64,000 nucleotides of DNA, from assembly GCF_964222135.1 (NCBI RefSeq), contig NZ_CAXQBR010000026.1, positions 1 through 64,000 on the forward strand, written 5' to 3'. Source of the DNA: Euzebya sp. (GTDB lineage: Bacteria; Actinomycetota; Nitriliruptoria; Euzebyales; Euzebyaceae). The translations under genes were made by a program, and so were the position numbers. The notes below the pieces were generated by a model. The model did not search any database. It had not been told where the DNA came from and saw nothing but the letters and a program-made list of their open reading frames with translations. Shown here one piece after another: positions 1 through 64,000 of this stretch (position 1 is the first letter of the stretch; each line of letters opens with the position of its first letter).

Positions 1-156
1 CCCCCCGCGCCGCCCCCTCGGGGGGCCCCGGCGCCTGGCCCCCCTGGCCCCCCCGCAATTGGGTCCGGCGGCCCTCCCGCCCGCGATCGCGGAGGCGTAA
101 CGTCCCCGCGGACGGGCGGCCGCCCCCCTCACACGCCGCTCGTCGAACCCGCCAGG

Positions 157-197
157 TCCGGGGAGGCCGTACCGCAACGGGGGGCGGCCTCCCCGGA
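157..197 (-). terminator. Hairpin after the methyltransferase gene
   Basis: A perfect 13-bp inverted repeat (157-169 with 185-197, core CCGGGGAGGCCG / CGGCCTCCCCGG) with a 15-nt loop lies 27 bp past the last stop of the aroC-to-methyltransferase series. There is no T-run, as is common in high-GC actinobacteria. It is probably the terminator of this long minus-strand transcription unit. The rest of 1-223 is very G/C-rich and I see no gene in it. Confidence 0.6.
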
Positions 198-223
198 TCG
201 ACCGGCAGACTGCGACCGAGCGC

Positions 224-814
224 TCAGGCCACCAGCCGGTGGGTGCTGACCGCGTAGTCGCCGCCGGCGTACCCCTCACCCTCCCAGGTGGCGCGGCGAT
301 CGACCAGGACCAGCCCGGCCGCCTCGCATGCCTGGTCGTAGGTGGCGAGCGGCAACTCGATCGGGCTCGGCCCGCCCCGCAGCGCGAATCCGGCGACCAG
401 GTGGCCACCGGGGGCGAGGTGCGCGGCAAGCCGCGCGACGACCGCGTCGAGCGTGCCCGGCGTCAGGAACACCATGACGTTCCCCGCGGCCAGCACGACG
501 TCGACCGTGCGGCCGAGGTCCACCGACACCAGGTCCGCCTCGACCCACTCGACGTCCTCGGACGCCCCCCGGGCCACGGCGAGCATCGACGGGTCCACGT
601 CCACGCCCACGACCGACAGCCCGCGGCGGGCCAGCTCGACGGCCACCCGCCCGGTGCCGCACCCCGCATCCAGCACGGTCCGCGCCCCCAGCCCCTCCAC
701 CAGATCCGCCTCCGCGTGCAGGTACGCGCCGCTCGCGGCCTTGGCGGCCAGCCGGCGCTGGTAGGACGTCCCGCGGTCGGCGTCCCCGCCGGCGAGCCAC
801 GGGTTCTCGGGCAC
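224..814 (-). CDS. Class I SAM-dependent methyltransferase
   Basis: 196 aa. A glycine-rich SAM-binding motif I (VLDAGCGTGR) is followed by an acidic residue at the end of strand 2 (VGVDVD), the usual signature of small class I methyltransferases of the UbiE/Tam type. The acceptor substrate cannot be read from the sequence. The start is the GTG at 814, 2 nt below the nusB stop; longer versions of this frame run through nusB and are composition artefacts. It is the last gene of the aroC-aroK-aroB-pepQ-efp-nusB series and is followed by a strong hairpin. Confidence 0.85.
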   Translation of the reverse strand: MPENPWLAGGDADRGTSYQRRLAAKAASGAYLHAEADLVEGLGARTVLDAGCGTGRVAVELARRGLSVVGVDVDPSMLAVARGASEDVEWVEADLVSVDLGRTVDVVLAAGNVMVFLTPGTLDAVVARLAAHLAPGGHLVAGFALRGGPSPIELPLATYDQACEAAGLVLVDRRATWEGEGYAGGDYAVSTHRLVA

Positions 815-816
815 GC

Positions 817-1239
817 CTACAGCAGCCCCCGGTCGGTCGCCACGGCGGCGAGGATGCCGTTCACGAAGGACGACGACGAGTCGGTCGACAGGGTCTTGAC
901 CAGCTCGACCGCCTCGTCGATCGCGACACGCGGGGGGACGTCCTCCACGTACAGCAGCTCGGCGAGGCCCAGGCGGAGGACGTTGCGGTCGACGACGGGC
1001 ATCCGCTCGAGGCTCCACCCGCGCGCCCGCTCGCGGATCAGCGCGTCGATCTCGTCGCGGTGCGCCGCGACGGTGTCGAGGAGCCGCTCGGTGAACTCGT
1101 CCAGCCAGCCGGCCCCCTCGAGCACCCGGTCGACCGGGACGTCGCGGACGTCGGCGGCGAACAGCGCCTCGAGGGCCCTGGTCCGGGCCTCATGGCGGGG
1201 CAGGGCCGCCCCGGTGTGCGGATCGTCAGCCTCGGTCAC
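817..1239 (-). CDS. nusB: Transcription antitermination factor NusB
   Basis: 140 aa, the normal size for NusB. The all-helical pattern and conserved segments (R..A...LF near the N-terminus; the P.RVAIDEAVELVK..S....SFVNGILA block at the C-terminus) are typical. NusB pairs with NusE (S10) on boxA RNA to form rRNA antitermination complexes. The GTG start overlaps the efp stop by 4 nt (GTGA at 1236-1239), so the two are probably translationally coupled. The efp-nusB pairing is conserved in actinobacteria. Confidence 0.95.
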   Translation of the reverse strand: MTEADDPHTGAALPRHEARTRALEALFAADVRDVPVDRVLEGAGWLDEFTERLLDTVAAHRDEIDALIRERARGWSLERMPVVDRNVLRLGLAELLYVEDVPPRVAIDEAVELVKTLSTDSSSSFVNGILAAVATDRGLL

Positions 1240-1793
1240 GCCCGCGAGAGGTACTCGCCGGAGCGCGTGTCGACCTTCACGCGGTCGCCGATGTTGACGA
1301 AGAGGGGCACCTGGACGACCGCGCCGGTCTCGAGCGTCGCGGGCTTCGACGCCCCGCTGACGGTGTTGCCGGCGACGCCGGGCTCGGTCTCGGCGATCTC
1401 GAGCTCGACGTTCGCCGGGAGGGTGAAGTCGATGACCTGGCCCTCGTGAAAGGTCAGCTCGATGACGTCGGACTCCTTGGTCCACTTCATCGCCTCGGCG
1501 ACGACCTCACCTGGCACGAAGGTCTGCTCGTACGTGCTGGTGTCCATGAACACGTAGTTCTCGCCGTCCTGGTAGAGGTACTGCAGCTCGGTGCGGGTGA
1601 CGATGGCCTGCTCGAGGTCCTCACCGGCCCGGAAGGTGCGGTCGACGGTCTTGCCGTCGGGGACGCTCTTCAGGGTGGTGCGGACGAACGCGCCGCCCTT
1701 GCCGGGCTTGACGTGCTGGAAGTAGTCGATCTTCCAGAGCTTGCCGTCGATCTTGACGGTCATCCCGTTCTTCAGGTTGTTCGTGGAGACCAT
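1236..1793 (-). CDS. efp: Translation elongation factor P
   Basis: 185 aa, full length, with the three beta-barrel domains of EF-P. It relieves ribosome stalling at polyproline stretches. The loop that reaches the peptidyl-transferase centre reads P30-G-K32-G-G34. Many actinobacterial EF-Ps have a rigid PGKGP loop that works with unmodified lysine; here position 34 is glycine. No modification gene (epmA, earP, ymfI type) is seen nearby. It has an ATG start preceded by GAGGA and sits 48 bp after the peptidase gene. Confidence 0.97.
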   Translation of the reverse strand: MVSTNNLKNGMTVKIDGKLWKIDYFQHVKPGKGGAFVRTTLKSVPDGKTVDRTFRAGEDLEQAIVTRTELQYLYQDGENYVFMDTSTYEQTFVPGEVVAEAMKWTKESDVIELTFHEGQVIDFTLPANVELEIAETEPGVAGNTVSGASKPATLETGAVVQVPLFVNIGDRVKVDTRSGEYLSRA

Positions 1794-1841
1794 GGGGAGA
1801 TCCTCGTGGTGGTGGCAGGTGAGGGGTGGGGCGGCGGCGGC

Positions 1842-2897
1842 TCAGAGCTCGATCAGCTGCCGGGGGGCGGTGGTGAGGCGCTCGGCGCCGTCGGCACCGA
1901 CCAGCACGACGTCCTCGATGCGGACTCCGCCCAGACCCGGCACGTACACGCCCGGCTCGACCGTGACGGTCGTTCGGGCACGCAGTGTACCGGGCGTGCT
2001 CGGTCCCAGGAACGGCGTCTCGTGTATCGCCAGGCCGACGCCGTGACCGGTCCCGTGGGCGAAGTGCTCGCCGTGCCCGGCATCGCGGATCAGGTCCCGG
2101 CAGGCCGCGTCGACGGCCTGGGTCCCCACCCCGTCGGCGACCGCCTCGACACCGGCTTGCTGGGCAGCACCGACCAGGTCGTGGACGCGCCGGAGGGAGG
2201 GGGTGGGCCGGCCGAGGGCGACGGTCCGGGTCATGTCGGCGTGGTAGCCGTCGACCAGCGCGCCGAAGTCCATGGTCACCAGGTCGCCCGTCCTGAGGGT
2301 CCGCGGGCCCGGCGCGTGGTGGGGCCGTGAGCCGTTCGGGCCGGACGCGACGATCGGGTCGAAGGCGGAGCCGTCGGCACCGAGGTCGGCCATGGTCTCG
2401 AGGAGCCGCCGCGCCACCTCCGCCTCGGTCAGCCCGGGCGCGAGCCAGCCCAGCGCCTCGTCGAAGGCCGTGGAGGTGATGGCGCAGGCCCGGCGGAGGA
2501 TCGCGATCTCGGCGTCGTCCTTGATCTCGCGGAGGGTGCCGACGATCCCGGTGGAGGGGTGGAGGGGCCGGTCGGCGTCCAGGTCCTCCAACTGGCGAAC
2601 GACCGACCAGGTGAGGTGGTCGGCCTCGACGGTGAGGGGGACGCCGGCCGGGTGGTGCTCGGCGAGCCACCCCCAGGTGCGGTCCGACACGATGGTCCAG
2701 CCGGGGGCGTCCTCGGCTGCCCGCTCGGCGTAGCGGTCGTCGGTCACCAGCACCGCCGGGCCGTCGGCCATGACGTGGACGGTCCCCGCGGACCCGGCGA
2801 ACCCGGTCAGCCAGCGGACGTTCACCCGATCCGTGACGAGCAAGGCCGCGATGCCGTCGGCGACCATGGCCTCGCGCAGCCGGCCGAGCCGCTCCAT
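1842..2897 (-). CDS. M24 aminopeptidase (Xaa-Pro peptidase, PepQ/YpdF-like)
   Basis: 351 aa. It has an N-terminal creatinase-like domain (about 1-125) and a C-terminal pita-bread metallopeptidase domain. The five dinuclear-metal ligands are all present: D210, D221, H285 (HGTGHGVGL), E314 (TVEPGVY) and E328 (RIEDVV). It should cleave Xaa-Pro bonds in cytoplasmic peptides. The ATG at 2897 overlaps the aroB stop (ATGA), which fixes the start. The place between aroB and efp is the usual one for actinobacterial pepQ. Confidence 0.93.
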   Translation of the reverse strand: MERLGRLREAMVADGIAALLVTDRVNVRWLTGFAGSAGTVHVMADGPAVLVTDDRYAERAAEDAPGWTIVSDRTWGWLAEHHPAGVPLTVEADHLTWSVVRQLEDLDADRPLHPSTGIVGTLREIKDDAEIAILRRACAITSTAFDEALGWLAPGLTEAEVARRLLETMADLGADGSAFDPIVASGPNGSRPHHAPGPRTLRTGDLVTMDFGALVDGYHADMTRTVALGRPTPSLRRVHDLVGAAQQAGVEAVADGVGTQAVDAACRDLIRDAGHGEHFAHGTGHGVGLAIHETPFLGPSTPGTLRARTTVTVEPGVYVPGLGGVRIEDVVLVGADGAERLTTAPRQLIEL

Positions 2898-3985
2898 CAG
2901 GCGAGGCTCCGCAGCACGTCGTCGACGAGGCCACGGCGCGGCTGGTCGACCAGGATGGCCTCGCCGGGGTGGGTGGACAGGACGAAGCGCACGCCGTCGC
3001 GGGCCTTCTTGTCCCGCGACATCACGTCCCACACGTCGCGGGGGTCGAGCCGCAGCCCGCGGGTGGGCAACCCCAGCCCGTCGAGGACCGCGACGGTCCG
3101 CTCGGCCAACCCTGCCTCGGAGACGCCCATCCGCTCCCCCAGCCGGGCGGCGAACACCATGCCGAGCGCGACCGCCTCGCCGTGGCGGTAGGTGTCGTAG
3201 CTGGTCAGTGCCTCGATGGCATGGCCGACGGTGTGGCCGTAGTTGAGCAGCGCCCGCCGGCCCGCCTCGGTCTCGTCCTCGCTGACGACCTCCGCCTTCA
3301 CCGCCGACCCGCGGCGCACGATCTCGGCCAGCACGTCCGGGTCACCCGCCGTCGCCGAGCCGGGACGGGTCTCGAGCAGATCGAGCACGACGGGGTCGGC
3401 GATGAACCCGTACTTGGCGACCTCGCCGAGGCCGGCACGGCGCTCGCGGCTGGGGAGGGTCGCCAGCGTCGCGACGTCGCTGATGACCGCGAGGGGCTGG
3501 TGGAACGCCCCGACCAGGTTCTTGCCCTCGCTCAGGTTGATCCCGGTCTTGCCGCCGATGGCCGAGTCGACCTGGGCCAGCAGGGTCGTGGGGACCTGGA
3601 CCACCGCCACTCCGCGGTTCCACGTCGCGGCGGCGAACCCGGCGAGATCGCCCACCACCCCTCCCCCGACGGCCACGACCACGTCGTCGCGCAGCAGCGG
3701 GATCTGGGCGAAGCGGTGCCACAGGGCGGTGAGGGTGTCGGTGGACTTGGCCTGCTCGCCGTCGGGGACGCGGATGCACTCGACGGCGAGCCCCGCCCGC
3801 TCGAGGGCGGCCTGGACCACGTCGCCGTGGAGCTCCCACACCATCCCGTTGGTGACGACTGCGGCGGTGCGGGCGTGCTCCGGCCACGTCACCAGCTCGT
3901 CGAGGCGTCCGAGCAGGTCCGCACCGACGTGGATCGGGTAGCTCCGCTCGCCGAGGTGGACGTGGATCGTGGTGGTATCGGTCAT
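2897..3985 (-). CDS. aroB: 3-dehydroquinate synthase
   Basis: 362 aa, full length. It converts DAHP to 3-dehydroquinate, step 2 of the shikimate pathway, using NAD+ and a divalent metal. Visible signatures are the dinucleotide-binding GGGVVGDLAGF, the segment DSAIGGKTGINL, and the metal-ligand regions GEVAKYGF, NYGHTVGHAIE and YRHGEAVALGM. It lies 19 nt downstream of aroK and overlaps the peptidase gene by 1 nt of coding sequence, so it belongs to the same operon. Confidence 0.97.
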   Translation of the reverse strand: MTDTTTIHVHLGERSYPIHVGADLLGRLDELVTWPEHARTAAVVTNGMVWELHGDVVQAALERAGLAVECIRVPDGEQAKSTDTLTALWHRFAQIPLLRDDVVVAVGGGVVGDLAGFAAATWNRGVAVVQVPTTLLAQVDSAIGGKTGINLSEGKNLVGAFHQPLAVISDVATLATLPSRERRAGLGEVAKYGFIADPVVLDLLETRPGSATAGDPDVLAEIVRRGSAVKAEVVSEDETEAGRRALLNYGHTVGHAIEALTSYDTYRHGEAVALGMVFAARLGERMGVSEAGLAERTVAVLDGLGLPTRGLRLDPRDVWDVMSRDKKARDGVRFVLSTHPGEAILVDQPRRGLVDDVLRSLA

Positions 3986-4004
3986 GGGGTCCCCTCCGTG
4001 GTGG

Positions 4005-4577
4005 TCACAGGCGCTCCTCCCGCGCGAGCAGCCCGGGTCGGGTGCGGGCCCAGGCGATCACCTCGTCGGCCAGGACCTCCGGCGGTCGACCCTCGGTCGC
4101 CAGGATGTGGGTGGCCGCCCGCTTGTAGGCGTCGTAGCGCTCGACGTACAGCCGCTCGAGGGTGGCCTGCAGCGTCGCGGGGTCGCCCAGCAGCGGTCGG
4201 GTGCCGCGCTCGGCCTCGGCGGTCAGGTGCATCACCAGCGCCGAGATCGGCGCATCCAGCCAGACGAGGTCACCGGTGCCGCGCAGCGCGGTGGCGTTCG
4301 TGGCCGACACCACGGCGCCGCCGCCCACGGCGATGACCTGGCCGCGGAGGGCGGAGACCTGGCGGACGGCGGCGCTCTCGAGCTCGCGGAAGTCCCGCTC
4401 GCCGTCGGTGGCGAAGATCTCGGCGATGCTGCGGCGCGCGTCGTGCTCGACGACGTCGTCGGTGTCCACGAACGGGCGGTCGAGGCGGTCCGCGACGAGC
4501 CGCCCGACTGTCGACTTGCCGCTCCCCATCAGCCCGATCAGGACGATGTTGCGGCCGGGGCTGATCACCGACGACAT
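4005..4577 (-). CDS. aroK: Shikimate kinase
   Basis: 190 aa. P-loop GLMGSGKST at residues 15-23, shikimate-binding aspartates in FVDTDD (37-41), the GGGAV motif, and a lid arginine in RPLL. It phosphorylates shikimate to shikimate-3-phosphate. The ATG at 4577 is chosen because upstream codons overlap aroC in a meaningless frame; the gap to aroC is 22 nt. A start a few codons later is possible. Confidence 0.95.
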   Translation of the reverse strand: MSSVISPGRNIVLIGLMGSGKSTVGRLVADRLDRPFVDTDDVVEHDARRSIAEIFATDGERDFRELESAAVRQVSALRGQVIAVGGGAVVSATNATALRGTGDLVWLDAPISALVMHLTAEAERGTRPLLGDPATLQATLERLYVERYDAYKRAATHILATEGRPPEVLADEVIAWARTRPGLLAREERL

Positions 4578-4599
4578 CTGCTGCGCATCCGGTCGCCGC

Positions 4600-5889
4600 T
4601 CAGGTCCCGTCGGGTGCGCGGTAGCGGCCGCCCTCGACGGGGTCGCCCTGGTAGGTCGCCTGGTCGGCGGTGGCGTCGTCGTAGGGGCCGCGCGGGCGGT
4701 CCACGCCGGCGGTGTAGGCCGACAGGTTGCGGACGACCTCGGCCACGCTGTCCCCGCCGGTCTTCTCGAGCAGGGCGTCGGCGAGGGTGAGGGCCACCAC
4801 GGCCTCGCAGACCACGCCGGCACGGGGGACCGCGCAGACGTCGGAGCGCTGGGTGATCGCCGTCGCCGGATCCCCGGTGGCGGTGTCGACGGTGGCGAGG
4901 GGCCGCATCAGGCTGCTGAGCGGCTTCATCGCCGCGGAGACCCGCAGCACCTCGCCGGTGGTCATGCCGCCCTCCAGCCCGCCGGCGCGGTGGGTCTTGC
5001 GGGTGAAGTGGGTGCCCGCGTCGGTCCGGGCGCCGGGGAGGATCTCGTCGTGCGCCACCGACCCGGGGACGGCCGCCGAGCCGAACCCGTCGCCGATGCC
5101 GACGCCCTTGAACGCCTGGATGCTCATCAGCGCGGCGGCGAGGCGGGTGTCGAGCTTGCGGTCCCAGTGGACGTGGCTGCCGAGGCCCGGCGGCAGGCCG
5201 TGGACGACGACCTCGACCACGCCGCCGAGGGTGTCGAGCTCGGCCTTCGCCCGGTCGATCCGCGCCTGCATGGCCGCGGAGGTGTCGGGGTCGGCGCACC
5301 GGACCGGGTCGGCGTCGAGCGCCTCGAGGTCCCCCGGCTCGGGCAGGGGCGCCTCGGCGGGGGTGGCGACGTCGCCGATCCGCGTGACGTGGCTCAGGAC
5401 GTGGACGCCGACCGCCGCGAGGAGCTGCTTGGCGAACCAGCCGAGCGCGACCCTGGTCGCCGTCTCCCGGGCGGAGGCCCGCTCCAGGACGTTGCGGGCG
5501 TCGTCGAAGTCGTACTTCTGCATGCCGACCAGGTCGGCGTGGCCGGGTCGGGGCCGGGTGAGCGCGACCCCGCGTCCGGTCCGGCCCAGCGCCTCGGGGT
5601 CGTCGGGCGCCTCGATGCCCATCGCCTCGGTCCACTTCGGCCACTCGGTGTTGTGGATCACCAGGCCCACGGGCGAGCCGAGCGTCAGGCCGTGCCGGAC
5701 CCCGCCCATGATCTCGAGCCGGTCGACCTCGAAGTCCATCCGTGGCGAGCGGCCGTACCCCAGCCGGCGCCGGGCCAGCTCGGCGACCAGGTCGTCGGAG
5801 TCGACGGCGATGCCGGCCGGCAGGCCGTCGATGATGCCGACCAGGGCGGGGCCGTGGGACTCTCCGGCGGTCAGGTAGCGCAGCGTCAT
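4600..5889 (-). CDS. aroC: Chorismate synthase
   Basis: 429 aa. It makes chorismate from EPSP with reduced FMN, the last shikimate-pathway step. GESHG at residues 9-13, GLTLGSPVG, and [14 protein letters not shown] are the family signatures. It lies 37 nt downstream of the pilus gene at 5927-6769, so the pilus locus runs directly into the aroCKB operon. In other actinobacteria aroC follows aroE more closely. Confidence 0.97.
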
Positions 5890-5926
5890 GGGGCGGACAG
5901 CGTACCGATGGGCGTGGGCACGCCGG

Positions 5927-6769
5927 TCACTTCACGATCGACTCGCCCTCGCAGAGGGTGAAGCGGGAGTCGCCGAAGAGGAACGTGGCGCAGACCCCGT
6001 CGATGTCGAGGACGCGGAAGCGGTCGGCGAACACGTCGCCCTCCCCGGCCTCGTGGGTCGTGCCGTTCACCGTGACGACCAGGCGGGGGGCGCCGTCGTC
6101 GTCGATGAACGCGTCGTCGAGGCGGACGGTCGTGCTGCCCACGTCGGCGGCGGAGGGGGCCATCGCGCCGGAGCCGGAACCCGACCCGCCGCCGGATCCG
6201 GACCCGCCGGTCGCGCCACCCGAGCCGGAGCCCGTCCCGGATCCGCTGCCCGAGCCTGATCCCGTCCCGGAGCCGGAGCCTGAACCGGAGCCCGTGCCGC
6301 CGTTGGCGTCGGCGGTGTCGTCCGCTGTCGCGCCACCTCCGGAGCCGGTCCCGCCGGTGGTCCCGCCCGTGCTGCCGCCGGTGGTGGCACCGCCGGTGCC
6401 CGTCGCCGGGGCCTCCGCCTCGACCACCAGCTGCTGGAAGGGGTCACGGGCGGTGAAGATCTCGAAGGTCTCCGGCACGACATCGTCCACCAACGGGTCG
6501 TCCACCAGCGGGTCGTCGCCGAGCGGGGCATCGGGGCCGTCGGTGGCATCCGGTCCGGGCGCCGCCCCACCGTCGTCGCCCGCGCCGTCGGGGTCCGTCG
6601 GCTGGACCGGCCCGGGCGAGGGCGCCTGCACGGTGTCGTCACCGTCACCCTCCAGCAGCGGCTGGGCGACGAACACCCAGACCGCGTAGAGGCCGGCGAG
6701 CACGACGACGACGCCGAGGGTGATCAACAGCCCGCGGCTGACCTGCTGCTCCTCGCGGGGCGTGCTCAC
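5927..6769 (-). CDS. PilP-position pilus protein 1, beta-domain form
   Basis: 280 aa. A short cytoplasmic tail and one transmembrane helix (about 12-32) are followed by an acidic linker, an ARDPFQQ motif at 106-112, a long Gly/Ser/Thr linker (121-202), and a small C-terminal domain (about 212-280). The pattern VNG..H..GEGD.F...F.VL.I....A.FLFGD..F.L.EGE resembles PilP/GspC homology-region domains. C260 and C273 could form a disulfide. It follows pilM1N1O1, where PilP is expected. The paralogue at 9931-10659 shares the N-terminal half and ARDPFQQ but ends differently. The GTG start has GAGCAGCAGG codons just after it and no clear RBS; an older start may lie at 6837. Confidence 0.7.
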
Positions 6770-6833
6770 AGCCCACTCCCATCGCTTGCGCGCCGGGAGT
6801 GCCCCCCGGCCTGTTCAGTGATCACTGGCGTGC

Positions 6834-7568
6834 TCACTGGACCTGCACCTCTCCGCCGGGGGCGCCGGCGTCGCCATCGCCCGGTGCCGCGGTCGCGGGC
6901 GTCGGGCTCGCGGTCTCCTCGACCGGCACGTCGGCGCCGACCTCCCCCTCCGCCTCCTCGGGGACGGGGGCGTCACCGCCCTCGGCCGGCCCCTCGGTCA
7001 CGGTCGACTGGGGCAGCATCGCGAAGATCCGGCCGGTCATCGACACCGTCAGCTCGGGGAAGCCGTCCTCGGACTCGGTGATCGTGAAGCTGTCGACCTG
7101 CACCGCGCGGACCACCTCGATCTCGAGCCGGCGGAACAGGTCGACCAGCTGGAAGTACCCGCCCTGGACGTCCGCGGCGAGGTCGATGCTCGACAGCACC
7201 ACCCCCTCGGTCGTCGGCGTCGCCCCCTCCATCGCCATGGGCGTGCCGAACGTGACCGACTGGATCGCGCTGCCCGACGCGTCGGCCGCCAGCTGCACCG
7301 AGCGGACGAAGGAGGGTTGGGCCGGGTCGCCGCTCGGGATCAGCGCGCGGAGCCGGTTCAGGTCCGCGCGGATCTCGAGCTCGGTGTCCCGGATCTCCTG
7401 CAGCTGGGCGAGCTGGTTGCGGAGCTGCTGGGCCTGGCCCTCGAGCTGGGCGGTCTCGTCGCGCAGCGCGGTCTCCTGGTCGTCCAGCGGCTTCCATGCC
7501 AGGAAGAAGAACGCCGCGCCGATGACCAGCATGGCCACGACGGCGATCGCGACGGCGGCCGGCCTCAT
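6834..7568 (-). CDS. pilO: Type IV pilus inner-membrane alignment protein PilO (set 1)
   Basis: 244 aa. One N-terminal transmembrane helix, a coiled coil (about 30-75, rich in Q/L/E/R), then a ferredoxin-like domain ending near residue 195 and a Pro/Glu/Thr-rich tail that finishes in GGEVQVQ. This is the PilO arrangement; PilO pairs with PilN on the outer face of the membrane. It is preceded by pilN1 (16-nt gap) and is paralogous to 10656-11372, which ends in the same DGEVQVQ-type tail. Confidence 0.85.
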   Translation of the reverse strand: MRPAAVAIAVVAMLVIGAAFFFLAWKPLDDQETALRDETAQLEGQAQQLRNQLAQLQEIRDTELEIRADLNRLRALIPSGDPAQPSFVRSVQLAADASGSAIQSVTFGTPMAMEGATPTTEGVVLSSIDLAADVQGGYFQLVDLFRRLEIEVVRAVQVDSFTITESEDGFPELTVSMTGRIFAMLPQSTVTEGPAEGGDAPVPEEAEGEVGADVPVEETASPTPATAAPGDGDAGAPGGEVQVQ

Positions 7569-7584
7569 GACGCGCTCCGCGGGA

Positions 7585-8226
7585 TCACTCGGCGACCTCC
7601 GGCAGGCCCTCGTCGTAGCGGCCGGTGAAGATCTCGTCGGTCAGCAGGCCGGTCGCGTCGAAGTCGGTGACCCCGACGTCGCCGATCTCGTTCGCGTTCG
7701 CGGTGTTCAGGTACGTGACGGTCAGCCCGTTGACCTGGTCGAACTGGAGCAGGACCCCTTCGACGCCGGGCGCGTACCGCTCGATGGAGTAGCCCGACAG
7801 CTGGAGGGTGGCGACGTTCTCCCCCAGCGTCACCTCGCCCGCCACGTCGGCGGTCACGTCCCGTGCGACGGCCAGGTCGGTCAGCGACGCGGTCGACGGG
7901 AGGCTGAGCGCCACGTCGTTCAGCAGCCGTGCGACGGCGATCTCACCGGACATCGCCGTCATGAGCGTGGTGTTCCCGGTCGCGAGCTCGTCGGCCAGCG
8001 CCTGGAAGGCGCTGAGCGCGTCGACCTGGGCCTGCAGGTCGTTGACCTCGCGCTGGGCGGTGTCCCGGTCCGCGACCGCGTCGTCGACCGCCCCCTGCTT
8101 CATCACGAACACGAACGCGAGGGCGGCGCAGAACACCAGCACCAGCAGGACCAGCAGCGCGTTGGCGCGGCGCGCGCCGGCACGCCCCCGCTCGGCGGGG
8201 GGCAGCAGGTTGACGCGGACGCTCAT
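7585..8226 (-). CDS. pilN: Type IV pilus alignment protein PilN (set 1)
   Basis: 213 aa. The cytoplasmic start VRVNLLPP is the conserved NLLP motif that docks into PilM. It is followed by one transmembrane helix (about 24-45), a coiled coil and a periplasm-type ferredoxin-like domain. The ATG overlaps the pilM1 stop by 4 nt, so the pair is translationally coupled. Confidence 0.88.
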   Translation of the reverse strand: MSVRVNLLPPAERGRAGARRANALLVLLVLVFCAALAFVFVMKQGAVDDAVADRDTAQREVNDLQAQVDALSAFQALADELATGNTTLMTAMSGEIAVARLLNDVALSLPSTASLTDLAVARDVTADVAGEVTLGENVATLQLSGYSIERYAPGVEGVLLQFDQVNGLTVTYLNTANANEIGDVGVTDFDATGLLTDEIFTGRYDEGLPEVAE

Positions 8227-9278
8227 GGCCGCGACCCCTCGAGCACGCCGAGGGCCAGGCCGATCGCGACGCTGAGGAACGGCTCGGCCTCCGACAGCTG
8301 CTCCGGCGACAGCGGCACGTCCCCGATCTTCAGCGACTGCATCGGGTGGCCGCGGTCGACCGGCATCCGCAGGACCTGGGCCAGGCGGTTGGGCAGCCCC
8401 GGGAGCATCGCCCCGCCGCCGGTCAGCACGACCCGCTGGACCTGCACCGCCTCGGACTGCGCGCGGTAGTAGTCGAGCGACCCGCGGATCTCGGAGATGA
8501 ACCGCTCCGAGCGCTCGGCGATGATCTGCGCCTCCTGCCCCGGGGGCGGGGTCGGCGTGGCCTTGAGCGCCTCGGCGTCGTCCCAGGACATCCCGGTCGC
8601 GTTCGCGAGCGCCTCGGTGATGTTGTTGCCGCCCATCAGGAGGATGCGGACGAAGCGGGGCACGCCCTGGGAGTGGACGACGATGTTCGTCACCCCTCCC
8701 CCGACGTTGACGACCATCTCGCCCACGCCCTCGTCCTGGCTGGCGGCCTGGTCGGGTGGGACCAGGGCGCGCAGCAGTGCGAAGGCGTCGAGGTCGAGCG
8801 CGACCGGCGTCAGCTTCGCCGCGCTCAGCACCCCGAGGATCTCGTTGACCATCGAGGTGGTCGCCGCGACCAGCAGGATCCGGGCCATCTCGGTGCCGTC
8901 GGGCCCGGCGTAGGTGCGGAGGACCTCGAAGTCGAGCTGCGCCTCGTCCACCGGGATCGGGATGTAGTCCTGCACCTGGAACGGCAGGGATTCGCGCATC
9001 TGGTCGGGAGCCATGGCGGGCAGCTCGATCTGGCGCACCACGACCTGCTGGTTGGCCGCTCCGATCGCGACCTTCCTGCCCTTGAACTTGTACTGCTGCC
9101 AGAGGATCCGGAGCGCTTCGGCGACCTGCTCGGGCTCGACGATCTCGCCGTCACGGACCGCGCCGTGCGGCAGGAGGACCTGGCCCAGGCGCTCGAGCGT
9201 CGCCGGGCCGCGTCCTCCGGACAGCTGCACAGCGCGGACGGCGCTGGAGCCGATGTCGAGACCGATCGCGGAAGCCAT
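8223..9278 (-). CDS. pilM: Type IV pilus actin-like ATPase-fold protein PilM (set 1)
   Basis: 351 aa. Actin/FtsA-like fold: GLDIGSSAVR near residue 6 (phosphate 1), a GEMVVNVGGGVTNI block (phosphate 2) and VVLTGGGAMLPGL (adenosine motif). PilM sits on the cytoplasmic face and binds the PilN tail, linking the alignment complex to the motor. It has the same length as PilM2 (12022-13077) and is clearly paralogous. It lies 24 nt after the BldC-like gene, probably in one transcript. Confidence 0.93.
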   Translation of the reverse strand: MASAIGLDIGSSAVRAVQLSGGRGPATLERLGQVLLPHGAVRDGEIVEPEQVAEALRILWQQYKFKGRKVAIGAANQQVVVRQIELPAMAPDQMRESLPFQVQDYIPIPVDEAQLDFEVLRTYAGPDGTEMARILLVAATTSMVNEILGVLSAAKLTPVALDLDAFALLRALVPPDQAASQDEGVGEMVVNVGGGVTNIVVHSQGVPRFVRILLMGGNNITEALANATGMSWDDAEALKATPTPPPGQEAQIIAERSERFISEIRGSLDYYRAQSEAVQVQRVVLTGGGAMLPGLPNRLAQVLRMPVDRGHPMQSLKIGDVPLSPEQLSEAEPFLSVAIGLALGVLEGSRP

Positions 9279-9302
9279 TGGGGGAAGTGCTCCGGGCCGG
9301 TC

Positions 9303-9530
9303 CTACTGGCTCTGCGCTTCGCCCGGTGGTCTGGCGTCCCGAGCGACCTGCTGGAAGGAGCGGTCGATGTAGTCGGCCAGCTCCTTCCCGCGGATCCGGT
9401 AGTTCTTGCCGACCCGGATGGCGGGCAGATCACCGGCCTTGATGAGGCGGTAGACGGTCATGTTGCTCACTCGCATGTGCTCAGCTACCTCGGCGACCGT
9501 CCAGAGGCGGTCGTGGTCTATGGGTGCCAT
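9303..9530 (-). CDS. BldC/excisionase-family helix-turn-helix protein
   Basis: 75 aa. A MerR-type winged HTH: LWTVAEVAEHMRVSNMTVYR, then a wing with the AIRVGKNYRIR pattern, as in BldC and excisionase (HTH_17) proteins. The RBS GGAGGAG is 6 nt before the ATG. It sits between the two pilMNO sets, just ahead of pilM1, and has a perfect palindrome (9543-9561) upstream of its RBS. Control of set 1 or of both pilus sets is an inference from position. Confidence 0.85.
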   Translation of the reverse strand: MAPIDHDRLWTVAEVAEHMRVSNMTVYRLIKAGDLPAIRVGKNYRIRGKELADYIDRSFQQVARDARPPGEAQSQ

Positions 9531-9542
9531 CGGTTCTCCTCC

Positions 9543-9561
9543 GAGACCGGGATCCGGTCTC
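9543..9561. promoter_or_regulatory. Palindrome before the BldC-like gene
   Basis: GAGACCGG-gat-CCGGTCTC, an 8-bp perfect inverted repeat with a 3-bp centre, lies immediately upstream of the ribosome-binding site of the BldC-like gene. It could be an operator for autoregulation or a short leader hairpin. Known BldC proteins bind direct repeats, so the binding protein is open. Confidence 0.4.
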
Positions 9562-9714
9562 CCCTTCGGTGACTGGCTGTGGGGTCAGGTCGGGGCGGGT
9601 CTGCCAACTCGCCGTCGTTCCTGATGCTGTGGGTGACTCACGCTCTGCCAAGCGTTGACACTCACGCCATGGTGCCACAGCGCCCACACTGCCCGTCAAG
9701 AGCATCATCAGTTC

Positions 9715-9742
9715 ACTCTAACCACATGAGCCACATGTACAA
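9715..9742 (-). promoter_or_regulatory. Possible promoter for the BldC-like gene and pilM1N1O1
   Basis: Read on the minus strand, TTGTAC (9742-9737), 16 nt, then TAGAGT (9720-9715) resembles a -35/-10 pair. It would give a leader of about 180 nt before the ATG at 9530 and would be the first promoter after the end of pilus set 2. The rest of 9531-9714 shows no gene. Confidence 0.35.
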
Positions 9743-9797
9743 CAGCGGGAGTGGGGGTGGCGTGGGTCGGACGGTGCGCTCGGACCGCCCTTGCGCT

Positions 9798-9922
9798 CAG
9801 ATCTGAGCGGTGCCTCCGCCGGGGCACCTCTGTCCACGATCTAAGCCGTGGCGCCGTCGCAACAGGACCGAGATCTGAGCCGTGCCTCCGCCGGCGGACC
9901 GCGGCCCCAGATCTGAGCTGGG
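9798..9922. repeat. Four spaced copies of an AGATCTGAGC element
   Basis: Copies start near 9798, 9837, 9870 and 9908. Two of them (9798 and 9870) extend to AGATCTGAGC(G/C)GTGCCTCCGCCG; the second has the variant GATCTAAGCCGTG and the last is AGATCTGAGCTGGG. Centre-to-centre spacing is about 33-39 bp. The block fills the space between the stop of the LAATG-ending pilus protein and the BldC-like leader. The function is unknown: operator cluster or decayed repeat. Confidence 0.6.
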
Positions 9923-9930
9923 GAGCGCGC

Positions 9931-10659
9931 TCAGCTCCGCCGGGCGGTGCCGCGCAGGAGCGCGACACCCATGAGGAGGGTGAGGGTGAGGAAGAGGGTG
10001 AGGGTGCCCGCAGGCGCGCCGGTCGCGGCCAGCTCGGTGACGGGCTCCTCGTCGTCGTCCGCGCTGTCCCCGTCGTCGGCCTGATCGTCGTCGGCCTGGT
10101 CGTCGTCGGCGTCATCGTCCACGCCGGATGTCGACCCCCCGGTGCTGCCACCGGTCCCGCCTGTCGTTCCCCCGGTGCTGCCGCCCGTCGATCCGCCGGT
10201 GGTACCGCCGGTGCTGCCCCCCGTCGATCCGCCGGTGGTACCCCCCGTCGACCCGCCGGTCGTCCCGTCCGTCGTGCCCTCCGTGGGCTGGTCGACCTGG
10301 GCCTCGACGACGACCTGCTGGAACGGGTCGCGCGCGCCGACGATCTCGTACTGCTCCTCCTCGACCTCGTCGAGGACGCCGAGGCCGTCGGAGTCGGTGC
10401 CGCCGTCAGCCGCGTCGCCCGCACCGGCTCCGCTGTCGTCCTCGGTCACGGCGTCATCACCGGTCACCGGCGGCTCGACCGGCGCGAGCGGGTCGGCGAC
10501 ACCCGGTTCGGTCGCGGTGGCGACCGGCTGGTCGTCGTCGTCGGACAGCAGCGGCTGGATGACGAAGCCCCACAGCGCGTAGAGGACCGCGAGGCCGACG
10601 ACCACGCCGAGCAGGATCAGCAGGGGCCTGCTGACCTGTTGCTGGCTGGGCGTGCTCAC
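9931..10659 (-). CDS. PilP-position pilus protein 2, LAATG sortase-signal form
   Basis: 242 aa. The N-terminus closely matches the set 1 protein: MSTP...QQVSR, a transmembrane helix (about 12-32), an acidic linker and ARDPFQQ at 109-115. Then come Thr/Gly/Ser repeats (127-178, TTGGSTGG type) and a very acidic stretch (180-205). Where set 1 has a PilP-like domain, this protein ends in LAATG (210-214), a hydrophobic helix (218-235) and the basic tail RGTARRS. That is a sorting signal of the LAxTG type used by class E sortases. Start overlaps the pilO2 stop by 4 nt. Function is inferred: possible wall anchoring of the second alignment complex. Confidence 0.75.
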   Translation of the reverse strand: MSTPSQQQVSRPLLILLGVVVGLAVLYALWGFVIQPLLSDDDDQPVATATEPGVADPLAPVEPPVTGDDAVTEDDSGAGAGDAADGGTDSDGLGVLDEVEEEQYEIVGARDPFQQVVVEAQVDQPTEGTTDGTTGGSTGGTTGGSTGGSTGGTTGGSTGGSTGGTTGGTGGSTGGSTSGVDDDADDDQADDDQADDGDSADDDEEPVTELAATGAPAGTLTLFLTLTLLMGVALLRGTARRS

Positions 10660-11372
10660 TGGACCTGTACCTCACCGTCAGGGTTCGTGGTGCCCCCCGA
10701 TTGTGCCGGGTCGGTCGCCGTCGGGGTTGCATCTGCCGCGGTCGGGCTGGCGGCCGGCGACGCCTCATTCGTCGGCGTGGGCGTCGTGGTGTCGGGGGGC
10801 ACATCGGCGACAGGCGCCCGAACCAACATGTAGATGTCGGCGCTGAACGCCGCCGTCAGCTCAGGGAACCCATCCTCGGCCTCGGTCATGTTGACCGACG
10901 TGACCAGGACGGCGCGCGACGACCCGACCTCCAGGCGCCGGAGGAAGTCCACCATCTGGAAGTAGGTCCCCTCGACCGTCCCCGTTACGGTGACCGCGCC
11001 CAACGTGGTCCCGGGGATCCGCGTCGCGGGGGCGCCCTCGATCGCGGTGGGGTCGGTGAAGTTCAACGACGTGAACGTCAGGCCCGACGCGTTCCCGGCC
11101 TCCTGCAGGAGGTCCAGCAGCGTCGCCTGATCCGGTTGCGGGGGGATGTAGGCGCCGAGCCGGTCGAGCGCGGCCTGCAGCTCGGGCGCTCGCTCCTGCA
11201 GGCTGCGGAGCTGCGCGAGCTGGTTCGTGAGCGTGGTCTCCTGCGTCTCGAGCTGGACGATCTCGGCATCCAACGCGTTCCGCTGCTCCCGCGCCGGGTT
11301 GTACAGGAGGAACCACCAGCCCACGAGCGAGGCGATGGCGAGCAGGACCAATCCGACGATAAGCTGCCTCAC
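10656..11372 (-). CDS. pilO: Type IV pilus alignment protein PilO (set 2)
   Basis: 238 aa. One transmembrane helix (about 5-25), a coiled coil (28-70), and a ferredoxin-like domain (about 80-190) containing IPPQPDQATLL and a TYFQMVDFLRRLE segment typical of PilO. A Thr/Pro/Ala-rich tail ends in DGEVQVQ. It overlaps both neighbours by 4 nt (pilN2 before it and the LAATG protein after it), so the set is tightly coupled. Confidence 0.87.
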   Translation of the reverse strand: MRQLIVGLVLLAIASLVGWWFLLYNPAREQRNALDAEIVQLETQETTLTNQLAQLRSLQERAPELQAALDRLGAYIPPQPDQATLLDLLQEAGNASGLTFTSLNFTDPTAIEGAPATRIPGTTLGAVTVTGTVEGTYFQMVDFLRRLEVGSSRAVLVTSVNMTEAEDGFPELTAAFSADIYMLVRAPVADVPPDTTTPTPTNEASPAASPTAADATPTATDPAQSGGTTNPDGEVQVQ

Positions 11373-12025
11373 CGCTCGGCCTCCGGCAGACCCTCGGCGT
11401 AGCGGCCGGTCCGCGCGTCGTCGTCCAGGCGCACCTCGGCGTTGAACTGGGTGATGTCGACGTCGCCGATCTCCCCGGCGGTCGCCGAGGAGAGGTACTC
11501 CTGGAAGAAGCCGTCGATCTCACCGAACCGGCGGAGGAGCTCCTCGATGCCGGGGGTGAACAACTCGGTGGTGTAGCCGTCCACGGCGAAGAAGCCGATG
11601 TCGGTGTCGTCGGTCTCGATGAACACGTCCTGCTGCCCGGGTAAGGCGCCCGTCGGCGCGTCGGTGAGCTGCCCGTCGATGTCGGTGAACGACGCGGAGG
11701 GTGGGATGCCCCGGGAGAGGTCGACGAGCAACTGCGCCCAGGACACCTCGTCCGCCATAGCGAAGGCGAGGACCTGGTTCCCCGATGCGACGTCGTCGGC
11801 GAGCTCCTGGAACACCGCCAGCGAGTCCACCTCGCCCTGCAGCTGCGCCACCCGCGTCGCGGTGGCGTCACGCTCCTCCTGCACCTGGGACAGGCCCGAC
11901 AGCTGCAGGAGCGAGGCCAGGCCGAGGACCGCCCAGAGCAGCGCGATCACGAGCAGCCCGTAGAGGGCCCGCCGCCTGATCTGGACGCGGCGAGCATCCT
12001 CGTCGGGGAGGAGGTTGATCGTCAC
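11369..12025 (-). CDS. pilN: Type IV pilus alignment protein PilN (set 2)
   Basis: 218 aa. It begins MTINLLPDE, the PilM-docking motif, then a transmembrane helix (about 23-42), a coiled coil with VAQLQGEVDSL, and an extracytoplasmic ferredoxin-like domain. It overlaps pilM2 and pilO2 by 4 nt each. The C-terminal TGRYAEGLPEAER matches the set 1 TGRYDEGLPEVAE, showing a common origin of the two sets. Confidence 0.88.
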   Translation of the reverse strand: MTINLLPDEDARRVQIRRRALYGLLVIALLWAVLGLASLLQLSGLSQVQEERDATATRVAQLQGEVDSLAVFQELADDVASGNQVLAFAMADEVSWAQLLVDLSRGIPPSASFTDIDGQLTDAPTGALPGQQDVFIETDDTDIGFFAVDGYTTELFTPGIEELLRRFGEIDGFFQEYLSSATAGEIGDVDITQFNAEVRLDDDARTGRYAEGLPEAER

Positions 12026-13077
12026 TCGAGGCCCCGCATGGCCAGGCCGACCGCGACGGCGAAGAACGTCTGCGCAGCCTCCAGCTCGTCATCGGTGAAG
12101 GTGAGGTCCTTCCCGATGTGGAGTCCGCGGAACGGCTTCCCGGTGACCGCCTCTGCGGCGAGGGCGCGCGAGATCCGCTCATCGATCCCGGGGATGAGGG
12201 AGCTCCCGCCGGTCAGCACCACGCGCTGCACGTCGATGGCACCGGGCGCGGCCCGGTAGTACGTCATCGAGTTGCGGATCTCCTCGACGAGCCAGGAGAT
12301 GCGGTCGTCGAGGAGCGTCGAGTACTGCGACGACGCGCCAGGGGTGACCGACTTCAGCGTCTCGGCCTGCTGCCACTCCATCCCGAAGGCCGACACGAGG
12401 GATTCGGTGATGTCGTCCCCGCCGATGTTGATGATGCGGGCGAACCGCGGCACACCGTCGGAGTGCACGACGAGGTTCGTCAGCTGGGAACCGAGGTCGA
12501 CGATCAGCTCGCCGCTGGTGTCCCCCGCCCCGAAGCGCTCGGCACCGTGCAGCGGGGTCCGCAGGGAGCGCATGGCGGCGAACGCGTCGAGGTCCAGCGC
12601 GACCGGTCGCAGCCGTGCCGCCTTCGCGACGTCGAGCACGCTGGCGACCATGTGCTTCTCGGCGGCGACGAAGAGCACCCGCATCATCGTGGAGCCGTCC
12701 TCGTGGGTGAACTCCTCGATGTACTCGTAGTCGAACTCGATCTGCTCGATGGGGAGGGGGAGGTAGTCCTGGGCCTGGAAGCGCAACGACTCCTTCATGT
12801 CCGGGACGTCGAGGTGGGGCAGATCGACGCGCCGCACGATCACGTGCTGGTTCGCCAGCCCCAGGGCCACCTTCTTGCTCTTGAACCCGAACTGGTCCCA
12901 GAGGATCCCGATCGCCTCGGTGATCGCCGCGGGATCGCGGATCTCACCGTCGATGACCGCCTGTGCGGGCAGCACGACCTGACCGAGCCGGTCCAGCGTG
13001 ACGACGTCCTTGCGTCGGGACAGCTGGATGGCACGCACCGCGCTCGACCCGATGTCGAGCCCTATCGCCGTCGCCAC
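12022..13077 (-). CDS. pilM: Type IV pilus actin-like protein PilM (set 2)
   Basis: 351 aa. GLDIGSSAVRAIQLS at the N-terminus, a GELIVDLGSQLTNL phosphate-2 block and VVLTGGSSLIPGI adenosine motif. Start chosen is the GTG at 13077: it aligns with PilM1 residue for residue and has GAGGAG upstream. Upstream codons in the same frame cross a terminator hairpin and are not protein-like. A TATGTT box at 13164-13159 (minus strand) is a possible -10 element. Confidence 0.93.
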   Translation of the reverse strand: MATAIGLDIGSSAVRAIQLSRRKDVVTLDRLGQVVLPAQAVIDGEIRDPAAITEAIGILWDQFGFKSKKVALGLANQHVIVRRVDLPHLDVPDMKESLRFQAQDYLPLPIEQIEFDYEYIEEFTHEDGSTMMRVLFVAAEKHMVASVLDVAKAARLRPVALDLDAFAAMRSLRTPLHGAERFGAGDTSGELIVDLGSQLTNLVVHSDGVPRFARIINIGGDDITESLVSAFGMEWQQAETLKSVTPGASSQYSTLLDDRISWLVEEIRNSMTYYRAAPGAIDVQRVVLTGGSSLIPGIDERISRALAAEAVTGKPFRGLHIGKDLTFTDDELEAAQTFFAVAVGLAMRGLE

Positions 13078-13165
13078 CCGTTCGTGTGCTCCTCGCGGAT
13101 CGGTTCGTGGTCGGCCCGCGGGCAGGGGGTCAGGCCGGCGGGTCCAAGGTCGGGCCGCAACATAG

Positions 13166-13208
13166 CACCGGGCCGTCCGGATCCCTGGGAGGGTCGGACG
13201 GCCCGGTG
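13166..13208 (-). terminator. Strong hairpin after the second pilin
   Basis: A perfect 14-bp stem (CACCGGGCCGTCCG at 13166-13179 with its complement at 13195-13208) and 15-nt loop, 18 bp past the stop of the pilin at 13226. It should end the riboswitch-controlled pilin transcript and separate it from pilM2. No T-run follows. Confidence 0.7.
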
Positions 13209-13225
13209 GGGTGCGTCTCGAGGGG

Positions 13226-13624
13226 TCAGAGCTCGGGGCAGTCCTCGAAGATCTGGACGCCGGAACCGCTGACGTAGTGGGCGACCTGGGCGTCCGCGGG
13301 GAGGCGCGCATCGCGCCCCTCGACGCAGAACTCGCTGCGGTCGTCGTTGGTCACGTAGGTGAGGGTGATGGAGGGGTCGGAGATCTCGAGGCCGATGTCC
13401 TCGAAGGCGTCCTGGTCCTCCGGGTACGCACCGCTGTTGGTCACGTACTCCGCCTCGACGTCGAGTATGGAGTTGCGCACATCGGAAAGGAGTTGCGTCT
13501 CCCATCCGTGCTCACGTTGAGACAGCAACAAGGGGACCGCAATCCCGGCGAGGACACCGAGGATGATCACGACCACAAGTAGCTCGACTATGGAGAACCC
13601 CTGCTCTGAGGGTTGCGTATCCAC
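13226..13624 (-). CDS. Type IV pilin with C-terminal cysteine pair
   Basis: 132 aa from the GTG at 13624, which has GGGAGA 6 nt upstream. This gives a 9-residue leader ending in G, then the class III cleavage site G/FSIVE with Glu at mature +5 and a hydrophobic N-terminal helix. An ATG/GTG at 13693 would give an odd 32-residue leader that crosses a hairpin. The second half has two cysteines (in EFCVEG and FEDCPEL) that could close a D-region loop. The first pilin lacks these. It is probably a minor or alternative pilin. Confidence 0.85.
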   Translation of the reverse strand: MDTQPSEQGFSIVELLVVVIILGVLAGIAVPLLLSQREHGWETQLLSDVRNSILDVEAEYVTNSGAYPEDQDAFEDIGLEISDPSITLTYVTNDDRSEFCVEGRDARLPADAQVAHYVSGSGVQIFEDCPEL

Positions 13625-13647
13625 CGGCGATCTCCCACTTAAGGCGA

Positions 13648-13677
13648 ACGGGTCAGAGCCACGAGGCCCTGACCCGT
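13648..13677 (-). terminator. Hairpin between the two pilin genes
   Basis: ACGGGTCAG (13648-13656) pairs with CTGACCCGT (13669-13677), with a further GCC/GGC pairing inside across one mismatch and an ACGA loop. It lies 25 bp past the first pilin stop and just before the RBS of the second. It may act as partial terminator or 3'-end stabiliser, giving more of the first pilin than the second. Confidence 0.55.
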
Positions 13678-13702
13678 CGATACTGATCACCAAACGTTCG
13701 GA

Positions 13703-14122
13703 TTACTCTGCGGGTTCGGTGTAACCCTGCAGACCGCCGTCGAGCGAGCTGTAGATCACCGTTCCATCGAGACTCTCATGCCCCCCCTCGATGGTGAAGT
13801 CGTTCTGGTTCAGCGTGATGTCCTCAGCCGCCATCGTCACTGGGCCGTCTTCCCCTTGGATATCGTCCAAGAACGCGAGGACCTCGGCTTCGGTGAGCTC
13901 ATTGTAGACGCCACCATCGCTGGTTGCGGCAGCCTCGACCTCAAGGGCGAGGTTCCGAACAGTCGAGGTCAACTCTGCCTCCCAGCCGCGCTCGCGCTGG
14001 TTCAGGAAGGTCGGGATGGCGATGGCGGCAAGGATGCCGATGATGATCACGACGACGAGCAGCTCGATGAGGGTGAAGCCCTCCTCGGCGTCCCGCAGGC
14101 GCTCACGGAGCTTTGTGAACAT
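13703..14122 (-). CDS. Major type IV pilin (prepilin)
   Basis: 139 aa. Leader of 15 residues ending in G, cleavage site G15/F16, TLIELLVVVIIIGILAAIAIP helix start with Glu at mature +5, then a short acidic globular region without cysteine. This is the best candidate for the main pilus subunit: AGGAG lies 7 nt before the ATG, and a dedicated leader with a c-di-GMP riboswitch precedes it. PilB/PilC would assemble it and PilT retract it. The ATG at 14122 is fixed by the leader length and the RBS. Confidence 0.93.
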   Translation of the reverse strand: MFTKLRERLRDAEEGFTLIELLVVVIIIGILAAIAIPTFLNQRERGWEAELTSTVRNLALEVEAAATSDGGVYNELTEAEVLAFLDDIQGEDGPVTMAAEDITLNQNDFTIEGGHESLDGTVIYSSLDGGLQGYTEPAE

Positions 14123-14163
14123 GTGTATCTCCTCTGAGATATGAGTGCGATGATGCGAGGAGG

Positions 14164-14275
14164 GGTGCGTGCGCGAGGCAGCTCGGCTCACCACTTGCCT
14201 GAATGATGATGTGTGGCTCGTGGTCCCGTGGCTTTGCGTCCCGGCCTCACGGCCGGTTTGCCCGTTCTGCACACC
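14164..14275 (-). ncRNA. Cyclic-di-GMP-I (GEMM-I) riboswitch
   Basis: The minus strand carries the GEMM-I core: GGGCAAACC (about 14263-14255), a GGCC-GTGA-GGCC stem with a GNRA loop (14254-14243), then GGGACGCAAAGCC and ACGGGACC (14242-14222). These are the conserved c-di-GMP pocket and P1b elements. The second arm closes with CCAC/GTGG and the tetraloop-receptor-like AGCCGAGCTGCC (14188-14177). GGTGTG (14274-14269) can pair with CGCACC (14169-14164) as P1. It ends about 40 nt before the pilin ATG. The class is recognised by motif; on or off switching was not determined. Confidence 0.9.
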
Positions 14276-14360
14276 TCCACCGGTTGTGGAGTCCGCCTGA
14301 TGGAGGACAACCTCTGTATCGACAGCCGGTGAGCCACCTTGAGGCCTACCGGCGAAATTG

Positions 14361-14385
14361 CCTGGTCCGCCCCTACTGGACCAGG
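14361..14385 (-). terminator. Hairpin at the end of pilC
   Basis: CCTGGTCC (14361-14368) pairs with GGACCAGG (14378-14385) and overlaps the pilC stop. On the minus strand it is followed by CAATTTC, a short T-containing tail. It could end the pilT-to-pilC transcript so that the pilins are driven from their own riboswitch leader. The leader between this hairpin and the riboswitch (14276-14360) should hold the promoter; GATACA at 14320-14315 is a weak -10 candidate. Confidence 0.45.
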
Positions 14386-15596
14386 TCGAAGATCTTGAAC
14401 ATCGGCATGTACAGCGCGATGACCATCCCGCCGACGATCCCGCCCAGGACGGCGATCATGACCGGCTCGAGCAGCGCGGTCAGCTGCTCGGTGGTGGCCT
14501 CGACCTCCTGGTCGTAGAAGTCGCTGATCTTCTCGAGCATCTCGTCGATCGCGCCGGTCTCCTCCCCCACCGCGATCATCTGGACCGTCATAGGCGGGAA
14601 GACGGCGTGCTTCGACAGCGGCGTCGCCATCGACTCACCTTCCTTGACCCCGGCCTTGACGTCGTTGATCGCGTTCGACATGACCCCGTTGTTCACGGTG
14701 TCGGCGGAGATCTCGAGGGCCTGCAGGATCGGGACACCCGCCCGCAGCAGCGACCCCAGGTTCCGGGTGAAGCGCGACAGGGCGACCTTGTGGAAGAGCG
14801 GGCCGAACACCGGCAGCTTGAGCTTCATGCGGTCCAGGAAGAACCGGACGTTGTCCTGCTTCCGGGCCCACTTGAACCCCTGCCACGCCGCGATGGGCGC
14901 GAGGAGGAACAGGTACCAGAAGGTCCGCATGCCCTCGGACAGCATCACCAGCACCTGCGTGGGCAGCGGGAGCTCGCCGCCCAGGGACTCGAACAGCCCC
15001 TCGAACGTCGGCACGATGAAGATGATCATCGCACTCGAGAGGACGACGGCCATGATCAGCACGACGACCGGGTAGGTCATCGCCGACTTCACCTTCCGCC
15101 GCAGGGCGACGTCGGCTTCGAGCGTCGCGGCGACGCGCAGCAGCACCTGGTCGAGCAGACCCGCCGTCTCACCCGCGCGGACCATCGCGATGTAGAGCTT
15201 CGGGAACACCTCGTGGTCGGCCATCGCCGTCGAGAGCGGCCGGCCCTGCTCGACCTGCGAGCGGACCTCGCCGATGACCTCGGCGAGCTTCGGGTTCTCA
15301 GTCTGCTCCGCCAGGATGTTGAGCGCCCGGATGAGCGACAGGCCCGAGTTGATCATCGTGGCGAACTGACGGCTGAAGACCGCCAAGTCCGCGAGCGAGA
15401 CCTTCTTCCCGAACCCCGGGATGTTGATCTCCTTCTGGGCGAGCGACTCCTTCTTCTCGCCGATGGAGACCGGGGCATACCCGAGCTCGCGAAGACGGTC
15501 GGCGACCGCCTTCTGGTTTGCCGCGGACATCGTGCCCGACTTGGTCTTGCCAGCACGGTCGCGGACCGTGTACTCGAACGTCAGTTGATCAGCCAC
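14373..15596 (-). CDS. pilC: Type IV pilus platform protein PilC
   Basis: 407 aa, standard length. It is a polytopic inner-membrane protein with two tandem T2SSF domains (about 70-195 and 275-397), including FSRQFATMINSGLSLIRAL and the paired FTRNLGSLLRAGVPILQAL. It couples the PilB/PilT motors to pilin insertion. The downstream neighbour is the riboswitch-controlled pilin, and the upstream neighbours are minor-pilin-like genes. Confidence 0.95.
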   Translation of the reverse strand: MADQLTFEYTVRDRAGKTKSGTMSAANQKAVADRLRELGYAPVSIGEKKESLAQKEINIPGFGKKVSLADLAVFSRQFATMINSGLSLIRALNILAEQTENPKLAEVIGEVRSQVEQGRPLSTAMADHEVFPKLYIAMVRAGETAGLLDQVLLRVAATLEADVALRRKVKSAMTYPVVVLIMAVVLSSAMIIFIVPTFEGLFESLGGELPLPTQVLVMLSEGMRTFWYLFLLAPIAAWQGFKWARKQDNVRFFLDRMKLKLPVFGPLFHKVALSRFTRNLGSLLRAGVPILQALEISADTVNNGVMSNAINDVKAGVKEGESMATPLSKHAVFPPMTVQMIAVGEETGAIDEMLEKISDFYDQEVEATTEQLTALLEPVMIAVLGGIVGGMVIALYMPMFKIFDLVQ

Positions 15597-15629
15597 GGCC
15601 GACCCTCCTGTGGTGGTTGAGCGCCGGCA

Positions 15630-17330
15630 TCAGCCGTTCAGCTCCTCTGCGAAGCGCGAGACCCGCCAGCTGGCCGCGATGGGGTCGATGAAATGGGGCG
15701 GGTTCGTGAACGACAACCGGTTGTCGTAGTTGTAGTCCTTGTTGTAGCCCGTGGAGACGCTGTACCCGGAACCCGATCCGACCGGGCCGCGGTACACCTG
15801 TGCGATGGCGCCGTTGACCGACAGCTCCCCGAGCGCGTTCCCCCTCCCCCAGCTCTGGACGAAGAAGGAGTTCGTCACCGACAGGATCGCGGCATCGATC
15901 CGGGCGTTCGTGAAGGTGGCGTTGTGGTTGGGCAGGGCGTTGAGGTTGGTGCCCGAGGAGTTGACGGGGTGGTACACCTGCACGAAGTCCTGTGCCACCA
16001 GGCCGAGCATGTCGTCCGCCTCGTCCTCGTAGTCGATGTGCCACGTGATGATGATGTTGTTGGCACTCGCGATCGTGAGGCGCCCGTCCAGCGTCCCCTC
16101 GACGAAGGCGTCACCGGCGCGGCAGTTGTACGGAAGTGTCGGCACGTCGTTCGAGCGCGGGTACCCGAGGCCGTTGCCATTGCCGGCGAAGCAGGTGGCT
16201 GAGTAGTTGGGGTTCGAGGTGCTCGTCGGGATCTCCTGGACGAAGATGACGCCGTTGTCCGGGATCGGGATGGTCTGCGCGGGGTCCACGCCGTTCGTCC
16301 ACGTGCCGCACCCGGGGCCGGAGTCCTTCGTGTAGGGGCTCTCGACAGTCAGCGTGCCGTTCGCGTTCATGCGGATCTCGGTCGGTCCGGTGAAGAGGCA
16401 CCCCTCGGCCGAGGCGTTGGTCAGGTGATCCGCCTCGACCTTGATCACGGTGTTCGTCGGCGGCATCTCCAAGGGCTCGCGGTACCGCAGCGACCCACCG
16501 TTGAAGTTCGGCCGTGCGCCGTTCGTGGTGTCGTAGGCCGGCGTCCGGGGATCGCTGTTGCTCGCAGTTCCCTCCCAGGTGGCGTTGCCGTTCAGCCGGA
16601 ACCTGTCGTTGGTGTGGAAGGGGCCGTTGACGACGTCCTGGCCACCCCAGTAGATCTCGGTGCACCCGTACCGCGTATCGTCGGGCCGCCCCGTGGTGGG
16701 ACGCTCACGCTGCCAGCGGCGGCGGGCACAGTTGTTCGTCGCCCACTGGATGAGCTGTTCGCGCATCGACGTGTTGGACGAGTACGACACGTACGCCAGG
16801 GGCGCCAGGGTCTCGTAGTTGGTGAAGTAGAGGTAGTCGAGGAAGGATTCCTGGGTCACCTCCGCCTGGATGGTCCGCCACGTCTGCGCATCCGAAGGTC
16901 CGCTGTCCGGATCTCCACACGGTCCGGGCGCACACCCCGTGACCCGCACCCGCAGCACGCCCGTCGACTCGAGCTCGTCGTTGTCGACGTCGTAGGTGTA
17001 CATCCCGATCCCCTCGACGAGGTTGGTGTCGGTGTCACCTCCGGCGATTGTGACGAACTGCGTGAACGCCCGGTTCTCGTCCGGTGCCGCGGGGGGGTTG
17101 GCACTGGTGTACTGCCAGTACTCGTCGCGGTTGTTGAGGCGGAACAGGTAGTCGTCCAGCCCGGCCTCGGCGGCAGCCAGCGCGGCGTGGACGTTCTGCT
17201 CCTCGTCTGCCACGGCGAGGGAGTCGCGCGCGACCGCGAAGGAGACCGTCACGAGCAGCGACAGGATCCCTGTCACAGCCATCACGACGATCAGCGCCGA
17301 TCCCTCCTCCTGGGACATCACACGTCTCAT
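15630..17330 (-). CDS. PilX-like minor pilin/surface protein
   Basis: 566 aa. The N-terminus has EEGSALIVVMAVTGILSLL, a pilin-like hydrophobic helix of the PilX_N type: small residues, no Glu at +5. The rest (about 60-566) is an extracellular, Asn/Thr/Pro-rich region with many Trp and Tyr residues and several cysteines. It ends in an SNPP/ISPIAASWRVSRFAEELNG-like tail. It overlaps the PilW-like gene by 4 nt. PilX-like proteins prime assembly or sit at the tip. No known adhesin domain was recognised. Translation could begin at the in-frame ATG four codons later. Confidence 0.75.
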   Translation of the reverse strand: MRRVMSQEEGSALIVVMAVTGILSLLVTVSFAVARDSLAVADEEQNVHAALAAAEAGLDDYLFRLNNRDEYWQYTSANPPAAPDENRAFTQFVTIAGGDTDTNLVEGIGMYTYDVDNDELESTGVLRVRVTGCAPGPCGDPDSGPSDAQTWRTIQAEVTQESFLDYLYFTNYETLAPLAYVSYSSNTSMREQLIQWATNNCARRRWQRERPTTGRPDDTRYGCTEIYWGGQDVVNGPFHTNDRFRLNGNATWEGTASNSDPRTPAYDTTNGARPNFNGGSLRYREPLEMPPTNTVIKVEADHLTNASAEGCLFTGPTEIRMNANGTLTVESPYTKDSGPGCGTWTNGVDPAQTIPIPDNGVIFVQEIPTSTSNPNYSATCFAGNGNGLGYPRSNDVPTLPYNCRAGDAFVEGTLDGRLTIASANNIIITWHIDYEDEADDMLGLVAQDFVQVYHPVNSSGTNLNALPNHNATFTNARIDAAILSVTNSFFVQSWGRGNALGELSVNGAIAQVYRGPVGSGSGYSVSTGYNKDYNYDNRLSFTNPPHFIDPIAASWRVSRFAEELNG

Positions 17331-18157
17331 GGGGATACCTCGTACGCCTCTTCATACGCGAAGCCGTTGATCTCGACGCAGCCGGCGGAGTCGAGCGTCG
17401 GCGAGAACCCGACGTCGCGAGCCGAGGCGAACCGCGCCCAGCCCTGCAGGTCCGCGGGGGAGGACTCGTAGCCCGTCGGCTCCTGGATGACCAGGCGGAA
17501 GCTGACGCTGTCGACCGCGCGCCGCTCGGCGGCGTCGAGAGCCGGTGTGAGGCGGACGCCGCACCTGGATGCCGCGTTGCTCTCGCCGCCACCGGCATCG
17601 AGGTCATCCCCGTAGTGCGTCCAGTAGGTGAACACGTCCGTGCTGGCGAGGTCGCGCACGATGGTCCGCTGCTGGGTGGGCGACGACATCGAGGGGTAGA
17701 CCGGCGTGCCCTGGTCAACCCGGTCCGTGGCCGCCGTCGGGTACCAGATGCGCTCGATGAGGTCCCACTGGCCGTCGTCGGGCTGTTGCTCGACGACGAT
17801 CTGGACCCGCACGGGGTTGTAGACCGTGTTGGTGTCGAGGTCCGCGGCGCGATCGGTTGAGCTGTAGAAGGTGACCGAGCTCGCCGTGCCAGCGGTGATC
17901 GCCTCGGTGGCGTCGCTGAGCGTGCCGTCGATGCTGACCGCGCCACGGAGCAGGCTCCCGACGCGGTCGACGGCCAACCTGGCCGTGCGGAGGTCGTTCA
18001 TGGTGGCGTTCGCCGCACCCAGGTTGCGCTGGACTGCGACCGTCGAGGCGATGATCGCCGAGGAGACCAAGGCCATCAGCGAGATGCTGACCAGGAGCTC
18101 GGTCAGGGTGAACCCGCCCTCGTCGCGTGCCAGCCGTCGCACCTCACGGCCCTCCAT
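17327..18157 (-). CDS. PilW-like minor prepilin
   Basis: 276 aa. Leader MEGREVRRLARDEGG, cleavage G15/F16, TLTELLVSISLMALV with Glu at mature +5, then AANATMNDLRTARLAVDRVGSLLR as in PilW. The globular part has two cysteine-containing loops. It overlaps the PilV-like gene by 14 nt and the PilX-like gene by 4 nt. The V-W-X trio is the usual minor-pilin cluster that initiates pilus assembly. Confidence 0.85.
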   Translation of the reverse strand: MEGREVRRLARDEGGFTLTELLVSISLMALVSSAIIASTVAVQRNLGAANATMNDLRTARLAVDRVGSLLRGAVSIDGTLSDATEAITAGTASSVTFYSSTDRAADLDTNTVYNPVRVQIVVEQQPDDGQWDLIERIWYPTAATDRVDQGTPVYPSMSSPTQQRTIVRDLASTDVFTYWTHYGDDLDAGGGESNAASRCGVRLTPALDAAERRAVDSVSFRLVIQEPTGYESSPADLQGWARFASARDVGFSPTLDSAGCVEINGFAYEEAYEVSP

Positions 18158-19886
18158 AGATCAAGTCGCCTTCGCCGGCGTAGACGACGTAGCCCGCAGA
18201 CGGGCCCCCGGTCGCTCCGGTGCCGGCGGGGTGGATCGTGTGGCAGACGTAGGGGCGACCCTCGGCCAGCACCGAGTTGCAGTTGAACGGCGTGGTCGGG
18301 ACGCCGGTCCCGGCGACGTTCGGGTTGTCCCAGTGGAAGACCCAGCTGCCGTAGGGCACGAGGGCCTTCAGCTGCCCCTGGGCATTGCTGCGACCGAGGT
18401 AGAGCCGTTCGCCGTTCGGGCAGTTGGTGGTGTCACGCATGTCGATGTACACATCGGCGTTCGCCACTGTCTGGATGTCGGTGAGCCCACCAGGGCCCGG
18501 CCGGGCCGTCGTCACGGTCACCAACGCCATGGGGACCTCGATCCCATGGTCCGTACCGGGCTCGGCATCGAGGGCCTGTCGGCCGGATGCGCCGAAGGCC
18601 ACGACCGGATCGGTGGCCGGGCACCGCCCCGGGTGGACCGTGTACCCGCCGGTGTAGGGGAACAGCACGCGCGACTCGCACGCGCCCGTGGTCTGGTTGA
18701 ACAGCCCGCAGATCTCACCGTCCGGCCGAGCGACCGAGCTCGCGTCAGGGATGGCGCTCTGGACCAGTGACGGATAGGTCGTCACCCGGCCGATCGGGGA
18801 GAAATCCGTGGACGGGTTGTAGATCGTGTAGGCGATGTTGTACGGCAGGAACGCCTGCCATGGTGGTACCCCATCGCTCGGCACATCGAGGTTCCCGTTC
18901 ACATCCAGGGCGGTTCCGTTCCGCCGGCATTCGATGGCCTGCTGGACCGGTCGGTAGGTCGGTGGCTCCGGATCCTGGGCCGCGTAGGCGGTCGGGTCAT
19001 CGGCGCCGTTCGGGGCGGCGAACTCAACCCGCTGGGCGACGCAGTTCGGGAAGGGTGCGGCCGCGAAGGTCGGGAACAGGTCGTAGCTGACCGCCTCGTC
19101 GTAGGAGAACTCCACGACGGTCGTCGACTGAGCGCTGACCACGGCCGTGTAGTCGATCGCCTGGACCTTCGTGACCCGGTCGACGTACCCGGCCGTGTCG
19201 ATCGTGATCTCGTACTCGTTGTCGGTCGGATCGTCCGGATCGACCGGGAGCAGGGCGAAGAACGCGCAGCCGGCGGTGTCCGTGGTAGCCAACTCAACCC
19301 CCGCCGCACCCTGGATGCGCACGGTGTGGCCCTGGGTCCCGACCCCGTCGCGATCGCGGACCATCACCGCGAGGTGCCCGGTGTAGGCATCGGAGTCGTC
19401 GAGTCGCGGGGTGATGACCGTGACGTTCTCCACAGGGGCGAGGTCAGGTTGATCGGGGAAGGTGACGACCTGGCGGACGCGGACGTAGTCCGCCTCCCCC
19501 TCGCCGGTCCCGAAGACCGAGCAGTCCGTCGTCTCCGAGTCGACGGCGACCCAGTTCGCCTCCCGGTAGACCTGGTACGGGATGCCGTTCGGGCCGGTCG
19601 CGTTGAACGTCGTCGTCAGGGTGTCTGACTGGGATCCGTCGCGGATCGAGGTCACCCAGTCGGCGAAGGGGATCGAGCGGAGGCGCTCCAACTCGAACTG
19701 CGCGATGTTCGCCGCGACCACGGTGTTCCGGCTGTCGCTCGCGACCTGCAGCGAGCGCACCACGCCGGAGGCCGTCGCGGCCATCGTCACCGCCAGCAGC
19801 GTGATGGCCACCATGACCTCGACGATCGAGATGCCTCGATCGTCCTCAGCAACGCGGCGGCGCAGCGCCAAGATCAACGTGCCCAT
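18144..19886 (-). CDS. PilV-like minor prepilin with large extracellular part
   Basis: 580 aa. Cleavage site G18/I19, SIVEVMVAITLLAV helix with Glu at +5, then MAATASGVVRSLQVASDSRN, typical of PilV. It is far longer than classic PilV (about 180 aa). The region from about 200 contains Ig/CNA-B-like stretches (VTVTTARPGPGGLTDI; VRIQGAAGVELATTDTAGCAFF), suggesting repeated beta-sandwich domains for adhesion or display. The ATG at 19886 with GAGGGGG upstream is chosen over a longer frame. Confidence 0.8.
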   Translation of the reverse strand: MGTLILALRRRVAEDDRGISIVEVMVAITLLAVTMAATASGVVRSLQVASDSRNTVVAANIAQFELERLRSIPFADWVTSIRDGSQSDTLTTTFNATGPNGIPYQVYREANWVAVDSETTDCSVFGTGEGEADYVRVRQVVTFPDQPDLAPVENVTVITPRLDDSDAYTGHLAVMVRDRDGVGTQGHTVRIQGAAGVELATTDTAGCAFFALLPVDPDDPTDNEYEITIDTAGYVDRVTKVQAIDYTAVVSAQSTTVVEFSYDEAVSYDLFPTFAAAPFPNCVAQRVEFAAPNGADDPTAYAAQDPEPPTYRPVQQAIECRRNGTALDVNGNLDVPSDGVPPWQAFLPYNIAYTIYNPSTDFSPIGRVTTYPSLVQSAIPDASSVARPDGEICGLFNQTTGACESRVLFPYTGGYTVHPGRCPATDPVVAFGASGRQALDAEPGTDHGIEVPMALVTVTTARPGPGGLTDIQTVANADVYIDMRDTTNCPNGERLYLGRSNAQGQLKALVPYGSWVFHWDNPNVAGTGVPTTPFNCNSVLAEGRPYVCHTIHPAGTGATGGPSAGYVVYAGEGDLIYGGP

Positions 19887-19941
19887 GTCCCCCTCTTGAT
19901 CGTCCGGTGCCCCGTCCGACTTGAGCGCAATTCGAACGATG

Positions 19942-21636
19942 TCACGCACGCCCGCAGAGGCGGTTGAAGTCCGCCACGTTGGCGCAGCGCTCGATCGCGT
20001 GGTTGTAGGTGACGATCCCGCGGTTCACGAGCTCCGCGAGGGACTGGTCCATCGCGATCATCCCGTGCTGCTTGCCCGCCTGGATCGAGGAGTACATCTG
20101 GTGGGTCTTGCCCTCGCGGATCAGGTTCTTGATGGCCGGCGTGGCGACCATCACCTCGACCGCGACAGCGCGCCCCGACCCGTTGGAGCGCTTGAGCAGC
20201 TGCTGGGTGACGACGCCATTCAGGGCGTTCGACAGCATCACGCGGATCTGCTCCTGCTGGTGGGGCGGGAACACGTCGATGATGCGGTCGATGGTCTGCG
20301 GGGCGTCCTGGGTGTGGAGCGTGCCGAAGACGAGGTGACCGGTCTCCGCGGCGGTGATCGCCAGCTGGATGGTCTCGAGGTCGCGCATCTCCCCGACGAG
20401 GATGACGTCGGGATCCTGGCGCAGGACGTGCTTCAGCGCCTGAGCGAAGCTGTGGGTGTCCTGGCCGAGCTCGCGCTGGTTCACCACCGACTTCTTGTGG
20501 TGGTGGAGGAACTCGATCGGGTCCTCGACGGTCATGATGTGTTGGGCGCGCTCGCGGTTCACGATGTCGATCAGCGATGCGAGGGTCGTCGACTTGCCCG
20601 AACCCGTCGGGCCGGTCACGAGCACGAGCCCGCGCGGCATGAACGCGAAGTTGCTCACCTGGGCGGGGATGCCGAGCTCCTCGAGCGGCTTGATCTCGAA
20701 GGGGATCACACGCATGACCGAGCCGATGGCCTCGCGCTGCTGGAAGATGTTGACGCGGAAGCGGCCGTACCCCGGGATGGAGTGCGACATGTCGAGCTCG
20801 AGCTCGTTCTCGAAGATCTCGCGCTGCTTCTGCGTCATGATCGAGTACAGCGCGTTGCGGAGCATGTCCGGCTCGAGGACGGGCACGTCGGGGAGGTGCT
20901 CGAGCTCGCCGTGGACCCGGATCGCCGGGGGGATGCCGACAGTGAGGTGGAGGTCCGATCCGCCGCGGTTGACCAGCTCGATGAGGGCCGCCTCGAGGTC
21001 GAAGCCGAGGGACTGCTCGTAGGCGAGTCGCTTGCTCTCCTGCATCGCGCTCTCGCGCCGCTCGGGGGCGGCGGTCGGTCCGGTGGGCGTGGACGCCGCG
21101 GCCATGCTCAGCCCCGCGGGGGGCTCCGCCGGGGCGGCGGCGCCGTCGAACCCGGGACCGGCCGGCTGGCCTGCACCGTCGACGGGGAGCTGCACGGTGC
21201 CGTCGGCGTCAGCGTCCGCGAGGTGCTCGATCGCCTCGGCGAGGGCGTCCTTGACCGCGAGGGCCGGGTGGGCCTCCAGCCCGGTGATCGCGGCGACCTG
21301 TGACAGCGCGGCGGAGTTGGCCGGGTCGGCCAGGGCCACCAGGACGCTGTCACACTGCCCGAACTGCCCCGGCAGGGCCATGAGCTGCCGCGCGACGTCG
21401 CGGGGCAGGAGGCGGGCGGCGGAGGGGTCGACCGATCCCGGCTTGACGTCGACGAACGGCAGGCCGATCTGGGTGGCGACCGCACCGACGATCTGCGCCT
21501 CGGTCGCCATGTTCAGCTCGATGAGGGTCCGGCCCAGGCTGGTCCCGTTGGCCATCCGGATGTGCTCGGCCTGCTCCAGCCGCTCGGGGGTCAGGACCCC
21601 GTGCTGGACCAGGACATCTCCCAAGGACTGAGTCAT
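19942..21636 (-). CDS. pilT: Pilus retraction ATPase PilT with N-terminal MshEN domain
   Basis: 564 aa, about 200 longer than ordinary PilT. Residues 1 to ~140 form an MshEN-type (T2SSE N-terminal) domain with two LGxxLxxxGxLxxxxLxxA-like motifs; the second has Asn where Gly is usual. A linker follows, then a PilT core from about 205: Walker A GPTGSGKST near 342, ILVGEMRD Walker B region, and the AIRDLI-type C-terminal motif as AIKNLIREGKTHQ. MshEN domains can bind c-di-GMP. The ATG at 21636 has GGGGAG 4 nt upstream. Confidence 0.9.
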   Translation of the reverse strand: MTQSLGDVLVQHGVLTPERLEQAEHIRMANGTSLGRTLIELNMATEAQIVGAVATQIGLPFVDVKPGSVDPSAARLLPRDVARQLMALPGQFGQCDSVLVALADPANSAALSQVAAITGLEAHPALAVKDALAEAIEHLADADADGTVQLPVDGAGQPAGPGFDGAAAPAEPPAGLSMAAASTPTGPTAAPERRESAMQESKRLAYEQSLGFDLEAALIELVNRGGSDLHLTVGIPPAIRVHGELEHLPDVPVLEPDMLRNALYSIMTQKQREIFENELELDMSHSIPGYGRFRVNIFQQREAIGSVMRVIPFEIKPLEELGIPAQVSNFAFMPRGLVLVTGPTGSGKSTTLASLIDIVNRERAQHIMTVEDPIEFLHHHKKSVVNQRELGQDTHSFAQALKHVLRQDPDVILVGEMRDLETIQLAITAAETGHLVFGTLHTQDAPQTIDRIIDVFPPHQQEQIRVMLSNALNGVVTQQLLKRSNGSGRAVAVEVMVATPAIKNLIREGKTHQMYSSIQAGKQHGMIAMDQSLAELVNRGIVTYNHAIERCANVADFNRLCGRA

Positions 21637-21805
21637 GCGTCTCCCCACAGTCACGGCCGTGGTCGTCGGTGCGAACGGTCATCACCCGGTGCGCGACCGG
21701 GTCGTCAGAGACCTCATCGGCCGGGAGGGCACCGGACTTGACCGTTTCCGCGTGGACGGGACAGCGCGGTACCGCCTGGAGGCGGTCCGACCGGGTCCCG
21801 GGGAT

Positions 21806-21958
21806 GGTCTGTCGCCTTCGTCTCGCGGATCGGAACGAACCTGACAGACCTCGACGCGGGGGCCGTCGATCCACCGGAGGTCTGTCGCCTTCGTTGCGTG
21901 GACCGGAACGAACCTGACAGACCGCTCGACCTCCCACCCACCTGACAGACCTCGAGGC
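21806..21958. repeat. Two 45-bp hairpin repeats plus a partial copy between pilB and pilT
   Basis: Copies at 21806-21850 and 21879-21923 share GGTCTGTCGCCTTCGT at one end and CGGAACGAACCTGACAGACC at the other. Each is an imperfect hairpin: GGTCTGTC pairs with GACAGACC and TTCGT with ACGAA. A third half-copy, ACCTGACAGACCTCGAGGCG, is at about 21939-21958 and matches the right end of copy 1 with its flank. The remaining 21637-21805 shows no gene. Role unknown; a mobile hairpin repeat family or a pilB/pilT mRNA processing site are options. Confidence 0.7.
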
Positions 21959-21975
21959 GTGGGCTCCGACCCCCC

Positions 21976-23676
21976 TCAGACGACCACGCGTCCGATCTCC
22001 TCGAGCGTGGTCTGGCCCAAGAGGACCTTGTGGAGCCCGTCCTCGCGGAGGGAGTGCAGGCCGTTGGCCTCCGCGGCCTTCGAGATCTCGTCGGTCGACG
22101 CCTTCTGGACGATCAGCCGCTCGATCTCCTCGTTGACCCGCATGATCTCGTGGATCGCCAGCCGCCCCCGGTACCCGGTGCTCCCGCAGTGCGAGCACCC
22201 GACTGGCCGGAAGAGGGGCGGGAAGCGGTCGAGGTCGGCCTCCTCGATCGGCAGGCCGGCGGCGCGGAGCTCGGACAGGGTCGGCTGGTACTGCTCCTTG
22301 CACTTGCTGCACAGCCGGCGCGCCAACCGCTGGGCCAGCACGCAGTCGGCGGCGGAGGCGACCAGGAACGGGTCGACGCCCATCTCGGTCAGGCGGGTCA
22401 CCGCCGACGGGGCGTCGTTCGTGTGCAACGTCGACAGCACCAGGTGACCGGTCAACGCGGCCTCCAGCCCGATCTGTGCGGTCTCGTGGTCGCGCATCTC
22501 ACCGACCAGCACGACGTCGGGGTCCTGGCGCAGGATCGACCGCAGCGCCATCGAGAACGTCAGCCCGGCCTTCTTGTTCACCTGCACCTGGCTGATGCCC
22601 GGCAGGCGGTACTCGACGGGGTCCTCGGTGGTGACGATGTTGATCTCGGGCCGCGAGATCTTGTTCAGGGTCGCGTACAGGGTGGTCGACTTCCCCGACC
22701 CGGTCGGGCCGGTGACCAGGATCAGCCCGTAGGGCTTGGTGAAGGACTCGCTGAACAGCTTGTAGTTGTGCTCGGTGAAGCCCAGGTCGGACAGGTCGAG
22801 CAGGATCGAGGACTTGTCCAGGATCCGCATGACGACCTTCTCGCCGTACACCGTCGGCAGGGTCGAGACGCGCAGGTCGATGTTCTTCGACGCCACCCGG
22901 ATCGAGATGCGCCCGTCTTGGGGGACCCGCCGCTCGGCGATGTCGAGGTCCGCCATGATCTTCAGGCGGCTGACCACGCCGGCGTGGATCTTCCGCGACT
23001 GCGTGGTGATCTCGTGGAGCACGCCGTCGATGCGGTAGCGGACCCGCACCTCGGTCTCCTGCGGCTCGATGTGGATGTCCGAGGCCCGGTCCCCCACCGC
23101 CTGGCTGATCAGCGCGTTGACGAACTTGACGATCGGCGCGTCGTCGACGCCGGCGTCCTCGATGGCGGTGAGCTCGTCGTCCTCGTGCCCGACCTCGAGG
23201 TCGCTGCCGAGCTGGGCGACGGAGTCCCCGCCCATCGCCGCGTACCGGTCGAGCGCCGCGGTGATGTCCGAGCGGGTGGCGACGACGGGCTGGATCTCGC
23301 GGTCGCAGACGGTCCGCAGGTCGTCCAGTGCGATGACGTTGGAGGGATCGCTCATCGCGACCTTCAGGATCCAGCCGTCGGTGAAGCCGAACGGGAAGAC
23401 GCTGTAGCGCCGGCACATCGCCTCGGGCACCAGGCTGGCGGCGACGTGGTCGACGTCCTCGCCCTCGAGCTCGACGAACTCGAGGCCGAGGTGGGTGGCG
23501 AGCGCGCTGACCAGGCCGGCCTCGGTGAATAGGCCCATCTCGATCAGGACCCGGCCGAGGGAGCGGCCGCGGCGCTGCTGCTCCTCACGAGCTGCGGCGA
23601 GGTCCTCCGCCGAGATCAGGCCCTCGTCGAGGAGGACGTCAGCGAGCTGTCGGGTGGACTGCACGGGCGGGGTCAC
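21976..23676 (-). CDS. pilB: Pilus extension ATPase PilB
   Basis: 566 aa, normal length for PilB/GspE. The N-terminal MshEN domain (about 7-150) has both LxxVLxxEGLI...L..A and SLGRVLIEMGLFTEAGLVSA motifs. The ATPase core has Walker A GPTGSGKST near 325, VLVGEMRDHET, and a zinc-binding tetracysteine (CSKC ... CSHC) near 480-525. It powers pilin polymerisation. The ATG overlaps the stop of the GTPase gene by 4 nt. Confidence 0.95.
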   Translation of the reverse strand: MTPPVQSTRQLADVLLDEGLISAEDLAAAREEQQRRGRSLGRVLIEMGLFTEAGLVSALATHLGLEFVELEGEDVDHVAASLVPEAMCRRYSVFPFGFTDGWILKVAMSDPSNVIALDDLRTVCDREIQPVVATRSDITAALDRYAAMGGDSVAQLGSDLEVGHEDDELTAIEDAGVDDAPIVKFVNALISQAVGDRASDIHIEPQETEVRVRYRIDGVLHEITTQSRKIHAGVVSRLKIMADLDIAERRVPQDGRISIRVASKNIDLRVSTLPTVYGEKVVMRILDKSSILLDLSDLGFTEHNYKLFSESFTKPYGLILVTGPTGSGKSTTLYATLNKISRPEINIVTTEDPVEYRLPGISQVQVNKKAGLTFSMALRSILRQDPDVVLVGEMRDHETAQIGLEAALTGHLVLSTLHTNDAPSAVTRLTEMGVDPFLVASAADCVLAQRLARRLCSKCKEQYQPTLSELRAAGLPIEEADLDRFPPLFRPVGCSHCGSTGYRGRLAIHEIMRVNEEIERLIVQKASTDEISKAAEANGLHSLREDGLHKVLLGQTTLEEIGRVVV

Positions 23677-24290
23677 GACCTCCCGGCGGTCGGGTCGGCG
23701 GCACCGCCGTCCACGCCGACCGCCAGGCGGTCGCGGGCGGCCTCGAAGAGCTCGACGAGCATGTGGCGTGCCGATTCGGGGTTCCGGGCGTCACCGGCGA
23801 CGGACCGCACCTCGGCGGCCAGGCGCAGCTGGTGGTGGGCGCGGCGGGCGGACAGCTCCTCGCGTCCGGGGAGGACCTTGTTGACCAGCAGGATCCACGG
23901 GAGGTCGGAGGCGGCCTCGACCTGCTCGATGACGTCGGCGACCTCGTCGAAGGAGTCCGGGCGGGTGTCGTCGACCATGATCACGACCCCGAGGGTCCCC
24001 TCGCCCAGCGCCGCCCACAAGGGGTCCAGCCGGGGGTGGCCGGCGGTGCCGAGCAGCTCGACGTCGAGGCCGTCGTCCACGTGCATGCGGCCCACGTCCA
24101 TGGCGAGGGCGGCCGGGTCGTCGTCGTCGAGGTCCAGGGCGGCGCGCGGCTCGGCCCGCGTGACGGCGGTGTCGGACAACGTCTGGATGAACGTCGTCTT
24201 ACCCGCGCCGTAGGGACCCGTCACCACCACGGTCAGGGTGGGCGCGGTCACCGCCCCAGCCTCCCCGGACACCTCAGCCACCCCGGACAC
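23673..24290 (-). CDS. Small GTPase-like protein (MglA-like)
   Basis: 205 aa. P-loop GPYGAGKTT at 25-33, an LLGTAGHPR segment in the place of the DxxG switch (the aspartate is replaced), and LLVNK in place of NKxD. Length and order fit the MglA/actinobacterial ATP/GTP-binding family. MglA with its partner MglB sets cell polarity and pilus use in Myxococcus. Here it overlaps both the DUF4388 gene (17 nt) and pilB (4 nt), so a role in switching or siting the pilus motor is a fair inference. The GTG start is uncertain by several codons. Confidence 0.75.
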   Translation of the reverse strand: MSGVAEVSGEAGAVTAPTLTVVVTGPYGAGKTTFIQTLSDTAVTRAEPRAALDLDDDDPAALAMDVGRMHVDDGLDVELLGTAGHPRLDPLWAALGEGTLGVVIMVDDTRPDSFDEVADVIEQVEAASDLPWILLVNKVLPGREELSARRAHHQLRLAAEVRSVAGDARNPESARHMLVELFEAARDRLAVGVDGGAADPTAGRS

Positions 24291-25422
24291 CCTCGATCAA
24301 CCGGGTGAGCAGGTCGGAGCTGACCGTCGGCGGGGCGTCGGTCCCGTCCGCCGACGTCTCGGCCCTGGCGGCGGCCAGTGGCGAGCCGGGCGGCCCCCAC
24401 CGCGGCACGACCGCGTCCGCTCCCCCATCCGCCCCCTCGACATCGTCCGCGTCGTCCGCGTCCTCGACATCCCCGTCGTCAACGGCCACCACCGCCTCGA
24501 CGTCCACCTCGTCGTCGACCGCCGGCTCCTCCACACCCTCGCCCTCGAGCGCGGCGGCGACCGCAGCGCGACGCGAGGGGGCGGGGCTGGCCGGCGCAGG
24601 CGACGTCGGCGCGTCGTCCGGCGCGGGGGCGCCGAGCAGATCGTGCTCCAGAGCGGCCAGCGCGGCCTCGCGGTGCGCGGCCGAGGCGTCGGTCCCGTCC
24701 TCGTCGGTGGGCGCGATCAGGCCGTCGGCGACCATCTCGGCGAGACGCTGGGCGACGACGAGCCGGCTCTGGCCGCTGAGGCGGACCAGGTCGGCCACGG
24801 TGCGGGTGCCGTCGACGAGGGTGAGGATCCGCCACTGCTCGGCGTCCAGCTCGATCGTGCCGGAGGCGGCCAGCGGGGGACGGCACACCGCGACCAGGAC
24901 CTGGTCGTCCGCGGGCACCTCGGCGGCGAGCTGCTCCCAGGTGGCCAGCCGGTCGCGGACGGCGTCGAGCACCTCGGTCGTGGCCAGCCCGGTGGCCGTG
25001 GGGGCGACCTCTGCGCCCGCGTCGAAGCTGAACTGGCCCGCGGCCCACCGCGCGAGCTCCACCACCGCGTCGGTCACCTGGTCGCGGATCAGTTCGGCCG
25101 CGCGGTCAGCGGCGATGCCCGCGTCGGCCAGCGCGGCGGCGACATCCCCCGACCCCACGTCCCCCGACCCCTCGTCCTCGCGCGCGTGTGCGCGCACGAC
25201 GTCGGCGACCGCGTCGACGTCCAGCTCACCGCTGTGGACCAGCCGGGCGGCCAGCGGGGCGCGGGTGACGTCGGCGACCGCGAACGCGATGTCGCCCTGG
25301 CTGATCCAGATCCGCCCCTGGACATCGTCGTGAGAGACGTGCAGCACACCGGTCTTCCGCGTCGTCGCGAGCAGACCGAAGACGTCGGGCAGGGAGAACT
25401 CGGTCAGCGACCCCGCGAGCAT
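24274..25422 (-). CDS. DUF4388 domain protein
   Basis: 382 aa. The N-terminal DUF4388 (about 1-105) has the classic opening LxGSLTEFSLPDVFGLLATTRKTGVL.V and a G.I.F..GDI..A pattern. A second helical region (about 125-260) resembles the winged-helix tail of PatA/DUF4388 proteins, with VDGTRTVADLVRLSG. The last 120 residues are acidic and Ala/Pro-rich. DUF4388 proteins often accompany gliding and T4P GTPases. It is the first gene of the pilus series, 42 nt after aroE. GGAAAGG lies 6 nt before the ATG. Confidence 0.85.
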   Translation of the reverse strand: MLAGSLTEFSLPDVFGLLATTRKTGVLHVSHDDVQGRIWISQGDIAFAVADVTRAPLAARLVHSGELDVDAVADVVRAHAREDEGSGDVGSGDVAAALADAGIAADRAAELIRDQVTDAVVELARWAAGQFSFDAGAEVAPTATGLATTEVLDAVRDRLATWEQLAAEVPADDQVLVAVCRPPLAASGTIELDAEQWRILTLVDGTRTVADLVRLSGQSRLVVAQRLAEMVADGLIAPTDEDGTDASAAHREAALAALEHDLLGAPAPDDAPTSPAPASPAPSRRAAVAAALEGEGVEEPAVDDEVDVEAVVAVDDGDVEDADDADDVEGADGGADAVVPRWGPPGSPLAAARAETSADGTDAPPTVSSDLLTRLIEGVRGG

Positions 25423-25464
25423 TGTGGACCTTTCCGTGGGCGGACGGACTCGACATCGGCACCC

Positions 25465-26268
25465 TCAGGGCCCGACTTGAGCAGCCGCTGCCCACATCAC
25501 CCCCTCCGGCGGGGCCTGGCCGGTCCACCGGGCGAACGCCGCCTCGGCCTGCCCGACCAACATGCCGATCCCGTCGACCGCGACGGCCCCCCGACGACCG
25601 GCCTCGGTGAGGAACGGGGACGCCGGCCCGTAGTTGAGGTCGAGGGCCACCTGCCCCTCCCCCAACCCCATCAGCTCCTCCGGCAGCCGCTCGCCGTGCC
25701 TGCCCAGCGGGGTCGCGTTCACGACCACCCGCGGCGGGTCGTCGTCCGCCATCTGCCCGCCCGCCCGCCGGGCCAGCGCCTCGACGTCGGCCGCGGCGTC
25801 CGCGCGTCGCGCTTCGACCCGGACCGCGGCGCCGATCCGGCCCAGCGCGACGGCGGCGGCACGGGCGGCCCCGCCGGCGCCGAACAGCGTCACAGGGTCA
25901 CCCGCGGTCACCCCGCATTCGCCCAGGACGGCCATCAGCCCGGCCGCGTCGGTGTTGTCGGCCGCCAGCCGCCCGTCGGCGTCCCAGTAGAGGGTGTTGG
26001 CCGCGCCGATGAACTCGGCCTCCTCGGTGGCGGTCTCGGCGATCGCCAGCGCGGCGGCCTTGTGCGGGATCGTCACGTTGGCGCCGAGGAACCCGAGGGC
26101 GACGAGCCCCTCGATGGCCGCCGTGAACCCCTCCGGGGCGACGTCGAAGGCCAGGTACACCGCGTTCAGCCCGGCCGCGGCGATCGCCGCGGAGTGCAGC
26201 TGCGGCGAGATCGAGTGCCCCACCGGGTGGCCGAGCACGCACAGCAGTCGCGTGGCCGCGTCGGTCAT
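25465..26268 (-). CDS. aroE: Shikimate 5-dehydrogenase
   Basis: 267 aa. It reduces 3-dehydroshikimate with NADPH. Shikimate-binding GHPVGHSISPQLH near residue 13, NVTIPHK with the catalytic Lys, the NTDAAG motif and a Rossmann GAGGAARA are all present. The ATG at 26268 is chosen; a longer frame reads into the hairpin at 26284-26324. It lies in the conserved alaS-ruvX-mltG-aroE order and leads directly into the pilus genes. Confidence 0.95.
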   Translation of the reverse strand: MTDAATRLLCVLGHPVGHSISPQLHSAAIAAAGLNAVYLAFDVAPEGFTAAIEGLVALGFLGANVTIPHKAAALAIAETATEEAEFIGAANTLYWDADGRLAADNTDAAGLMAVLGECGVTAGDPVTLFGAGGAARAAAVALGRIGAAVRVEARRADAAADVEALARRAGGQMADDDPPRVVVNATPLGRHGERLPEELMGLGEGQVALDLNYGPASPFLTEAGRRGAVAVDGIGMLVGQAEAAFARWTGQAPPEGVMWAAAAQVGP

Positions 26269-26283
26269 GGCCCTGCACCCCAG

Positions 26284-26324
26284 TGTGTCGGTACGCCCGT
26301 CAACATGATGGGCGTACCGACACA
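26284..26324. repeat. Perfect 15-bp inverted repeat between mltG and aroE
   Basis: TGTGTCGGTACGCCC (26284-26298) and its exact complement (26310-26324) flank an 11-nt loop. It lies in the 106-bp gap after the mltG stop. It could be a terminator or attenuator before aroE, or a mobile palindromic element. There is no T-run on either side. Confidence 0.75.
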
Positions 26325-26374
26325 CCGACGGGCGTGCACGGCGACGCCACCGATCCGCGCCACGACGCCGCTCC

Positions 26375-27424
26375 CTACCCGCCGCGGATCTCGGCGATGG
26401 CCTGGTTGTGCTCCTCGAGGGTCTCGGAGAACCGGTGCTCGCCGGTCTCGGGGTTCTCGACGACGTAGTAGTAGAAGCCGGTGTCCGCCGGTCCGGCGGC
26501 GGCCTCGAGCGACGCGCGGCCGACCCCGGAGATCGGCGTGGGCGGCAGGCCCGGGTACACGTACGTCGACCACGGCGTGTCGAAGGAGTAGTCCTCGGTC
26601 AGCAGCCGGTCGGGCCGCTCACCCGTCGCGATCGTGATCCCGTAGACGACGGTGGCATCGATGTTGAGGGCGATGCCGTCCTCGATCCGGTTGTGGATGA
26701 CCGAGGAGATGACCGGGCGCTCGTCGGCGACGCGAGCCTCCCGCTCGATCAGCGAGCCGAGGGTCAGGGTCTCGTACAGCGACAGGCCGTTGCGGGACGC
26801 CGCGCCGACCTCGTTCACCACCGCGTCGGTCTCCTGCACCAGGCGGGTCAGGACCTGCTCGGGGGCCTCCTCCACCGTGAACTCGTAGGTGTTGGGGAAC
26901 AGCAGCCCCTCGAACGCCTCGGCGCCGTCGGGCAGCTCGCGGTCCGGCGGCACCCACTCGGGGATGGCGACCAGCGCCAGCGCCTCGCGGAGCTGCTCGA
27001 CGGTGAACGGCGACCCCTCGGCGTCGGCGATCCGCTCGAGGGTCTGTGGGACGGTCAGGCCCTCGGGGATGGTGACCCGGAACACCTCCGCCCCGGCCGG
27101 CCCGGCGACGAGTTGGTCGAGCAGGTCGTCGGTGCTGGCCTGGGGGTCCAGGGTGTAGGTGCCCGGCTTGATCTGGCTGGCCCGGCCGCCGATGGACGCC
27201 GAGGCGGTGAACGCGCTGGCGGAGGCGACGACGCCGTTGTCCTCGAGGATCTGGGCGACCTCGCGGGCGCCGGTGCCCTCGGGGATCGTCAGCGTCACGG
27301 GCCCGTCGGCGAGCGCGACCTCGTCGCCGCCTCCCAGGCCGGCGTTCCACTGCTGGAAGGCGTAGTACCCGCCCCCGATCAGGGCGATCAGGAAGACGAG
27401 GAACACCTTTGAGGAGTTGGTCAT
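26375..27424 (-). CDS. mltG: Endolytic peptidoglycan transglycosylase MltG
   Basis: 349 aa. N-terminal membrane anchor (about 6-24), LysM-like region, then the YceG catalytic domain with the active-site Glu in LGSLIEREA, the NIDATVVYG segment and the TPWSTYVYPGLPPTPIS motif. MltG cuts nascent glycan strands. It overlaps ruvX by 4 nt (ATGA). Confidence 0.95.
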   Translation of the reverse strand: MTNSSKVFLVFLIALIGGGYYAFQQWNAGLGGGDEVALADGPVTLTIPEGTGAREVAQILEDNGVVASASAFTASASIGGRASQIKPGTYTLDPQASTDDLLDQLVAGPAGAEVFRVTIPEGLTVPQTLERIADAEGSPFTVEQLREALALVAIPEWVPPDRELPDGAEAFEGLLFPNTYEFTVEEAPEQVLTRLVQETDAVVNEVGAASRNGLSLYETLTLGSLIEREARVADERPVISSVIHNRIEDGIALNIDATVVYGITIATGERPDRLLTEDYSFDTPWSTYVYPGLPPTPISGVGRASLEAAAGPADTGFYYYVVENPETGEHRFSETLEEHNQAIAEIRGG

Positions 27425-27879
27425 GGGGGTGGCGGCTCGCTTGTCGGAGTCGTCGGGGGGCGGCTGTCCAGCCAGGATTGCAGCAGGACGCTGGCCGCGA
27501 CCTGGTCCTTGTAGCCCTTGGTCTGGCGGGTGGTCTTGCCCGACGCGCGCAGCACCCGGTCCGCCTGGACGCTGGTGAGCCGCTCGTCGTGCAGGTGCAC
27601 CACCGCCCCGACCTGCCGGAGCTGGTCGGCCAGCGCCTCGGCCATCTGCGTCGAACCAGTCTTCCGCCCCGCGAGGGATCGTGGCAAGCCCACCACCACG
27701 GCCACGCAGCCGAGGTCGTCGTGGACGGCCTTCACCCGCTGCGCCGCACCCCGCCCACCGGCCACCGTCGAGTGCGGGGTGGCGACCAGCCGGTCGGGGT
27801 CGCTGACCGCCAGGCCGATCCGCGTGGTGCCCGGGTCGACCCCGAGCACCCGACCCGGCCGGGTCACGCCGACCGTCAC
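27421..27879 (-). CDS. ruvX: RuvX/YqgF RNase H-like nuclease
   Basis: 152 aa. The fold's first strand carries the metal-binding Asp in VLGVDPGTTRIGLAVSD; VVVGLPRSLAGRKTGS and DERLTSVQADRVL are family hallmarks. In E. coli the protein processes pre-16S rRNA, and a Holliday-junction role has also been proposed. The GTG start lies 2 nt past alaS. A Pro-rich tail of about 12 residues is unusual but harmless. Confidence 0.93.
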   Translation of the reverse strand: MTVGVTRPGRVLGVDPGTTRIGLAVSDPDRLVATPHSTVAGGRGAAQRVKAVHDDLGCVAVVVGLPRSLAGRKTGSTQMAEALADQLRQVGAVVHLHDERLTSVQADRVLRASGKTTRQTKGYKDQVAASVLLQSWLDSRPPTTPTSEPPPP

Positions 27880-27881
27880 GG

Positions 27882-30566
27882 TCAGGCCTGCAGGCGCGAC
27901 CGGGCCTCGGCGGCGGCGACCTGGACGGCCTCGGCGACCTTCGAGCCGTCCTTGCCGCCGGCCTGGGCGTCGTCGCCCGTCCCGCCCGCGCCGCCCCCGA
28001 CGACCGTGGCGCCGGGCCGCAGCACGTCGGCGGCCTGGGTGCCCGCCTCCACGACGTCGGCGGACAGCGCGGCGAGGAGCTGGGCCTTGCCGTCGGCCTT
28101 CATCGTCCCCAGCACCACCGCACCGCGGCCGATGCGGTTGCGCAGGTCGAGGGCGAGGGTGCGGAGCGCGTCGTGGTCCGCGCCGGCGATCACGCCGGAC
28201 ACCACGCGGGCGTCGCCCACGGCCTCGGCATCGGCGAGCAGCTGGTCGGCCTGGGCCAGGACGGCCTCCTCACGGGCCCTCGCGAGCTGCTTCTCGACAT
28301 CGCGGACCCGCGCCATCAGCTCCTCGACGCGGGCGGGCACGTCCTCGGACGGCACCTTCAGGATCCGCGCGACGGACTGGGCGATCAGGCGCTCCTTCGA
28401 CAGGTGCCCGAACGCCTCTGGCCCGGTCAGCGCCTGGATTCGTCTGACGTTGTTCGCGATCGACCCCTCGTCGAGGACGGTGAACAGCCCAACCTCGCCG
28501 GCGGAGTGGACGTGGGTGCCGCCGCACAGCTCCTTCGAGTACTCCTCGATGGTGACGACGCGGACGGTGTCGCCGTACTTCTCCCCGAACAGGGCGGTCG
28601 CCCCGGTGCTGCGGGCCTCCTCCTGGCTCATCAGGCGGGTCTGCACCTCGGGGTTGTCGGCGATGCGGTCGTTGACCAACCCCTCGAGCTCGGCCAGCTG
28701 GTCGCTCGAGATCGCCTCGAAGTGGGGGAAGTCGAAGCGGAAGTGGCCGGCGTCGATCGCCGAGCCGGCCTGGGCGGCGTGGTCGCCGAGCATCTCGCGG
28801 ATCGTGGCGTGGAGGATGTGGGTGGCGGTGTGCCCCCGGCGGATGGAGGTGCGCCGGTCGTGGTCGATCTCGGCCTCGGCGTCCTCGCCGGTGGCGACCT
28901 CGCCCGCGACGACGGTGCCGGTGTGGACGATCAGCCCCTCGGCGGGGGTCGTGGTGTCGGTGACCTGGATGCGCCCGGTCGGGGTGGTGATCACACCGTG
29001 GTCGCCGAGCTGGCCGCCGCCCTCGGCGTAGAAGGGGGTGCGGCGCAGGACGACCTGGACCTCGTCGCCCTCCTGGGCGCGGTCGACCAGCCCGCCGCCG
29101 GCGATCAGGGCCGCGACCGCGGAGGTGTCGGACTCCCGCTCGTAGCCGGTGAACTCCACGCCGCCGGCCGCGGACGCGGCCTGCTTGTACACGTCGGTGC
29201 TGACGCCCTCGCGCCCGGCCTTCGTCGCGGCGCGGGCGCGGGCCCGCTGGGCGTCCATGTGCTCGGCGAACGCGTCGCGGTCGAGGGTGACGCCCTGCTC
29301 GGCGGCGATCTCGATGGTCAGGTCGACGGGGAAGCCGTAGGTGTCGTGGAGGGTGAAGGCGGTCTGGGCGTCGAGCGCGGAGCCCTCGGTGGCCTTGGCG
29401 GTCTCGATCGCGCTGTCCAGCATCGACAGGCCGGAGCGGAGGGTCGCGGCGAACGTGTCCTCCTCGGCCTGGGCGACCTTGGTGATCAGCGTCGCCTGGG
29501 CCTTCAGGTCCGGGTAGTGGTCACCGTAGGTGTCGATGACCGCACCGGTCATCGTCGGCATGATCGGGTCGTCCAGCCCGAGCTTCCGGGCGGAGTTGAC
29601 CACCCGGCGCAGCAGGCGGCGGAGGACGTAACCGCGGCCCTCGTTGGCCGGCAGGACCCCGTCCCCGATGAGGAAGGCGGTGGCGCGGGCGTGCTCGGCG
29701 ATCACCCGCAGCCAGACATCCGAGGGTGTCGCCCCCTCCCCGAACTGGCCGGTGTAGGGCGTGGACGTCAGCTCGCTGGCCAGGTCCACGAGCGGCCGGA
29801 ACTCGTCGGTGTCGAACAGGGTCGGCACGTCCTGCAGCAGCATCGCGACGCGCTCGAGGCCCGATCCGGTGTCGACGTTCTGCTTCGGGAGGGTCCCGAC
29901 GATCGAGTCCGACCCCTTCAGCTCGGGGTTGCCCCGCCCGTCGGTCTCGTACTGCATGAACACGAGGTTCCAGTACTCGGTGTACCGGGTCTCGTCGACG
30001 ACCGGTCCGCCCTCGGCACCGTGCTCCGGCCCGCGGTCGTAGAAGATCTCGGTGCACGGCCCGCACGGGCCCGGCCCGCCGGTGGACCAGAAGTTGTCCT
30101 TCGCGTCGCGCCGCTGGATCCGGGCCGCGGGGATGTCGGTCTCGGACAGCCACAGCTGCTCGGCCTCGTCGTCGGACTCGTACACCGTCGCCCACAGCCG
30201 CTCGGGGTCGAAGCCCAGCCCGCCCTCGGACGCCGGGGTGACCGACAGCTCGTAGGCCCAGCGGATCGCCTCGGCCTTGAAGTAGTCGCCGAAGCTGAAG
30301 TTGCCCAGCATCTCGAAGAACGTGAGGTGGCGGGTCGTCCGCCCGACGTTCTCGATGTCGTTGGTCCGCGCGACCTTCTGGATCGTCGCCGCCCTCGGGT
30401 GCTCGGGGGTCGCCTCGCCCAGGAAGTAGGGCTTGAACGGGACCATGCCGGCGACGGTCAGCAGCAGCGTCGGGTCCTGCGGGATCAGGCTGGCGCTGGG
30501 CAGCACGCGGTGGTCGCGGGCCCGGAAGAACTCCAGGAAGGACGAGCGGATCTGGGCGGTCTGCAT
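27882..30566 (-). CDS. alaS: Alanyl-tRNA synthetase
   Basis: 894 aa, full length. Class II catalytic domain with RTNDIENVGRTTRHLTFFEMLGN-type motif 2, an editing domain with HTATHILHA (zinc histidines) and CGGTHVHSAGEVG, and the C-Ala domain with a glycine-rich GGGAGGTGDDAQAGGKDGS segment. It attaches alanine to tRNA-Ala. The ATG at 30566 is preceded by TAGGCT at exactly 7 nt, so the mRNA is probably leaderless. Confidence 0.97.
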   Translation of the reverse strand: MQTAQIRSSFLEFFRARDHRVLPSASLIPQDPTLLLTVAGMVPFKPYFLGEATPEHPRAATIQKVARTNDIENVGRTTRHLTFFEMLGNFSFGDYFKAEAIRWAYELSVTPASEGGLGFDPERLWATVYESDDEAEQLWLSETDIPAARIQRRDAKDNFWSTGGPGPCGPCTEIFYDRGPEHGAEGGPVVDETRYTEYWNLVFMQYETDGRGNPELKGSDSIVGTLPKQNVDTGSGLERVAMLLQDVPTLFDTDEFRPLVDLASELTSTPYTGQFGEGATPSDVWLRVIAEHARATAFLIGDGVLPANEGRGYVLRRLLRRVVNSARKLGLDDPIMPTMTGAVIDTYGDHYPDLKAQATLITKVAQAEEDTFAATLRSGLSMLDSAIETAKATEGSALDAQTAFTLHDTYGFPVDLTIEIAAEQGVTLDRDAFAEHMDAQRARARAATKAGREGVSTDVYKQAASAAGGVEFTGYERESDTSAVAALIAGGGLVDRAQEGDEVQVVLRRTPFYAEGGGQLGDHGVITTPTGRIQVTDTTTPAEGLIVHTGTVVAGEVATGEDAEAEIDHDRRTSIRRGHTATHILHATIREMLGDHAAQAGSAIDAGHFRFDFPHFEAISSDQLAELEGLVNDRIADNPEVQTRLMSQEEARSTGATALFGEKYGDTVRVVTIEEYSKELCGGTHVHSAGEVGLFTVLDEGSIANNVRRIQALTGPEAFGHLSKERLIAQSVARILKVPSEDVPARVEELMARVRDVEKQLARAREEAVLAQADQLLADAEAVGDARVVSGVIAGADHDALRTLALDLRNRIGRGAVVLGTMKADGKAQLLAALSADVVEAGTQAADVLRPGATVVGGGAGGTGDDAQAGGKDGSKVAEAVQVAAAEARSRLQA

Positions 30567-30573
30567 CCCCGCA

Positions 30574-30592
30574 AGCCTAGGCGGCATAGCGT
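30574..30592. promoter_or_regulatory. Overlapping divergent promoters of alaS and sppA
   Basis: TAGGCT read leftward (30579-30574) lies 7 nt from the alaS ATG, and TAGCGT read rightward (30587-30592) lies 7 nt from the sppA ATG at 30600. The starts are only 33 bp apart. Any -35 element of one promoter would fall on the other gene's start codon, so the two polymerases should exclude each other. Confidence 0.55.
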
Positions 30593-30599
30593 GGCGGGC

Positions 30600-32330
30600 A
30601 TGCGCATCGCCGGACTGCCGTTGCCCTCCCCCTCCCGCGCCTCGCGCGCGGAGGCGACGACGCTCCTCGAGCTCGACCTCACCCGGGGCCTGGTGGAGGC
30701 GCCGCCGAGCACCCCGCTGCAGGCGCTGCGCGAGCGGGGCACCCCGAGCCTGCGCTCGGTCATCGATGCGCTGCGGCGGGCCGCGGACGACGAGCGCGTT
30801 GGCGGGCTGGTCGCCCACGTCGGCGGAGCCGAGCTGACCTTCGCCCAGGCCGGTGAGCTCCGGAGCGCCGTCGCGGCCTTCCGCGCGTCGGGCCGGACGG
30901 CGGTGTGCTGGACCGAGAGCTTCGGGGAGTGGGGACCGGGCAACGTCACCTACCACCTGGCCTGCGCCTTCGAGGAGATCTGGCTACAGCCCTCCGGCGA
31001 CGTCGGGCTGACCGGCGTCGTCGCCGGCGCGGTGTTCCTGCGCGGCGCGCTCGACAAGCTGGACGTGGAGCCGCAGATCGGCCAGCGCCACGAGTACAAG
31101 ACCGCCGCGGACACGTTCCTCCGCACCGAGATGTCCGACGCGCACCGCGAGATGGCCGAGCGGCTGGCCGCGTCCGCCACCGAGTTCCTGGTCGCCGACG
31201 TCGCCGCGGACCGCGGCCTGACGCCCGAGCAGGTCCGGGCGGTGATCGACGAGGCGCCGGTGACCGGCGAGCGGGCCGTGGAGCTCGGCCTGGTCGACCG
31301 GCTCGGCTACCGCCACGACGTCTACGCGGCGCTGCGCGAGCGGCTGGGGGGCGGGACCGGGGCGGGGTCCGGGTCCGGTGACGTCGAGCTCAAGTACGTC
31401 GAGCGCTACGGCAAGGGTGTGGGGGCCGCCATCAAGGCGACCGCGACCAGAGGCCGACCTGTCATCGCCGTCGTGCAGGGGTCGGGGACCATCCACCTGG
31501 GCCGGTCCAACGCCTCCCCGCTGGCCCGCTCGGAGTCCATCGGCGCGGACACCTTCGGCGCGGCCCTCCGCGCGGCCGGGCGGGACGACGACGTCAAGGC
31601 CGTGGTGGTCCGGGTCGACTCCGGGGGCGGGTCCTACGTCGCCTCCGACGCGATCCGCCGGGAGGTCCTGGCCCTCCGGGAGGCCGGGACGCCAGTGATC
31701 GCGTCGATGGGCTCGGTCGCCGCGTCAGGTGGCTACTTCATCGCGATGGCCGCCGACGAGGTGCTGGCGGACGCCGGGACGCTGACTGGGTCGATCGGGG
31801 TGCTGGCCGGCAAGCAGGTGCTCGCCGAGGCCCTCGGGCGGATCGGCGTGAACGTCCAGAGCGTGTCGACGGGCCGGTACGCCGAGATGTTCTCGAGTCA
31901 GCGGCGCTTCACCGACGAGGAGTGGGCGCGGCTCGGCGAGTGGCTCGACCGGGTCTACGACGACTTCACCGCCAAGGCGGCCGCGGACCGGGGCATGGGT
32001 GTCGAGGACCTGCGCGCGGTCGCCCGCGGGCGGGTCTGGACCGGCGCGGACGCCCAGCGGCACGGGCTGGTCGACATCCTCGGCGGGTTGGACGACGCGG
32101 TCGGGCGGGCCTGCGCGCGAGCCGGCCTGGACCGGCGCGACGTCGAGGTCAGGCCGTTCCCCCGCTCGAACGCGCTGGCCCGGATGATGCCGGCGGAGAA
32201 CTCCGACCACCCGGCGGCGATGACCGCGTCGCTCGCGGGCGCGGCCGGGTCGTGGCACGCGCTGTTGGAGGTACTCGGCCTGCCGCCGGTCGGGGTCCTG
32301 AGCATGCCGGTGCGGTGGCAGCTGCGGTGA
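30600..32330 (+). CDS. sppA: Signal peptide peptidase SppA (tandem-domain type)
   Basis: 576 aa, the length of the double-domain E. coli-type enzyme. The general-base lysine is K167 (HEYKTAADTF) in the first half and the nucleophile is S376 (GSVAASGGYF) in the second, as in the E. coli Ser-Lys dyad. It degrades cleaved signal peptides. No N-terminal transmembrane helix is seen, unlike E. coli SppA, so it may be soluble or peripheral. The next gene starts at a GTG overlapping its stop. Confidence 0.92.
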   Translation: MRIAGLPLPSPSRASRAEATTLLELDLTRGLVEAPPSTPLQALRERGTPSLRSVIDALRRAADDERVGGLVAHVGGAELTFAQAGELRSAVAAFRASGRTAVCWTESFGEWGPGNVTYHLACAFEEIWLQPSGDVGLTGVVAGAVFLRGALDKLDVEPQIGQRHEYKTAADTFLRTEMSDAHREMAERLAASATEFLVADVAADRGLTPEQVRAVIDEAPVTGERAVELGLVDRLGYRHDVYAALRERLGGGTGAGSGSGDVELKYVERYGKGVGAAIKATATRGRPVIAVVQGSGTIHLGRSNASPLARSESIGADTFGAALRAAGRDDDVKAVVVRVDSGGGSYVASDAIRREVLALREAGTPVIASMGSVAASGGYFIAMAADEVLADAGTLTGSIGVLAGKQVLAEALGRIGVNVQSVSTGRYAEMFSSQRRFTDEEWARLGEWLDRVYDDFTAKAAADRGMGVEDLRAVARGRVWTGADAQRHGLVDILGGLDDAVGRACARAGLDRRDVEVRPFPRSNALARMMPAENSDHPAAMTASLAGAAGSWHALLEVLGLPPVGVLSMPVRWQLR

Positions 32331-33823
32331 GGCGTCGCGGGGGGTTCGGGGTCCTCCTCGTGCTGGCGCTCGCCGTGGTCGTGGCGGCGTGCAGCGGTGG
32401 CGGGTCCGAGGATGTCGCCGACCGTCCGCCCGACCTCGAGTCCGTCGGGACCGAGGCGTGGATGGGCGAGGGCGTCGACCCCGGCGCGACCGCGGTGCAG
32501 CCGGGCCCCTCCAGCGAGGACCCGACGGCGGCCGGCGAGGTCGAGGTGCCCACCGGGCCGGCGTCAGCCCCGCCCCCCGCCGGCGGCGACGCCGCCCCGG
32601 TCGATCCCTCCACCGACGTGGCGGCGATCGTCGCATCGATGACCGTCGAGCAGAAGGTCGGTCAGCTGTTCACCGCGACGGTGATCGGCGATGACGCGGT
32701 GTCGGTGTCGGACGCCGCCGCGACGGCGAACCAGGCCCTGTACGGCGTCGCGACCCCGGCGGAGGTCGTGGAGCGCTACCACCTCGGCGGCGTCGCGTAC
32801 TTCGCCCACGACCAGGGTCCGGGCACCTCGAACGTCGCCGACCCGGTCCGCACCGCCGCGCTGTCCGCCGGGCTGCAGCAGGCCGCCGCGGCCGGCTCCG
32901 GCATCGGGTTGCTCATCGGCGCGGACCAGGAGGGCGGCCCCGTCGTGCGCCTGCGGTCGCCCGTGACCGTGTTCCCCTCCGCCCGGGACGTCGCCCGCAC
33001 CGGCGACGTCGACCTGGCCCGCGAGGTCGGGCAGGTCACCGGCACCGAGATGCGGGCAGTCGGGGTCAACTGGGTCTACGCGCCGGTCGCCGACGTCAAC
33101 GTCAACCCGTCCAACCCGGTGATCGGCGAGCGGGCGTTCGGCACCTCCGCCGACGCGGTCGTCCCGTTCGTCCGCGCGACAGCTGAGGGGTTGGCCGCCG
33201 GCGGGGTCCTGCCGACCCTCAAGCACTTCCCCGGGCACGGCGACACCGACATCGACAGCCACTCGAGCCTGCCGACCATCACACACGACGCGGCGACGCT
33301 CGAGTCGGTCGACTGGCCGCCGTTCGCCCTCGCCGAGGAGCTGGCACCGATCAGCGTGATGGTCGGCCACCTGGCCGTCCCCTCCCTCGACCCCTCCGGA
33401 CGTCCCGCGACGATCTCCGCCGACATCCTGTCGGTGCTGCGCGACGACGCGGGTGCCGGAGGTCAGGGGGACGGCGGGCTGGGCTTCGACGGGCTGGTCG
33501 TCACCGACGCGATGAACATGGGGGCGCTGACGGGGTTCGGCGACGCCGGGTCGCTGGCGGTCGACGCGATCGTCGCCGGGGTCGACGTCGTGCTGATGCC
33601 GAGCGACCTGCCCGTGGCCTGGGAGGCGGTGCGGGCCGCGGTCGAGTCCGGTGAGATCAGCGCGGCGCGGCTCGACGAGGCGGTCACCAGGATCCTCGAG
33701 GCCAAGGCCGCCATCGGCGTGCTCGACGCGCGCGCCGCCGGCGGGGGGATCGACCCGTCCGTGCTCGGGACGCCAGCCCACGCCGATGTGCGGGCCCGCG
33801 TCGAGGCGGCCTGCGGGTGCTGA
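32327..33823 (+). CDS. Glycoside hydrolase family 3 lipoprotein (NagZ-like beta-N-acetylhexosaminidase)
   Basis: 498 aa. Lipoprotein signal with a VVAAC lipobox (C22), a Pro/Glu-rich spacer (about 30-100), then a GH3 domain. The NagZ signature KHFPGHGDTDIDSHSSLP starts at K299, supplying the His/Asp acid-base pair, and D394 (VTDAMNMGAL) is the expected nucleophile. It should remove GlcNAc from muropeptides outside the membrane. GTG start overlaps the sppA stop (GTGA). Confidence 0.92.
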   Translation: MRRRGGFGVLLVLALAVVVAACSGGGSEDVADRPPDLESVGTEAWMGEGVDPGATAVQPGPSSEDPTAAGEVEVPTGPASAPPPAGGDAAPVDPSTDVAAIVASMTVEQKVGQLFTATVIGDDAVSVSDAAATANQALYGVATPAEVVERYHLGGVAYFAHDQGPGTSNVADPVRTAALSAGLQQAAAAGSGIGLLIGADQEGGPVVRLRSPVTVFPSARDVARTGDVDLAREVGQVTGTEMRAVGVNWVYAPVADVNVNPSNPVIGERAFGTSADAVVPFVRATAEGLAAGGVLPTLKHFPGHGDTDIDSHSSLPTITHDAATLESVDWPPFALAEELAPISVMVGHLAVPSLDPSGRPATISADILSVLRDDAGAGGQGDGGLGFDGLVVTDAMNMGALTGFGDAGSLAVDAIVAGVDVVLMPSDLPVAWEAVRAAVESGEISAARLDEAVTRILEAKAAIGVLDARAAGGGIDPSVLGTPAHADVRARVEAACGC

Positions 33824-33833
33824 TCCCGCCCGG

Positions 33834-34550
33834 CTACCGCGCCAGCGACCCGGTCAGGTCCGCGCCGTCCGCCGACGTGGCGATGCAGGTCAGCCCCCGG
33901 TCACCCTGCTGCCAGCTGCCGAAGGTCGGCGACAGCCAGACGACGTCGAGGTGGCCCGCGGCCGCCTCGACGAAGAAGTCGAGTCCCGTGTAGGCCTCGA
34001 ACTCAGGCAGGCACAGGTCGACGGCCTCGTCCTCCACGCCCAGGACCGGGAAGGCCGCGTCGTCGTCACCTGGCAGCTCGGTGACGAAGAACACCTCGCC
34101 GCCGTGGGCCTGGTCGCAGGGGACCGTGTCGAGGGAGGTGATCTCCGCCATCTCCTCGGGGACCTGGACGCAGTCGCCGGCCGACAGCCGGTCCACGTCC
34201 CGGGACGTGCTGATCACCCCGGTCGTCTGGAGCACGATCACCCCGCTGACGATCACGACCACCACTAGACCGGCGATCAGCCACCCCCTCCCCCGCCTCC
34301 GCTGCGGGGGCTGCGGCGGTGGCCCGTACGCCCCCGGCCGGTAGCCGCCCTGGTGGACGAACCCCTCCGGAGGCCCGCCCTGCGGCGGGTACGCGCCTGG
34401 TGGGACTCCCTGAGGCGCCCAACCCTGCTGCGTGGGGCTGGGCTGGTGCGGGGAGCTGGGCTGCTGGTCGCCCCAGCCCACCTGTGCACCCCAGCCCTGA
34501 TCTCCGGCCCCCGGCTGTGGCGGCGGGTTGCCGCCCGGCGGCTGTGACAT
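33834..34550 (-). CDS. Septum-formation-family membrane protein
   Basis: 238 aa. Residues 1-88 are Pro/Gln/Gly-rich (PPQGG, QPPQ), then one transmembrane helix (about 90-112), then an extracellular domain with LSAGDCVQVPEE, VPCDQAHGGEVF and a later conserved Cys pair. This is the pattern of actinobacterial septum formation (DUF4190/Septum_form) proteins. GAGGGG lies 6 nt before the ATG. It converges with the NagZ-like gene (10-bp gap). Confidence 0.75.
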   Translation of the reverse strand: MSQPPGGNPPPQPGAGDQGWGAQVGWGDQQPSSPHQPSPTQQGWAPQGVPPGAYPPQGGPPEGFVHQGGYRPGAYGPPPQPPQRRRGRGWLIAGLVVVVIVSGVIVLQTTGVISTSRDVDRLSAGDCVQVPEEMAEITSLDTVPCDQAHGGEVFFVTELPGDDDAAFPVLGVEDEAVDLCLPEFEAYTGLDFFVEAAAGHLDVVWLSPTFGSWQQGDRGLTCIATSADGADLTGSLAR

Positions 34551-34604
34551 CTGCGACCCCTCGACGTGGACGGTGGTGACGATAGGGCACCGATCCGCCG
34601 CCGA

Positions 34605-34610
34605 TAGGGT
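34605..34610 (+). promoter_or_regulatory. Leaderless -10 box of the NUDIX gene
   Basis: TAGGGT ends 8 nt before the GTG at 34619, with no ribosome-binding site between them. It follows the TAnnnT-N6-9-start rule seen at several genes in this window. Confidence 0.5.
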
Positions 34611-34618
34611 TGTCGCCC

Positions 34619-35164
34619 GTGCTCGATGTCGTGACGCTGACAGCCCGGGTCGCCGCGCACCGGCCCACGGCGCACCCCGAGGCGTGGGCGTCGACGGCGC
34701 TGATCCTGGGCGACGGCGGCGACGGCCCGGAGGTCCTGTTCATCCGCCGGGTCACCCGTGCAGGCGACCGGTGGTCCGGCGACATGGCCCTGCCGGGCGG
34801 GAAGGTCGACCCGGGTGACGCCGACGTCGTCGCGGCCGCGGCCCGGGAGGCGTTCGAGGAGACCCGCGTGACCGTCGGCGACCCCGTCGGCCGCCTGGAC
34901 GACCAGCAGGCGCGGGCGTTCACCGAGCGGATCGCCACGGTCGTGTTCACCGTCGACGGCCTGCCCGAGCCGGTCCCCGAGCCCGCCGAGGTCGCGGACG
35001 CCATGTGGCTGCCGGTCGCCGCGCTGGCCGATCCGGCGCACCGCACCTGGTACCGCTACGGCGGGGTCGTCCCCTTCCCCTCCCTCACCATCGGCGAGCA
35101 CATGATCTGGGGCCTGACCCACCGGATCATCACCCACTTCCTGTCCGTCGCCGGGATCACCTGA
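34619..35164 (+). CDS. NUDIX hydrolase, CoA pyrophosphatase-like
   Basis: 181 aa. The motif LPGGKVDPGDADVVAAAARE followed by AFEETRV fits the modified NUDIX box of the NudL/CoA pyrophosphatase group (one residue longer than the standard box). RWSGDMALPGGK is also typical. The likely substrate is CoA or a related nucleotide diphosphate; this is family-level inference. The GTG at 34619 is set by the leaderless -10 box; a TTG at 34610 is the alternative. Confidence 0.8.
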   Translation: MLDVVTLTARVAAHRPTAHPEAWASTALILGDGGDGPEVLFIRRVTRAGDRWSGDMALPGGKVDPGDADVVAAAAREAFEETRVTVGDPVGRLDDQQARAFTERIATVVFTVDGLPEPVPEPAEVADAMWLPVAALADPAHRTWYRYGGVVPFPSLTIGEHMIWGLTHRIITHFLSVAGIT

Positions 35165-35201
35165 CCCCTTGGGAGGTGCCGGGCCGTCGCCACCGTGTCG
35201 G

Positions 35202-35942
35202 TCATTCGCCGACTCCGGAGCCGCGGCTGCGCGGCACGCCGTGCACGACGTCGGGGATCGGCAGGGCCTCGGCGGTGATGTCGACGCCGTCGGCGTCGTG
35301 GAACGACACGGTGCCGATCTCGAAGCCCTCGTCCTCGCTGCCGCCCTCGAGGGCGTGCAGGCGGAGGGTCCGCAGGTCCGCGGGGAGGGGGATGAACAGC
35401 GCCCAGCCCTCGAAGGCCTGGACGGCGGTGACGGCGTCGGTGGGGATGCCGATGTCGACCCGGCCGACCGCCGTGCCGGTGCGGGTCACGTAGTCGTTGG
35501 CAACCACCTGGTCGGTGCCGGTGCCGGTGAGCTCGTCCGCCACGAGCAGCTCCCCGGACGCGTCGAAGTCGCAGACGACCGTCAGGGCGATCTGGTCCCC
35601 GTCGACCTCCTGGGGCCCGGTCCGCGTCATCGTGTACCCGACCCCGGGCAGCTCGACGACCGGTGAGTCCACCGGCACCTCCAGCCACCGCGACTGCTGG
35701 TCGACGCCGCAGCTGCCGTCGTCGTCGGGGACCGCGTCGACGACCGCCGCGGTGCGGACGTCGGCGGGCAGGCCCGAGGGGTCGGCGACGGCGTCCGCCA
35801 CGGCCGCGGCGTCAGCCGCCGGCAGATCCCCACCGCCCGCGGGCAGCAGCAGCAGTCGCGGACCACCGCCGCCGCAGCCGGCCAGCGCCAGGACCAGGCC
35901 GACCACGACCGCGCAGCCCCCGCGGAGACAGGACGCGACCAC
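35202..35942 (-). CDS. Lipoprotein of unknown function
   Basis: 246 aa. Signal peptide with lipobox LALAGC (C23), then an extracellular region with no family I recognise. It contains GVGYTMTRTGPQEV and two cysteine positions (SCGVDQ, VVCDFD) that could pair. It follows menB by 7 nt on the same strand, so it is probably co-transcribed with the LADTG protein and menB. Confidence 0.75.
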   Translation of the reverse strand: MVASCLRGGCAVVVGLVLALAGCGGGGPRLLLLPAGGGDLPAADAAAVADAVADPSGLPADVRTAAVVDAVPDDDGSCGVDQQSRWLEVPVDSPVVELPGVGYTMTRTGPQEVDGDQIALTVVCDFDASGELLVADELTGTGTDQVVANDYVTRTGTAVGRVDIGIPTDAVTAVQAFEGWALFIPLPADLRTLRLHALEGGSEDEGFEIGTVSFHDADGVDITAEALPIPDVVHGVPRSRGSGVGE

Positions 35943-35949
35943 GGCCTGC

Positions 35950-36876
35950 TCAGTAGTGGTAGGGGACGGCCGACCAGTCGGGGTCGCGCTTCTCGAGGAC
36001 CGCGTCCCGACCCTCGGCGGCCTCGTCGGTCCTGTACGCGAGGCGGGTGGCCTCGCCGGCGAAGACCTGCTGGCCGACCATCCCGTCGTCGGCGAGGTTG
36101 AACGCGAACTTCAGCATGCGCTGGGCCGTCGGGGACTTCCCCAGGATCGTGCGCCCCCACTCGAGCGCGACGACCTCGAGATGGTCGTGGTCGACGACGC
36201 GGTTGACCGCGCCCATGTGGTGCATCTGCTCGGCGGTGTACGCCTCGCCGAGGAAGAAGATCTCGCGGGCGAACTTCTGGCCGACCTGGCGGGCCAGGTA
36301 GGCCGAGCCGTAGCCGGCGTCGAAGCTGCCGACGTCGGCGTCGGTCTGCTTGAACCTCCCGTGCTCGCGGCTGGCGAGGGTCAGGTCGCAGACCGCGTGC
36401 AGGGAGTGCCCCCCACCGGCCGCCCAGCCCGACACCACGCAGATCACGACCTTGGGCATGGTCCGGATCAGCCGCTGCACCTCGAGGATGTGGAGGCGTC
36501 CCGACCGGGCCGGGTCGATCGACTCCGCGGTCTCTCCCTCGGCGTAGCGGTAGCCGTCACGTCCGCGGATGCGCTGGTCGCCGCCGGAGCAGAACGCCCA
36601 GCCGCCGTCCTTCGGGGACGGTCCGTTGCCGGTCAGCAGGACGCAGCCGACCTCGCTCGACCTCCGCGCGTGGTCGAGGGCGGTGTACAGCTCGTCGACG
36701 GTGCGCGGGCGGAAGGCGTTGCGGACCTCCGGGCGGTCGAACGCGATCCGCACGACCGTCCCGCGCCCCCGCGCCCCGCGGCCGAGCACCTCCGCGCTGC
36801 GGTGGTACGTGATGTCGGTGAAGTCGAACCCCTCCACCGGCTCCCAGGCGGCGGCGTCGAAGATCTCTGAGACCAT
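35950..36876 (-). CDS. menB: 1,4-dihydroxy-2-naphthoyl-CoA synthase
   Basis: 308 aa. Crotonase fold: NAFRPRTVDEL near the CoA site, FCSGGDQRIRG oxyanion region, VVSGWAAGGGHSLH and the DAGYGSAYLAR segment, all typical of MenB rather than other crotonases. It closes the second ring in menaquinone synthesis. No other men genes are present in the window. It lies 15 nt after the LADTG gene, suggesting a single transcript from the promoter at 37489-37494. Confidence 0.95.
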   Translation of the reverse strand: MVSEIFDAAAWEPVEGFDFTDITYHRSAEVLGRGARGRGTVVRIAFDRPEVRNAFRPRTVDELYTALDHARRSSEVGCVLLTGNGPSPKDGGWAFCSGGDQRIRGRDGYRYAEGETAESIDPARSGRLHILEVQRLIRTMPKVVICVVSGWAAGGGHSLHAVCDLTLASREHGRFKQTDADVGSFDAGYGSAYLARQVGQKFAREIFFLGEAYTAEQMHHMGAVNRVVDHDHLEVVALEWGRTILGKSPTAQRMLKFAFNLADDGMVGQQVFAGEATRLAYRTDEAAEGRDAVLEKRDPDWSAVPYHY

Positions 36877-36891
36877 CGGGGAGGGGGAGGG

Positions 36892-37479
36892 TCAGGACCG
36901 GCGGGTGCGGGCCAGCAGCCCGGCGCCGATGAGGAGCGACATGCCGACCAGCCCGGCGAGGGCGGCCACGGGTGCGCCGGTGTCGGCGAGCCCGGTGGGG
37001 CCCTGCTCGTCGTCGGCCCCCTCGTCGGACGCCTCCTCGGTCGCCTCGTCCCCCGTCGCCTCGTCTGTCGGCTCCTCGCTGCCCTCCTGGGATGCCGGTT
37101 CCGCGGACGGCTCGTCGGCGGGCTCCTCAGACGGCTCCTCCGAGCGTGCCTCGTCGGAGGGGACGATCTCGATCGTGCCGGTGATCGCGCCGTCGGGGCT
37201 CGTGAAGGTCGAGGTGATCACGCCGCTGAAGGTGATCGTGAACGTCCCGTTCGGGACCAGGTCGCCGGAGTCCCACCGCCCGGCGTCGTCCACCAGCCGC
37301 ACCTCGCCGTCAGTGGTGTTCGTGAAGACGATCGGCTCGTCGATCCCGGCGACGACCGGATCGGGGTCGATGCCGTCGTCGGTGATGGACACCGCGACGT
37401 CCGCGGAGGCCGCGGTCGGGACGAGGAGCAGGGCGGCGGTCACGAGCGACAGCAGCACGAGGGCGCGGTGGCGGAGCAT
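36892..37479 (-). CDS. LADTG-anchored cupredoxin-like surface protein
   Basis: 195 aa. Signal peptide (about 1-26), a cupredoxin-like beta domain (27-108) with the GDLVPNGTFTITFSG pattern, an acidic Glu/Ser/Pro linker (109-160), then LADTG (164-168), a hydrophobic helix (169-190) and RTRRS. The end is a class E sortase signal. The beta domain has no His, Cys or Met in the ligand positions, so it should not bind copper. The ATG at 37479 is 9 nt after a TACACT box. Confidence 0.8.
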   Translation of the reverse strand: MLRHRALVLLSLVTAALLLVPTAASADVAVSITDDGIDPDPVVAGIDEPIVFTNTTDGEVRLVDDAGRWDSGDLVPNGTFTITFSGVITSTFTSPDGAITGTIEIVPSDEARSEEPSEEPADEPSAEPASQEGSEEPTDEATGDEATEEASDEGADDEQGPTGLADTGAPVAALAGLVGMSLLIGAGLLARTRRS

Positions 37480-37488
37480 GGGCCCCGC

Positions 37489-37494
37489 AGTGTA
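37489..37494 (-). promoter_or_regulatory. Leaderless -10 box of the LADTG-menB unit
   Basis: TACACT on the minus strand ends 9 nt before the ATG at 37479. No Shine-Dalgarno sequence is needed at this distance if the mRNA is leaderless. Confidence 0.5.
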
Positions 37495-37595
37495 CGGAAC
37501 GCGCCCCCTCCCGCAGCAGCCGTCCGCACCTGGTCGGAGAGCCAGGCCCGTGAGCCCGGGCGGTCCCGCATCCCTCACCCCCCGTGACCGTCCGC

Positions 37596-37601
37596 TAGCC
37601 T
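37596..37601 (+). promoter_or_regulatory. Leaderless -10 box of the receiver gene
   Basis: TAGCCT is 3 nt from the GTG at 37605 but 9 nt from the GTG at 37611. The second distance fits the pattern of the other units, so it decides the start of the receiver protein. Confidence 0.5.
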
Positions 37602-37610
37602 GCGGTGGCC

Positions 37611-38012
37611 GTGACCGAGCAGACCCCCCGCCGCTGCCTGTTGGTCGACGACGACGACGCCATGCGGATGCTGGTGCGCCTGCACCTCGAGGGTGTGGAC
37701 GCCGACGTCGTGACCGCGGCGAGCGTGCCGGCGGGCTGTGAGCTGGTCGACGCCGAGGACCCGTCCTTCGCGATGGTCGTCGCCGACCACCGGATGCCGG
37801 GCACGGCGGACGGGGTGGACCTGCTCCGCCACGCCCGGGATCGCGATCCCGCGACGAGGCTGGTGCTGCTCAGCTCCCACTTCGCGCCGGAGACGGTCGC
37901 GGCCGCGGAGGCGCTGGGCGCGACGGTCGTCGACAAGGCAGATGCCGACCGGGTCGCCCGGCTGTGGGCGGCGGCGGATGACGGTGGGGGACCCACGGGC
38001 CCCGGCCCCTGA
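37611..38012 (+). CDS. Stand-alone response-regulator receiver protein
   Basis: 133 aa. One REC domain: acidic pocket VDDDDA near 12-17, phospho-acceptor D59 (VVADHRMPG), a Ser in LLSS in place of the usual Thr, and the conserved Lys in VVDKAD. There is no output domain, so it acts as a phosphate shuttle or protein partner. Its kinase is unknown; the hybrid kinase at 55183 is the only one in the window. The gap to the next CWB2 gene is 18 nt. Confidence 0.85.
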   Translation: MTEQTPRRCLLVDDDDAMRMLVRLHLEGVDADVVTAASVPAGCELVDAEDPSFAMVVADHRMPGTADGVDLLRHARDRDPATRLVLLSSHFAPETVAAAEALGATVVDKADADRVARLWAAADDGGGPTGPGP

Positions 38013-38030
38013 CCTGGACAGGAACCCCAC

Positions 38031-40187
38031 GTGACCACGCGACGCCCCACCCCCCTCCACCTCGCCGCGGGGGTGGTCCTGGCGGTGCTGCTCGCCGCCC
38101 TCCTCCCCTCCCCCTCGGCTGCCCAGCCCGAGGTCAACGCCGACGGCGACACCCTGTTCGTCGTCAAGGCGGACGAGACGCCGTCGAACGCCGAGATCGC
38201 GGCGCGGCTCTCCACCGAGACCTTCGGCGAACCCGCCGCTCGGGTCGTGATCGGCCGGGACGACGAGTTCGCCGACGCGCTGGCGTCGGGCCTGCTGCAG
38301 CGCGACGCCCCGCTCCTGCTGGTCCCGACCGACGGGCCCATCCCGCCGGTCGTGGCCGACGAGCTCGACCGGCTGGCGCCGGAGGAGGCGGTGGTCCTCG
38401 GCGGTGAGGCCGCGGTCGGCCCCGCCGTGGTCGCCGAGCTCGCCGACCGCGACATCGACGTGACCCGCTACGCCGGGGCGTCGCGGCTGGAGACCGCCGT
38501 CGCGGTCGCCGAGGCCGAGTCGCCCGCGGCGGACACCGTCATCCTGGCCCGAGCGTTCGGCGCGGAGGGGTCGACGGACCCGACCCAGGCCTACGCGGAC
38601 GTGATCGCCGCCGGCGGGCTGGCGGCGGCCAACGGGTGGCCGGTGCTGCTGACCGCCACCGACTCCCTGCCCGCCACCACCCGCGCGCACCTCGAGGCGC
38701 ACGCCGACGACATCGACACCGTCGTCGTGCTGGGCGGCACCGCCGCGGTCAGCGACGCGGTGCTGGCCGAGGCTGTCGCGATCGTCGGGGACGGCGAGCG
38801 GGTGGCCGGCCCGAGCCGCGCGGCGACGGCGGTGGCGGTGGCCGCGAAGCGGGGCGCCCCCACGGCTGCCGACGCGGCATCCGTGATCCTCGTGGACGGC
38901 AACGACGTCGTCGACTTCACCCAGGACCGCTTCACCCAGGGCGGGGTCCTGGCCGGGCCGGATGCGTGGGCGGCCGGGTTCGCCGCAGCGGCCCTGTCGG
39001 GCCGCACGGGTGCGCCGATCCTGTTGTCCGCAGGGGCGACCCTCCCCCCGGAGACCCGCGACCACCTGGCCGGCGGCCTGACCGGCCGTGACGGGGTCGC
39101 CCTGGTGTGCCTCACCAGCACCCGCGCCTGCGAATCCGCCCGCATCGCCGGGGGGCTGGCACCGCCACCCCCCGTCGAGGGACGGATCGTGTTCGAGGGG
39201 TCGGGCGGCATCGCCGGTGACGCCGACATCTACGAGCTGGCGGCCGACGGGGCCGTCGACGTGGTGGCGAGCGACGCGCACTCGGCCGTCGCCGCACCCG
39301 ACGGGTCGGCGTTCGCCTACACCCAGCTCGACCGCTTCGACGGGAACCACCAGCTGGCGGTGGCCACGCTCACCCCCGGCCAGCCCGCCGGCGCAGACGT
39401 CCGGGTGGTGGCCGACGGGCTGCTGAACCAGGGCGGTCACGACTGGGCGGCCGACGGCAGCGCGATCGCCACCCGACTCCAGGGCGGCGCGCTCGTCACC
39501 GTCGACACCGATGGGGCGTCGGCGCCGGTGCCGCTGGACCTCAGCCCCTACGAGAACGGCTTCGACGACCTGGACTGGCTGGACGGCATCCAGATCCTGT
39601 CGGCGACGACGGGTGAGGAGGTGGTGCTGGCCCGCCGCGACGGCTCCGCCGCCCCGCAGGTGCTCGTGCCGCCGGCCCCACCCCTCACCCTGATCAGCGG
39701 TCCGCTGGTGTCGCCGGACCGCACACGCGTCGCGCTGTCCTACGCCGACTTCGAGGGACAGGGCCGGGGCGGCATCCGGATCCTCGACCTGCCGACCGGC
39801 CAGACCACCACCGTCCCCGGCACCGGCGACGGGCTGTTCTACCCCGACGAGTGGTCGCCGGACGGCACCCAGCTGCTCGTCGACGTCCAGGGCGGTCTGG
39901 GCTACAGCGTCGCCCTGGCGACGGTGCGCGCGAGCGCGACGGCGGACTCCGCGCCCCGGCTGGTGATCGGCGGGGACGAGTCCCAGGGCTGGTCGGGGAC
40001 GTTCAGCCCCGACGGCACCACCCTGGCGGTGCAGGGACGCTTCGATGGCACCTACGGCGACGGGACACCGATCGCCGAGCCGGGCCTGCACCTCATCGAC
40101 GTGTCCACCCGCACCGGCCGGCTGCTGGTCAGCCAGGAGGACGTGCGGCTGTTCACCGCCGGCGACGTCCTGTGGCTGCCGCGGTGA
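38031..40187 (+). CDS. CWB2 cell-wall protein with C-terminal beta-propeller
   Basis: 718 aa. Signal peptide (about 1-32), three CWB2 repeats (about 35-370) with GRDDEFADALASG, VVLGGEAAVG and RLETAVAVAEAE motifs, ending in the C-x6-C pair CLTSTRAC. CWB2 triplets bind secondary wall polymers. The rest is a PD40/WD40-like beta-propeller with repeated SPDG.-, DWAADGS- and WSPDGTQLLV-type blades. It is probably an exported, wall-bound sensor or scaffold. AGGAA precedes the GTG start. Confidence 0.88.
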   Translation: MTTRRPTPLHLAAGVVLAVLLAALLPSPSAAQPEVNADGDTLFVVKADETPSNAEIAARLSTETFGEPAARVVIGRDDEFADALASGLLQRDAPLLLVPTDGPIPPVVADELDRLAPEEAVVLGGEAAVGPAVVAELADRDIDVTRYAGASRLETAVAVAEAESPAADTVILARAFGAEGSTDPTQAYADVIAAGGLAAANGWPVLLTATDSLPATTRAHLEAHADDIDTVVVLGGTAAVSDAVLAEAVAIVGDGERVAGPSRAATAVAVAAKRGAPTAADAASVILVDGNDVVDFTQDRFTQGGVLAGPDAWAAGFAAAALSGRTGAPILLSAGATLPPETRDHLAGGLTGRDGVALVCLTSTRACESARIAGGLAPPPPVEGRIVFEGSGGIAGDADIYELAADGAVDVVASDAHSAVAAPDGSAFAYTQLDRFDGNHQLAVATLTPGQPAGADVRVVADGLLNQGGHDWAADGSAIATRLQGGALVTVDTDGASAPVPLDLSPYENGFDDLDWLDGIQILSATTGEEVVLARRDGSAAPQVLVPPAPPLTLISGPLVSPDRTRVALSYADFEGQGRGGIRILDLPTGQTTTVPGTGDGLFYPDEWSPDGTQLLVDVQGGLGYSVALATVRASATADSAPRLVIGGDESQGWSGTFSPDGTTLAVQGRFDGTYGDGTPIAEPGLHLIDVSTRTGRLLVSQEDVRLFTAGDVLWLPR

Positions 40188-40212
40188 CGTCGCCGTCCGG
40201 CCGGCCGGCGGC

Positions 40213-41034
40213 TCAGTAGGCCGATGCCTTGAACGTCCAGTGCCACGGCTCGCGGGCGACGTCCTCGACGAAGCCGTAGGTCGCGCCGTGCTCGCGCATC
40301 CAGGCCTGGGCGCGGTCGTCGAGGTCCAGGTCGATGGACAGCCCCCAGCCGTGGTTCGAGCTGCCGGGCGCGGCCGCGCGGCCACCCTGGCTGTAGAGGC
40401 CGTAGCGGTCGACCATCGCCTGCTGCCCGGCGAGGTCGCGGTAGGAGGAGTTGACGCCGAACGACACCCCGTCCCGCGCCGCCGCGGCGACCATGTCCCG
40501 GAACGCGCGGGCCGCCGGCTCCCACAGCGTGTGGTCGCCGACGCCCACCGACGCGAGGGCGGCGCTCGGGATCTGGCCGTTGCCGTAGGCCTGCAGCTCC
40601 GGTGGCGGACCGGACCGGTCCAGGGCGAGTGGTCCGCTGGTGGTCCGCCCGCTCGCGCCGACCGGGGCGACCCCGGCGACAGCGGTGCCGGTGCCGGCGC
40701 CAGGCAGCGCCGGGCTGATCAACCCGGGGGTGGAGGTGAGGGACACGCCGGCGCCCAACCCGACCGGTCGCTGGAACCCCGCGTAGGTCGCCGCGCCGGC
40801 GGCGGGAGCCCCGGCCGGGGAGCCCTGGGCGTCCAGCTGGGTCTGCAGGGTCGCCGCGACGTCACCGCCGGCCGGCGCCGCCCCGGACGGCGGGGTCGAG
40901 CGGAGGCTGGCGATGGCGGCGATGCGCTGTGGGATGGTGTGGAGGCCGATGTCGGGTCGCATGGTCGCGTGCTGCACGCTCGCAGCGTCGGGGACGACGG
41001 AACCGGCGACCTCCGTGTCGCGCGACCTCCTCAT
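40213..41034 (-). CDS. M15B (VanY-type) D,D-carboxypeptidase
   Basis: 273 aa. The C-terminal VanY domain (about 145-273) has SSYRDLAGQQ, then zinc ligands H228 and D235 (SNHGWGLSIDLD) and H265 (EPWHW). It should trim D-Ala or cut stem peptides. Residues 1-140 are low complexity with an IPQRIAAIASL motif often found at the start of actinobacterial cell-wall hydrolases. No clear signal peptide is seen, and the start could be the ATG at 40962. It follows the CWB2 gene by 41 nt. Confidence 0.85.
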   Translation of the reverse strand: MRRSRDTEVAGSVVPDAASVQHATMRPDIGLHTIPQRIAAIASLRSTPPSGAAPAGGDVAATLQTQLDAQGSPAGAPAAGAATYAGFQRPVGLGAGVSLTSTPGLISPALPGAGTGTAVAGVAPVGASGRTTSGPLALDRSGPPPELQAYGNGQIPSAALASVGVGDHTLWEPAARAFRDMVAAAARDGVSFGVNSSYRDLAGQQAMVDRYGLYSQGGRAAAPGSSNHGWGLSIDLDLDDRAQAWMREHGATYGFVEDVAREPWHWTFKASAY

Positions 41035-41075
41035 CGGCCGCGGCCGCCGACCCCTGCGCGGTCGGCGTCCTGGCC

Positions 41076-43658
41076 CTAGCGCTGCGCCTCGCTCGACAGG
41101 CGGTGCTCGGTCCCGTCGTCGGTGGCGCGGACGGTGATGGTCCCGAGGACCTCGCCCCGGTCGATCAGCGCCAGCTGGTTCTCGAACTGGGCCAGCCCGA
41201 CGGTGTCACCGTTGATCACGTACACGTCGGAGCCGCCGAAGATCGACGAGGTGTAGTCGAGGTCGTCGTAGACGATCCCGGCCTGGACGGTGACGTCGTA
41301 GGTGTTGGCGCCCTCGGTGATGTCGGTCACCTCGCCGCTGAGGTCGCGGTTGACCAGGGCGATCTCCTCCGGCGTGCCGGTCGCGGGGTCTCCGACCTGG
41401 TAGCTGACCGCGTCGCCGGCGGTCCGGGCGGCCTCGAACTCCTCCTCGGTCGCCACGCGGTCGTCGATGCGGAACACCGCGTCGGCGGAGTAGCTGACCA
41501 GGATCCGGCCGTCGACGGTGAGGGCGACGATGTCACCGCCGTCGGCGGGCTCGGGCGCCGCGGCGCTGCCGTCCGGATCGAAGGTCTCGGTCACCGTCCC
41601 CGCGACCGGCGGCACCGGCGCGTTGTCGATCTCGAAGGCCTCCACCCCTCCCCGGCGGTCGTACGTGACCTCGTCGCCGACGCTGAGCGCCTCGGCGAAT
41701 GCGGCGAAGTCGGTGTCGTCGCCGTCGACCTCGAAGGTCTGGGCGTCGGTGCCGGCGCGGGCGCGGAAGCGGTCGTCCTCGGCGGTCAGCGGGTCGTCGC
41801 CGAGCCCGCCGATCCGCAGCCGTGCGATGCCGCTGACCGCGTCGACGCTGATGTCCAGGGCGGGGCCCTCGACGACCCGGTTGCGGAGGCGGATCGAACT
41901 GGTGGTGAGGGAGACCTCGTCACCCTCGTTCGCGTTCGCCTCGAACCCCTCCCGGGTGCTGGCCTCGCCGTCGACCTGGTACGCGCGGTCGTCGGTGATC
42001 TCGAGGCCGGGGCGGAGCACCACGCCGGTCACCGGCTCGACGATCGCGAACGTGCCGGCGGCGACGTCGACGTCCCCGAGGGTGCCGCTCGAGATCGTCG
42101 CGGGATCGACGTTGACGAGGTCGTGGACGTCGCCCTCCGCGGTGTCGGCGGTGAAGGTGACGCGGTCTGCGACGGTGACGGCGGCCTCGAAGGCACCGAT
42201 GGTGGCCGGCTCGCCGTCGACGGTGAAGACGTCCTCGTCGTCGTACGACACGGTGAGGGGCACGTCGGCGTCGGTGGCCACGAACGTGTAGGCGTCCGAC
42301 CCGGTGGAGGTGCCGACGACGATCCCCTCGGCGGGGATGGCCGGGTCGACCAGGATGACCACGTCGGTGGTCTGGACCGAACCGTTCTCGTAGGCGATCT
42401 CGAAGGTGATCGTGCAGGGGCCGGGCTCGGCGGCGATCTCGACGGCGAACCCGCCGTCGGCGTCGGTCGTGAGCAGCCCCTCGGTCACGCACTCCCCGAA
42501 GACCGCGACGCGGGCGGGGACGTCGAAGGTGTCGATCGTCCCGATCAACGGGGTGCGGGAGGGGATGGGCTGCTCGGAGTTCTCGAAGGTCAGCTCGGCC
42601 TGGGCGGGGAGGCCGAGGAGGATGCGGGCCTGCTCGCACGCGGTCGCGCTGGTGGCGCAGACCAGGACGGGCTCGTCGACGTCGGTGGCGTCGACGGCGA
42701 ACGTCTGGCTGGTCGAGATCAGGAACTCGGTGGTGGCCGGCGGCAGGGTGTCGCCGTTGGCCAGCAGGACCGGCGCCTCGGCGATCGCGCCGTGGGCAGC
42801 GGCGGCGAACCCGGCGGCCCAGGCGTCGTCGGCCTGGCCCTCGACGAGGATGATCCGCTCGGCCTCGGCGGCGGAGTCGAACCCGCGTGCCTCGGCGATC
42901 GCGGTCGCGGTGTGGAACCGGGTCGGGCCGGCGACGCGGTCCACGTCGATGTCGAGCGCCTCGATGGCCTCCTCCACGTCGGTGCCGATCGCGGCCTCGC
43001 CGCCGAGGAGCATGACCCGGTCGACGTCGCCGTCGGTCAGGAAGGCCTCGGTCTCGACGGCCAGGTGGTCGGTCTGGGTCAGCAGGATCGGCCAGCCGGT
43101 CTCGGCCGCCCACGCGCCGGCGGCGAGGGCGTCGGCGAAGGCCTGCGTGTCGTCCCCGGCGGCCCCGAAGGCCCGGGCGACGATGGCGGTGGAGGGGGTC
43201 TCGGCCTGCTCCGCGACCTCGACGGCCGTGGCCAGGCGGGTCTCCCCGGCCAGGCGGGCGACGTCGAGGCCGAGGTCCTCGAGGTCCTCCTCCACGTCGG
43301 CGTCGATCGCCGCCTCGCCACCGAGGATCGTGACGTCGGTGGCCTCGAGCCGGTCGATCTCGGCGGCGACGTCGTCGTCGAGCTCGTCCGGGCCGGTCAG
43401 GAGGAGGGGGCTGTCGCCCTGCAGGGTGCCGGAGGCGAGGGCATCGGCGAAGGTCTCGGTGGTCGCGAGCAGGACCTCGGTGACCGCGTCGTCCTCGGTG
43501 AACGTCGCCCGGCTGAACCGGAGGGCGATCTCGGTGGGGTCGAGGTCGACGTCGTCGCCGCGGATGTCGATCGTGTCCGACACCGCCCCGACGGCAGGGC
43601 CGGCGAGCAGCCCGAGGGCGAGCATCGCGACGGTCAGCAGGAGGGTGAGGTGGCGCAC
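41076..43658 (-). CDS. CWB2 protein with five-fold repeated C-terminal domain
   Basis: 860 aa. Signal peptide (1-25), three CWB2 repeats (about 40-345) ending in CATSATAC (C-x6-C), a CARDB/filamin-like stretch, then five copies of a unit of about 60-90 aa: a (V/A)(F/Y)xVDG opening, (A/S)T...FEAA, and GDxVxY, in the last ~400 residues. The repeat family was not recognised. It is very acidic, as expected for a surface protein. GTG start with GAGAG 6 nt upstream; a TAGCAT box near 43720 may be its promoter. Confidence 0.88.
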   Translation of the reverse strand: MRHLTLLLTVAMLALGLLAGPAVGAVSDTIDIRGDDVDLDPTEIALRFSRATFTEDDAVTEVLLATTETFADALASGTLQGDSPLLLTGPDELDDDVAAEIDRLEATDVTILGGEAAIDADVEEDLEDLGLDVARLAGETRLATAVEVAEQAETPSTAIVARAFGAAGDDTQAFADALAAGAWAAETGWPILLTQTDHLAVETEAFLTDGDVDRVMLLGGEAAIGTDVEEAIEALDIDVDRVAGPTRFHTATAIAEARGFDSAAEAERIILVEGQADDAWAAGFAAAAHGAIAEAPVLLANGDTLPPATTEFLISTSQTFAVDATDVDEPVLVCATSATACEQARILLGLPAQAELTFENSEQPIPSRTPLIGTIDTFDVPARVAVFGECVTEGLLTTDADGGFAVEIAAEPGPCTITFEIAYENGSVQTTDVVILVDPAIPAEGIVVGTSTGSDAYTFVATDADVPLTVSYDDEDVFTVDGEPATIGAFEAAVTVADRVTFTADTAEGDVHDLVNVDPATISSGTLGDVDVAAGTFAIVEPVTGVVLRPGLEITDDRAYQVDGEASTREGFEANANEGDEVSLTTSSIRLRNRVVEGPALDISVDAVSGIARLRIGGLGDDPLTAEDDRFRARAGTDAQTFEVDGDDTDFAAFAEALSVGDEVTYDRRGGVEAFEIDNAPVPPVAGTVTETFDPDGSAAAPEPADGGDIVALTVDGRILVSYSADAVFRIDDRVATEEEFEAARTAGDAVSYQVGDPATGTPEEIALVNRDLSGEVTDITEGANTYDVTVQAGIVYDDLDYTSSIFGGSDVYVINGDTVGLAQFENQLALIDRGEVLGTITVRATDDGTEHRLSSEAQR

Positions 43659-43840
43659 GGCAGTCTCTCGCGTCGGCGTGGCCCCGGACGGCAGACCGGG
43701 GTCGGGCTTGGCGGTGGATGCTAGAACGCCACCGCGTCAGGGTCGTGGCACTGACGCGCGCGGGCGGTGGATCGGTGCGGGGGTGGGCGGGGTGGCGGGG
43801 CCGGTGTGGGCGAGGGCGAGCGGCTCGCGTGCGCCATTCG

Positions 43841-44055
43841 CCCACGGGTCACTCGCGGGGACGTCGCGACGACCTCCCGCCCCGCCATGCACCCACGGGT
43901 CCCTCGCGGGGACCCCGCGTCGACCTCCCGCCCCGCCAGTCGCCCACGGGTCACTCGCGGGGACCCCGCGACGACCTCCCGCCCCGCCAGTCGCCCACGG
44001 GTCACTCGCGGGGACCCCGCGACGACCTCCCGCCCCGCCATGCGCCCACGGGCTC
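43841..44055. repeat. 51-bp tandem repeat with internal palindrome
   Basis: Copies begin at 43841, 43892, 43943 and 43994, with a partial fifth at 44045. Each unit opens CCCACGGGTC and contains TCGCGGGG-a-CCCCGCGA, a 17-bp perfect palindrome, in copies 2-4; copy 1 has a changed right arm (ACGTCGCGA). The array fills the divergent gap between the CWB2 gene and nudC (43659-44096). No start codon with signals reads through it. Confidence 0.85.
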
Positions 44056-44096
44056 CTGGCGGTAGTGCCGCCGGGGGCGGCGACGATCGTGTCGCC

Positions 44097-44102
44097 TACG
44101 CT
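44097..44102 (+). promoter_or_regulatory. Leaderless -10 box of nudC
   Basis: TACGCT ends 7 nt before the GTG at 44110, right after the tandem repeat array. Confidence 0.5.
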
Positions 44103-44109
44103 TCGCCCG

Positions 44110-44919
44110 GTGGAGCACCCCGACGTCGCCGCCGCCCTGGATGACCCCTCGATCACGGTCGTCGTGACCCGACGACGCGACGGACACGTCGTGGTGGTCG
44201 AGGGCGGGTGGCCGGAGGGGGCAGACGTCGCCGAGGCCCCGATCGTCGTCGCGCCGGGCGTGATGAGCGTCGTGGTCGACGACGGCGACCCGCTGCCCGT
44301 CGGGGAGTTCACCGACGCGCGGACGGCGATGTTCAGCGTCGCGGAACCCGAGGTGCTGCTCGGGGCGATCGCGTTCGGTCAGTGGCGGGCGCGGGAGCGG
44401 TTCTGCTCGCGGTGCGCCAAGCCGCTGTCTCCGGCCCGTCGCCCCCGGACGCTGGTGTGCCCCGAGGGCCACCTGGCGTTCCCGCGCATCGAGCCGGCGG
44501 TGATCATGCGGGTCGTCGACGCCGACGACCGGCTGCTGCTGGCCCGGCAGCCGTCGTGGATGGAGGGGAGGTTCAGCGTCCTCGCCGGGTTCGTCGACCC
44601 CGGCGAGCGGCTCGAGGACACCGTCCGCCGCGAGGTGACGGAGGAGGTCGGGAGCACCGTCCGCCAGGTCGACTACGTGACGAGCCAGCCCTGGCCGTTC
44701 CCGTCGTCGCTGATGCTCGCGTTCCACGCCGTCGCCGAGACCACCGACATCCGGCTGGACGACGACGAGATCGCCGAGGCGGAGTGGTTCACCCGCGAGG
44801 AGCTCGAGGTCGCGATGGGAACCGGCCGGGTGGGCCTGCCCCCTCCCCTCTCGGTCGCCCACAAGCTGGTGTCCTCGTGGTTCGGTCGGCCGCTCGCGAC
44901 CTGGACCGCGGGACGCTGA
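44110..44919 (+). CDS. nudC: NAD+ diphosphatase
   Basis: 269 aa. It cleaves NAD(H) and NAD-capped RNA. Zinc site CSRC ... CPEGH (fourth ligand appears to be His rather than Cys), then a canonical NUDIX box GFVDPGE-x7-REVTEEVG and the NudC signature SQPWPFPSS. An N-terminal domain of about 85 residues precedes the zinc ribbon. Longer readings of the frame pass through the 51-bp repeats and are rejected. Confidence 0.93.
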   Translation: MEHPDVAAALDDPSITVVVTRRRDGHVVVVEGGWPEGADVAEAPIVVAPGVMSVVVDDGDPLPVGEFTDARTAMFSVAEPEVLLGAIAFGQWRARERFCSRCAKPLSPARRPRTLVCPEGHLAFPRIEPAVIMRVVDADDRLLLARQPSWMEGRFSVLAGFVDPGERLEDTVRREVTEEVGSTVRQVDYVTSQPWPFPSSLMLAFHAVAETTDIRLDDDEIAEAEWFTREELEVAMGTGRVGLPPPLSVAHKLVSSWFGRPLATWTAGR

Positions 44920-44983
44920 CCAGCGTCGAGTCACGGCGCCGGCGCCGAGATCGGGCACCGAGGTTGGGCGCGATCGGGGCCTC

Positions 44984-45001
44984 CTTCGCCTGACGGCGAA
45001 G
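44984..45001. terminator. Shared hairpin between convergent nudC and galE
   Basis: CTTCGCC-tgac-GGCGAAG forms a 7-bp stem with a 4-nt loop. GGCGCGATC-like sequences flank it on both sides (about 44967-44975 and 45004-45013). It probably ends transcription from both sides. Confidence 0.55.
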
Positions 45002-45024
45002 TTCGGCGCGATCCTGGCGGCCTG

Positions 45025-45960
45025 CTAGGCCCGCATCGCGTCCCAGGCGTCCGCGATCCCGTCGCGCAGCGACCGCGTCGGTCGCCAGCCGAACATCGCC
45101 TCGGCCTTCGAGGCGTCCGCCACCAGCTCGGGGGGGTCGCCGGGCCGACGGTCGGCCTCGACCACGTCGATCGTGCGGCCGGTCACGTCCTGCACGGCGT
45201 CCAGCACCTCGCGGACCGTCGCGCCGTCCCCCGTCCCGAGGTTGACGATGTGGTGGACACCGTCCTCGAGCACGTCCAGCGCCATCAGGTGGGCGTCCGC
45301 CAGGTCCACCACGTGGACGTAGTCGCGGACCGCGGTGCCGTCCCGGGTCGGGAAGTCGGTCCCGAAGACGGTGAACGTCTCACCCGTTGCGCCGCGCAGG
45401 AGGTTCGGGACGAGGTGGGTCTCGGGGTCGTGCCGCTCGGTCCGCCCGCGGTACGCACCGACGACGTTGAAGTAGCGGAAGCTCATCGCCGCCAACCCGT
45501 GCGCCGTCGCGTACGACGTCAGTGCGTGGTCGAACGCGAGCTTGGTCATGCCGTAGGCGTTCACCGGCGCGGTCGGGGTCGCCTCGGTGATCGGGAGCAC
45601 CGCCGGCTCGCCGTAGACCGCGCAGGTCGAGGAGAAGAGGATCCGCTGGACGCCCGTCACCCGCATGGCATCCAGCAGCGCCAGCCCCTCCCCGAGGTTG
45701 TTGGCCCAGTGCTTCTCGGGCTGGGCGACCGACTCCGCGACCAGGGCATCCGCGGCGAGGTGGACGACGAGGTCGAACGAGCCGTCCAGCACCTCCCCGG
45801 CCCGCGACAGGGGCAGGTCCACGAACACGGCGTCCCCCACCGCGTCGGCGTGGCCCTGCCGCAGGTCGTCGAGGACCACGACCTCGTGGCCCTCCTCGGC
45901 GAAGCGGGCGGTGACCACCGATCCGATGTAGCCGGCTCCTCCGGCGACGAGCACCTTCAT
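45025..45960 (-). CDS. galE: UDP-glucose 4-epimerase
   Basis: 311 aa. Rossmann GGAGYIGS, SSTCAVYG with the catalytic Ser/Thr region, the YGMTK YxxxK pair, FRYFNVVGA and RDYVHVVDLADAH are all standard GalE features. It interconverts UDP-glucose and UDP-galactose for wall or surface glycans. TAGCCT lies 7 nt before the ATG, so the transcript is probably leaderless. Confidence 0.92.
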   Translation of the reverse strand: MKVLVAGGAGYIGSVVTARFAEEGHEVVVLDDLRQGHADAVGDAVFVDLPLSRAGEVLDGSFDLVVHLAADALVAESVAQPEKHWANNLGEGLALLDAMRVTGVQRILFSSTCAVYGEPAVLPITEATPTAPVNAYGMTKLAFDHALTSYATAHGLAAMSFRYFNVVGAYRGRTERHDPETHLVPNLLRGATGETFTVFGTDFPTRDGTAVRDYVHVVDLADAHLMALDVLEDGVHHIVNLGTGDGATVREVLDAVQDVTGRTIDVVEADRRPGDPPELVADASKAEAMFGWRPTRSLRDGIADAWDAMRA

Positions 45961-45967
45961 CGCGCGA

Positions 45968-45973
45968 AGGCTA
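45968..45973 (-). promoter_or_regulatory. Leaderless -10 box of galE
   Basis: TAGCCT on the minus strand, with exactly 7 nt to the galE ATG; same spacing as alaS, sppA and nudC. Confidence 0.55.
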
Positions 45974-45996
45974 GCCGCGGGCCACGTCCGCTCCGG

Positions 45997-48384
45997 TCAC
46001 TCACCGCAGGGCCACCGCCCGCCCTGCAGGCTGGTCACGACGTCGGTGTCCTCCGGCCCCGAGAGGTACGCCGTGGTGTCGTCGCCGAGGTCCGCGGACC
46101 ACGAGAGGTAGTCGACCTCCGGCTCCCGGGGTTGCGCGCCGGGGACGCGGGACTGCAGCTCGGCGACCGTCATGCCGACGGTGACACCGGCAGGGGTGGC
46201 GATCACCGGATCCGTCCCGTCGACGACCCACAGCTGCAGCACCCCCTCGTAGGACTGGACGCTGAGTCCACCCCAGATCACACGACTGATCCGCTCGGCA
46301 CAGGCGTCGACCGGGTTGGCGGGCGCCGGGTCGCTCGGCCGGGCGGGCATCACGGCGTCCGGCTGGCCGAGCACCGCGGTGAGCGCCTCGACCGCCTCGT
46401 CCTCCGGCGTGCCGATCGCCACGCCGGCGAGGGCACGACCGTCACCCTCGACCGCATCCCCAACCGGGTCCGGCGGCAGCTCGCCGACGGCCTGGCGGGT
46501 CACGGTGGTGCTGACCGCGACCGGGCCGCCGTAGACGACGAAGGTCGTCAACCCCTCGTCCTCGATGAACGACGCCAACGCCGCGGGCATCCCCGCGCCG
46601 GGCGTGAGCAGGACCGGGATGCCCCGATCGGCCGCGTGCACGGAGCCTGCAAGCCCATCTGGGAAATCCTCCCCTGACGCGAGGGCGGCAACCCTCGAGC
46701 TCAGGTCGAGGTCGAGGGTTCGTGCGACGTCGATCGACAGCTGCGTCGGATCCGCACCCGGGATGACCCGGTCGACGTCCGGGGACCACATGGCGCTGTC
46801 GCCCACCTGGATGGCCTCTGCGGAGGGGTTGGCGGCGACGTAGTCCACGCCTGCGCCGCCGGAGACGACGACCGCGTCGGCCGCTGGGCCGGCGACCGCC
46901 CCGGCGAGGATCCCGGGTGGGAAGGTGCCGCCGTCGACGAAGAAGATGCGCTGCGGGTCGTCGGTGACCGCATCGGCGATCGCGACGGAGGTCTCGCCCC
47001 GGCCGACGCCGGCCAGGCGCACGACCTCGAAGCCGAGCGCCCGGACGTCCTCGGCCACCTGCTCGGACAGCACGGCGGTCCCCCCGACGAGGTGGACGGT
47101 GGCGCCCGGGCTGACCGCGCGCTCGAGCTCGGCCGCGGTATCGGGGTGCAGCGCGTCCAGGCCGGACAGCAGCAGCGGTCCACGTCCGGCGGCGAGCGGG
47201 GTGGCGGTCTGGGCGTCGGCGAAGTTCCCCGCCGTGGCGATCACGGCGGTCTCCGCGGCGCCATCAGGCCACAGGTCGCGCGAGATCGCGATCGCCGTCT
47301 GGACGCGCGTGACGCCGAAGAGCCGCTCGATCCCGTCGGGGTCGTCGACCGGCGGCGGTCCGGGAGGCGGCGGCGGGGCTCCCGCCGCCACGGGGGCGAA
47401 GGTGTGCCCCGTCCCCCCTCCACCCGGAAGGGCGATGCCCCCGCCGCCGATGCCGTGGACGCCGGCGGAGCCATCGGCGTCAGCGCCGGCGACCAGCTGC
47501 CCGTCCGCGGACACGTCGGTGATGACGTCGAGGGACAGCGGCAGCTCGGTCGACCCGCAGCAGCCGGACGCGTCGGTCGACCGCACGGTCACCGACGGCC
47601 CGCCGTGGCGGTCGACGAAGAGGAGCTCGCCGGTCCCCTCCACCGGCTGCATCGAGTACACGCCGAGACCGCTGCGGTCCCGGCCGTCGTCCAGGATCCG
47701 CTCCTCGGCCTCGGTGTCGAGGTCCACGGCGACGATGCCGTCGTCTTGGCCGTCGAGCCCGGTGACCGCCAGCCGCGAGTCCGGCAACCACCCGACGTTC
47801 CCGTAGATCAGGCCGTAGCGGACCCCGCCGTCGGTGTCGACGACGAGGACGTCGCACTCGCCGATGTCGCCGAAGCAGGCGGTGAAGACCAGGAACCGCC
47901 GGTCGGGAGAGGCCACCACCCCGGGCCGGTAGACCGTGGCCGCGGGTGCCGCGGAGTCGAGCGGCCAGATCTGGCGGGCGGGCGCCTGCCCGTCGGAGGT
48001 GAAGGCCTGCACCCCCTCCTCGGTGATCACCGCGACCCAGCGGTCGTCGAGCCACGCGACCTCCCCGGGCGCCGGCGCGATCGCGGTCGCGAGCTCGGTG
48101 ACCCGACCGTCCCGCACGTCCGCCACGGCGAGGCGACCGGACGCGTCGAGGCTGGCGAGCCGGGTCCCGTCGGGCGACCAGGACGGCACCCCGGCGATCG
48201 GGAACTCCGCGCTCGCACCCGTGGCGAGGTCGTCGACGACCACCCGGTCGCCGCTGTGCGCCAGGTAGGCCACCCGCGCATCCGGCGGGTCTGCCTGCCC
48301 GGCCGCCGGCGGCACGACCAGCGCCAGCAGCACGCCGAGCACCCCCACCACCGTCGCAACCGCACGCCGTCGCCCGTCTCCCAT
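45997..48384 (-). CDS. CWB2 protein with N-terminal beta-propeller
   Basis: 795 aa. Signal peptide (about 1-30), then a PD40-like propeller (about 35-310; SWSPDGTRLA, NVGWLPDSRLAV), then three CWB2 repeats (about 350-640; RVQTAIAIS, VHLVGGTAVLS, FADAQTATPLA). This is the reverse order of the protein at 38031. The tail (about 650-795) has a conserved-looking domain with GVTVGMTVAELQSRVPGA and three cysteines. It lacks the C-x6-C end seen in three of the other CWB2 blocks. Confidence 0.87.
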   Translation of the reverse strand: MGDGRRRAVATVVGVLGVLLALVVPPAAGQADPPDARVAYLAHSGDRVVVDDLATGASAEFPIAGVPSWSPDGTRLASLDASGRLAVADVRDGRVTELATAIAPAPGEVAWLDDRWVAVITEEGVQAFTSDGQAPARQIWPLDSAAPAATVYRPGVVASPDRRFLVFTACFGDIGECDVLVVDTDGGVRYGLIYGNVGWLPDSRLAVTGLDGQDDGIVAVDLDTEAEERILDDGRDRSGLGVYSMQPVEGTGELLFVDRHGGPSVTVRSTDASGCCGSTELPLSLDVITDVSADGQLVAGADADGSAGVHGIGGGGIALPGGGGTGHTFAPVAAGAPPPPPGPPPVDDPDGIERLFGVTRVQTAIAISRDLWPDGAAETAVIATAGNFADAQTATPLAAGRGPLLLSGLDALHPDTAAELERAVSPGATVHLVGGTAVLSEQVAEDVRALGFEVVRLAGVGRGETSVAIADAVTDDPQRIFFVDGGTFPPGILAGAVAGPAADAVVVSGGAGVDYVAANPSAEAIQVGDSAMWSPDVDRVIPGADPTQLSIDVARTLDLDLSSRVAALASGEDFPDGLAGSVHAADRGIPVLLTPGAGMPAALASFIEDEGLTTFVVYGGPVAVSTTVTRQAVGELPPDPVGDAVEGDGRALAGVAIGTPEDEAVEALTAVLGQPDAVMPARPSDPAPANPVDACAERISRVIWGGLSVQSYEGVLQLWVVDGTDPVIATPAGVTVGMTVAELQSRVPGAQPREPEVDYLSWSADLGDDTTAYLSGPEDTDVVTSLQGGRWPCGE

Positions 48385-48564
48385 GCCGTCTCCTCGCCTC
48401 TCAGAGCGCTCCGCCGTGACGCGCCGTGATCGGCGACCCTACCGGACCCACCCCGCACCCCCACAGCCCTTCCCGCCGCCCTCCTCGACTCTCGGTTCGT
48501 GGCGCGTGACGGAGGGTACGGCACCTCCATCGGCCCCGGCCCTGGGGGCCATGGAGGAGTCCGC
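48385..48564. other. Divergent spacer between two CWB2 genes
   Basis: 180 bp between the starts at 48384 and 48565. It should carry both promoters. I see no convincing -10 pair, hairpin or repeat in it, apart from the GGAGGAG ribosome-binding site at about 48553-48559. Confidence 0.5.
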
Positions 48565-51417
48565 ATGCGCCCGTCCCGTCCGTCCGCGATCGCGCTCGTC
48601 GTGGTCCTCGCCGCCGCGCTGACGGCCGTGGTGGCGGCCGCACCCCGATCGGTGGCCCAACGAGGCGCGTCCGGCCGGGACGACGGGATCACCACCGTGC
48701 CCGACGACGTGATCGTGCCCACCACGTCGACCGATCCGGCGGTGCGGATGCGGGAGGTGGCGGCGCTCGCCCCGTCGACGACGGCACTGCTGACCACGAC
48801 GGCGGACTTCCCGGACGCCCTGGCCTCCGGGGTGCTGCAGGACGACGCGATGCTGCTGCCCGCGACCCGCGACGCGCTCGGCCCGGGGGTCGCCGACCTC
48901 ATCCGCGCCGCGGACGTGACCGACGTGGTCGTCCTCGGCGGGACCGCGGCGATCAGCGACGCCGCCCTGGCCGAGCTGCCCGACGGCGTCCCCACCACCC
49001 GGATCGGCGGCGCGGAGCGGACCGAGACCGCGGCCCTGATCGCCACCGCCGCCGCGGCGGCGGACGACACCCGACCCGACGCGGTGCTGGTCGCCCGGGC
49101 CCGTGGCAGCGCGGGCAACCCCTCCAGCGGGTTCATCGACGCGATCGGGGCGGGCGCCTGGTCCGCGCAGACCGGCTGGCCGGTGCTGCTGATCGACGGG
49201 GACCGCGTCAGCGAGCCGATCCGACAGGCAGTCCGCGACCTCGACCCCGACCGGGTCGTGGTGATCGGGGGGACCGCCGCGGTCAGCGATGCCGCGGTCG
49301 CGGACCTCGCCAGCGGGCGTCCGGTCGAGCGCATCGCCGGTGCCGAGCGGGCCGAGACCGCCGCGGCCATCGCGACCGCCGCCCGGCCGGACGGCGCCGA
49401 GACGGTGTTCCTCGTCGACGGGACCGACCCGGATGCCTGGGTCGACGGGTTCCCCGCAGCGCATCCCGCCGCACTCTCCGATGGCGTCGTCCTCCTGAGC
49501 GCCGGCGAGGAGCTGCCGGCCGCCACCCGCGACGCGATCGCGGACCTGCGCCCGGACACCATCACCTGCCTAACCGCGACCGAGGCCTGCCTCGCCGCCC
49601 GCGACGCCGCCGGGATGCCGCCGGCGATCGAGGTGGCCGTCACCCCTCCTCCAGGCGAGTTCCTCCCGGCTGGCGCCGACATCGCCGTCACCACCCCCGG
49701 CACGCCCGACAGCCGGATCGAGGTCGTCGACGACGGCGGCTGCGCCACGGTCGGCCCCGACGGCCGCGGTCGGGCGACTGCCCCCGCCGGGACGGACTGC
49801 ACGGTCGTGATCCGCGTCGTCGCCTCGGGCCGCACGGCCCAGACCACCACGATCCGCTGGCCGGCCGTGAGCATCGACCGGCGGACGGCCGTCGGCGGGG
49901 TCGACTTCGCGACCGCCGTACTCGGCAACCGGTGGGACTACGCCCAACCGATCGACGCGCGGGTCGACCCGGTGATCGGCGGCAACGCCGGCTCGGCACG
50001 CGTCGACGCCGCGGCTGGCGTGCTGACGTTCGGCGACCGGGCCGGCGTGACCGTCCCGCTGCTGTGGGCCAACTTCCCCGGCGCGGTGCCGATCGCCCCG
50101 GACGGGCTGGTCAACCCGGTCGACGCGAACCGGTTCCGCCACGCACTCATCCGCGTGTGGGCCAGCGAGCCGGCCGGCATGAGCCTCGAGTGGCGTGCCT
50201 GCACCACCGGGAACTGCATCAACCACCCGACGACGCAGGGGAGGGTGCATGCCGGGCTGGCGGCCGGCTGGCAGACCGTGCAGCTCGATCTCGGCGCGCA
50301 GCCGAGCTGGGGCGGCGACCTCCACCAGCTGTACCTGTTCGCGAACGCCGCCCAGGTCCGCGTCGACGACGTCCGCTTCGTGGAGGCGCCGACCGGCGAG
50401 GCGATCACCGTCACCGCCGACCCAGCGGTGCAGCTGACGTGGGACCGCGACGACGACCCGTCGAACAACACCGACCCGACATCACCGGACCACGGCCCGC
50501 TGGTCGACGGACGTCTGGCCGCCGACGAGCTGCCGCCGGGCGACTACTGGATCCACACCTCCACGGGCGCGACCCACGGACCGGTGCGACTCGCCACCCC
50601 ACCGGCGCCGATCATCAGCGCCCCGTCGGTCGAGTCCGCCCCCGACTACGCCACCGAGGTCCGCGGGAACCCGTGGGACTTCTCCCCCGGCCCCGGACCG
50701 GCCGGCACCGATGACCTGGCCGGCATCGGCGGGGTGTCCTCCGCCACCACGACGGCTGACGGCGTGCTGCATGCCACCAACGGCGGGAACGACCCGTGGA
50801 TCGAGCTGGCCATGGCCGGCCCCCTGGACCCGAACCGCTGGCACACGGTCACGATCGACTTCGACCTGGAGGGGCCGATGCGGCTGGAGGACGCACCCGG
50901 CGGCGGGGCCCACGGGCGGATCCTGTTCCGCCACGCCGGCAGCGCGACGTGGCGCAACGGCGCGGAGATCGTGGCCTACGACAACCAGCGCCGCTTCACG
51001 ATCGACATGCGACGTCCCGACGCCGTCGAACCGGGCACCCCCGCGTGGACCGCCGCACCGATCACGGCCATCCGGTTCGACCCCAACGAGGACCCCGGTG
51101 CCCGCCGGTGGAGCGTCGACCGGATCCGCCTGACCGGCGCCGTGCCGGCCGCGGGGTCCACGCCGCTGACGATCCGCGAAGCCGGCATCCCCGACGACGG
51201 CCAGCGGACGGTCCGCTGGACCGCGGCTCCCTCGCCGGCCGGGGGCGGGCAGGCGATCACCCCGCCGACGACGTTCTCCGCGACCCCGCACACGACCCCT
51301 GGGACGACGTGTGGCCTGACGCCAGGCACCTGGTGGGTCACCGCCCAGGTGACCGACGCCGACGGCCGCACCGGGTCGGCGACCGGCCGGACCCCGCTCG
51401 TCGTCCAGCCGTGCTGA
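48565..51417 (+). CDS. CWB2 protein with tandem galactose-binding-like domains
   Basis: 950 aa. Signal peptide (about 1-33), three CWB2 repeats (about 45-350; FPDALASGVLQ, VVLGGTAAISDAAL, VVIGGTAAVSDAAV) ending in CLTATEAC (C-x6-C). Downstream are two jelly-roll, galactose-binding-like regions, each with an NRFRHA/NRWHTV strand and a (V/A)(R/W)VDDVRF or SVDRIRLTG closing strand, and a short C-terminal Ig-like part. Probably a wall-bound glycan-binding or enzyme-carrier protein. The ATG at 48565 has GGAGGAG upstream. Confidence 0.87.
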   Translation: MRPSRPSAIALVVVLAAALTAVVAAAPRSVAQRGASGRDDGITTVPDDVIVPTTSTDPAVRMREVAALAPSTTALLTTTADFPDALASGVLQDDAMLLPATRDALGPGVADLIRAADVTDVVVLGGTAAISDAALAELPDGVPTTRIGGAERTETAALIATAAAAADDTRPDAVLVARARGSAGNPSSGFIDAIGAGAWSAQTGWPVLLIDGDRVSEPIRQAVRDLDPDRVVVIGGTAAVSDAAVADLASGRPVERIAGAERAETAAAIATAARPDGAETVFLVDGTDPDAWVDGFPAAHPAALSDGVVLLSAGEELPAATRDAIADLRPDTITCLTATEACLAARDAAGMPPAIEVAVTPPPGEFLPAGADIAVTTPGTPDSRIEVVDDGGCATVGPDGRGRATAPAGTDCTVVIRVVASGRTAQTTTIRWPAVSIDRRTAVGGVDFATAVLGNRWDYAQPIDARVDPVIGGNAGSARVDAAAGVLTFGDRAGVTVPLLWANFPGAVPIAPDGLVNPVDANRFRHALIRVWASEPAGMSLEWRACTTGNCINHPTTQGRVHAGLAAGWQTVQLDLGAQPSWGGDLHQLYLFANAAQVRVDDVRFVEAPTGEAITVTADPAVQLTWDRDDDPSNNTDPTSPDHGPLVDGRLAADELPPGDYWIHTSTGATHGPVRLATPPAPIISAPSVESAPDYATEVRGNPWDFSPGPGPAGTDDLAGIGGVSSATTTADGVLHATNGGNDPWIELAMAGPLDPNRWHTVTIDFDLEGPMRLEDAPGGGAHGRILFRHAGSATWRNGAEIVAYDNQRRFTIDMRRPDAVEPGTPAWTAAPITAIRFDPNEDPGARRWSVDRIRLTGAVPAAGSTPLTIREAGIPDDGQRTVRWTAAPSPAGGGQAITPPTTFSATPHTTPGTTCGLTPGTWWVTAQVTDADGRTGSATGRTPLVVQPC

Positions 51418-51420
51418 CGG

Positions 51421-51789
51421 CTACTCGGGCCGGTCCTCGGTCAGGATCTCGATGATCTGGTCGATGCCACCTTGGAGGCTCGCGAACCGTCGGTCGTGAC
51501 GCCCCAGCACCTCCCCGTGCGCGCCCAGGATCCGACTGTGCTCACCCAGGATCCGGCTGTGCTCGTCGAGCACACGCCCCTGCTCGAGCTGGGTCTCCCG
51601 CAGCGCCTGCAGCACCGACATGTGGGCCCGGAGCTCCGCCCGGACCTCGGAGACGTCGCGATCGGCACCACCTGCGAGCACCCGCGCAGCCTGTGCATCC
51701 GCGGAGGTGTGCGCGAGTTGCTCGCGCACCTCCCGCATCTCGCCTTCGAGCGCCCCCACCCGTCGTTCGAGGTCCTCGTCGTCCGGCAC
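51421..51789 (-). CDS. Small coiled-coil protein
   Basis: 122 aa from the GTG at 51789, with GGGAGG 6 nt upstream. Almost entirely coiled coil (DLERRVGALEGEMREVREQL ...), with a repeat ILGEHSRILGAHGEVLGRHD near the end and no signal peptide or membrane helix. The function is unknown. It lies 38 bp after the acetyltransferase gene, so it may be the last gene of the nucleotide-sugar cassette, and converges with the CWB2 gene. Confidence 0.75.
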   Translation of the reverse strand: MPDDEDLERRVGALEGEMREVREQLAHTSADAQAARVLAGGADRDVSEVRAELRAHMSVLQALRETQLEQGRVLDEHSRILGEHSRILGAHGEVLGRHDRRFASLQGGIDQIIEILTEDRPE

Positions 51790-51827
51790 CGCGCACCTCC
51801 CGTGTGGCCGTGCCGCCACGCTACCGG

Positions 51828-52442
51828 TCAGCGGGGGTTGGCGATCCCCTCAGTCCACAGCCGCAGACCCTCGCCGTCGCCCACGTAGGTCGACCCGTCG
51901 ACCGGGCAGCGCCACGTCCCGTCGGGGCGCTCGGTCAGGCGGACGCCCTGCCGCCCGACCCACCCGATCCGGCGCGCGGGCACCCCGGCCACCAGCGCGT
52001 GGGCCGGCACGTCGCGGGTGACCACGGCCCCGGCGGCGACCAGGGCCCACTCCCCCACCGACACCCCGGCCACGACCGTCGCGCTGGCCCCGATGGCGGC
52101 GCCCTGCCCGATCCTGACAGGTCGGGGCTCCCAGTCGGCCGCGGACTTCAACGCCCCGTCCGGGGTGATCGCCCGCGGGTTCAGGTCGTTGGTGATCACC
52201 GCGGCCGGGCCGATGAACACCCCGTCGGCGAGCTCGGCGGGGGCGTAGACCAGGGCGAGGTTCTGGATCTTGCACCGGTCCCCCACGCGGACGCCGGCGT
52301 CGATGAACGCCCCCCGCCCGACGACGCAGCCCGCGCCGACGACAGCGCCCGTCCGGACCTGCGCGAGCCCCCACACCTTCGCCCCCTCCCCCACGGATGC
52401 CCCGTCCTCCACGATCGCGTCGTCGTGCACGAAGGCGCTCAC
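51828..52442 (-). CDS. Left-handed beta-helix N-acetyltransferase, WbpD/WlbB-like
   Basis: 204 aa. Hexapeptide repeats (about 10-150) with the family marks CKIQNLALVYAPAELADGVF and GPAAVITNDLNPRA, and the C-terminal CPVDGSTYV segment. Such enzymes acetylate the 3-amino group of UDP-2-acetamido-3-amino-2,3-dideoxy-uronic acid. GTG start overlaps the oxidoreductase stop (GTGA). Substrate is assigned from family and neighbours. Confidence 0.88.
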   Translation of the reverse strand: MSAFVHDDAIVEDGASVGEGAKVWGLAQVRTGAVVGAGCVVGRGAFIDAGVRVGDRCKIQNLALVYAPAELADGVFIGPAAVITNDLNPRAITPDGALKSAADWEPRPVRIGQGAAIGASATVVAGVSVGEWALVAAGAVVTRDVPAHALVAGVPARRIGWVGRQGVRLTERPDGTWRCPVDGSTYVGDGEGLRLWTEGIANPR

Positions 52443-53455
52443 GGCCTGACCACCTCGACCGTCTGCCCGGTCCGCGCGGAGGCGAGCAGCGCCTCGGCGA
52501 CCCGCACCGCCTGCAGCCCCTCGGCCACCGACACGACGGCCGCCGTCGAGTCGACGCCGAGGATCGCGTCGCGGAAGGCCTCCAGCTCGACCACCAGCGG
52601 CTCGCGCTTGGGGATCGCGTAGCGGGTGACGTCGCCCTCTGTGACGCCGCGGAAGGTGCGCATCGCGTCCCAGCGGAGCGGCTCGGTGCCGTTCGCGTGG
52701 AAGGTGAGGTCCGCGGTGACGGTGTCGGCGACGAACTTGCCCTTCTCGCCGAGGATCACGGTCGTCCGCTCCTTCGTCGGGTTCAGCCAGTTCACCTGGT
52801 GCGTCGTCACCGTCCCGTCCGCCAGCCGGCCGGTCGCGGCCAGCAGGTCCTCGTGCGCCCGGCCCGCCTTGTGGGCGGTGAGTGCGGTCACCGACGCGTA
52901 CGGCGAGCCCCCGACCCAGGCGGTCAGGTCCACGTCGTGCGTGGCCAGGTCGAGGACGACGCCGACGTCGGCGATCCGCTCGGGGAACGGGCCCTGGCGG
53001 CTGGTGGCGATCTGGTGGACCTCGCCGAGCTCGCCGGCCTCCAGGCGCTGCCGCAGGGCGATCAGGGCCGGGTTGCACCGCTCGATGTGGCCGACCGCGC
53101 CGACCACACCCGCCCGCTCCACGGCGTCCGCGATGGCCGACGCGGCCGAGACGTCCCCCGCCAGCGGCTTCTCCACCAGCACGTGCACCCCCGCCTCGGC
53201 CAGCTGGACCGCGACGTCCCGGTGGTGGGCGGTGGGGGCGGCGACGACGCAGCAGTCGATGCCGGCGTCGAGCAACCCGTCGAGGGAGGGGTGGAGGGGC
53301 ACGCCGTCCACGACGTCCGGCTGGCCGGGATCGCCGGCGACGGCAGGATCGACGACCCCGACGAGGTCCACGCCCTCGAGCGACCGGAGCACCCGCGCGT
53401 GGTTCCGCCCCATTGCGCCCAGCCCGACCACGCCCGCGCGGAGCCGCTCAGCCAC
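52439..53455 (-). CDS. Gfo/Idh/MocA oxidoreductase, WbpB/WlbA-like
   Basis: 338 aa. Rossmann GVVGLGAMGRNHARVL, then the EKPLAGD motif with the catalytic Lys, and a GHIERCNPALIALR segment typical of UDP-N-acetylglucosamine 3-dehydrogenases of this group. It should make the 3-keto sugar that the aminotransferase uses. GTG at 53455 has GGAGGGG upstream and overlaps the aminotransferase stop by 8 nt. Confidence 0.88.
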   Translation of the reverse strand: MAERLRAGVVGLGAMGRNHARVLRSLEGVDLVGVVDPAVAGDPGQPDVVDGVPLHPSLDGLLDAGIDCCVVAAPTAHHRDVAVQLAEAGVHVLVEKPLAGDVSAASAIADAVERAGVVGAVGHIERCNPALIALRQRLEAGELGEVHQIATSRQGPFPERIADVGVVLDLATHDVDLTAWVGGSPYASVTALTAHKAGRAHEDLLAATGRLADGTVTTHQVNWLNPTKERTTVILGEKGKFVADTVTADLTFHANGTEPLRWDAMRTFRGVTEGDVTRYAIPKREPLVVELEAFRDAILGVDSTAAVVSVAEGLQAVRVAEALLASARTGQTVEVVRP

Positions 53456-54536
53456 CGGCGCCGACCCCTCCCGCGGAACCCACACCGTTGACCGCCTCCA
53501 CGATCGCGGTCACCTCGTCGTCCGTCAGGTCCGGGCGGACCGGCAGGCTCAGCACCTCCGTCGCCGCCCGCTCGGTCTCGGGCAGGTCGAGGTCCAGCCC
53601 GAAGCTCGGCAGGCGGTGGACCGGCGTCGGGTAGTACACGCCGCTGGCGATCCCCCGGGCGCGCAGGTGGTCAGCAAGCGCGTCACGGTCTCCGCTGCGC
53701 ACGGTGTACTGGTGGTAGGCGTGCGTCGCCGCAGCGGCCACCGGCGGCACGACCACACCCGTCAGCTCGGCATCCAGCCGCGCCGCGTTGGCCTGCCGGC
53801 GCGCGGTCCACCCCTCCACCTGGGTCAGCTGGACCCGGCCGATCGCCCCGCCCAGGTCGGTCATGCGGGCGTTGAAGCCGACCAGCTCGTTGGCGTAGCG
53901 CTGGGCCATCCCCTGGTTGCGGAGCAGGCGGACGGTCCGGGCGACCTGCTCGTCAGCGGTGACGACCATCCCGCCCTCGCCCGTCGTCATGTTCTTGGTC
54001 GGGTAGAAGCTGAACATCGCGAGGTCGCCGAGCGCGCCAACCGGCCGGCCGTCCCACGTCGCGAGGTGCGCCTGGGCCGCGTCCTCGACCAGCGCCAGCG
54101 ACGACCGGTCGGCCACCGCCCGCAGCGCGGTCATGTCGGCGGGGTGCCCGTAGAGGTGGACCGGCATGACCGCCGCGGTGCGGGGCCCCACGGCTGCCGC
54201 GACGGCGGCGGGGTCCACGCAGAACGTGGCCGGGTCGATGTCGACGAACACCGGGTCGGCGCCGCACAGGCGGACGGCGTTGGCGGTGGCCGCGAAGGTG
54301 AAGGAGGGGACGATCACCTCGTCCCCCGGGCCGATCCCGAGGGCCAGCAGGCCGAGGTGCAGCGCCGACGTCCCCGAGCTGACGGCCACGCAGGTCCGGT
54401 CGTCGACGAACGCGGAGAACTCGGCCTCGAACGCCTCCACCTCCACACCCTGGGCGAGCATCCCGGTCGCCATCACGCGGTCGACGGCCCCCCGCTCGGC
54501 GTCCCCGATGATCGGGCTCGACAGGTGGATGATCAC
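53448..54536 (-). CDS. DegT/DnrJ/EryC1 sugar aminotransferase, WbpE-like
   Basis: 362 aa. PLP-lysine K181 in SFYPTKNMTTGEGG, GTSALHLGLLALGIGPGDEVI at the cofactor phosphate site, and the EDAAQAHLA motif. It transfers an amino group to the 3-keto nucleotide sugar. GTG start overlaps the vapC stop (GTGA). With its two followers it makes a compact three-step route to a diacetamido sugar. Confidence 0.9.
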   Translation of the reverse strand: MIIHLSSPIIGDAERGAVDRVMATGMLAQGVEVEAFEAEFSAFVDDRTCVAVSSGTSALHLGLLALGIGPGDEVIVPSFTFAATANAVRLCGADPVFVDIDPATFCVDPAAVAAAVGPRTAAVMPVHLYGHPADMTALRAVADRSSLALVEDAAQAHLATWDGRPVGALGDLAMFSFYPTKNMTTGEGGMVVTADEQVARTVRLLRNQGMAQRYANELVGFNARMTDLGGAIGRVQLTQVEGWTARRQANAARLDAELTGVVVPPVAAAATHAYHQYTVRSGDRDALADHLRARGIASGVYYPTPVHRLPSFGLDLDLPETERAATEVLSLPVRPDLTDDEVTAIVEAVNGVGSAGGVGAGG

Positions 54537-54940
54537 GGCTGTCCCCCGTGGTCGGCGGGGTGGCGCACGGCACAGGGGGGATCGGCCCTCGCGATGCGCA
54601 GGTCCGTGGTGACCAGTGCCGCACCCAACCGCTCTGCGAGCGCCACGTAGAGGCCGTCGAGGACGCGGATCCGATCACCGAGCTCGTACGCCCGTCGCGA
54701 CAGCTGGCGGTCGACGGGGTGCAGCTCCTGGGGCAGCCCCATCGCCTCGTCGAGCGCGTCCGCTGCCCCGCGATGTGACACATCACCCGCTCGCGCCAAG
54801 CGGCTGAGGGCCGACAGCACCTCCGCGGGCTGGTGGGCCGGGGCATGGATCTCCTCGTCCTCCAGCACCGCGAGGACCCATTCGCCTGACGGCCTGTCCG
54901 CAACCACGTCGACGAGGGCGGCCGCGTCCAGGACGATCAT
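54533..54940 (-). CDS. vapC: PIN-domain toxin VapC
   Basis: 135 aa. Acidic PIN residues are seen in VLDAAALVDV (D5), AEVLSAL, VLDGLYVALAE and VTTDLRIA. It should be an RNase that targets tRNA or rRNA. It overlaps vapB by 4 nt (ATGA) and the aminotransferase gene by 4 nt. The direct coupling to a biosynthetic operon is unusual. Confidence 0.88.
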   Translation of the reverse strand: MIVLDAAALVDVVADRPSGEWVLAVLEDEEIHAPAHQPAEVLSALSRLARAGDVSHRGAADALDEAMGLPQELHPVDRQLSRRAYELGDRIRVLDGLYVALAERLGAALVTTDLRIARADPPCAVRHPADHGGQP

Positions 54941-55161
54941 GCGCCGAACTCCTCGCGCACCGCGTCCATGAGGTCGCCGGTCCCGATGCTGGTCTCCGTC
55001 GACCGGCGCGGCCGCGCACGAACTGCTCGTATCCAGTTCGCCACCGAGCGGTCGCGGAGCTCCTGCTCCACGGCTCGTTGGGCCAGCTCGGACAGTGAGA
55101 GGCCGCCGCGACGGGCCCGGTCGTAGAGGTCATCGGGCAGGTAGACGCTGACCTTGGGCAT
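54937..55161 (-). CDS. vapB: Ribbon-helix-helix antitoxin VapB
   Basis: 74 aa. RHH N-terminus MPKVSVYLPDDLYDRAR with LSLSELAQRAV, and a basic/acidic C-terminal tail that should wrap VapC. As an RHH protein it probably autorepresses. TACCCT (55173-55168, minus strand) ends 6 nt before the ATG. Confidence 0.9.
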   Translation of the reverse strand: MPKVSVYLPDDLYDRARRGGLSLSELAQRAVEQELRDRSVANWIRAVRARPRRSTETSIGTGDLMDAVREEFGA

Positions 55162-55167
55162 ACCCCC

Positions 55168-55173
55168 AGGGTA
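55168..55173 (-). promoter_or_regulatory. -10 box of vapB
   Basis: TACCCT on the minus strand, 6 nt from the vapB ATG. GGGGG in the gap could also act as an RBS, so leaderless use is less certain here. Confidence 0.4.
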
Positions 55174-55182
55174 CCCCCACGC

Positions 55183-57189
55183 TCACCCCGTCCCGTCCAG
55201 CACCTCCCGGACGGTCCGGAGCAGGCGAGCGGTGGTGAACGGCTTGGGCAGGACGGCCTGGACGTCGAGGTCGTCGAGCTCGGCGCGGGAGATGGCGGTC
55301 TGCACGCCGCTCGAGGCGATCACCGGGACGTCGTCCAGGTGCTCGCGGATCGCCCGGATCGTCGCGGCGCCGTCCATCCCCGGCATCATCATGTCGGTCA
55401 CCACCACGGCGACGTCCTCGCGCTGGGACGCGAGCTCGGCCGCCTCGGCGCCGCCACCGGCGACCAGGACGTCGTACCCCTCCCCCTCGAGGGTCACCGC
55501 GACCGTGGTGCGGATGACCTCCTCGTCGTCGACGACCAGGACCACCTCGCCGCCGCCGGCCACCTCCCCCTCGCCCGCGCCGGCCGCCTGGGCGGCGGAC
55601 CCGTCGGGGGCGGCCGGGAGGTGCACCTCGAAGGTCGTGCCCTCCCCCGGGCGGCTGTCGACCTCGATGAACCCGCCGTGGCTGCGCACGATCCCGGCCG
55701 TCACCGACAGGCCGAGTCCGGTCCCCTGCCCCTGGCCCTTGGTGGTGAAGAACGGCTCGAAGATGCGCTGGACGACGTCGGGGGGCATGCCGCTCCCCTC
55801 GTCCTTGACCGCCAGCCTCACGTAGCGGCCCGTCGCGACGTCGCTGTTCCGGACGGCCTGGGCATCGACCACGACGTTGGCCGCCGAGAGCGACAGCTGC
55901 CCGCCGCTCGGCATCGCGTCCCGCGCGTTGACGCACAGGTTCAACAGCACCTGGTGCAGCTGGGTGGGGTCGCCGACGACCGGCCACAGGTCCGGGTCGG
56001 CGTCGCGGGTCGTGCGGACGGACTTGAGGAAGGTCTCGTCGGCGAAGCGCTGGACCTCCGCGAGCAACTCGTCGACGTCGACGGTGACGCGCTCCCCCTC
56101 GACCCCCCGGGCGAACGTGAGGATCTGCCCGACGATGTCCGCGCCGCGGCGGGCGCTGCCGGCCATCAGGTCGATCACCTTCAGCTTGACCGGATCGGTC
56201 TCCCCGCGGCGGAGGATCGGCTCGGCCATCATCACCGGGGTCAGCACGTTGTTCAGGTCGTGGGCGATCCCCCCGGCCAGCTCACCGATCGACTCCATCC
56301 GCTGGACGCGGGCGAGGTGCTGCTCGAAGGCGCGGCGCTCGGTCACGTCGGCGTTGATGACCATGATCGAGCGGGGCTCGCCGTCGTCGTCGCGGACGAG
56401 GGTCCAGCTGGACTCGACGACGATGGCCTCGCCGGCGCTGTCGTGCTGGTGGAGCTCGCCGGCCCACTCCCCCTCCAGCTGGACGGTGGCGCGCACGTCG
56501 TCGTAGACGTCGACGTCCTCGTGCAGCAGCGCCCGGCTCGACTGGCCGATCGCCTCCCGCGCCGTCCAGCCGTAGAGCAGCTCGGCACGGCGGTTGAAGT
56601 ACGTGATCCGGTCGTCGAGGTCGCTGACGATGATCGCGTCGCTGGCCTTGTCGAGCAGCTCGGCCTGCTCGCTCAGCTTGGCCCCGTGGGACTGCAGCGC
56701 CAGCCGGTCGCTGCGCTCGCGGGTGACGTCCCGGAAGTAGACGGACAGCCCGTGATCCGAGGGGTGGACCCGCAGCGTGAACCAGCGGTCGATCGGCCGG
56801 AACCACCACTCGTCGAGCACGACCGGCTCGTCGCCGGCCATCGCCGCGTGGAAGGCGTGGTACAGCGGCGTGTCGACCAGGTGCGGGAACGAGTGCCAGA
56901 AGTTCCGGCCGAGGACGTCCTGGCCGCGACCGGTCAGGATCGCGAGGGCCTGGCGGTTCGCATACGTGACGCACCAGTCCCGGTCGACGGTGTAGAACGC
57001 GTCGCTGATCCGCTCGAGCGTCGCGGCGAGCCGCGACTCGGGTGGAGGAGCCCCCGGCGCGGTCGTCCCCTCCCCCGCCGTCCCCGCGTCGCTGCCACGT
57101 CGGGCCCGCCCGACGACGACCGCTGCCAGGACGCCGAGCGCGAGGCCGATCGCGAGGCCCGCCACGAGCCCCAGCGCCACGTCAGGCAC
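55183..57189 (-). CDS. Hybrid sensor histidine kinase (PAS-PAS-HisKA-HATPase-REC)
   Basis: 668 aa. One N-terminal transmembrane helix (4-27), PAS 1 (about 55-158), PAS 2 (175-285), HisKA with H310 (GGIAHDLNN), HATPase with NLCVNARDAM (N box), DEGSGMPP, and GTGLGLS, then REC with D599 (VVVTDMMMPG). It has no extracellular sensor of note. The ATG overlaps the EAL gene stop by 8 nt, so the two are co-expressed. The stand-alone receiver at 37611 is a possible partner. Confidence 0.93.
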   Translation of the reverse strand: MPDVALGLVAGLAIGLALGVLAAVVVGRARRGSDAGTAGEGTTAPGAPPPESRLAATLERISDAFYTVDRDWCVTYANRQALAILTGRGQDVLGRNFWHSFPHLVDTPLYHAFHAAMAGDEPVVLDEWWFRPIDRWFTLRVHPSDHGLSVYFRDVTRERSDRLALQSHGAKLSEQAELLDKASDAIIVSDLDDRITYFNRRAELLYGWTAREAIGQSSRALLHEDVDVYDDVRATVQLEGEWAGELHQHDSAGEAIVVESSWTLVRDDDGEPRSIMVINADVTERRAFEQHLARVQRMESIGELAGGIAHDLNNVLTPVMMAEPILRRGETDPVKLKVIDLMAGSARRGADIVGQILTFARGVEGERVTVDVDELLAEVQRFADETFLKSVRTTRDADPDLWPVVGDPTQLHQVLLNLCVNARDAMPSGGQLSLSAANVVVDAQAVRNSDVATGRYVRLAVKDEGSGMPPDVVQRIFEPFFTTKGQGQGTGLGLSVTAGIVRSHGGFIEVDSRPGEGTTFEVHLPAAPDGSAAQAAGAGEGEVAGGGEVVLVVDDEEVIRTTVAVTLEGEGYDVLVAGGGAEAAELASQREDVAVVVTDMMMPGMDGAATIRAIREHLDDVPVIASSGVQTAISRAELDDLDVQAVLPKPFTTARLLRTVREVLDGTG

Positions 57190-59587
57190 GGACCCCCGCG
57201 GGCACGTCGCCCCGGTCGCGTCGCCGCTCGACCAGCCGAGCGGTCAGGGCCTCCGGCGCGGCCGGACGACCCAGCAGGAACCCCTGCACGCGGTCGCAGC
57301 CGAGCGCGGCGACGGTCTCGAGCTGCGCGGCGGTCTCCACGCCCTCCGCCACGACCCCCAGGTCGAGGGCGCGGGCCATGGACGTGATCGCCTCCAGCAT
57401 GTGCCGGTCGGCGTCCTCGGTCCCCCGACGGCTGATGAACGAGCGGTCGATCTTCAGCTCGTCCACCGGGAGGGTGTGGAGGTAGGCGAGGGAGGAGTAG
57501 CCGGTGCCGAAGTCGTCGATGGCGATCTGGACGCCGAGGTCGCGGAGCCGGTGGAGGTCGCGGGTGACCTGCGCAGACGTGCCCACGACCGAGGACTCGG
57601 TGATCTCGAGGCACAGCTGGGTGGGCGGCACGCCGGTCTCGGCGAGCACCGACGCGACCTCGCTCGGCAGGTCGCGGTCGCGGAGCTGCGCGGCGGCGAC
57701 GTTCACCGAGACCCTGATGGGGTGGCCGGCCGCCCCCCAGGCGGCAGCCTGCCGGCAGGCGTCGCGGAGCACCACCCGGCCGATGTCGAGGATCTGGCCG
57801 TTGGCTTCGGCGACGCCGATGAAGTCGAGGGGCGGGACGACGCCGCGGGCCGGGTGGCGCCAGCGGACCAGCGCCTCGGCGCCGACGATCCGGCCGGAGT
57901 CGACGTCGAGGACGGGTTGGTACTCGACGAACAGCTCGTCGCGCTCGAGGGCCAGGGCCAGGTCCCGCTCGACCTCGAGGTGGGCGGCGGCGTAGGCGGT
58001 CATGGAGGGGTCGAAGACCACCCAGGGCTGGCTGGTCCGCGTGGCGTGCGACAGGGCCGCGTAGGCGTCGCGGAGCAGGTGGTCCGGCGCCGCGTGGGGT
58101 CCGCGTCCATGGGTCACCCCGATCGTGGGCTGCACGGCGACGCCGGACATCGCCGGGTCGGGATCCGCGTCCGGGTCGACGGCGCCGGCGAGGAACGGCG
58201 CTTCGAACGCCTCCTGGACGGCGGAGACGATCCGGATGCCCGCCGCGCCGTCGGCGTCCGGCAGCAGGACGACCAGGACGTCGTCGTGGCCGCGCGCCAG
58301 CAGTCCCCCGGCGGGGACGACCGCGCCGAGGCGGCCGGCGGCCTCGGCCAGGAGCGCGGCAGCGGCGGCGTACCCGCGGCTCTGGGTGACCAGGCCGATG
58401 CGGCTCGACCCGATGGCGACCAGCGAGGCGCCGTGCCGGGCCTCGGGGTCCTCCAGCGCGGCGCCGACGGCGTGGAGGAGCGCGGTGGCGTTCGGCAGCC
58501 CGGTCTCGAGGTCGTGGGTCGTCCGGTGGTGCAGCTGCGCCTCGTGGCCGGCCCGGATGTCGAGCATGGCGTTGACCTGGGCGGCCAGCTCGGTCAGCTC
58601 GGCCGTGCCGCCGGGGTCGACGTGGGCACTCGCCGGATCCCGGCTGCCGGCCACGACCGCCGCGGTGATGCGGCGGAGGGGGGCGGCGACCCGGCGGTCG
58701 AGCACGAAGGCCGCCAGCGCCACGAAGGCGAGGGCGACGACGCCGACCAGGATCTCGCGCCACAGCACGTCGCGCGCGATCCCCACGACCACGTCGCGTG
58801 GCACCGCCGCGGTGATCGCCCAGGGCGTGCCGCCCACGTCGGCGGTGGCCTGGTAGAGCCGCTCGCCGGCGTCGACGCGCCAGTCGCCGCGCGGGCTGCG
58901 GGGCACGTCGTCGACACCGTCGCCGACCCCGATCGGGCTGGCGGGCGAGGCGGACACGACCTGCCGACGCTCGGTGTCGACGACGGTGACGACCGCGTCG
59001 CCAGCGCCGGGGAGCACCTCGGTCATGGCCGTGGCGGTCTCGTCGACGAACATGAGGTTGACGACGACGCCCGCGGGATCGCCGTCGGGCCCGAGCGGGG
59101 CGCCGACGGCCACGACGGGACGGGCGGTCAGCCCGTCGACGCCGTCCCAGACGACGGTCGTCCCGTCGGCGGCGAGCACCTGCGCCAGCCACGCCTGATC
59201 GGCGTGCACGCCGGGTTCGCGTGCCGCCGGGTCGTCGGTGGAGGTGCAGGTGATCGTCCCGTCGGCGGTGACCAGCTCGAGGCGGAGGGTCGGGAAGACC
59301 CCGGCGCCCTGGGTGGCCAGGCTGCAGGCGTCGTTCGGGACCAGGCCGTCGACGAGGTTCGGCTGCGCCAAGAGGCCGTCGACGATCTGGACGGACTGGT
59401 CGACGGTGGTGGTGACGGCCTCTGCGGCCTGCCCGGTCACCACGGCCATGTCGTCGAGGGTCTGGGCGCGGGTGGTCCGATCGGTCCACACGAACCCGTA
59501 GGCGCTGGCGGCCAGCACCGCGACGGCAGCCGTGGCCACGATCAGCACGAGGTACGTGCGCACCGACCACCGGCTCTGCCTCACCAC
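57182..59587 (-). CDS. Membrane c-di-GMP phosphodiesterase (degenerate GGDEF-EAL)
   Basis: About 801 aa. Two transmembrane helices flank an extracytoplasmic Cache-like sensor (roughly residues 30-300), followed by HAMP, GGDEF and EAL domains. The GGDEF signature is degraded to ARGHDDV, so no cyclase activity is expected. The EAL domain keeps EALVRWRHP (near 570), DDFGTGYSS and EGVET, so it should hydrolyse c-di-GMP. The start is uncertain: GTG at 59587 gives a short tail before helix 1; ATG at 59641 is an alternative. Confidence 0.88.
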   Translation of the reverse strand: MVRQSRWSVRTYLVLIVATAAVAVLAASAYGFVWTDRTTRAQTLDDMAVVTGQAAEAVTTTVDQSVQIVDGLLAQPNLVDGLVPNDACSLATQGAGVFPTLRLELVTADGTITCTSTDDPAAREPGVHADQAWLAQVLAADGTTVVWDGVDGLTARPVVAVGAPLGPDGDPAGVVVNLMFVDETATAMTEVLPGAGDAVVTVVDTERRQVVSASPASPIGVGDGVDDVPRSPRGDWRVDAGERLYQATADVGGTPWAITAAVPRDVVVGIARDVLWREILVGVVALAFVALAAFVLDRRVAAPLRRITAAVVAGSRDPASAHVDPGGTAELTELAAQVNAMLDIRAGHEAQLHHRTTHDLETGLPNATALLHAVGAALEDPEARHGASLVAIGSSRIGLVTQSRGYAAAAALLAEAAGRLGAVVPAGGLLARGHDDVLVVLLPDADGAAGIRIVSAVQEAFEAPFLAGAVDPDADPDPAMSGVAVQPTIGVTHGRGPHAAPDHLLRDAYAALSHATRTSQPWVVFDPSMTAYAAAHLEVERDLALALERDELFVEYQPVLDVDSGRIVGAEALVRWRHPARGVVPPLDFIGVAEANGQILDIGRVVLRDACRQAAAWGAAGHPIRVSVNVAAAQLRDRDLPSEVASVLAETGVPPTQLCLEITESSVVGTSAQVTRDLHRLRDLGVQIAIDDFGTGYSSLAYLHTLPVDELKIDRSFISRRGTEDADRHMLEAITSMARALDLGVVAEGVETAAQLETVAALGCDRVQGFLLGRPAAPEALTARLVERRRDRGDVPAGVRA

Positions 59588-59691
59588 CTCTGCTTCACCA
59601 CGTCCGCGGAGCCCCTCTCGACACGTCGACGGCCGACCCATCGCCAGGTGCATCGACCTACGGTGCGTCGGCCTTGAGCGACTGCCGGTCG

Positions 59692-59727
59692 GGATCTCAC
59701 ACCCTGAGGCTATGAGATCCGGTCTCA
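59692..59727. promoter_or_regulatory. Operator-like palindromes around the EAL gene promoter
   Basis: GGATCTCA (59692-59699) and TGAGATCC (59713-59720) are exact complements 13 bp apart. A minus-strand -10 box TAGCCT (59712-59707) lies between them. TGAGA (59713-59717) also pairs with TCTCA (59723-59727). Three half-sites around a -10 box fit a repressor operator for the EAL-kinase operon. Confidence 0.5.
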
Positions 59728-59798
59728 TCATGCCCAGAACCGGCGGCGGTCCCGGCCACGTGGGTGACCGGGACCGCGCTGTCAGCCGACCGTCGTGA

Positions 59799-62021
59799 TC
59801 AGCTGCGGGCCGTGGTGGTGGACGTGACGATGTTGGAGGGGTCGGACTCCTGTGGACCCAGGGTCTGGGTGGCGTACAGGTGGTACTCCGTCTCCGGGGT
59901 CAGGCCGTCGAGGACGACCTGCATCCCCTCGGTCTCGGGGTCGGTGTCGGCGGCGTCGCCGAGCAGGACCTCGTCGCTCTCCGGGTCGGCGGCCGGGTCC
60001 TCACCCTCCGCCGGCTCCGCGGCCTGGTAGATCGTCACGACCGCCTCGGGGTCGAGGTCGGTGAGGGTGAGGGTGATCGACGTGTCGGTCACGGACTCCT
60101 CGGCTGCCGTCGGGGCGGTCGGGGTGGCGTCCTCGATGCAGAGGGTGTCGGTGCCCTCGGGGTCGGCGGCCGACGAGCCGTCGATCTGGTCGCCGACGGT
60201 CAGGACGGCCAGGAGCTCCTCGACGGTGATGTCTTCGGAGCCGTCACAGGCGCCCAGCGGACCGGGCGAGGGGGTGTTGAGCGGCGCGTCGGCCTCGTCG
60301 ACGACCTGGATCGCGTCGTCGTCGTCGGGGGTGTAGGTGGCGTCCGCGGTGGCGAAGACGCCGGTCTCGTAGTCGACGTACAGGATGTCGGCGTCCTGCA
60401 GGCCGACCGTGCCGTCAGCCGCCGGGGGGAGGACGCGGGTCGGGCCGCCGACGCCGTACAGCTCCTCCTCGATCGGGGTGCCGTCCTCGTCGAGGTCCAG
60501 CGCGCCGTCCTCGTCGGCGTCGACGAACACGACCTCGACGACCTCGTCGAAGGTGTCGCCGCCGACGGTGAAGGTGAGGGTGCCGTCCTCGGCGGGCTCG
60601 GCGGTCTGCACGTCGTCGGCCGTGGCGACGTCCTCGCCGTTGACCTGCGGGATCGTCGCGTCGGTGTCGCCGAGGCCGGCAGCGGTGCCGTCCTCGCTGG
60701 CGGTGAAGGTGGCGTCCGCGCCGGCCTCGGACACCTGGACGTTCTCGGCCGGGACCAGCGCGATCGTGTAGGTGGTGCCGGCCTCCAGCTCGGTGGCGGT
60801 GAACTCGCGGGTCTCCTCACCCTGTGCCTCGCCCGGCTCGGCGGGGGTGACGGTGAGGTCCTGGCCATCGGTGGCGGGGCCGTCGGTCTCGGTGACGACG
60901 GTCAGCTCGAGGATCTCCGCGGCCTCCTCGCACTGGCCGTCGGGGGCGGTCGGGCCGCAGATCAGGCTGTAGGCGGTCGTGTCGGCCTGGGCGAAGCCGG
61001 GTGCGTCCACGTCGGGCAGGGGGGACTCGTCGCCGGCCAGGAACTCCGCGGTCGGCGCGGGCAGGGCGTCGGTGGCGGAGTTGGCCAGGACGACCGGAGC
61101 GCCGTTCGCGCCAGCCAGGGCGGCCGCGGAGAACCCGTCGGCCCAGGCGTCGGCGCTCTGGCCGTCGACCAGGATGCTCAGCCCGGCGTCGTCGTGGGTG
61201 GCGTAGCCGCGCTCGGCGGCGATGGCGACCGCGGTGTCGAAGCGGGTGTCCCCCTCGACGCGGGTGACCTCGCCGGCCAGATCGTCGGCCTCGGCCTCGA
61301 CCTCGGCGCTGACCGCGTCGGTGCCGCCGACGACGTACACCTGGGCGTAGGAGGCAGCCTCCATGTGGGCGGCGGTCGAGGCGGTCAGGACGTCGGTCTG
61401 GGTGAACAGGACGGCCCAGCCGTTCTCCGCGGCCCACGCGGCGGCGGCGATGGTGTCGGCGAAGGCCTGGGTGGCGTCGCCGCCCTCGGTGCCGAACCCG
61501 CGGACGAGGAGGGCGGTGTCGGCGTCGACGGTCTCGGCGACCGCGACGGCGGTCTCGGTGCGGGTCTCGCCCTCGAACCGGTTGACGGTGTAGCCAGCGG
61601 CCTCGAGCTCGTCGACCACGGACTGCTCGATGGCGTTCTCGCCGCCGAGGACGTGGACGGTGGTAGGCGCGAGCCGGCTCAGCTCGGCGGCGACCCGCTC
61701 GTCGAGGGCGTCGCCGGGGGTCAGCAGGAGCGGTCGGCCGGTGGTGCCGTCGGTGCCGTCGCCGGCCTGCAGGCCGCCGGAGGCGAGGTTGTCGGCGAAC
61801 AGGTCCTCGCGGCCGAGGAGGACCTCGTCGGCGCCGTCGGGGAAGGCCAGCTCGGACCAGTCGATGGCGATGGCGACGTTGTCCTCGGCGTCGAGGGCGA
61901 GCGCCTGGTCACCGCCCTGGGCGGAGGCGGGTGGGGCGGCGGCGACGAGCAGCGCGGCGATCAGCGCCACGACGGCGGTGAGCGCGAGCGACGTCAGTCG
62001 CCTGGTGGGCGTGGTGGACAT
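59799..62021 (-). CDS. CWB2 protein with C-terminal fibronectin-III-like domain
   Basis: 740 aa. Signal peptide (1-35), three CWB2 repeats (about 45-350; DLFADNLASGGLQ, VHVLGGENAIEQ, VYVVGGTDAVSA) ending in a longer C-x8-C pair. A DUF-like acidic middle follows with EF-hand-like DADEDGALDLDEDGT, which may bind calcium, and a fibronectin type III-like end (about 645-740; TLTDLDPEAVV, LDGLTPETEYHLYA). The ATG at 62021 has AGGAGG 4 nt upstream. Confidence 0.88.
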   Translation of the reverse strand: MSTTPTRRLTSLALTAVVALIAALLVAAAPPASAQGGDQALALDAEDNVAIAIDWSELAFPDGADEVLLGREDLFADNLASGGLQAGDGTDGTTGRPLLLTPGDALDERVAAELSRLAPTTVHVLGGENAIEQSVVDELEAAGYTVNRFEGETRTETAVAVAETVDADTALLVRGFGTEGGDATQAFADTIAAAAWAAENGWAVLFTQTDVLTASTAAHMEAASYAQVYVVGGTDAVSAEVEAEADDLAGEVTRVEGDTRFDTAVAIAAERGYATHDDAGLSILVDGQSADAWADGFSAAALAGANGAPVVLANSATDALPAPTAEFLAGDESPLPDVDAPGFAQADTTAYSLICGPTAPDGQCEEAAEILELTVVTETDGPATDGQDLTVTPAEPGEAQGEETREFTATELEAGTTYTIALVPAENVQVSEAGADATFTASEDGTAAGLGDTDATIPQVNGEDVATADDVQTAEPAEDGTLTFTVGGDTFDEVVEVVFVDADEDGALDLDEDGTPIEEELYGVGGPTRVLPPAADGTVGLQDADILYVDYETGVFATADATYTPDDDDAIQVVDEADAPLNTPSPGPLGACDGSEDITVEELLAVLTVGDQIDGSSAADPEGTDTLCIEDATPTAPTAAEESVTDTSITLTLTDLDPEAVVTIYQAAEPAEGEDPAADPESDEVLLGDAADTDPETEGMQVVLDGLTPETEYHLYATQTLGPQESDPSNIVTSTTTARS

Positions 62022-62121
62022 GCATCCTCCTGTGGTGGGGTGTGCGGGTTCCTCGCGGGTCTCAACGAGGAGACGTCCGCCAGCGCACGGTCCCGCGTTG
62101 GACGGCCGGACAGGGTGGGCG

Positions 62122-62547
62122 TCAGCGGGGAGACCACAGGGGGACGTCCAGCTTGCGGTAGGTCCCCGTCGCGCGGTGGTCCCTGGTGACCAGCGGAAGC
62201 CGGTGGTGCAGCGCCGTCGCACCGACGAGTGCGTCGTACACCGCCCCGCCGGCGATCCCCAGGTGCGCCAGTCGTTCGCGGAGGGCGGCGGTGGCCCCCT
62301 CGTCGAGAAAGCGCGTGGCCGGGAAGTTCGCCGTGAGCAGCCGCTGGGTCGCCGACGGGCTGCGGCGCAACGGCGCGGGCAGCCTGGTCAGCACCGAGTA
62401 GGTCTCGAACGCCGCATGTCCGGCGAGACCGAGGGTTCGTCCGCGGAGACCGTCGCGAACCTCCGCGTGGTCCTCGTGATCGCTGACCACGAGGGGCACC
62501 GCCACGCTGGTGTCGACGAGCAGCGCGGCGTCAGCGGCGGTCGGCAT
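62122..62547 (-). CDS. PIN-domain toxin VapC
   Basis: 141 aa. PIN acidic residues appear in LLVDTSVAVPL, AFETYSVLTRL, VYDALVGATAL and VTRDHRA. The ATG at 62547 overlaps the antitoxin gene by 17 nt; an earlier start is possible. It should be a toxic RNase kept in check by the AbrB-type partner. Confidence 0.87.
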   Translation of the reverse strand: MPTAADAALLVDTSVAVPLVVSDHEDHAEVRDGLRGRTLGLAGHAAFETYSVLTRLPAPLRRSPSATQRLLTANFPATRFLDEGATAALRERLAHLGIAGGAVYDALVGATALHHRLPLVTRDHRATGTYRKLDVPLWSPR

Positions 62548-62764
62548 CCCGCAGGGCCCGCACCACGTCGGCATCGATCCCGGTTCCCGTGGGCGGGATG
62601 ACCAGGCGGCCCTCGACCTCCACCAGCTCGTCAGAGGTCACAGGCTCGACGCGCAGGGCGGTCCCGTCCGCGGTCAGCTCGACCTCTCCCGGCCGGAGAC
62701 CCAGCCGATCGCGCAGGGGCTTCGGGATGACCAACCGGCCTGCCTTGTCGATGGTTGCACGCAT
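62531..62764 (-). CDS. AbrB/MazE-type antitoxin
   Basis: 77 aa. SpoVT-AbrB fold: MRATIDKAGRLVIPKPLRDR then LGLRPGEVELTADGTALRVEP. The C-terminal half would bind the PIN toxin. The longer frame upstream overlaps the ATPase remnant and is not used. It is divergent from that remnant. Confidence 0.88.
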   Translation of the reverse strand: MRATIDKAGRLVIPKPLRDRLGLRPGEVELTADGTALRVEPVTSDELVEVEGRLVIPPTGTGIDADVVRALRDADRR

Positions 62765-62791
62765 GGCATCGACGCTACCACCCGCGAACCA

Positions 62792-63991
62792 GGTGCGAAG
62801 GGCGTGGGGAAGACGGCGACGTGCCTGGAGCGCGCTCGGACGACCGTGTTGCTCGACGATCCGGACCGCCGCGCCATCGTCGCCGCGGACCCGGCCCGGG
62901 TCCTCGAGTCCCTCGCTCCGGTTCTGTTGGACGAGTGGCAGCACCTCCCCCGGTTGTGGGACGACGTCCGTCGACGCGTCGACGGTGGTGCCGAACCGGG
63001 GTCGTACCTGCTGACCGGTAGCGCCTCCCCGGACCGCGGCGGCGGGCGCCACTCGGGTGCAGGCCGGATCGTCAGCGTCCGGATGCGTCCCCTGAGCCTC
63101 GCCGAACGCGGTCTGGCCGTGCCATCGGTGAGCCTCGAGGTGCTGGCGAGTGGGGGGCGCTCCGCGGTGGGCGGCGAGTGCGACGTCGACCTGGAGCGGT
63201 ACGTCGATGAGATCCTCGCCAGCGGTCTTCCGGGCATCCGGCCTCACGCCGGACGAGCTCGCCAGGCGCTCCTCGACGGCTACCTCGACCGGATCGTCGA
63301 GCGCGACTTCCCGCAGGCCGGCCACGACCTGCGCAACCCCGCGGCCCTCCGCCGCTGGCTGACCGCGTACGCCGGCGCCACCGGCACCCAGGCCGCCTAC
63401 GAGACCATCCGGGACGCGGCGTCCTCGGGGCAGGGGAACCCGCCGGCGCGGACGACGGTCCAGCCCTACATGGATGTGCTCGAACGCCTGTGGATCCTCG
63501 ATCCCGTGCCTGCGTGGATGCCCACACGCTCACGGCTGACCCGGTTGACCCAGCCCCCGACGCACCACCTGGCTGATCCCGCCCTGGCGGCGCGGCTCCT
63601 CGGCGTCGGGGCGGGGCAGCTGCTGGACGGCCGGTCCGGCGCCATGTCGATGCCGCGCGACGGGACGCTGCTCGGGGCGCTCTTCGAGTCCCTGGTCGCC
63701 CAGTCCATCCGCGTCTACGCCCAGGCCGCGGGGGCACGGGTCGGTCACCTCCGCACCAAGGGTGGTGCGCGGGAGGTCGACCTACTCGTCATCCGCGACG
63801 ACGACCGAGTCGTGGCGATCGAGGTCAAGCTGTCACAGACGGTGGACGACCACGACGTCCGACACCTCCGCTGGCTCGCCGATCAGCTCGGCGACGGACT
63901 CCTGGACGCGCTCGTCGTCACCACCGGTCACGAGGCCTACCGTCGGCCGGACGGGATCGCGGTGGTGCCTGCGGCGCTGCTCGGCACGTGA
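62792..63991 (+). pseudogene. 5'-truncated AAA ATPase of the DUF4143 family
   Basis: About 399 codons remain. The reading frame enters at a P-loop (GAKGVGKTAT) that in intact relatives is preceded by about 25-30 residues, continues through LLDEWQHLP (Walker B), LLTGSASP and MRPLSLAERGL, and ends in a restriction-enzyme-like DUF4143 fold (EVDLLVIRDDDRVVAIEVKLS). No ATG, GTG or TTG lies between the end of the antitoxin gene and the P-loop, so the start is lost. The rest of the frame looks intact, so the loss is probably recent. Confidence 0.7.
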
Positions 63992-64000
63992 GGCGAACCG

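Follow-up and report, generated by a model that had tools for sequence, protein, structure and literature searches.

A WhiG-type promoter in front of a c-di-GMP-I riboswitch: probable two-step control of a pilin message of Euzebya sp. by c-di-GMP

The pilin message of a type IV pilus cluster of Euzebya sp. (contig NZ_CAXQBR010000026.1) is probably controlled by c-di-GMP twice, at initiation through RsiG-WhiG and at a later step through a riboswitch, since the message appears to start at a WhiG-type promoter and to begin with a c-di-GMP-I aptamer. In the first step, c-di-GMP would let RsiG hold WhiG, and high c-di-GMP would result in less pilin transcription. In the second step, after initiation, c-di-GMP would close the aptamer and alter the fate of the leader, the most likely output being ribosome access to the pilin start. 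The MshEN domains of PilB and PilT would provide a third input at the protein level. We infer that WhiG reads the pilin promoter, that the RsiG of this strain binds c-di-GMP and what the riboswitch output may be; that c-di-GMP sets the supply of pilin is plausible. With somewhat less confidence, we lean towards the wider view that RsiG-WhiG makes up a single conserved module with the c-di-GMP-I riboswitch in part of Actinomycetota, placed on transcripts of pilins and secreted surface proteins, in which one messenger would gate initiation and then the fate of the message, possibly with opposite signs. The main features of the window (the whole analysed stretch of 64,000 nucleotides) are the following:

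21976-23676, minus: PilB with N-terminal MshEN (T2SSE, 476 bits; NF053729, 48.4 bits)
19942-21654, minus: PilT with N-terminal MshEN (TIGR01420, 485 bits; NF053729, 43.5 bits, cut-off 38)
14373-15596, minus: PilC (T2SSF, 235 bits)
14316-14343, minus: flagellar/WhiG-type promoter, -35 CTCAAG at 14343-14338, 14-nt spacer, -10 GTCGATAC at 14323-14316
14174-14272, minus: c-di-GMP-I (GEMM-I) riboswitch aptamer, RF01051 match over the full length
13703-14122, minus: first (presumed major) pilin, 139 aa, GFTLIELLVVVIIIGILAAIAIPTF; PF07963 and TIGR02532 over cut-off
13640-13680, minus: strong hairpin between the pilin genes (-35.7 kcal/mol, z -5.2)
13226-13621, minus: second pilin, 131 aa; PF07963 and TIGR02532 over cut-off
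13166-13208, minus: strong hairpin 3' of the second pilin gene (-38.2 kcal/mol, z -4.8)
12022-13089, minus: PilM (PF11104, 197 bits)
10656-11372, minus: PilO, after PilM and a gene in the position of PilN

The aptamer was identified by an Rfam covariance search as RF01051 (14272-14174, minus strand, 51.7 bits, model positions 1-87 of 87), with a gathering score of 35 bits and an E value of 3.3e-07 for 64 kb, both strands and all 4227 Rfam families. The 64-kb window gave no other Rfam match, and in the 5.06-Mb genome this is the sole c-di-GMP-I copy (E 6.1e-9). The earlier note had placed a GEMM-I riboswitch in the leader of the first pilin gene and had staked this on the Rfam score, which has now been computed, is significant and confirms the proposal. 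The pieces of the core and the GNRA-capped stem that it had described are all present: GGGCAAACC, GACGCAAAGCC, ACGGG and a GUGA loop on the stem CCGGCC/GGCCGG. The 3' end of the aptamer lies 51 nt from the ATG of the 139-aa pilin. Model nucleotide 12 is G, as in all 33 pilin aptamers, and we take this position to be G20 of Vc2, the base that selects c-di-GMP over cGAMP; the base predicts c-di-GMP rather than cGAMP as the ligand. It is highly improbable that we are dealing with a remnant, or with an aptamer for a different dinucleotide, for instance cGAMP: the score is moderate and P3 carries a long insertion, but the core is intact, the aptamer is kept at the pilin gene across the genus and the class, and G stands at the presumed specificity position in 33/33 cases. 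The binding of cGAMP by related GEMM-I aptamers of Geobacter speaks for such a ligand (PMC8835794).

On the minus strand, the pilus cluster has the order PilB, PilT, two pilin-like genes, PilC, promoter, riboswitch, pilin 1, hairpin, pilin 2, hairpin, PilM and PilO. PilB scored 652.6 bits with TIGR02538, slightly below the cut-off of 675.65, and the MshEN profiles PF05157 and NF053729 exceeded their curated cut-offs in both PilB and PilT, so the earlier assignment of MshEN to both motors was right. The gene and domain matches likewise support the pilin as the target within an actinobacterial type IV pilus cluster. Two hairpins do exist near the pilin genes: one lies between the two genes and the other after the second. 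A T-run was absent 3' of either hairpin. The hairpin at 13640-13680 possibly sets the ratio of pilin 1 to pilin 2. At the head of the cluster, before PilB (23673-25422, minus strand), lie genes for a DUF4388 protein and for a small GTPase with Ras and ATP_bind_1 matches, a pair that recalls MglA-type polarity control.

The promoter upstream of the aptamer is an exact pattern match and the top-scoring such site in 64 kb. The flagellar-type consensus comprises a TAAA-like -35 element and the -10 element GCCGATAA at a spacing of about 15 nt (PMC8325347), and CTCAAG-N14-GTCGATAC of the window fits the WhiG/flagellar-type consensus. The promoter and the aptamer are 43 nt apart, and the start of pilin transcription is predicted near 14311. 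A scan of the leader for σ70 promoters found none, and the sole terminator-like site from a scan for simple terminators fell within the second pilin gene, with none in the leader. Weaker WhiG-like sites occur at gene starts of the same cluster (25481, 21742 for PilT, and 19925). Outside the cluster, a WhiG-like site CTCAAG-N15-GTCGATGC with a score of 10.5 was observed at 59678 (minus strand). The earlier reading of the control stood as to the riboswitch, the pilin target, the pilus and MshEN; it had overlooked the WhiG-type promoter and was thus incomplete, since this promoter would add a c-di-GMP input ahead of the RNA switch, which then comes second and is no longer the entire control.

Reading of upstream sequences by eye showed that CTCAAG-N15-GCCGATAC recurs in front of aptamers. 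Loci of the class served to build a promoter score, which was then tried on those of other classes; a locus counted if it scored at least 10.5 in the 130 nt before the aptamer. A promoter was found at 79 of 141 Actinomycetota c-di-GMP-I loci (the best-scoring riboswitch matches, a non-random set from related genomes with p-values not corrected for ancestry), compared with 0/141 on the reverse strand, 1/272 farther upstream and 5/2820 dinucleotide shuffles. The class contributed 23 of 43 loci (controls 0/43, 0/82 and 1/860, respectively), and the other classes, not used for the motif, 56 of 98 (0/98, 1/190 and 4/1960). Among the pilin loci, 29 of 33 had a promoter scoring at least 9.5. This enrichment upstream of aptamers excludes a chance match. 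A separate named set with the exact aptamer core gave a promoter at 0/37 loci in Bacillota, 2/29 in others and 2/14 in Actinomycetota, and the riboswitches of Cellulomonas and other Micrococcales in this set were without it. The idea that the promoter accompanies c-di-GMP-I riboswitches in general was consequently rejected on the Bacillota and Cellulomonas results. An aptamer of Rubrobacter marinus does have a WhiG-type promoter; this aptamer (L240:159-241) obtained its top score with the variant family c-di-GMP-I-GGC (RF03167).

In Streptomyces and Rubrobacter, c-di-GMP lets RsiG hold WhiG, and high c-di-GMP lowers transcription. Both proteins are encoded in the genome studied here. WhiG scored 366.2 bits with the equivalog profile NF004935 (cut-off 343) and had Streptomyces venezuelae WhiG as its best PDB match (309 bits). 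A strict DNA pattern for RsiG requiring Q gave six matches, none of them convincing, and a protein profile then found RsiG (L180:1414-1965), which matches PF22802 with 87.7 bits in two stretches. Its motif 1, EARLSYARRLLHGQLD, has H and fits the published Q/H form, and its motif 2, ESSISSLRRTVLDHLD, has L in place of Q. Across the phylum, RsiG was present in 144 of 153 riboswitch-bearing genomes and in 107 of 243 riboswitch-free ones (odds ratio 20, uncorrected for relatedness). In sister genomes, strict promoter matches were found before a PilB-like gene, a PilV-like prepilin gene and a pair of genes for an M23 peptidase and RsiG. The last arrangement (L197 of the sister genome G002), in which the WhiG-type promoter is followed by the peptidase gene and then rsiG, suggests feedback by WhiG on its own anti-sigma factor.

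We consider it unlikely that the riboswitch alone regulates the pilins and that the promoter is an ordinary flagellar one read by FliA, with no part for RsiG-WhiG. Flagella (FlhA) and a second σ28-type factor, closer to FliA, are also encoded in the genome, so FliA could read the pilin promoter, WhiG and FliA sharing their promoter specificity (PMC8325347); moreover, nine riboswitch-bearing genomes lack RsiG, and the promoter stands at one of four such loci. On the other hand, the enrichment excludes a chance promoter match, RsiG and the riboswitch track together across the phylum, and the strict promoters of the sister genomes precede pilus genes and the M23-rsiG pair in the same way as the WhiG-type promoters with mapped starts precede pilus genes under RsiG-WhiG in Rubrobacter (PMC8325347). 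The dual control that we favour has its own difficulties: besides the FliA-like factor and the Micrococcales riboswitches without the promoter, these are the H and L residues of the RsiG motifs, the borderline anti-Shine-Dalgarno helix of the window and the folding of its leader, which involve the following elements:

14269-14274, minus: 5' strand of the aptamer-closing helix (GUGUGC), complementary to 14174-14169
14169-14174, minus: 3' strand of the closing helix (GCGCAC), from the class-wide pairing test
14157-14162, minus: candidate anti-Shine-Dalgarno CUCCUC, six pairs with GAGGAG, tentative (z -1.9, p 0.06)
14129-14134, minus: Shine-Dalgarno GAGGAG of the first pilin, read from the sequence

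Judged by its elements, the leader seems to have the anatomy of a translational switch. The native partners of the closing helix pair over a greater length than partners re-dealt across the class (0/5000 permutations). In the genus g21, a helix of 5-10 pairs at the same place, joining the nucleotides directly 3' of the closing helix to the Shine-Dalgarno, is kept despite sequence variation (z -2.2 to -3.5). The CUCC part of the anti-Shine-Dalgarno can alternatively pair with GGAGGUGUGC (14278-14269), in a register incompatible with closure of the aptamer by this helix. Partition-function folding of the leader showed no difference in Shine-Dalgarno access between the closed and the open aptamer. 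As regards the sign of the riboswitch, the chance of repression by c-di-GMP appears to be about even; activation is less probable, and little effect would be rather surprising. The pilin leaders of a distant family, f25, end in terminators, the 5' arm of which can pair with the 3' closing strand of the aptamer (z -1.9 to -4.2); since this antiterminator uses the closing strand, an OFF-switch is predicted, and these distant leaders look like termination OFF-switches. Their terminator arrangement resembles that of Cd1, an OFF-switch (PMC9262584). As a general rule, such an antiterminator failed over 29 terminator-bearing leaders (mean z -0.4) and was good only in the f25 pilin leaders. Opposite signs of the two layers, with RsiG-WhiG lowering transcription at high c-di-GMP and the riboswitch acting as an ON-switch, would give a pulse or window of pilin at intermediate c-di-GMP, a reading that we regard as doubtful. 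An upstream leader segment can pair with the anti-Shine-Dalgarno side in the window and in several relatives, such as L030 (GCAAGUCGC/GCGACUUGC), and the resulting helix would have the aptamer inside it and could leave the Shine-Dalgarno free; GEMM-I ON-switches are known, such as the GEMM-Ib switch of Geobacter pilM (PMC9262584), and the majority of the remaining targets in the phylum look secreted, which would make them plausible products of high c-di-GMP. Yet folding gave no gain in Shine-Dalgarno access, the native pairing energies of the upstream and downstream segments barely exceeded those of swapped ones, and the f25 antiterminator predicts an OFF-switch.

Taken alone, the riboswitch is of an already known kind and common in Actinomycetota: c-di-GMP-I exceeded the cut-off in 151 of the 396 genomes of the phylum and in 28 of the 49 of the class. 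A pilin gene lies directly 3' of it at 33 of the 146 collected loci, and the four genomes of the genus all keep the riboswitch at the pilin gene. At the other loci (L003-L162), many first genes have a signal peptide-like start, and most non-pilin targets in the phylum appear to encode secreted proteins. Many of these genes also contain the pattern FVSxINxERAxxGLPAL, which we presume to be that of CAP-domain proteins, and some genes behind the riboswitches have starts that we take to be TasA/camelysin-like. One riboswitch of the class (L014) is located before a response-regulator gene, not a gene for a secreted protein, and is without a good WhiG-type promoter.

To our knowledge, no RsiG-WhiG input acts on pilA1 of Clostridioides difficile. 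The leader of that pilin gene also carries a c-di-GMP riboswitch, Cd2, which according to the work cited in PMC6916266 is of class c-di-GMP-II, unrelated to the c-di-GMP-I of the window. The aptamer described here shares its full-model fold with the RF01051 riboswitches Vc2, Cd1 and Geobacter pilM, and it shares a type IV pilus gene as the target with the last of these (PMC9262584). It differs in being placed downstream of a WhiG-type promoter, in the leader of an actinobacterial pilin gene; no intrinsic terminator was found in that leader, and its G predicts c-di-GMP and not cGAMP. The Rubrobacter system resembles ours in encoding WhiG and RsiG and in having type IV pilus genes with promoters of the flagellar type, whereas the transcript of the window adds a riboswitch, which the main text of PMC8325347 does not mention, and the RsiG of this genome is a twin-motif protein whose motif 1 has H and whose motif 2 has L in place of Q. 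By title and abstract, the literature found on RsiG or WhiG together with a riboswitch consisted of reviews and unrelated papers only, and a search for similar phage DNA found none. The combination of a WhiG-type promoter and a c-di-GMP-I riboswitch on one message in much of the phylum is likely to be new.

If correct, the dual control would be a rare, testable case in which one small molecule controls initiation and a later step of the same message. It would add a second layer to the RsiG-WhiG regulon outside Streptomyces, whose members could be predicted from the promoter and aptamer, and it raises the question of whether the promoter and riboswitch layers agree or oppose each other. As a minor observation, the motif UCAUC(G) occurs in the P3 insert of the window (about 14210-14202) and again in the leader (about 14153-14145). 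Of the 17 pilin aptamers of the class, 10 have it in their P3 insert, and it is repeated in several leaders, at about five times the background (L016, L019, L027, L029, L047 and L089).

Follow-up and report, generated by a model that had tools for sequence, protein, structure and literature searches.

The 51-bp tandem repeat upstream of a nudC-like gene in Euzebya sp. is one locus of a dispersed family of intergenic palindromic arrays

The window, that is, the whole 64-kb stretch of Euzebya sp. DNA that was analysed, carries a tandem array between two divergent genes, one encoding a cell-wall-binding (CWB2) protein and the other a NUDIX, NudC-like protein. The array belongs to a family that we call F1, and copies of two further dispersed families, F2 and F3, lie in the same window. 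The features are as follows:

41076-43658, minus strand: gene for the cell-wall-binding (CWB2) protein (open reading frame and Pfam domain)
43830-44063, plus strand: F1 array of five 30-bp cores and four 21-bp spacers (Tandem Repeats Finder, core positions and same-genome BLAST)
43830-43859, plus strand: core 1, diverged, PWM score 16.0, absent from the covariance-model matches at E ≤ 0.1
43881-43910, plus strand: core 2, nearest to the family consensus, PWM score 27.4, covariance-model E 0.0013
43932-43961, plus strand: core 3, same sequence as core 4 (covariance model and score matrix)
43955-43971, no strand: 17-bp palindrome TCGCGGGGACCCCGCGA of unit 3, repeated at 44006-44022, made of the right arm of the core and spacer
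43983-44012, plus strand: core 4 (covariance model and score matrix)
44034-44063, plus strand: core 5, the 'part unit' of the first-pass annotation (covariance model and score matrix)
44097-44102, plus strand: TACGCT, a -10-like hexamer 7 nt before the nudC GTG, read by eye only
44110-44919, plus strand: nudC-like gene with a NUDIX domain (Pfam); zinc-ribbon match below cut-off
44953-45018, plus strand: F3 copy between nudC and a convergent epimerase gene (pattern match)
9796-9918, no strand: F2 copy, CTCAGATCTGAG boxes at steps of 72 and 38 (pattern match and Tandem Repeats Finder)

Tandem Repeats Finder located the strongest array of the window at 43832-44052 (score 379; 4.3 copies of period 51, matching at 92% and free of indels); the second-best array scores only 150. 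The 51-bp minisatellite reported by the first-pass annotation is therefore real, with coordinates slightly shifted from those first given (43841-44055), and the divergent arrangement of its neighbours was correctly described. The first-pass annotation counted four full units and a part unit; by the family core, the array comprises five cores, which start at 43830, 43881, 43932, 43983 and 44034, every step measuring 51 bp. Units 3 and 4 are identical in sequence, making a recent duplication likely. The 17-bp palindrome is exact in these two units, whereas unit 2 carries a single mismatch and unit 1 carries two, so that the earlier remark that the changes between units lie mostly outside it, except in unit 1, is nearly right but overlooks unit 2. 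The array has a core at both ends, with a similarity to the spacers of 0.29 and 0.38 outside, compared with 0.96 inside.

The nudC start lies 47 bp downstream of the array end. A consensus sigma-70 scan of the nudC upstream region found no promoter, leaving the 'nudC promoter' of the first-pass annotation unsupported; the TACGCT hexamer, judged by its letters, may constitute a leaderless nudC promoter. The nudC matches in three congeners display 53-55% identity, and the F1 array is absent upstream of all three. In congener G001, a different, 15-bp tandem repeat (L131:1334-1397) ends shortly before nudC. Three CWB2 (PF04122) genes are clustered around nudC and the epimerase gene, at 38031-48384 of the window. 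A search of the window against Rfam at gathering thresholds detected nothing beyond a c-di-GMP-I riboswitch aptamer on the minus strand (14174-14272, E 3.3e-07), which lies away from the array.

The nudC repeat is one locus of a dispersed intergenic family, F1, with about 30 arrays in this one genome. BLAST of the nudC array against its own genome (5.06 Mb, 111 contigs) yielded C64 (9.2e-20), C76 (6.8e-9) and C87 (9.9e-7), each of them a tandem array of period 51. These matches provide independent proof of kinship, since the score matrix with which the census was made derives from F1 itself, including the units of the nudC array. Unit alignment defined a shared 30-bp imperfect palindrome, CCCGYCATCGMCCCRYGGGYGCMYSRCGGG, repeated head-to-tail with about 21 unrelated bases in between. 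With the score matrix, 122 units were counted in 35 entries, 31 of which contain at least two units; a few weak units (scores 13-15) are included, and the cores of the nudC array, scoring 16.0 to 27.4, rank among the most diverged of the family. A score of 13 was reached by a single site (14.8) in 400 kb of background elsewhere in the genome and by no site in 400 kb from each of two congeners, the congener samples being too small to exclude families of their own at F1 density. A two-core pattern with a free gap of 22-50 bp matched 46 times in the Euzebya sp. genome, compared with no match for the reversed control. The covariance model returned 112 matches at E ≤ 0.1 in the same genome, of which at least two fall on the opposite strand of a copy already counted; since this search scored only 150 of 12695 candidates, weak copies will have been missed. 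The palindrome TCGCGGGGACCCCGCGA is particular to the nudC array: the longest perfect one per entry elsewhere (35 other entries) spans 6-17 bp and is a different sequence, even at C3, where it too is 17 bp long.

Several entries required curation. The two entries of C14 (L043) lie at one place. C43 (L122), which was dropped from the counts, and C73 probably hold the two halves of one longer array. L119 was left out of the spacer and array-end analyses as a copy of L118, and the core alignment retained 82 of 85 units, with three further rows dropped. F1 arrays occur at the contig ends of C43, C58, C61, C73 and C84, which shows only that arrays break the assembly.

We then considered the genomic setting. 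Genes beyond the window were called with a simple codon-usage script, and gap geometry relied on genes scoring above 25. The edge entries L044, L117, L118, L119 and L123, which have one side without a called gene, and one duplicate contig end were excluded; the two C14 entries were merged, a weak outlying unit inside a gene was trimmed from L057, and a low-scoring open reading frame over the L039 array was set aside. Both neighbours were called for 29 arrays: 14 of these lie in convergent, nine in same-strand and six in divergent gaps. Convergent gaps are over-represented relative to ordinary gaps (14/29 versus 17/193, p = 1.1e-6), and also when only gaps of at least 150 bp serve as the baseline (14/29 versus 6/73, p = 1.7e-5), the baseline including the gaps of the window itself. 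Divergent gaps are not significantly avoided (6/29 versus 57/193, p = 0.38; versus 30/73 long gaps, p = 0.07). According to Pfam, 20 neighbours chosen from about 58 are a mixture of enzymes, a transporter, a tRNA synthetase and regulators, three having no family match, and a second CWB2 gene adjoins the F1 array L055. A TetR-family gene lies 24 bp from array C98; its matches in the congeners are weak TetR relatives and its best other match (45%) is in another family. We regard its product as only a lead to an F1 binder. Among the loci fetched, and with F3 copies and short or coding matches set aside, long flanks are shared solely by C58 and C61 (159 bp at 98.7%), and copying of whole arrays together with their flanks was rejected on this ground.

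The most regular property of F1 is its pitch. Chaining of the cores permitted any step up to 170 bp; exactly 51 bp was found in 69 of the 87 core-to-core steps and 50-53 bp in 84, the others being 64, 99 and 112. With ties assigned to the first and two duplicate entries removed, 51 is the commonest step in 25 of 30 arrays. No common sequence was detectable in the spacers of different arrays, their identity in register being 0.3276, compared with 0.3281 when columns were permuted; spacers within one array range from identical to unrelated. The spacers thus keep their length without keeping a sequence, suggesting that length is under constraint. Indels do arise, as indicated by small length changes among similar spacers, and seem not to persist over longer times. 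A rough neutral-drift simulation, run under assumed rates of 10-24 substitutions per spacer and 0.05-0.15 indels per substitution, put 13-62% of spacers at exactly 51, and 36-62% at the lowest indel rate, so that low assumed indel rates weaken the case for constraint.

Inner spacers are alike (≥0.6) in 16 of 25 arrays. In these 16, the flank continues the spacer on the left in four cases and on the right in two, and at neither end in 11; over all 25 arrays, it does so five times on the left and four on the right. Flank-spacer similarity is on average slightly higher (0.466 and 0.446, 25 arrays) than the 0.359 expected by chance. Arrays that end at cores fit growth by core-core recombination from a founding pair.

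The core itself has dyad symmetry (0.562 versus 0.326 in permuted sequences, a value reached by 4 of 5000 permutations). Its left half is nearly invariant, its right half is far less conserved, and symmetry is lacking at the three positions that separate the outer arm from the central CCCRYGGG. The outer arms pair in 77.7% of cells, compared with 25-44% when slid against each other. However, none of five pairing measures beats shuffling of the 3' letters, and no covariation was found in the outer stem, double-sided changes occurring in 8 cells versus 11.8 in shuffles. This absence of covariation favours DNA over RNA as the level at which the symmetry acts, and a hairpin RNA family was rejected, as the arms pair as sequence only. 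Single units fold only slightly better than shuffled sequences: mean z is -0.82 on one strand and -1.04 on the other, and on each strand 21 of the 85 units fall below -2.

F2 consists of CTCAGATCTGAG boxes at steps of 38, 34 and 38 bp. It occupies 24 distinct places, rows L194 and L196 being duplicates of L209 and L205; 16 of these have exactly four boxes, and none has more. Its pattern gave 74 strand-wise matches in the Euzebya sp. genome and none in six other genomes; the places are mostly between genes, nine of the 24 being convergent. F3 is a dispersed element around GCGATCGGGGCCTNNNTCGNCTGANG with a hairpin-like TCGCC-TGA-GGCGA centre, and has 49 matches with at most one mismatch in its own genome and none in the six others. 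It lies beside F1 in C104, C58, C61 and C29. Two rows of each of these families overlap a called gene.

F1 appears, from sequence searches, to be private to the species. The exact two-core pattern is absent from 60 relatives, three of which are congeners, and the covariance model at E ≤ 0.01 had no match in 30 other genomes. Over 84,980 species, the exact pattern had one match, in Streptomyces jumonjinensis (L085:195-256), where a core resembling F1 lies in a tandem repeat of about 47 bp with about three copies; we judged it to be probably a chance match and rejected it as a relative. Viral contigs contained no match to the exact two-core pattern; plasmids searched with the nudC array and phages searched with the C67 array gave none at 1e-5. 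F1 is not described in the limited open-licence literature searched, including the available part of the RepRanger paper (PMC12306157).

Taken together, these results lead us to favour, tentatively and at somewhat below an even chance, the reading that F1 is a REP/BIME/MIRU-like family whose preserved pitch reflects rows of dimer-binding sites. Each core would be the site of a dimeric DNA-binding protein, and the 51-bp pitch, about five helical turns, would place adjacent dimers on the same face of the DNA, allowing them to act jointly. Such rows could act at gene ends as a local boundary of the chromosome or of transcription, and would grow or shrink by core-core recombination, the spacer being copied along. 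The nudC array would then lie upstream of a gene start by happenstance; a side effect on nudC is possible, outside any general role of F1. The constant pitch, the unlike spacers, the dyad symmetry without stem covariation, the core-bounded ends and the convergent bias all argue for this reading. Binding of a protein was the better of the two proposals made in the first-pass annotation, which as a whole is partly supported; the likely site is the 30-bp core rather than the 17-bp palindrome, which the other arrays do not have. Several observations weaken the reading as dimer rows. If indels are rare, a single ancestral doublet could account for the constant pitch; the loose right half and asymmetric inner positions do not look like a clean dimer site; and the comparable family F2 holds to steps of 38 and 34 bp, neither a whole number of helical turns. 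Moreover, divergent gaps are not significantly avoided, flanks are slightly nearer to spacers than chance, and the nudC cores are among the most diverged. A bolder version is unlikely: a species-private, protein-bound boundary in which the 51-bp pitch is selected and spacer sequence is irrelevant, building ordered nucleoprotein filaments at gene ends, with the four F2 boxes at 38-34-38 bp as a second such code.

It is quite possible, on the other hand, that F1 is a selfish or passive repeat of the REP, REPIN or MIRU kind, a doublet spread by a transposase since lost or unrecognised. Its 51 bp would then be the founder spacing, and removal of promoter insertions would leave arrays at gene ends. 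Copy number, size, extragenic location and convergent bias fit REP families as described in the accessible portion of PMC3733652, two further dispersed families occupy the same genome, and F1 occurs in none of the relatives searched. By contrast, no Y1 transposase (RAYT) was found in any of six genomes, Euzebya sp. included, by a search that was positive in 5 of 14 controls, and a RAYT-driven REPIN was rejected, no PF01797 protein having been found. In most REP families, according to the same portion of PMC3733652, head-to-tail pairs are missing, fewer than expected or negligible. The retention of spacer length without common sequence and the near absence of long flank homology among the fetched loci, C58 and C61 being the one exception, also argue against a passive repeat.

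Action in RNA, as bidirectional terminators or 3'-end stabilisers, is decidedly unlikely. The convergent enrichment, with arrays frequently near stop codons, and the symmetric, pairing arms of the core are what such a function would lead one to expect, but the stem lacks covariation, folding is weak, no terminator-like site with a T run was found at the nudC array, six of the 29 arrays are divergent, and the nine same-strand arrays are oriented five with and four against their genes.

Tuning of nudC and the CWB2 gene by the unit number of a local minisatellite, as first proposed, is very improbable. The array does end close to the nudC start, units 3 and 4 point to recent duplication, and another CWB2 gene adjoins L055. 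As a general role, however, tuning of two flanking genes is unsupported, given some 30 sister arrays, mostly beside unrelated genes and mostly in convergent or same-strand gaps, and the nudC genes of three congeners stand without an array. This case cautions that what looks like a 'minisatellite' at a single promoter can have sister loci throughout the genome.

There is next to no chance of a CRISPR-like array with a near-palindromic 30-bp repeat and 21-bp spacers, since, despite the regular lengths and some arrays with all-different spacers, Cas1 was not found in the genome by a search positive in 9 of 14 controls, spacers in many cases nearly duplicate one another, and the loci are some 30 and scattered. 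A coded 17-residue repeat can be practically dismissed as well: 51 is divisible by three and frames are open across the nudC array, but 17 of the 87 F1 steps are not multiples of three, breaking the frame, and the 29 arrays with two called neighbours sit between confidently called genes.

How, then, does F1 compare with known repeats? REP elements, according to the available part of PMC3733652, are imperfect palindromes of 20-40 bp, often in more than 100 copies, extragenic and favouring convergent and same-strand gaps. Such elements also frequently form clusters with regular spacing. F1 resembles them in this, in its 30-bp core with dyad symmetry, its 122 units, its location between genes and its mainly convergent or same-strand setting (14 + 9 of 29, with six divergent). 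It differs in rows that are strictly head-to-tail at one near-fixed pitch and in a stem without compensatory change. The same text links GTAG families to RAYT transposases, CGTC families seeming to have no dedicated one. GTAG and CGTC are the unpaired end tags of two large REP superfamilies. Beside the F1 core, neither the preceding 5 bases nor the following 7 hold a conserved column, and the only CGTC lies within the left arm, in the minority of units (22 of 85) whose fifth core letter is T. Palindromic repeats of bacteria are in many cases accounted for as non-autonomous relatives of a REP transposase; here, a genome with no detectable Y1 transposase holds three dispersed families, of which two combine fixed spacing with varying spacers, and this points to a length-sensing constraint. 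Were a protein behind F1, the family would represent a boundary element, or one that organises the chromosome, in a bacterium beyond the well-studied species.

BIMEs are REPs at regular spacing and in alternating orientation, and BIME-2 binds gyrase, as stated in the part of PMC2817692 at hand. F1 and the E. coli BIME-2, likened here by description from that source, share rows of palindromes in gaps and differ in unit order: the units of an F1 array share one orientation, C14 having the sole adjacent opposite-strand unit, and gyrase binding belongs to BIME-2, whereas binding for F1 is our deduction. The MIRUs (mycobacterial interspersed repetitive units) of M. tuberculosis, also an actinobacterium, in the accessible section of PMC3914561, are tandem repeats of 46-101 bp at 41 loci, with unit number differing between strains at 12 of the 41. 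F1, with 51-bp tandem units in 35 entries, is like them in size and dispersal, and differs in sharing only 30 of its 51 bp between loci. In conclusion, F1 is of the general REP/BIME/MIRU kind but departs from it in tag, transposase, stem covariation and alternation, and is a new form of intergenic palindromic repeat, apparently private to the species, whose pitch is unusually constant.
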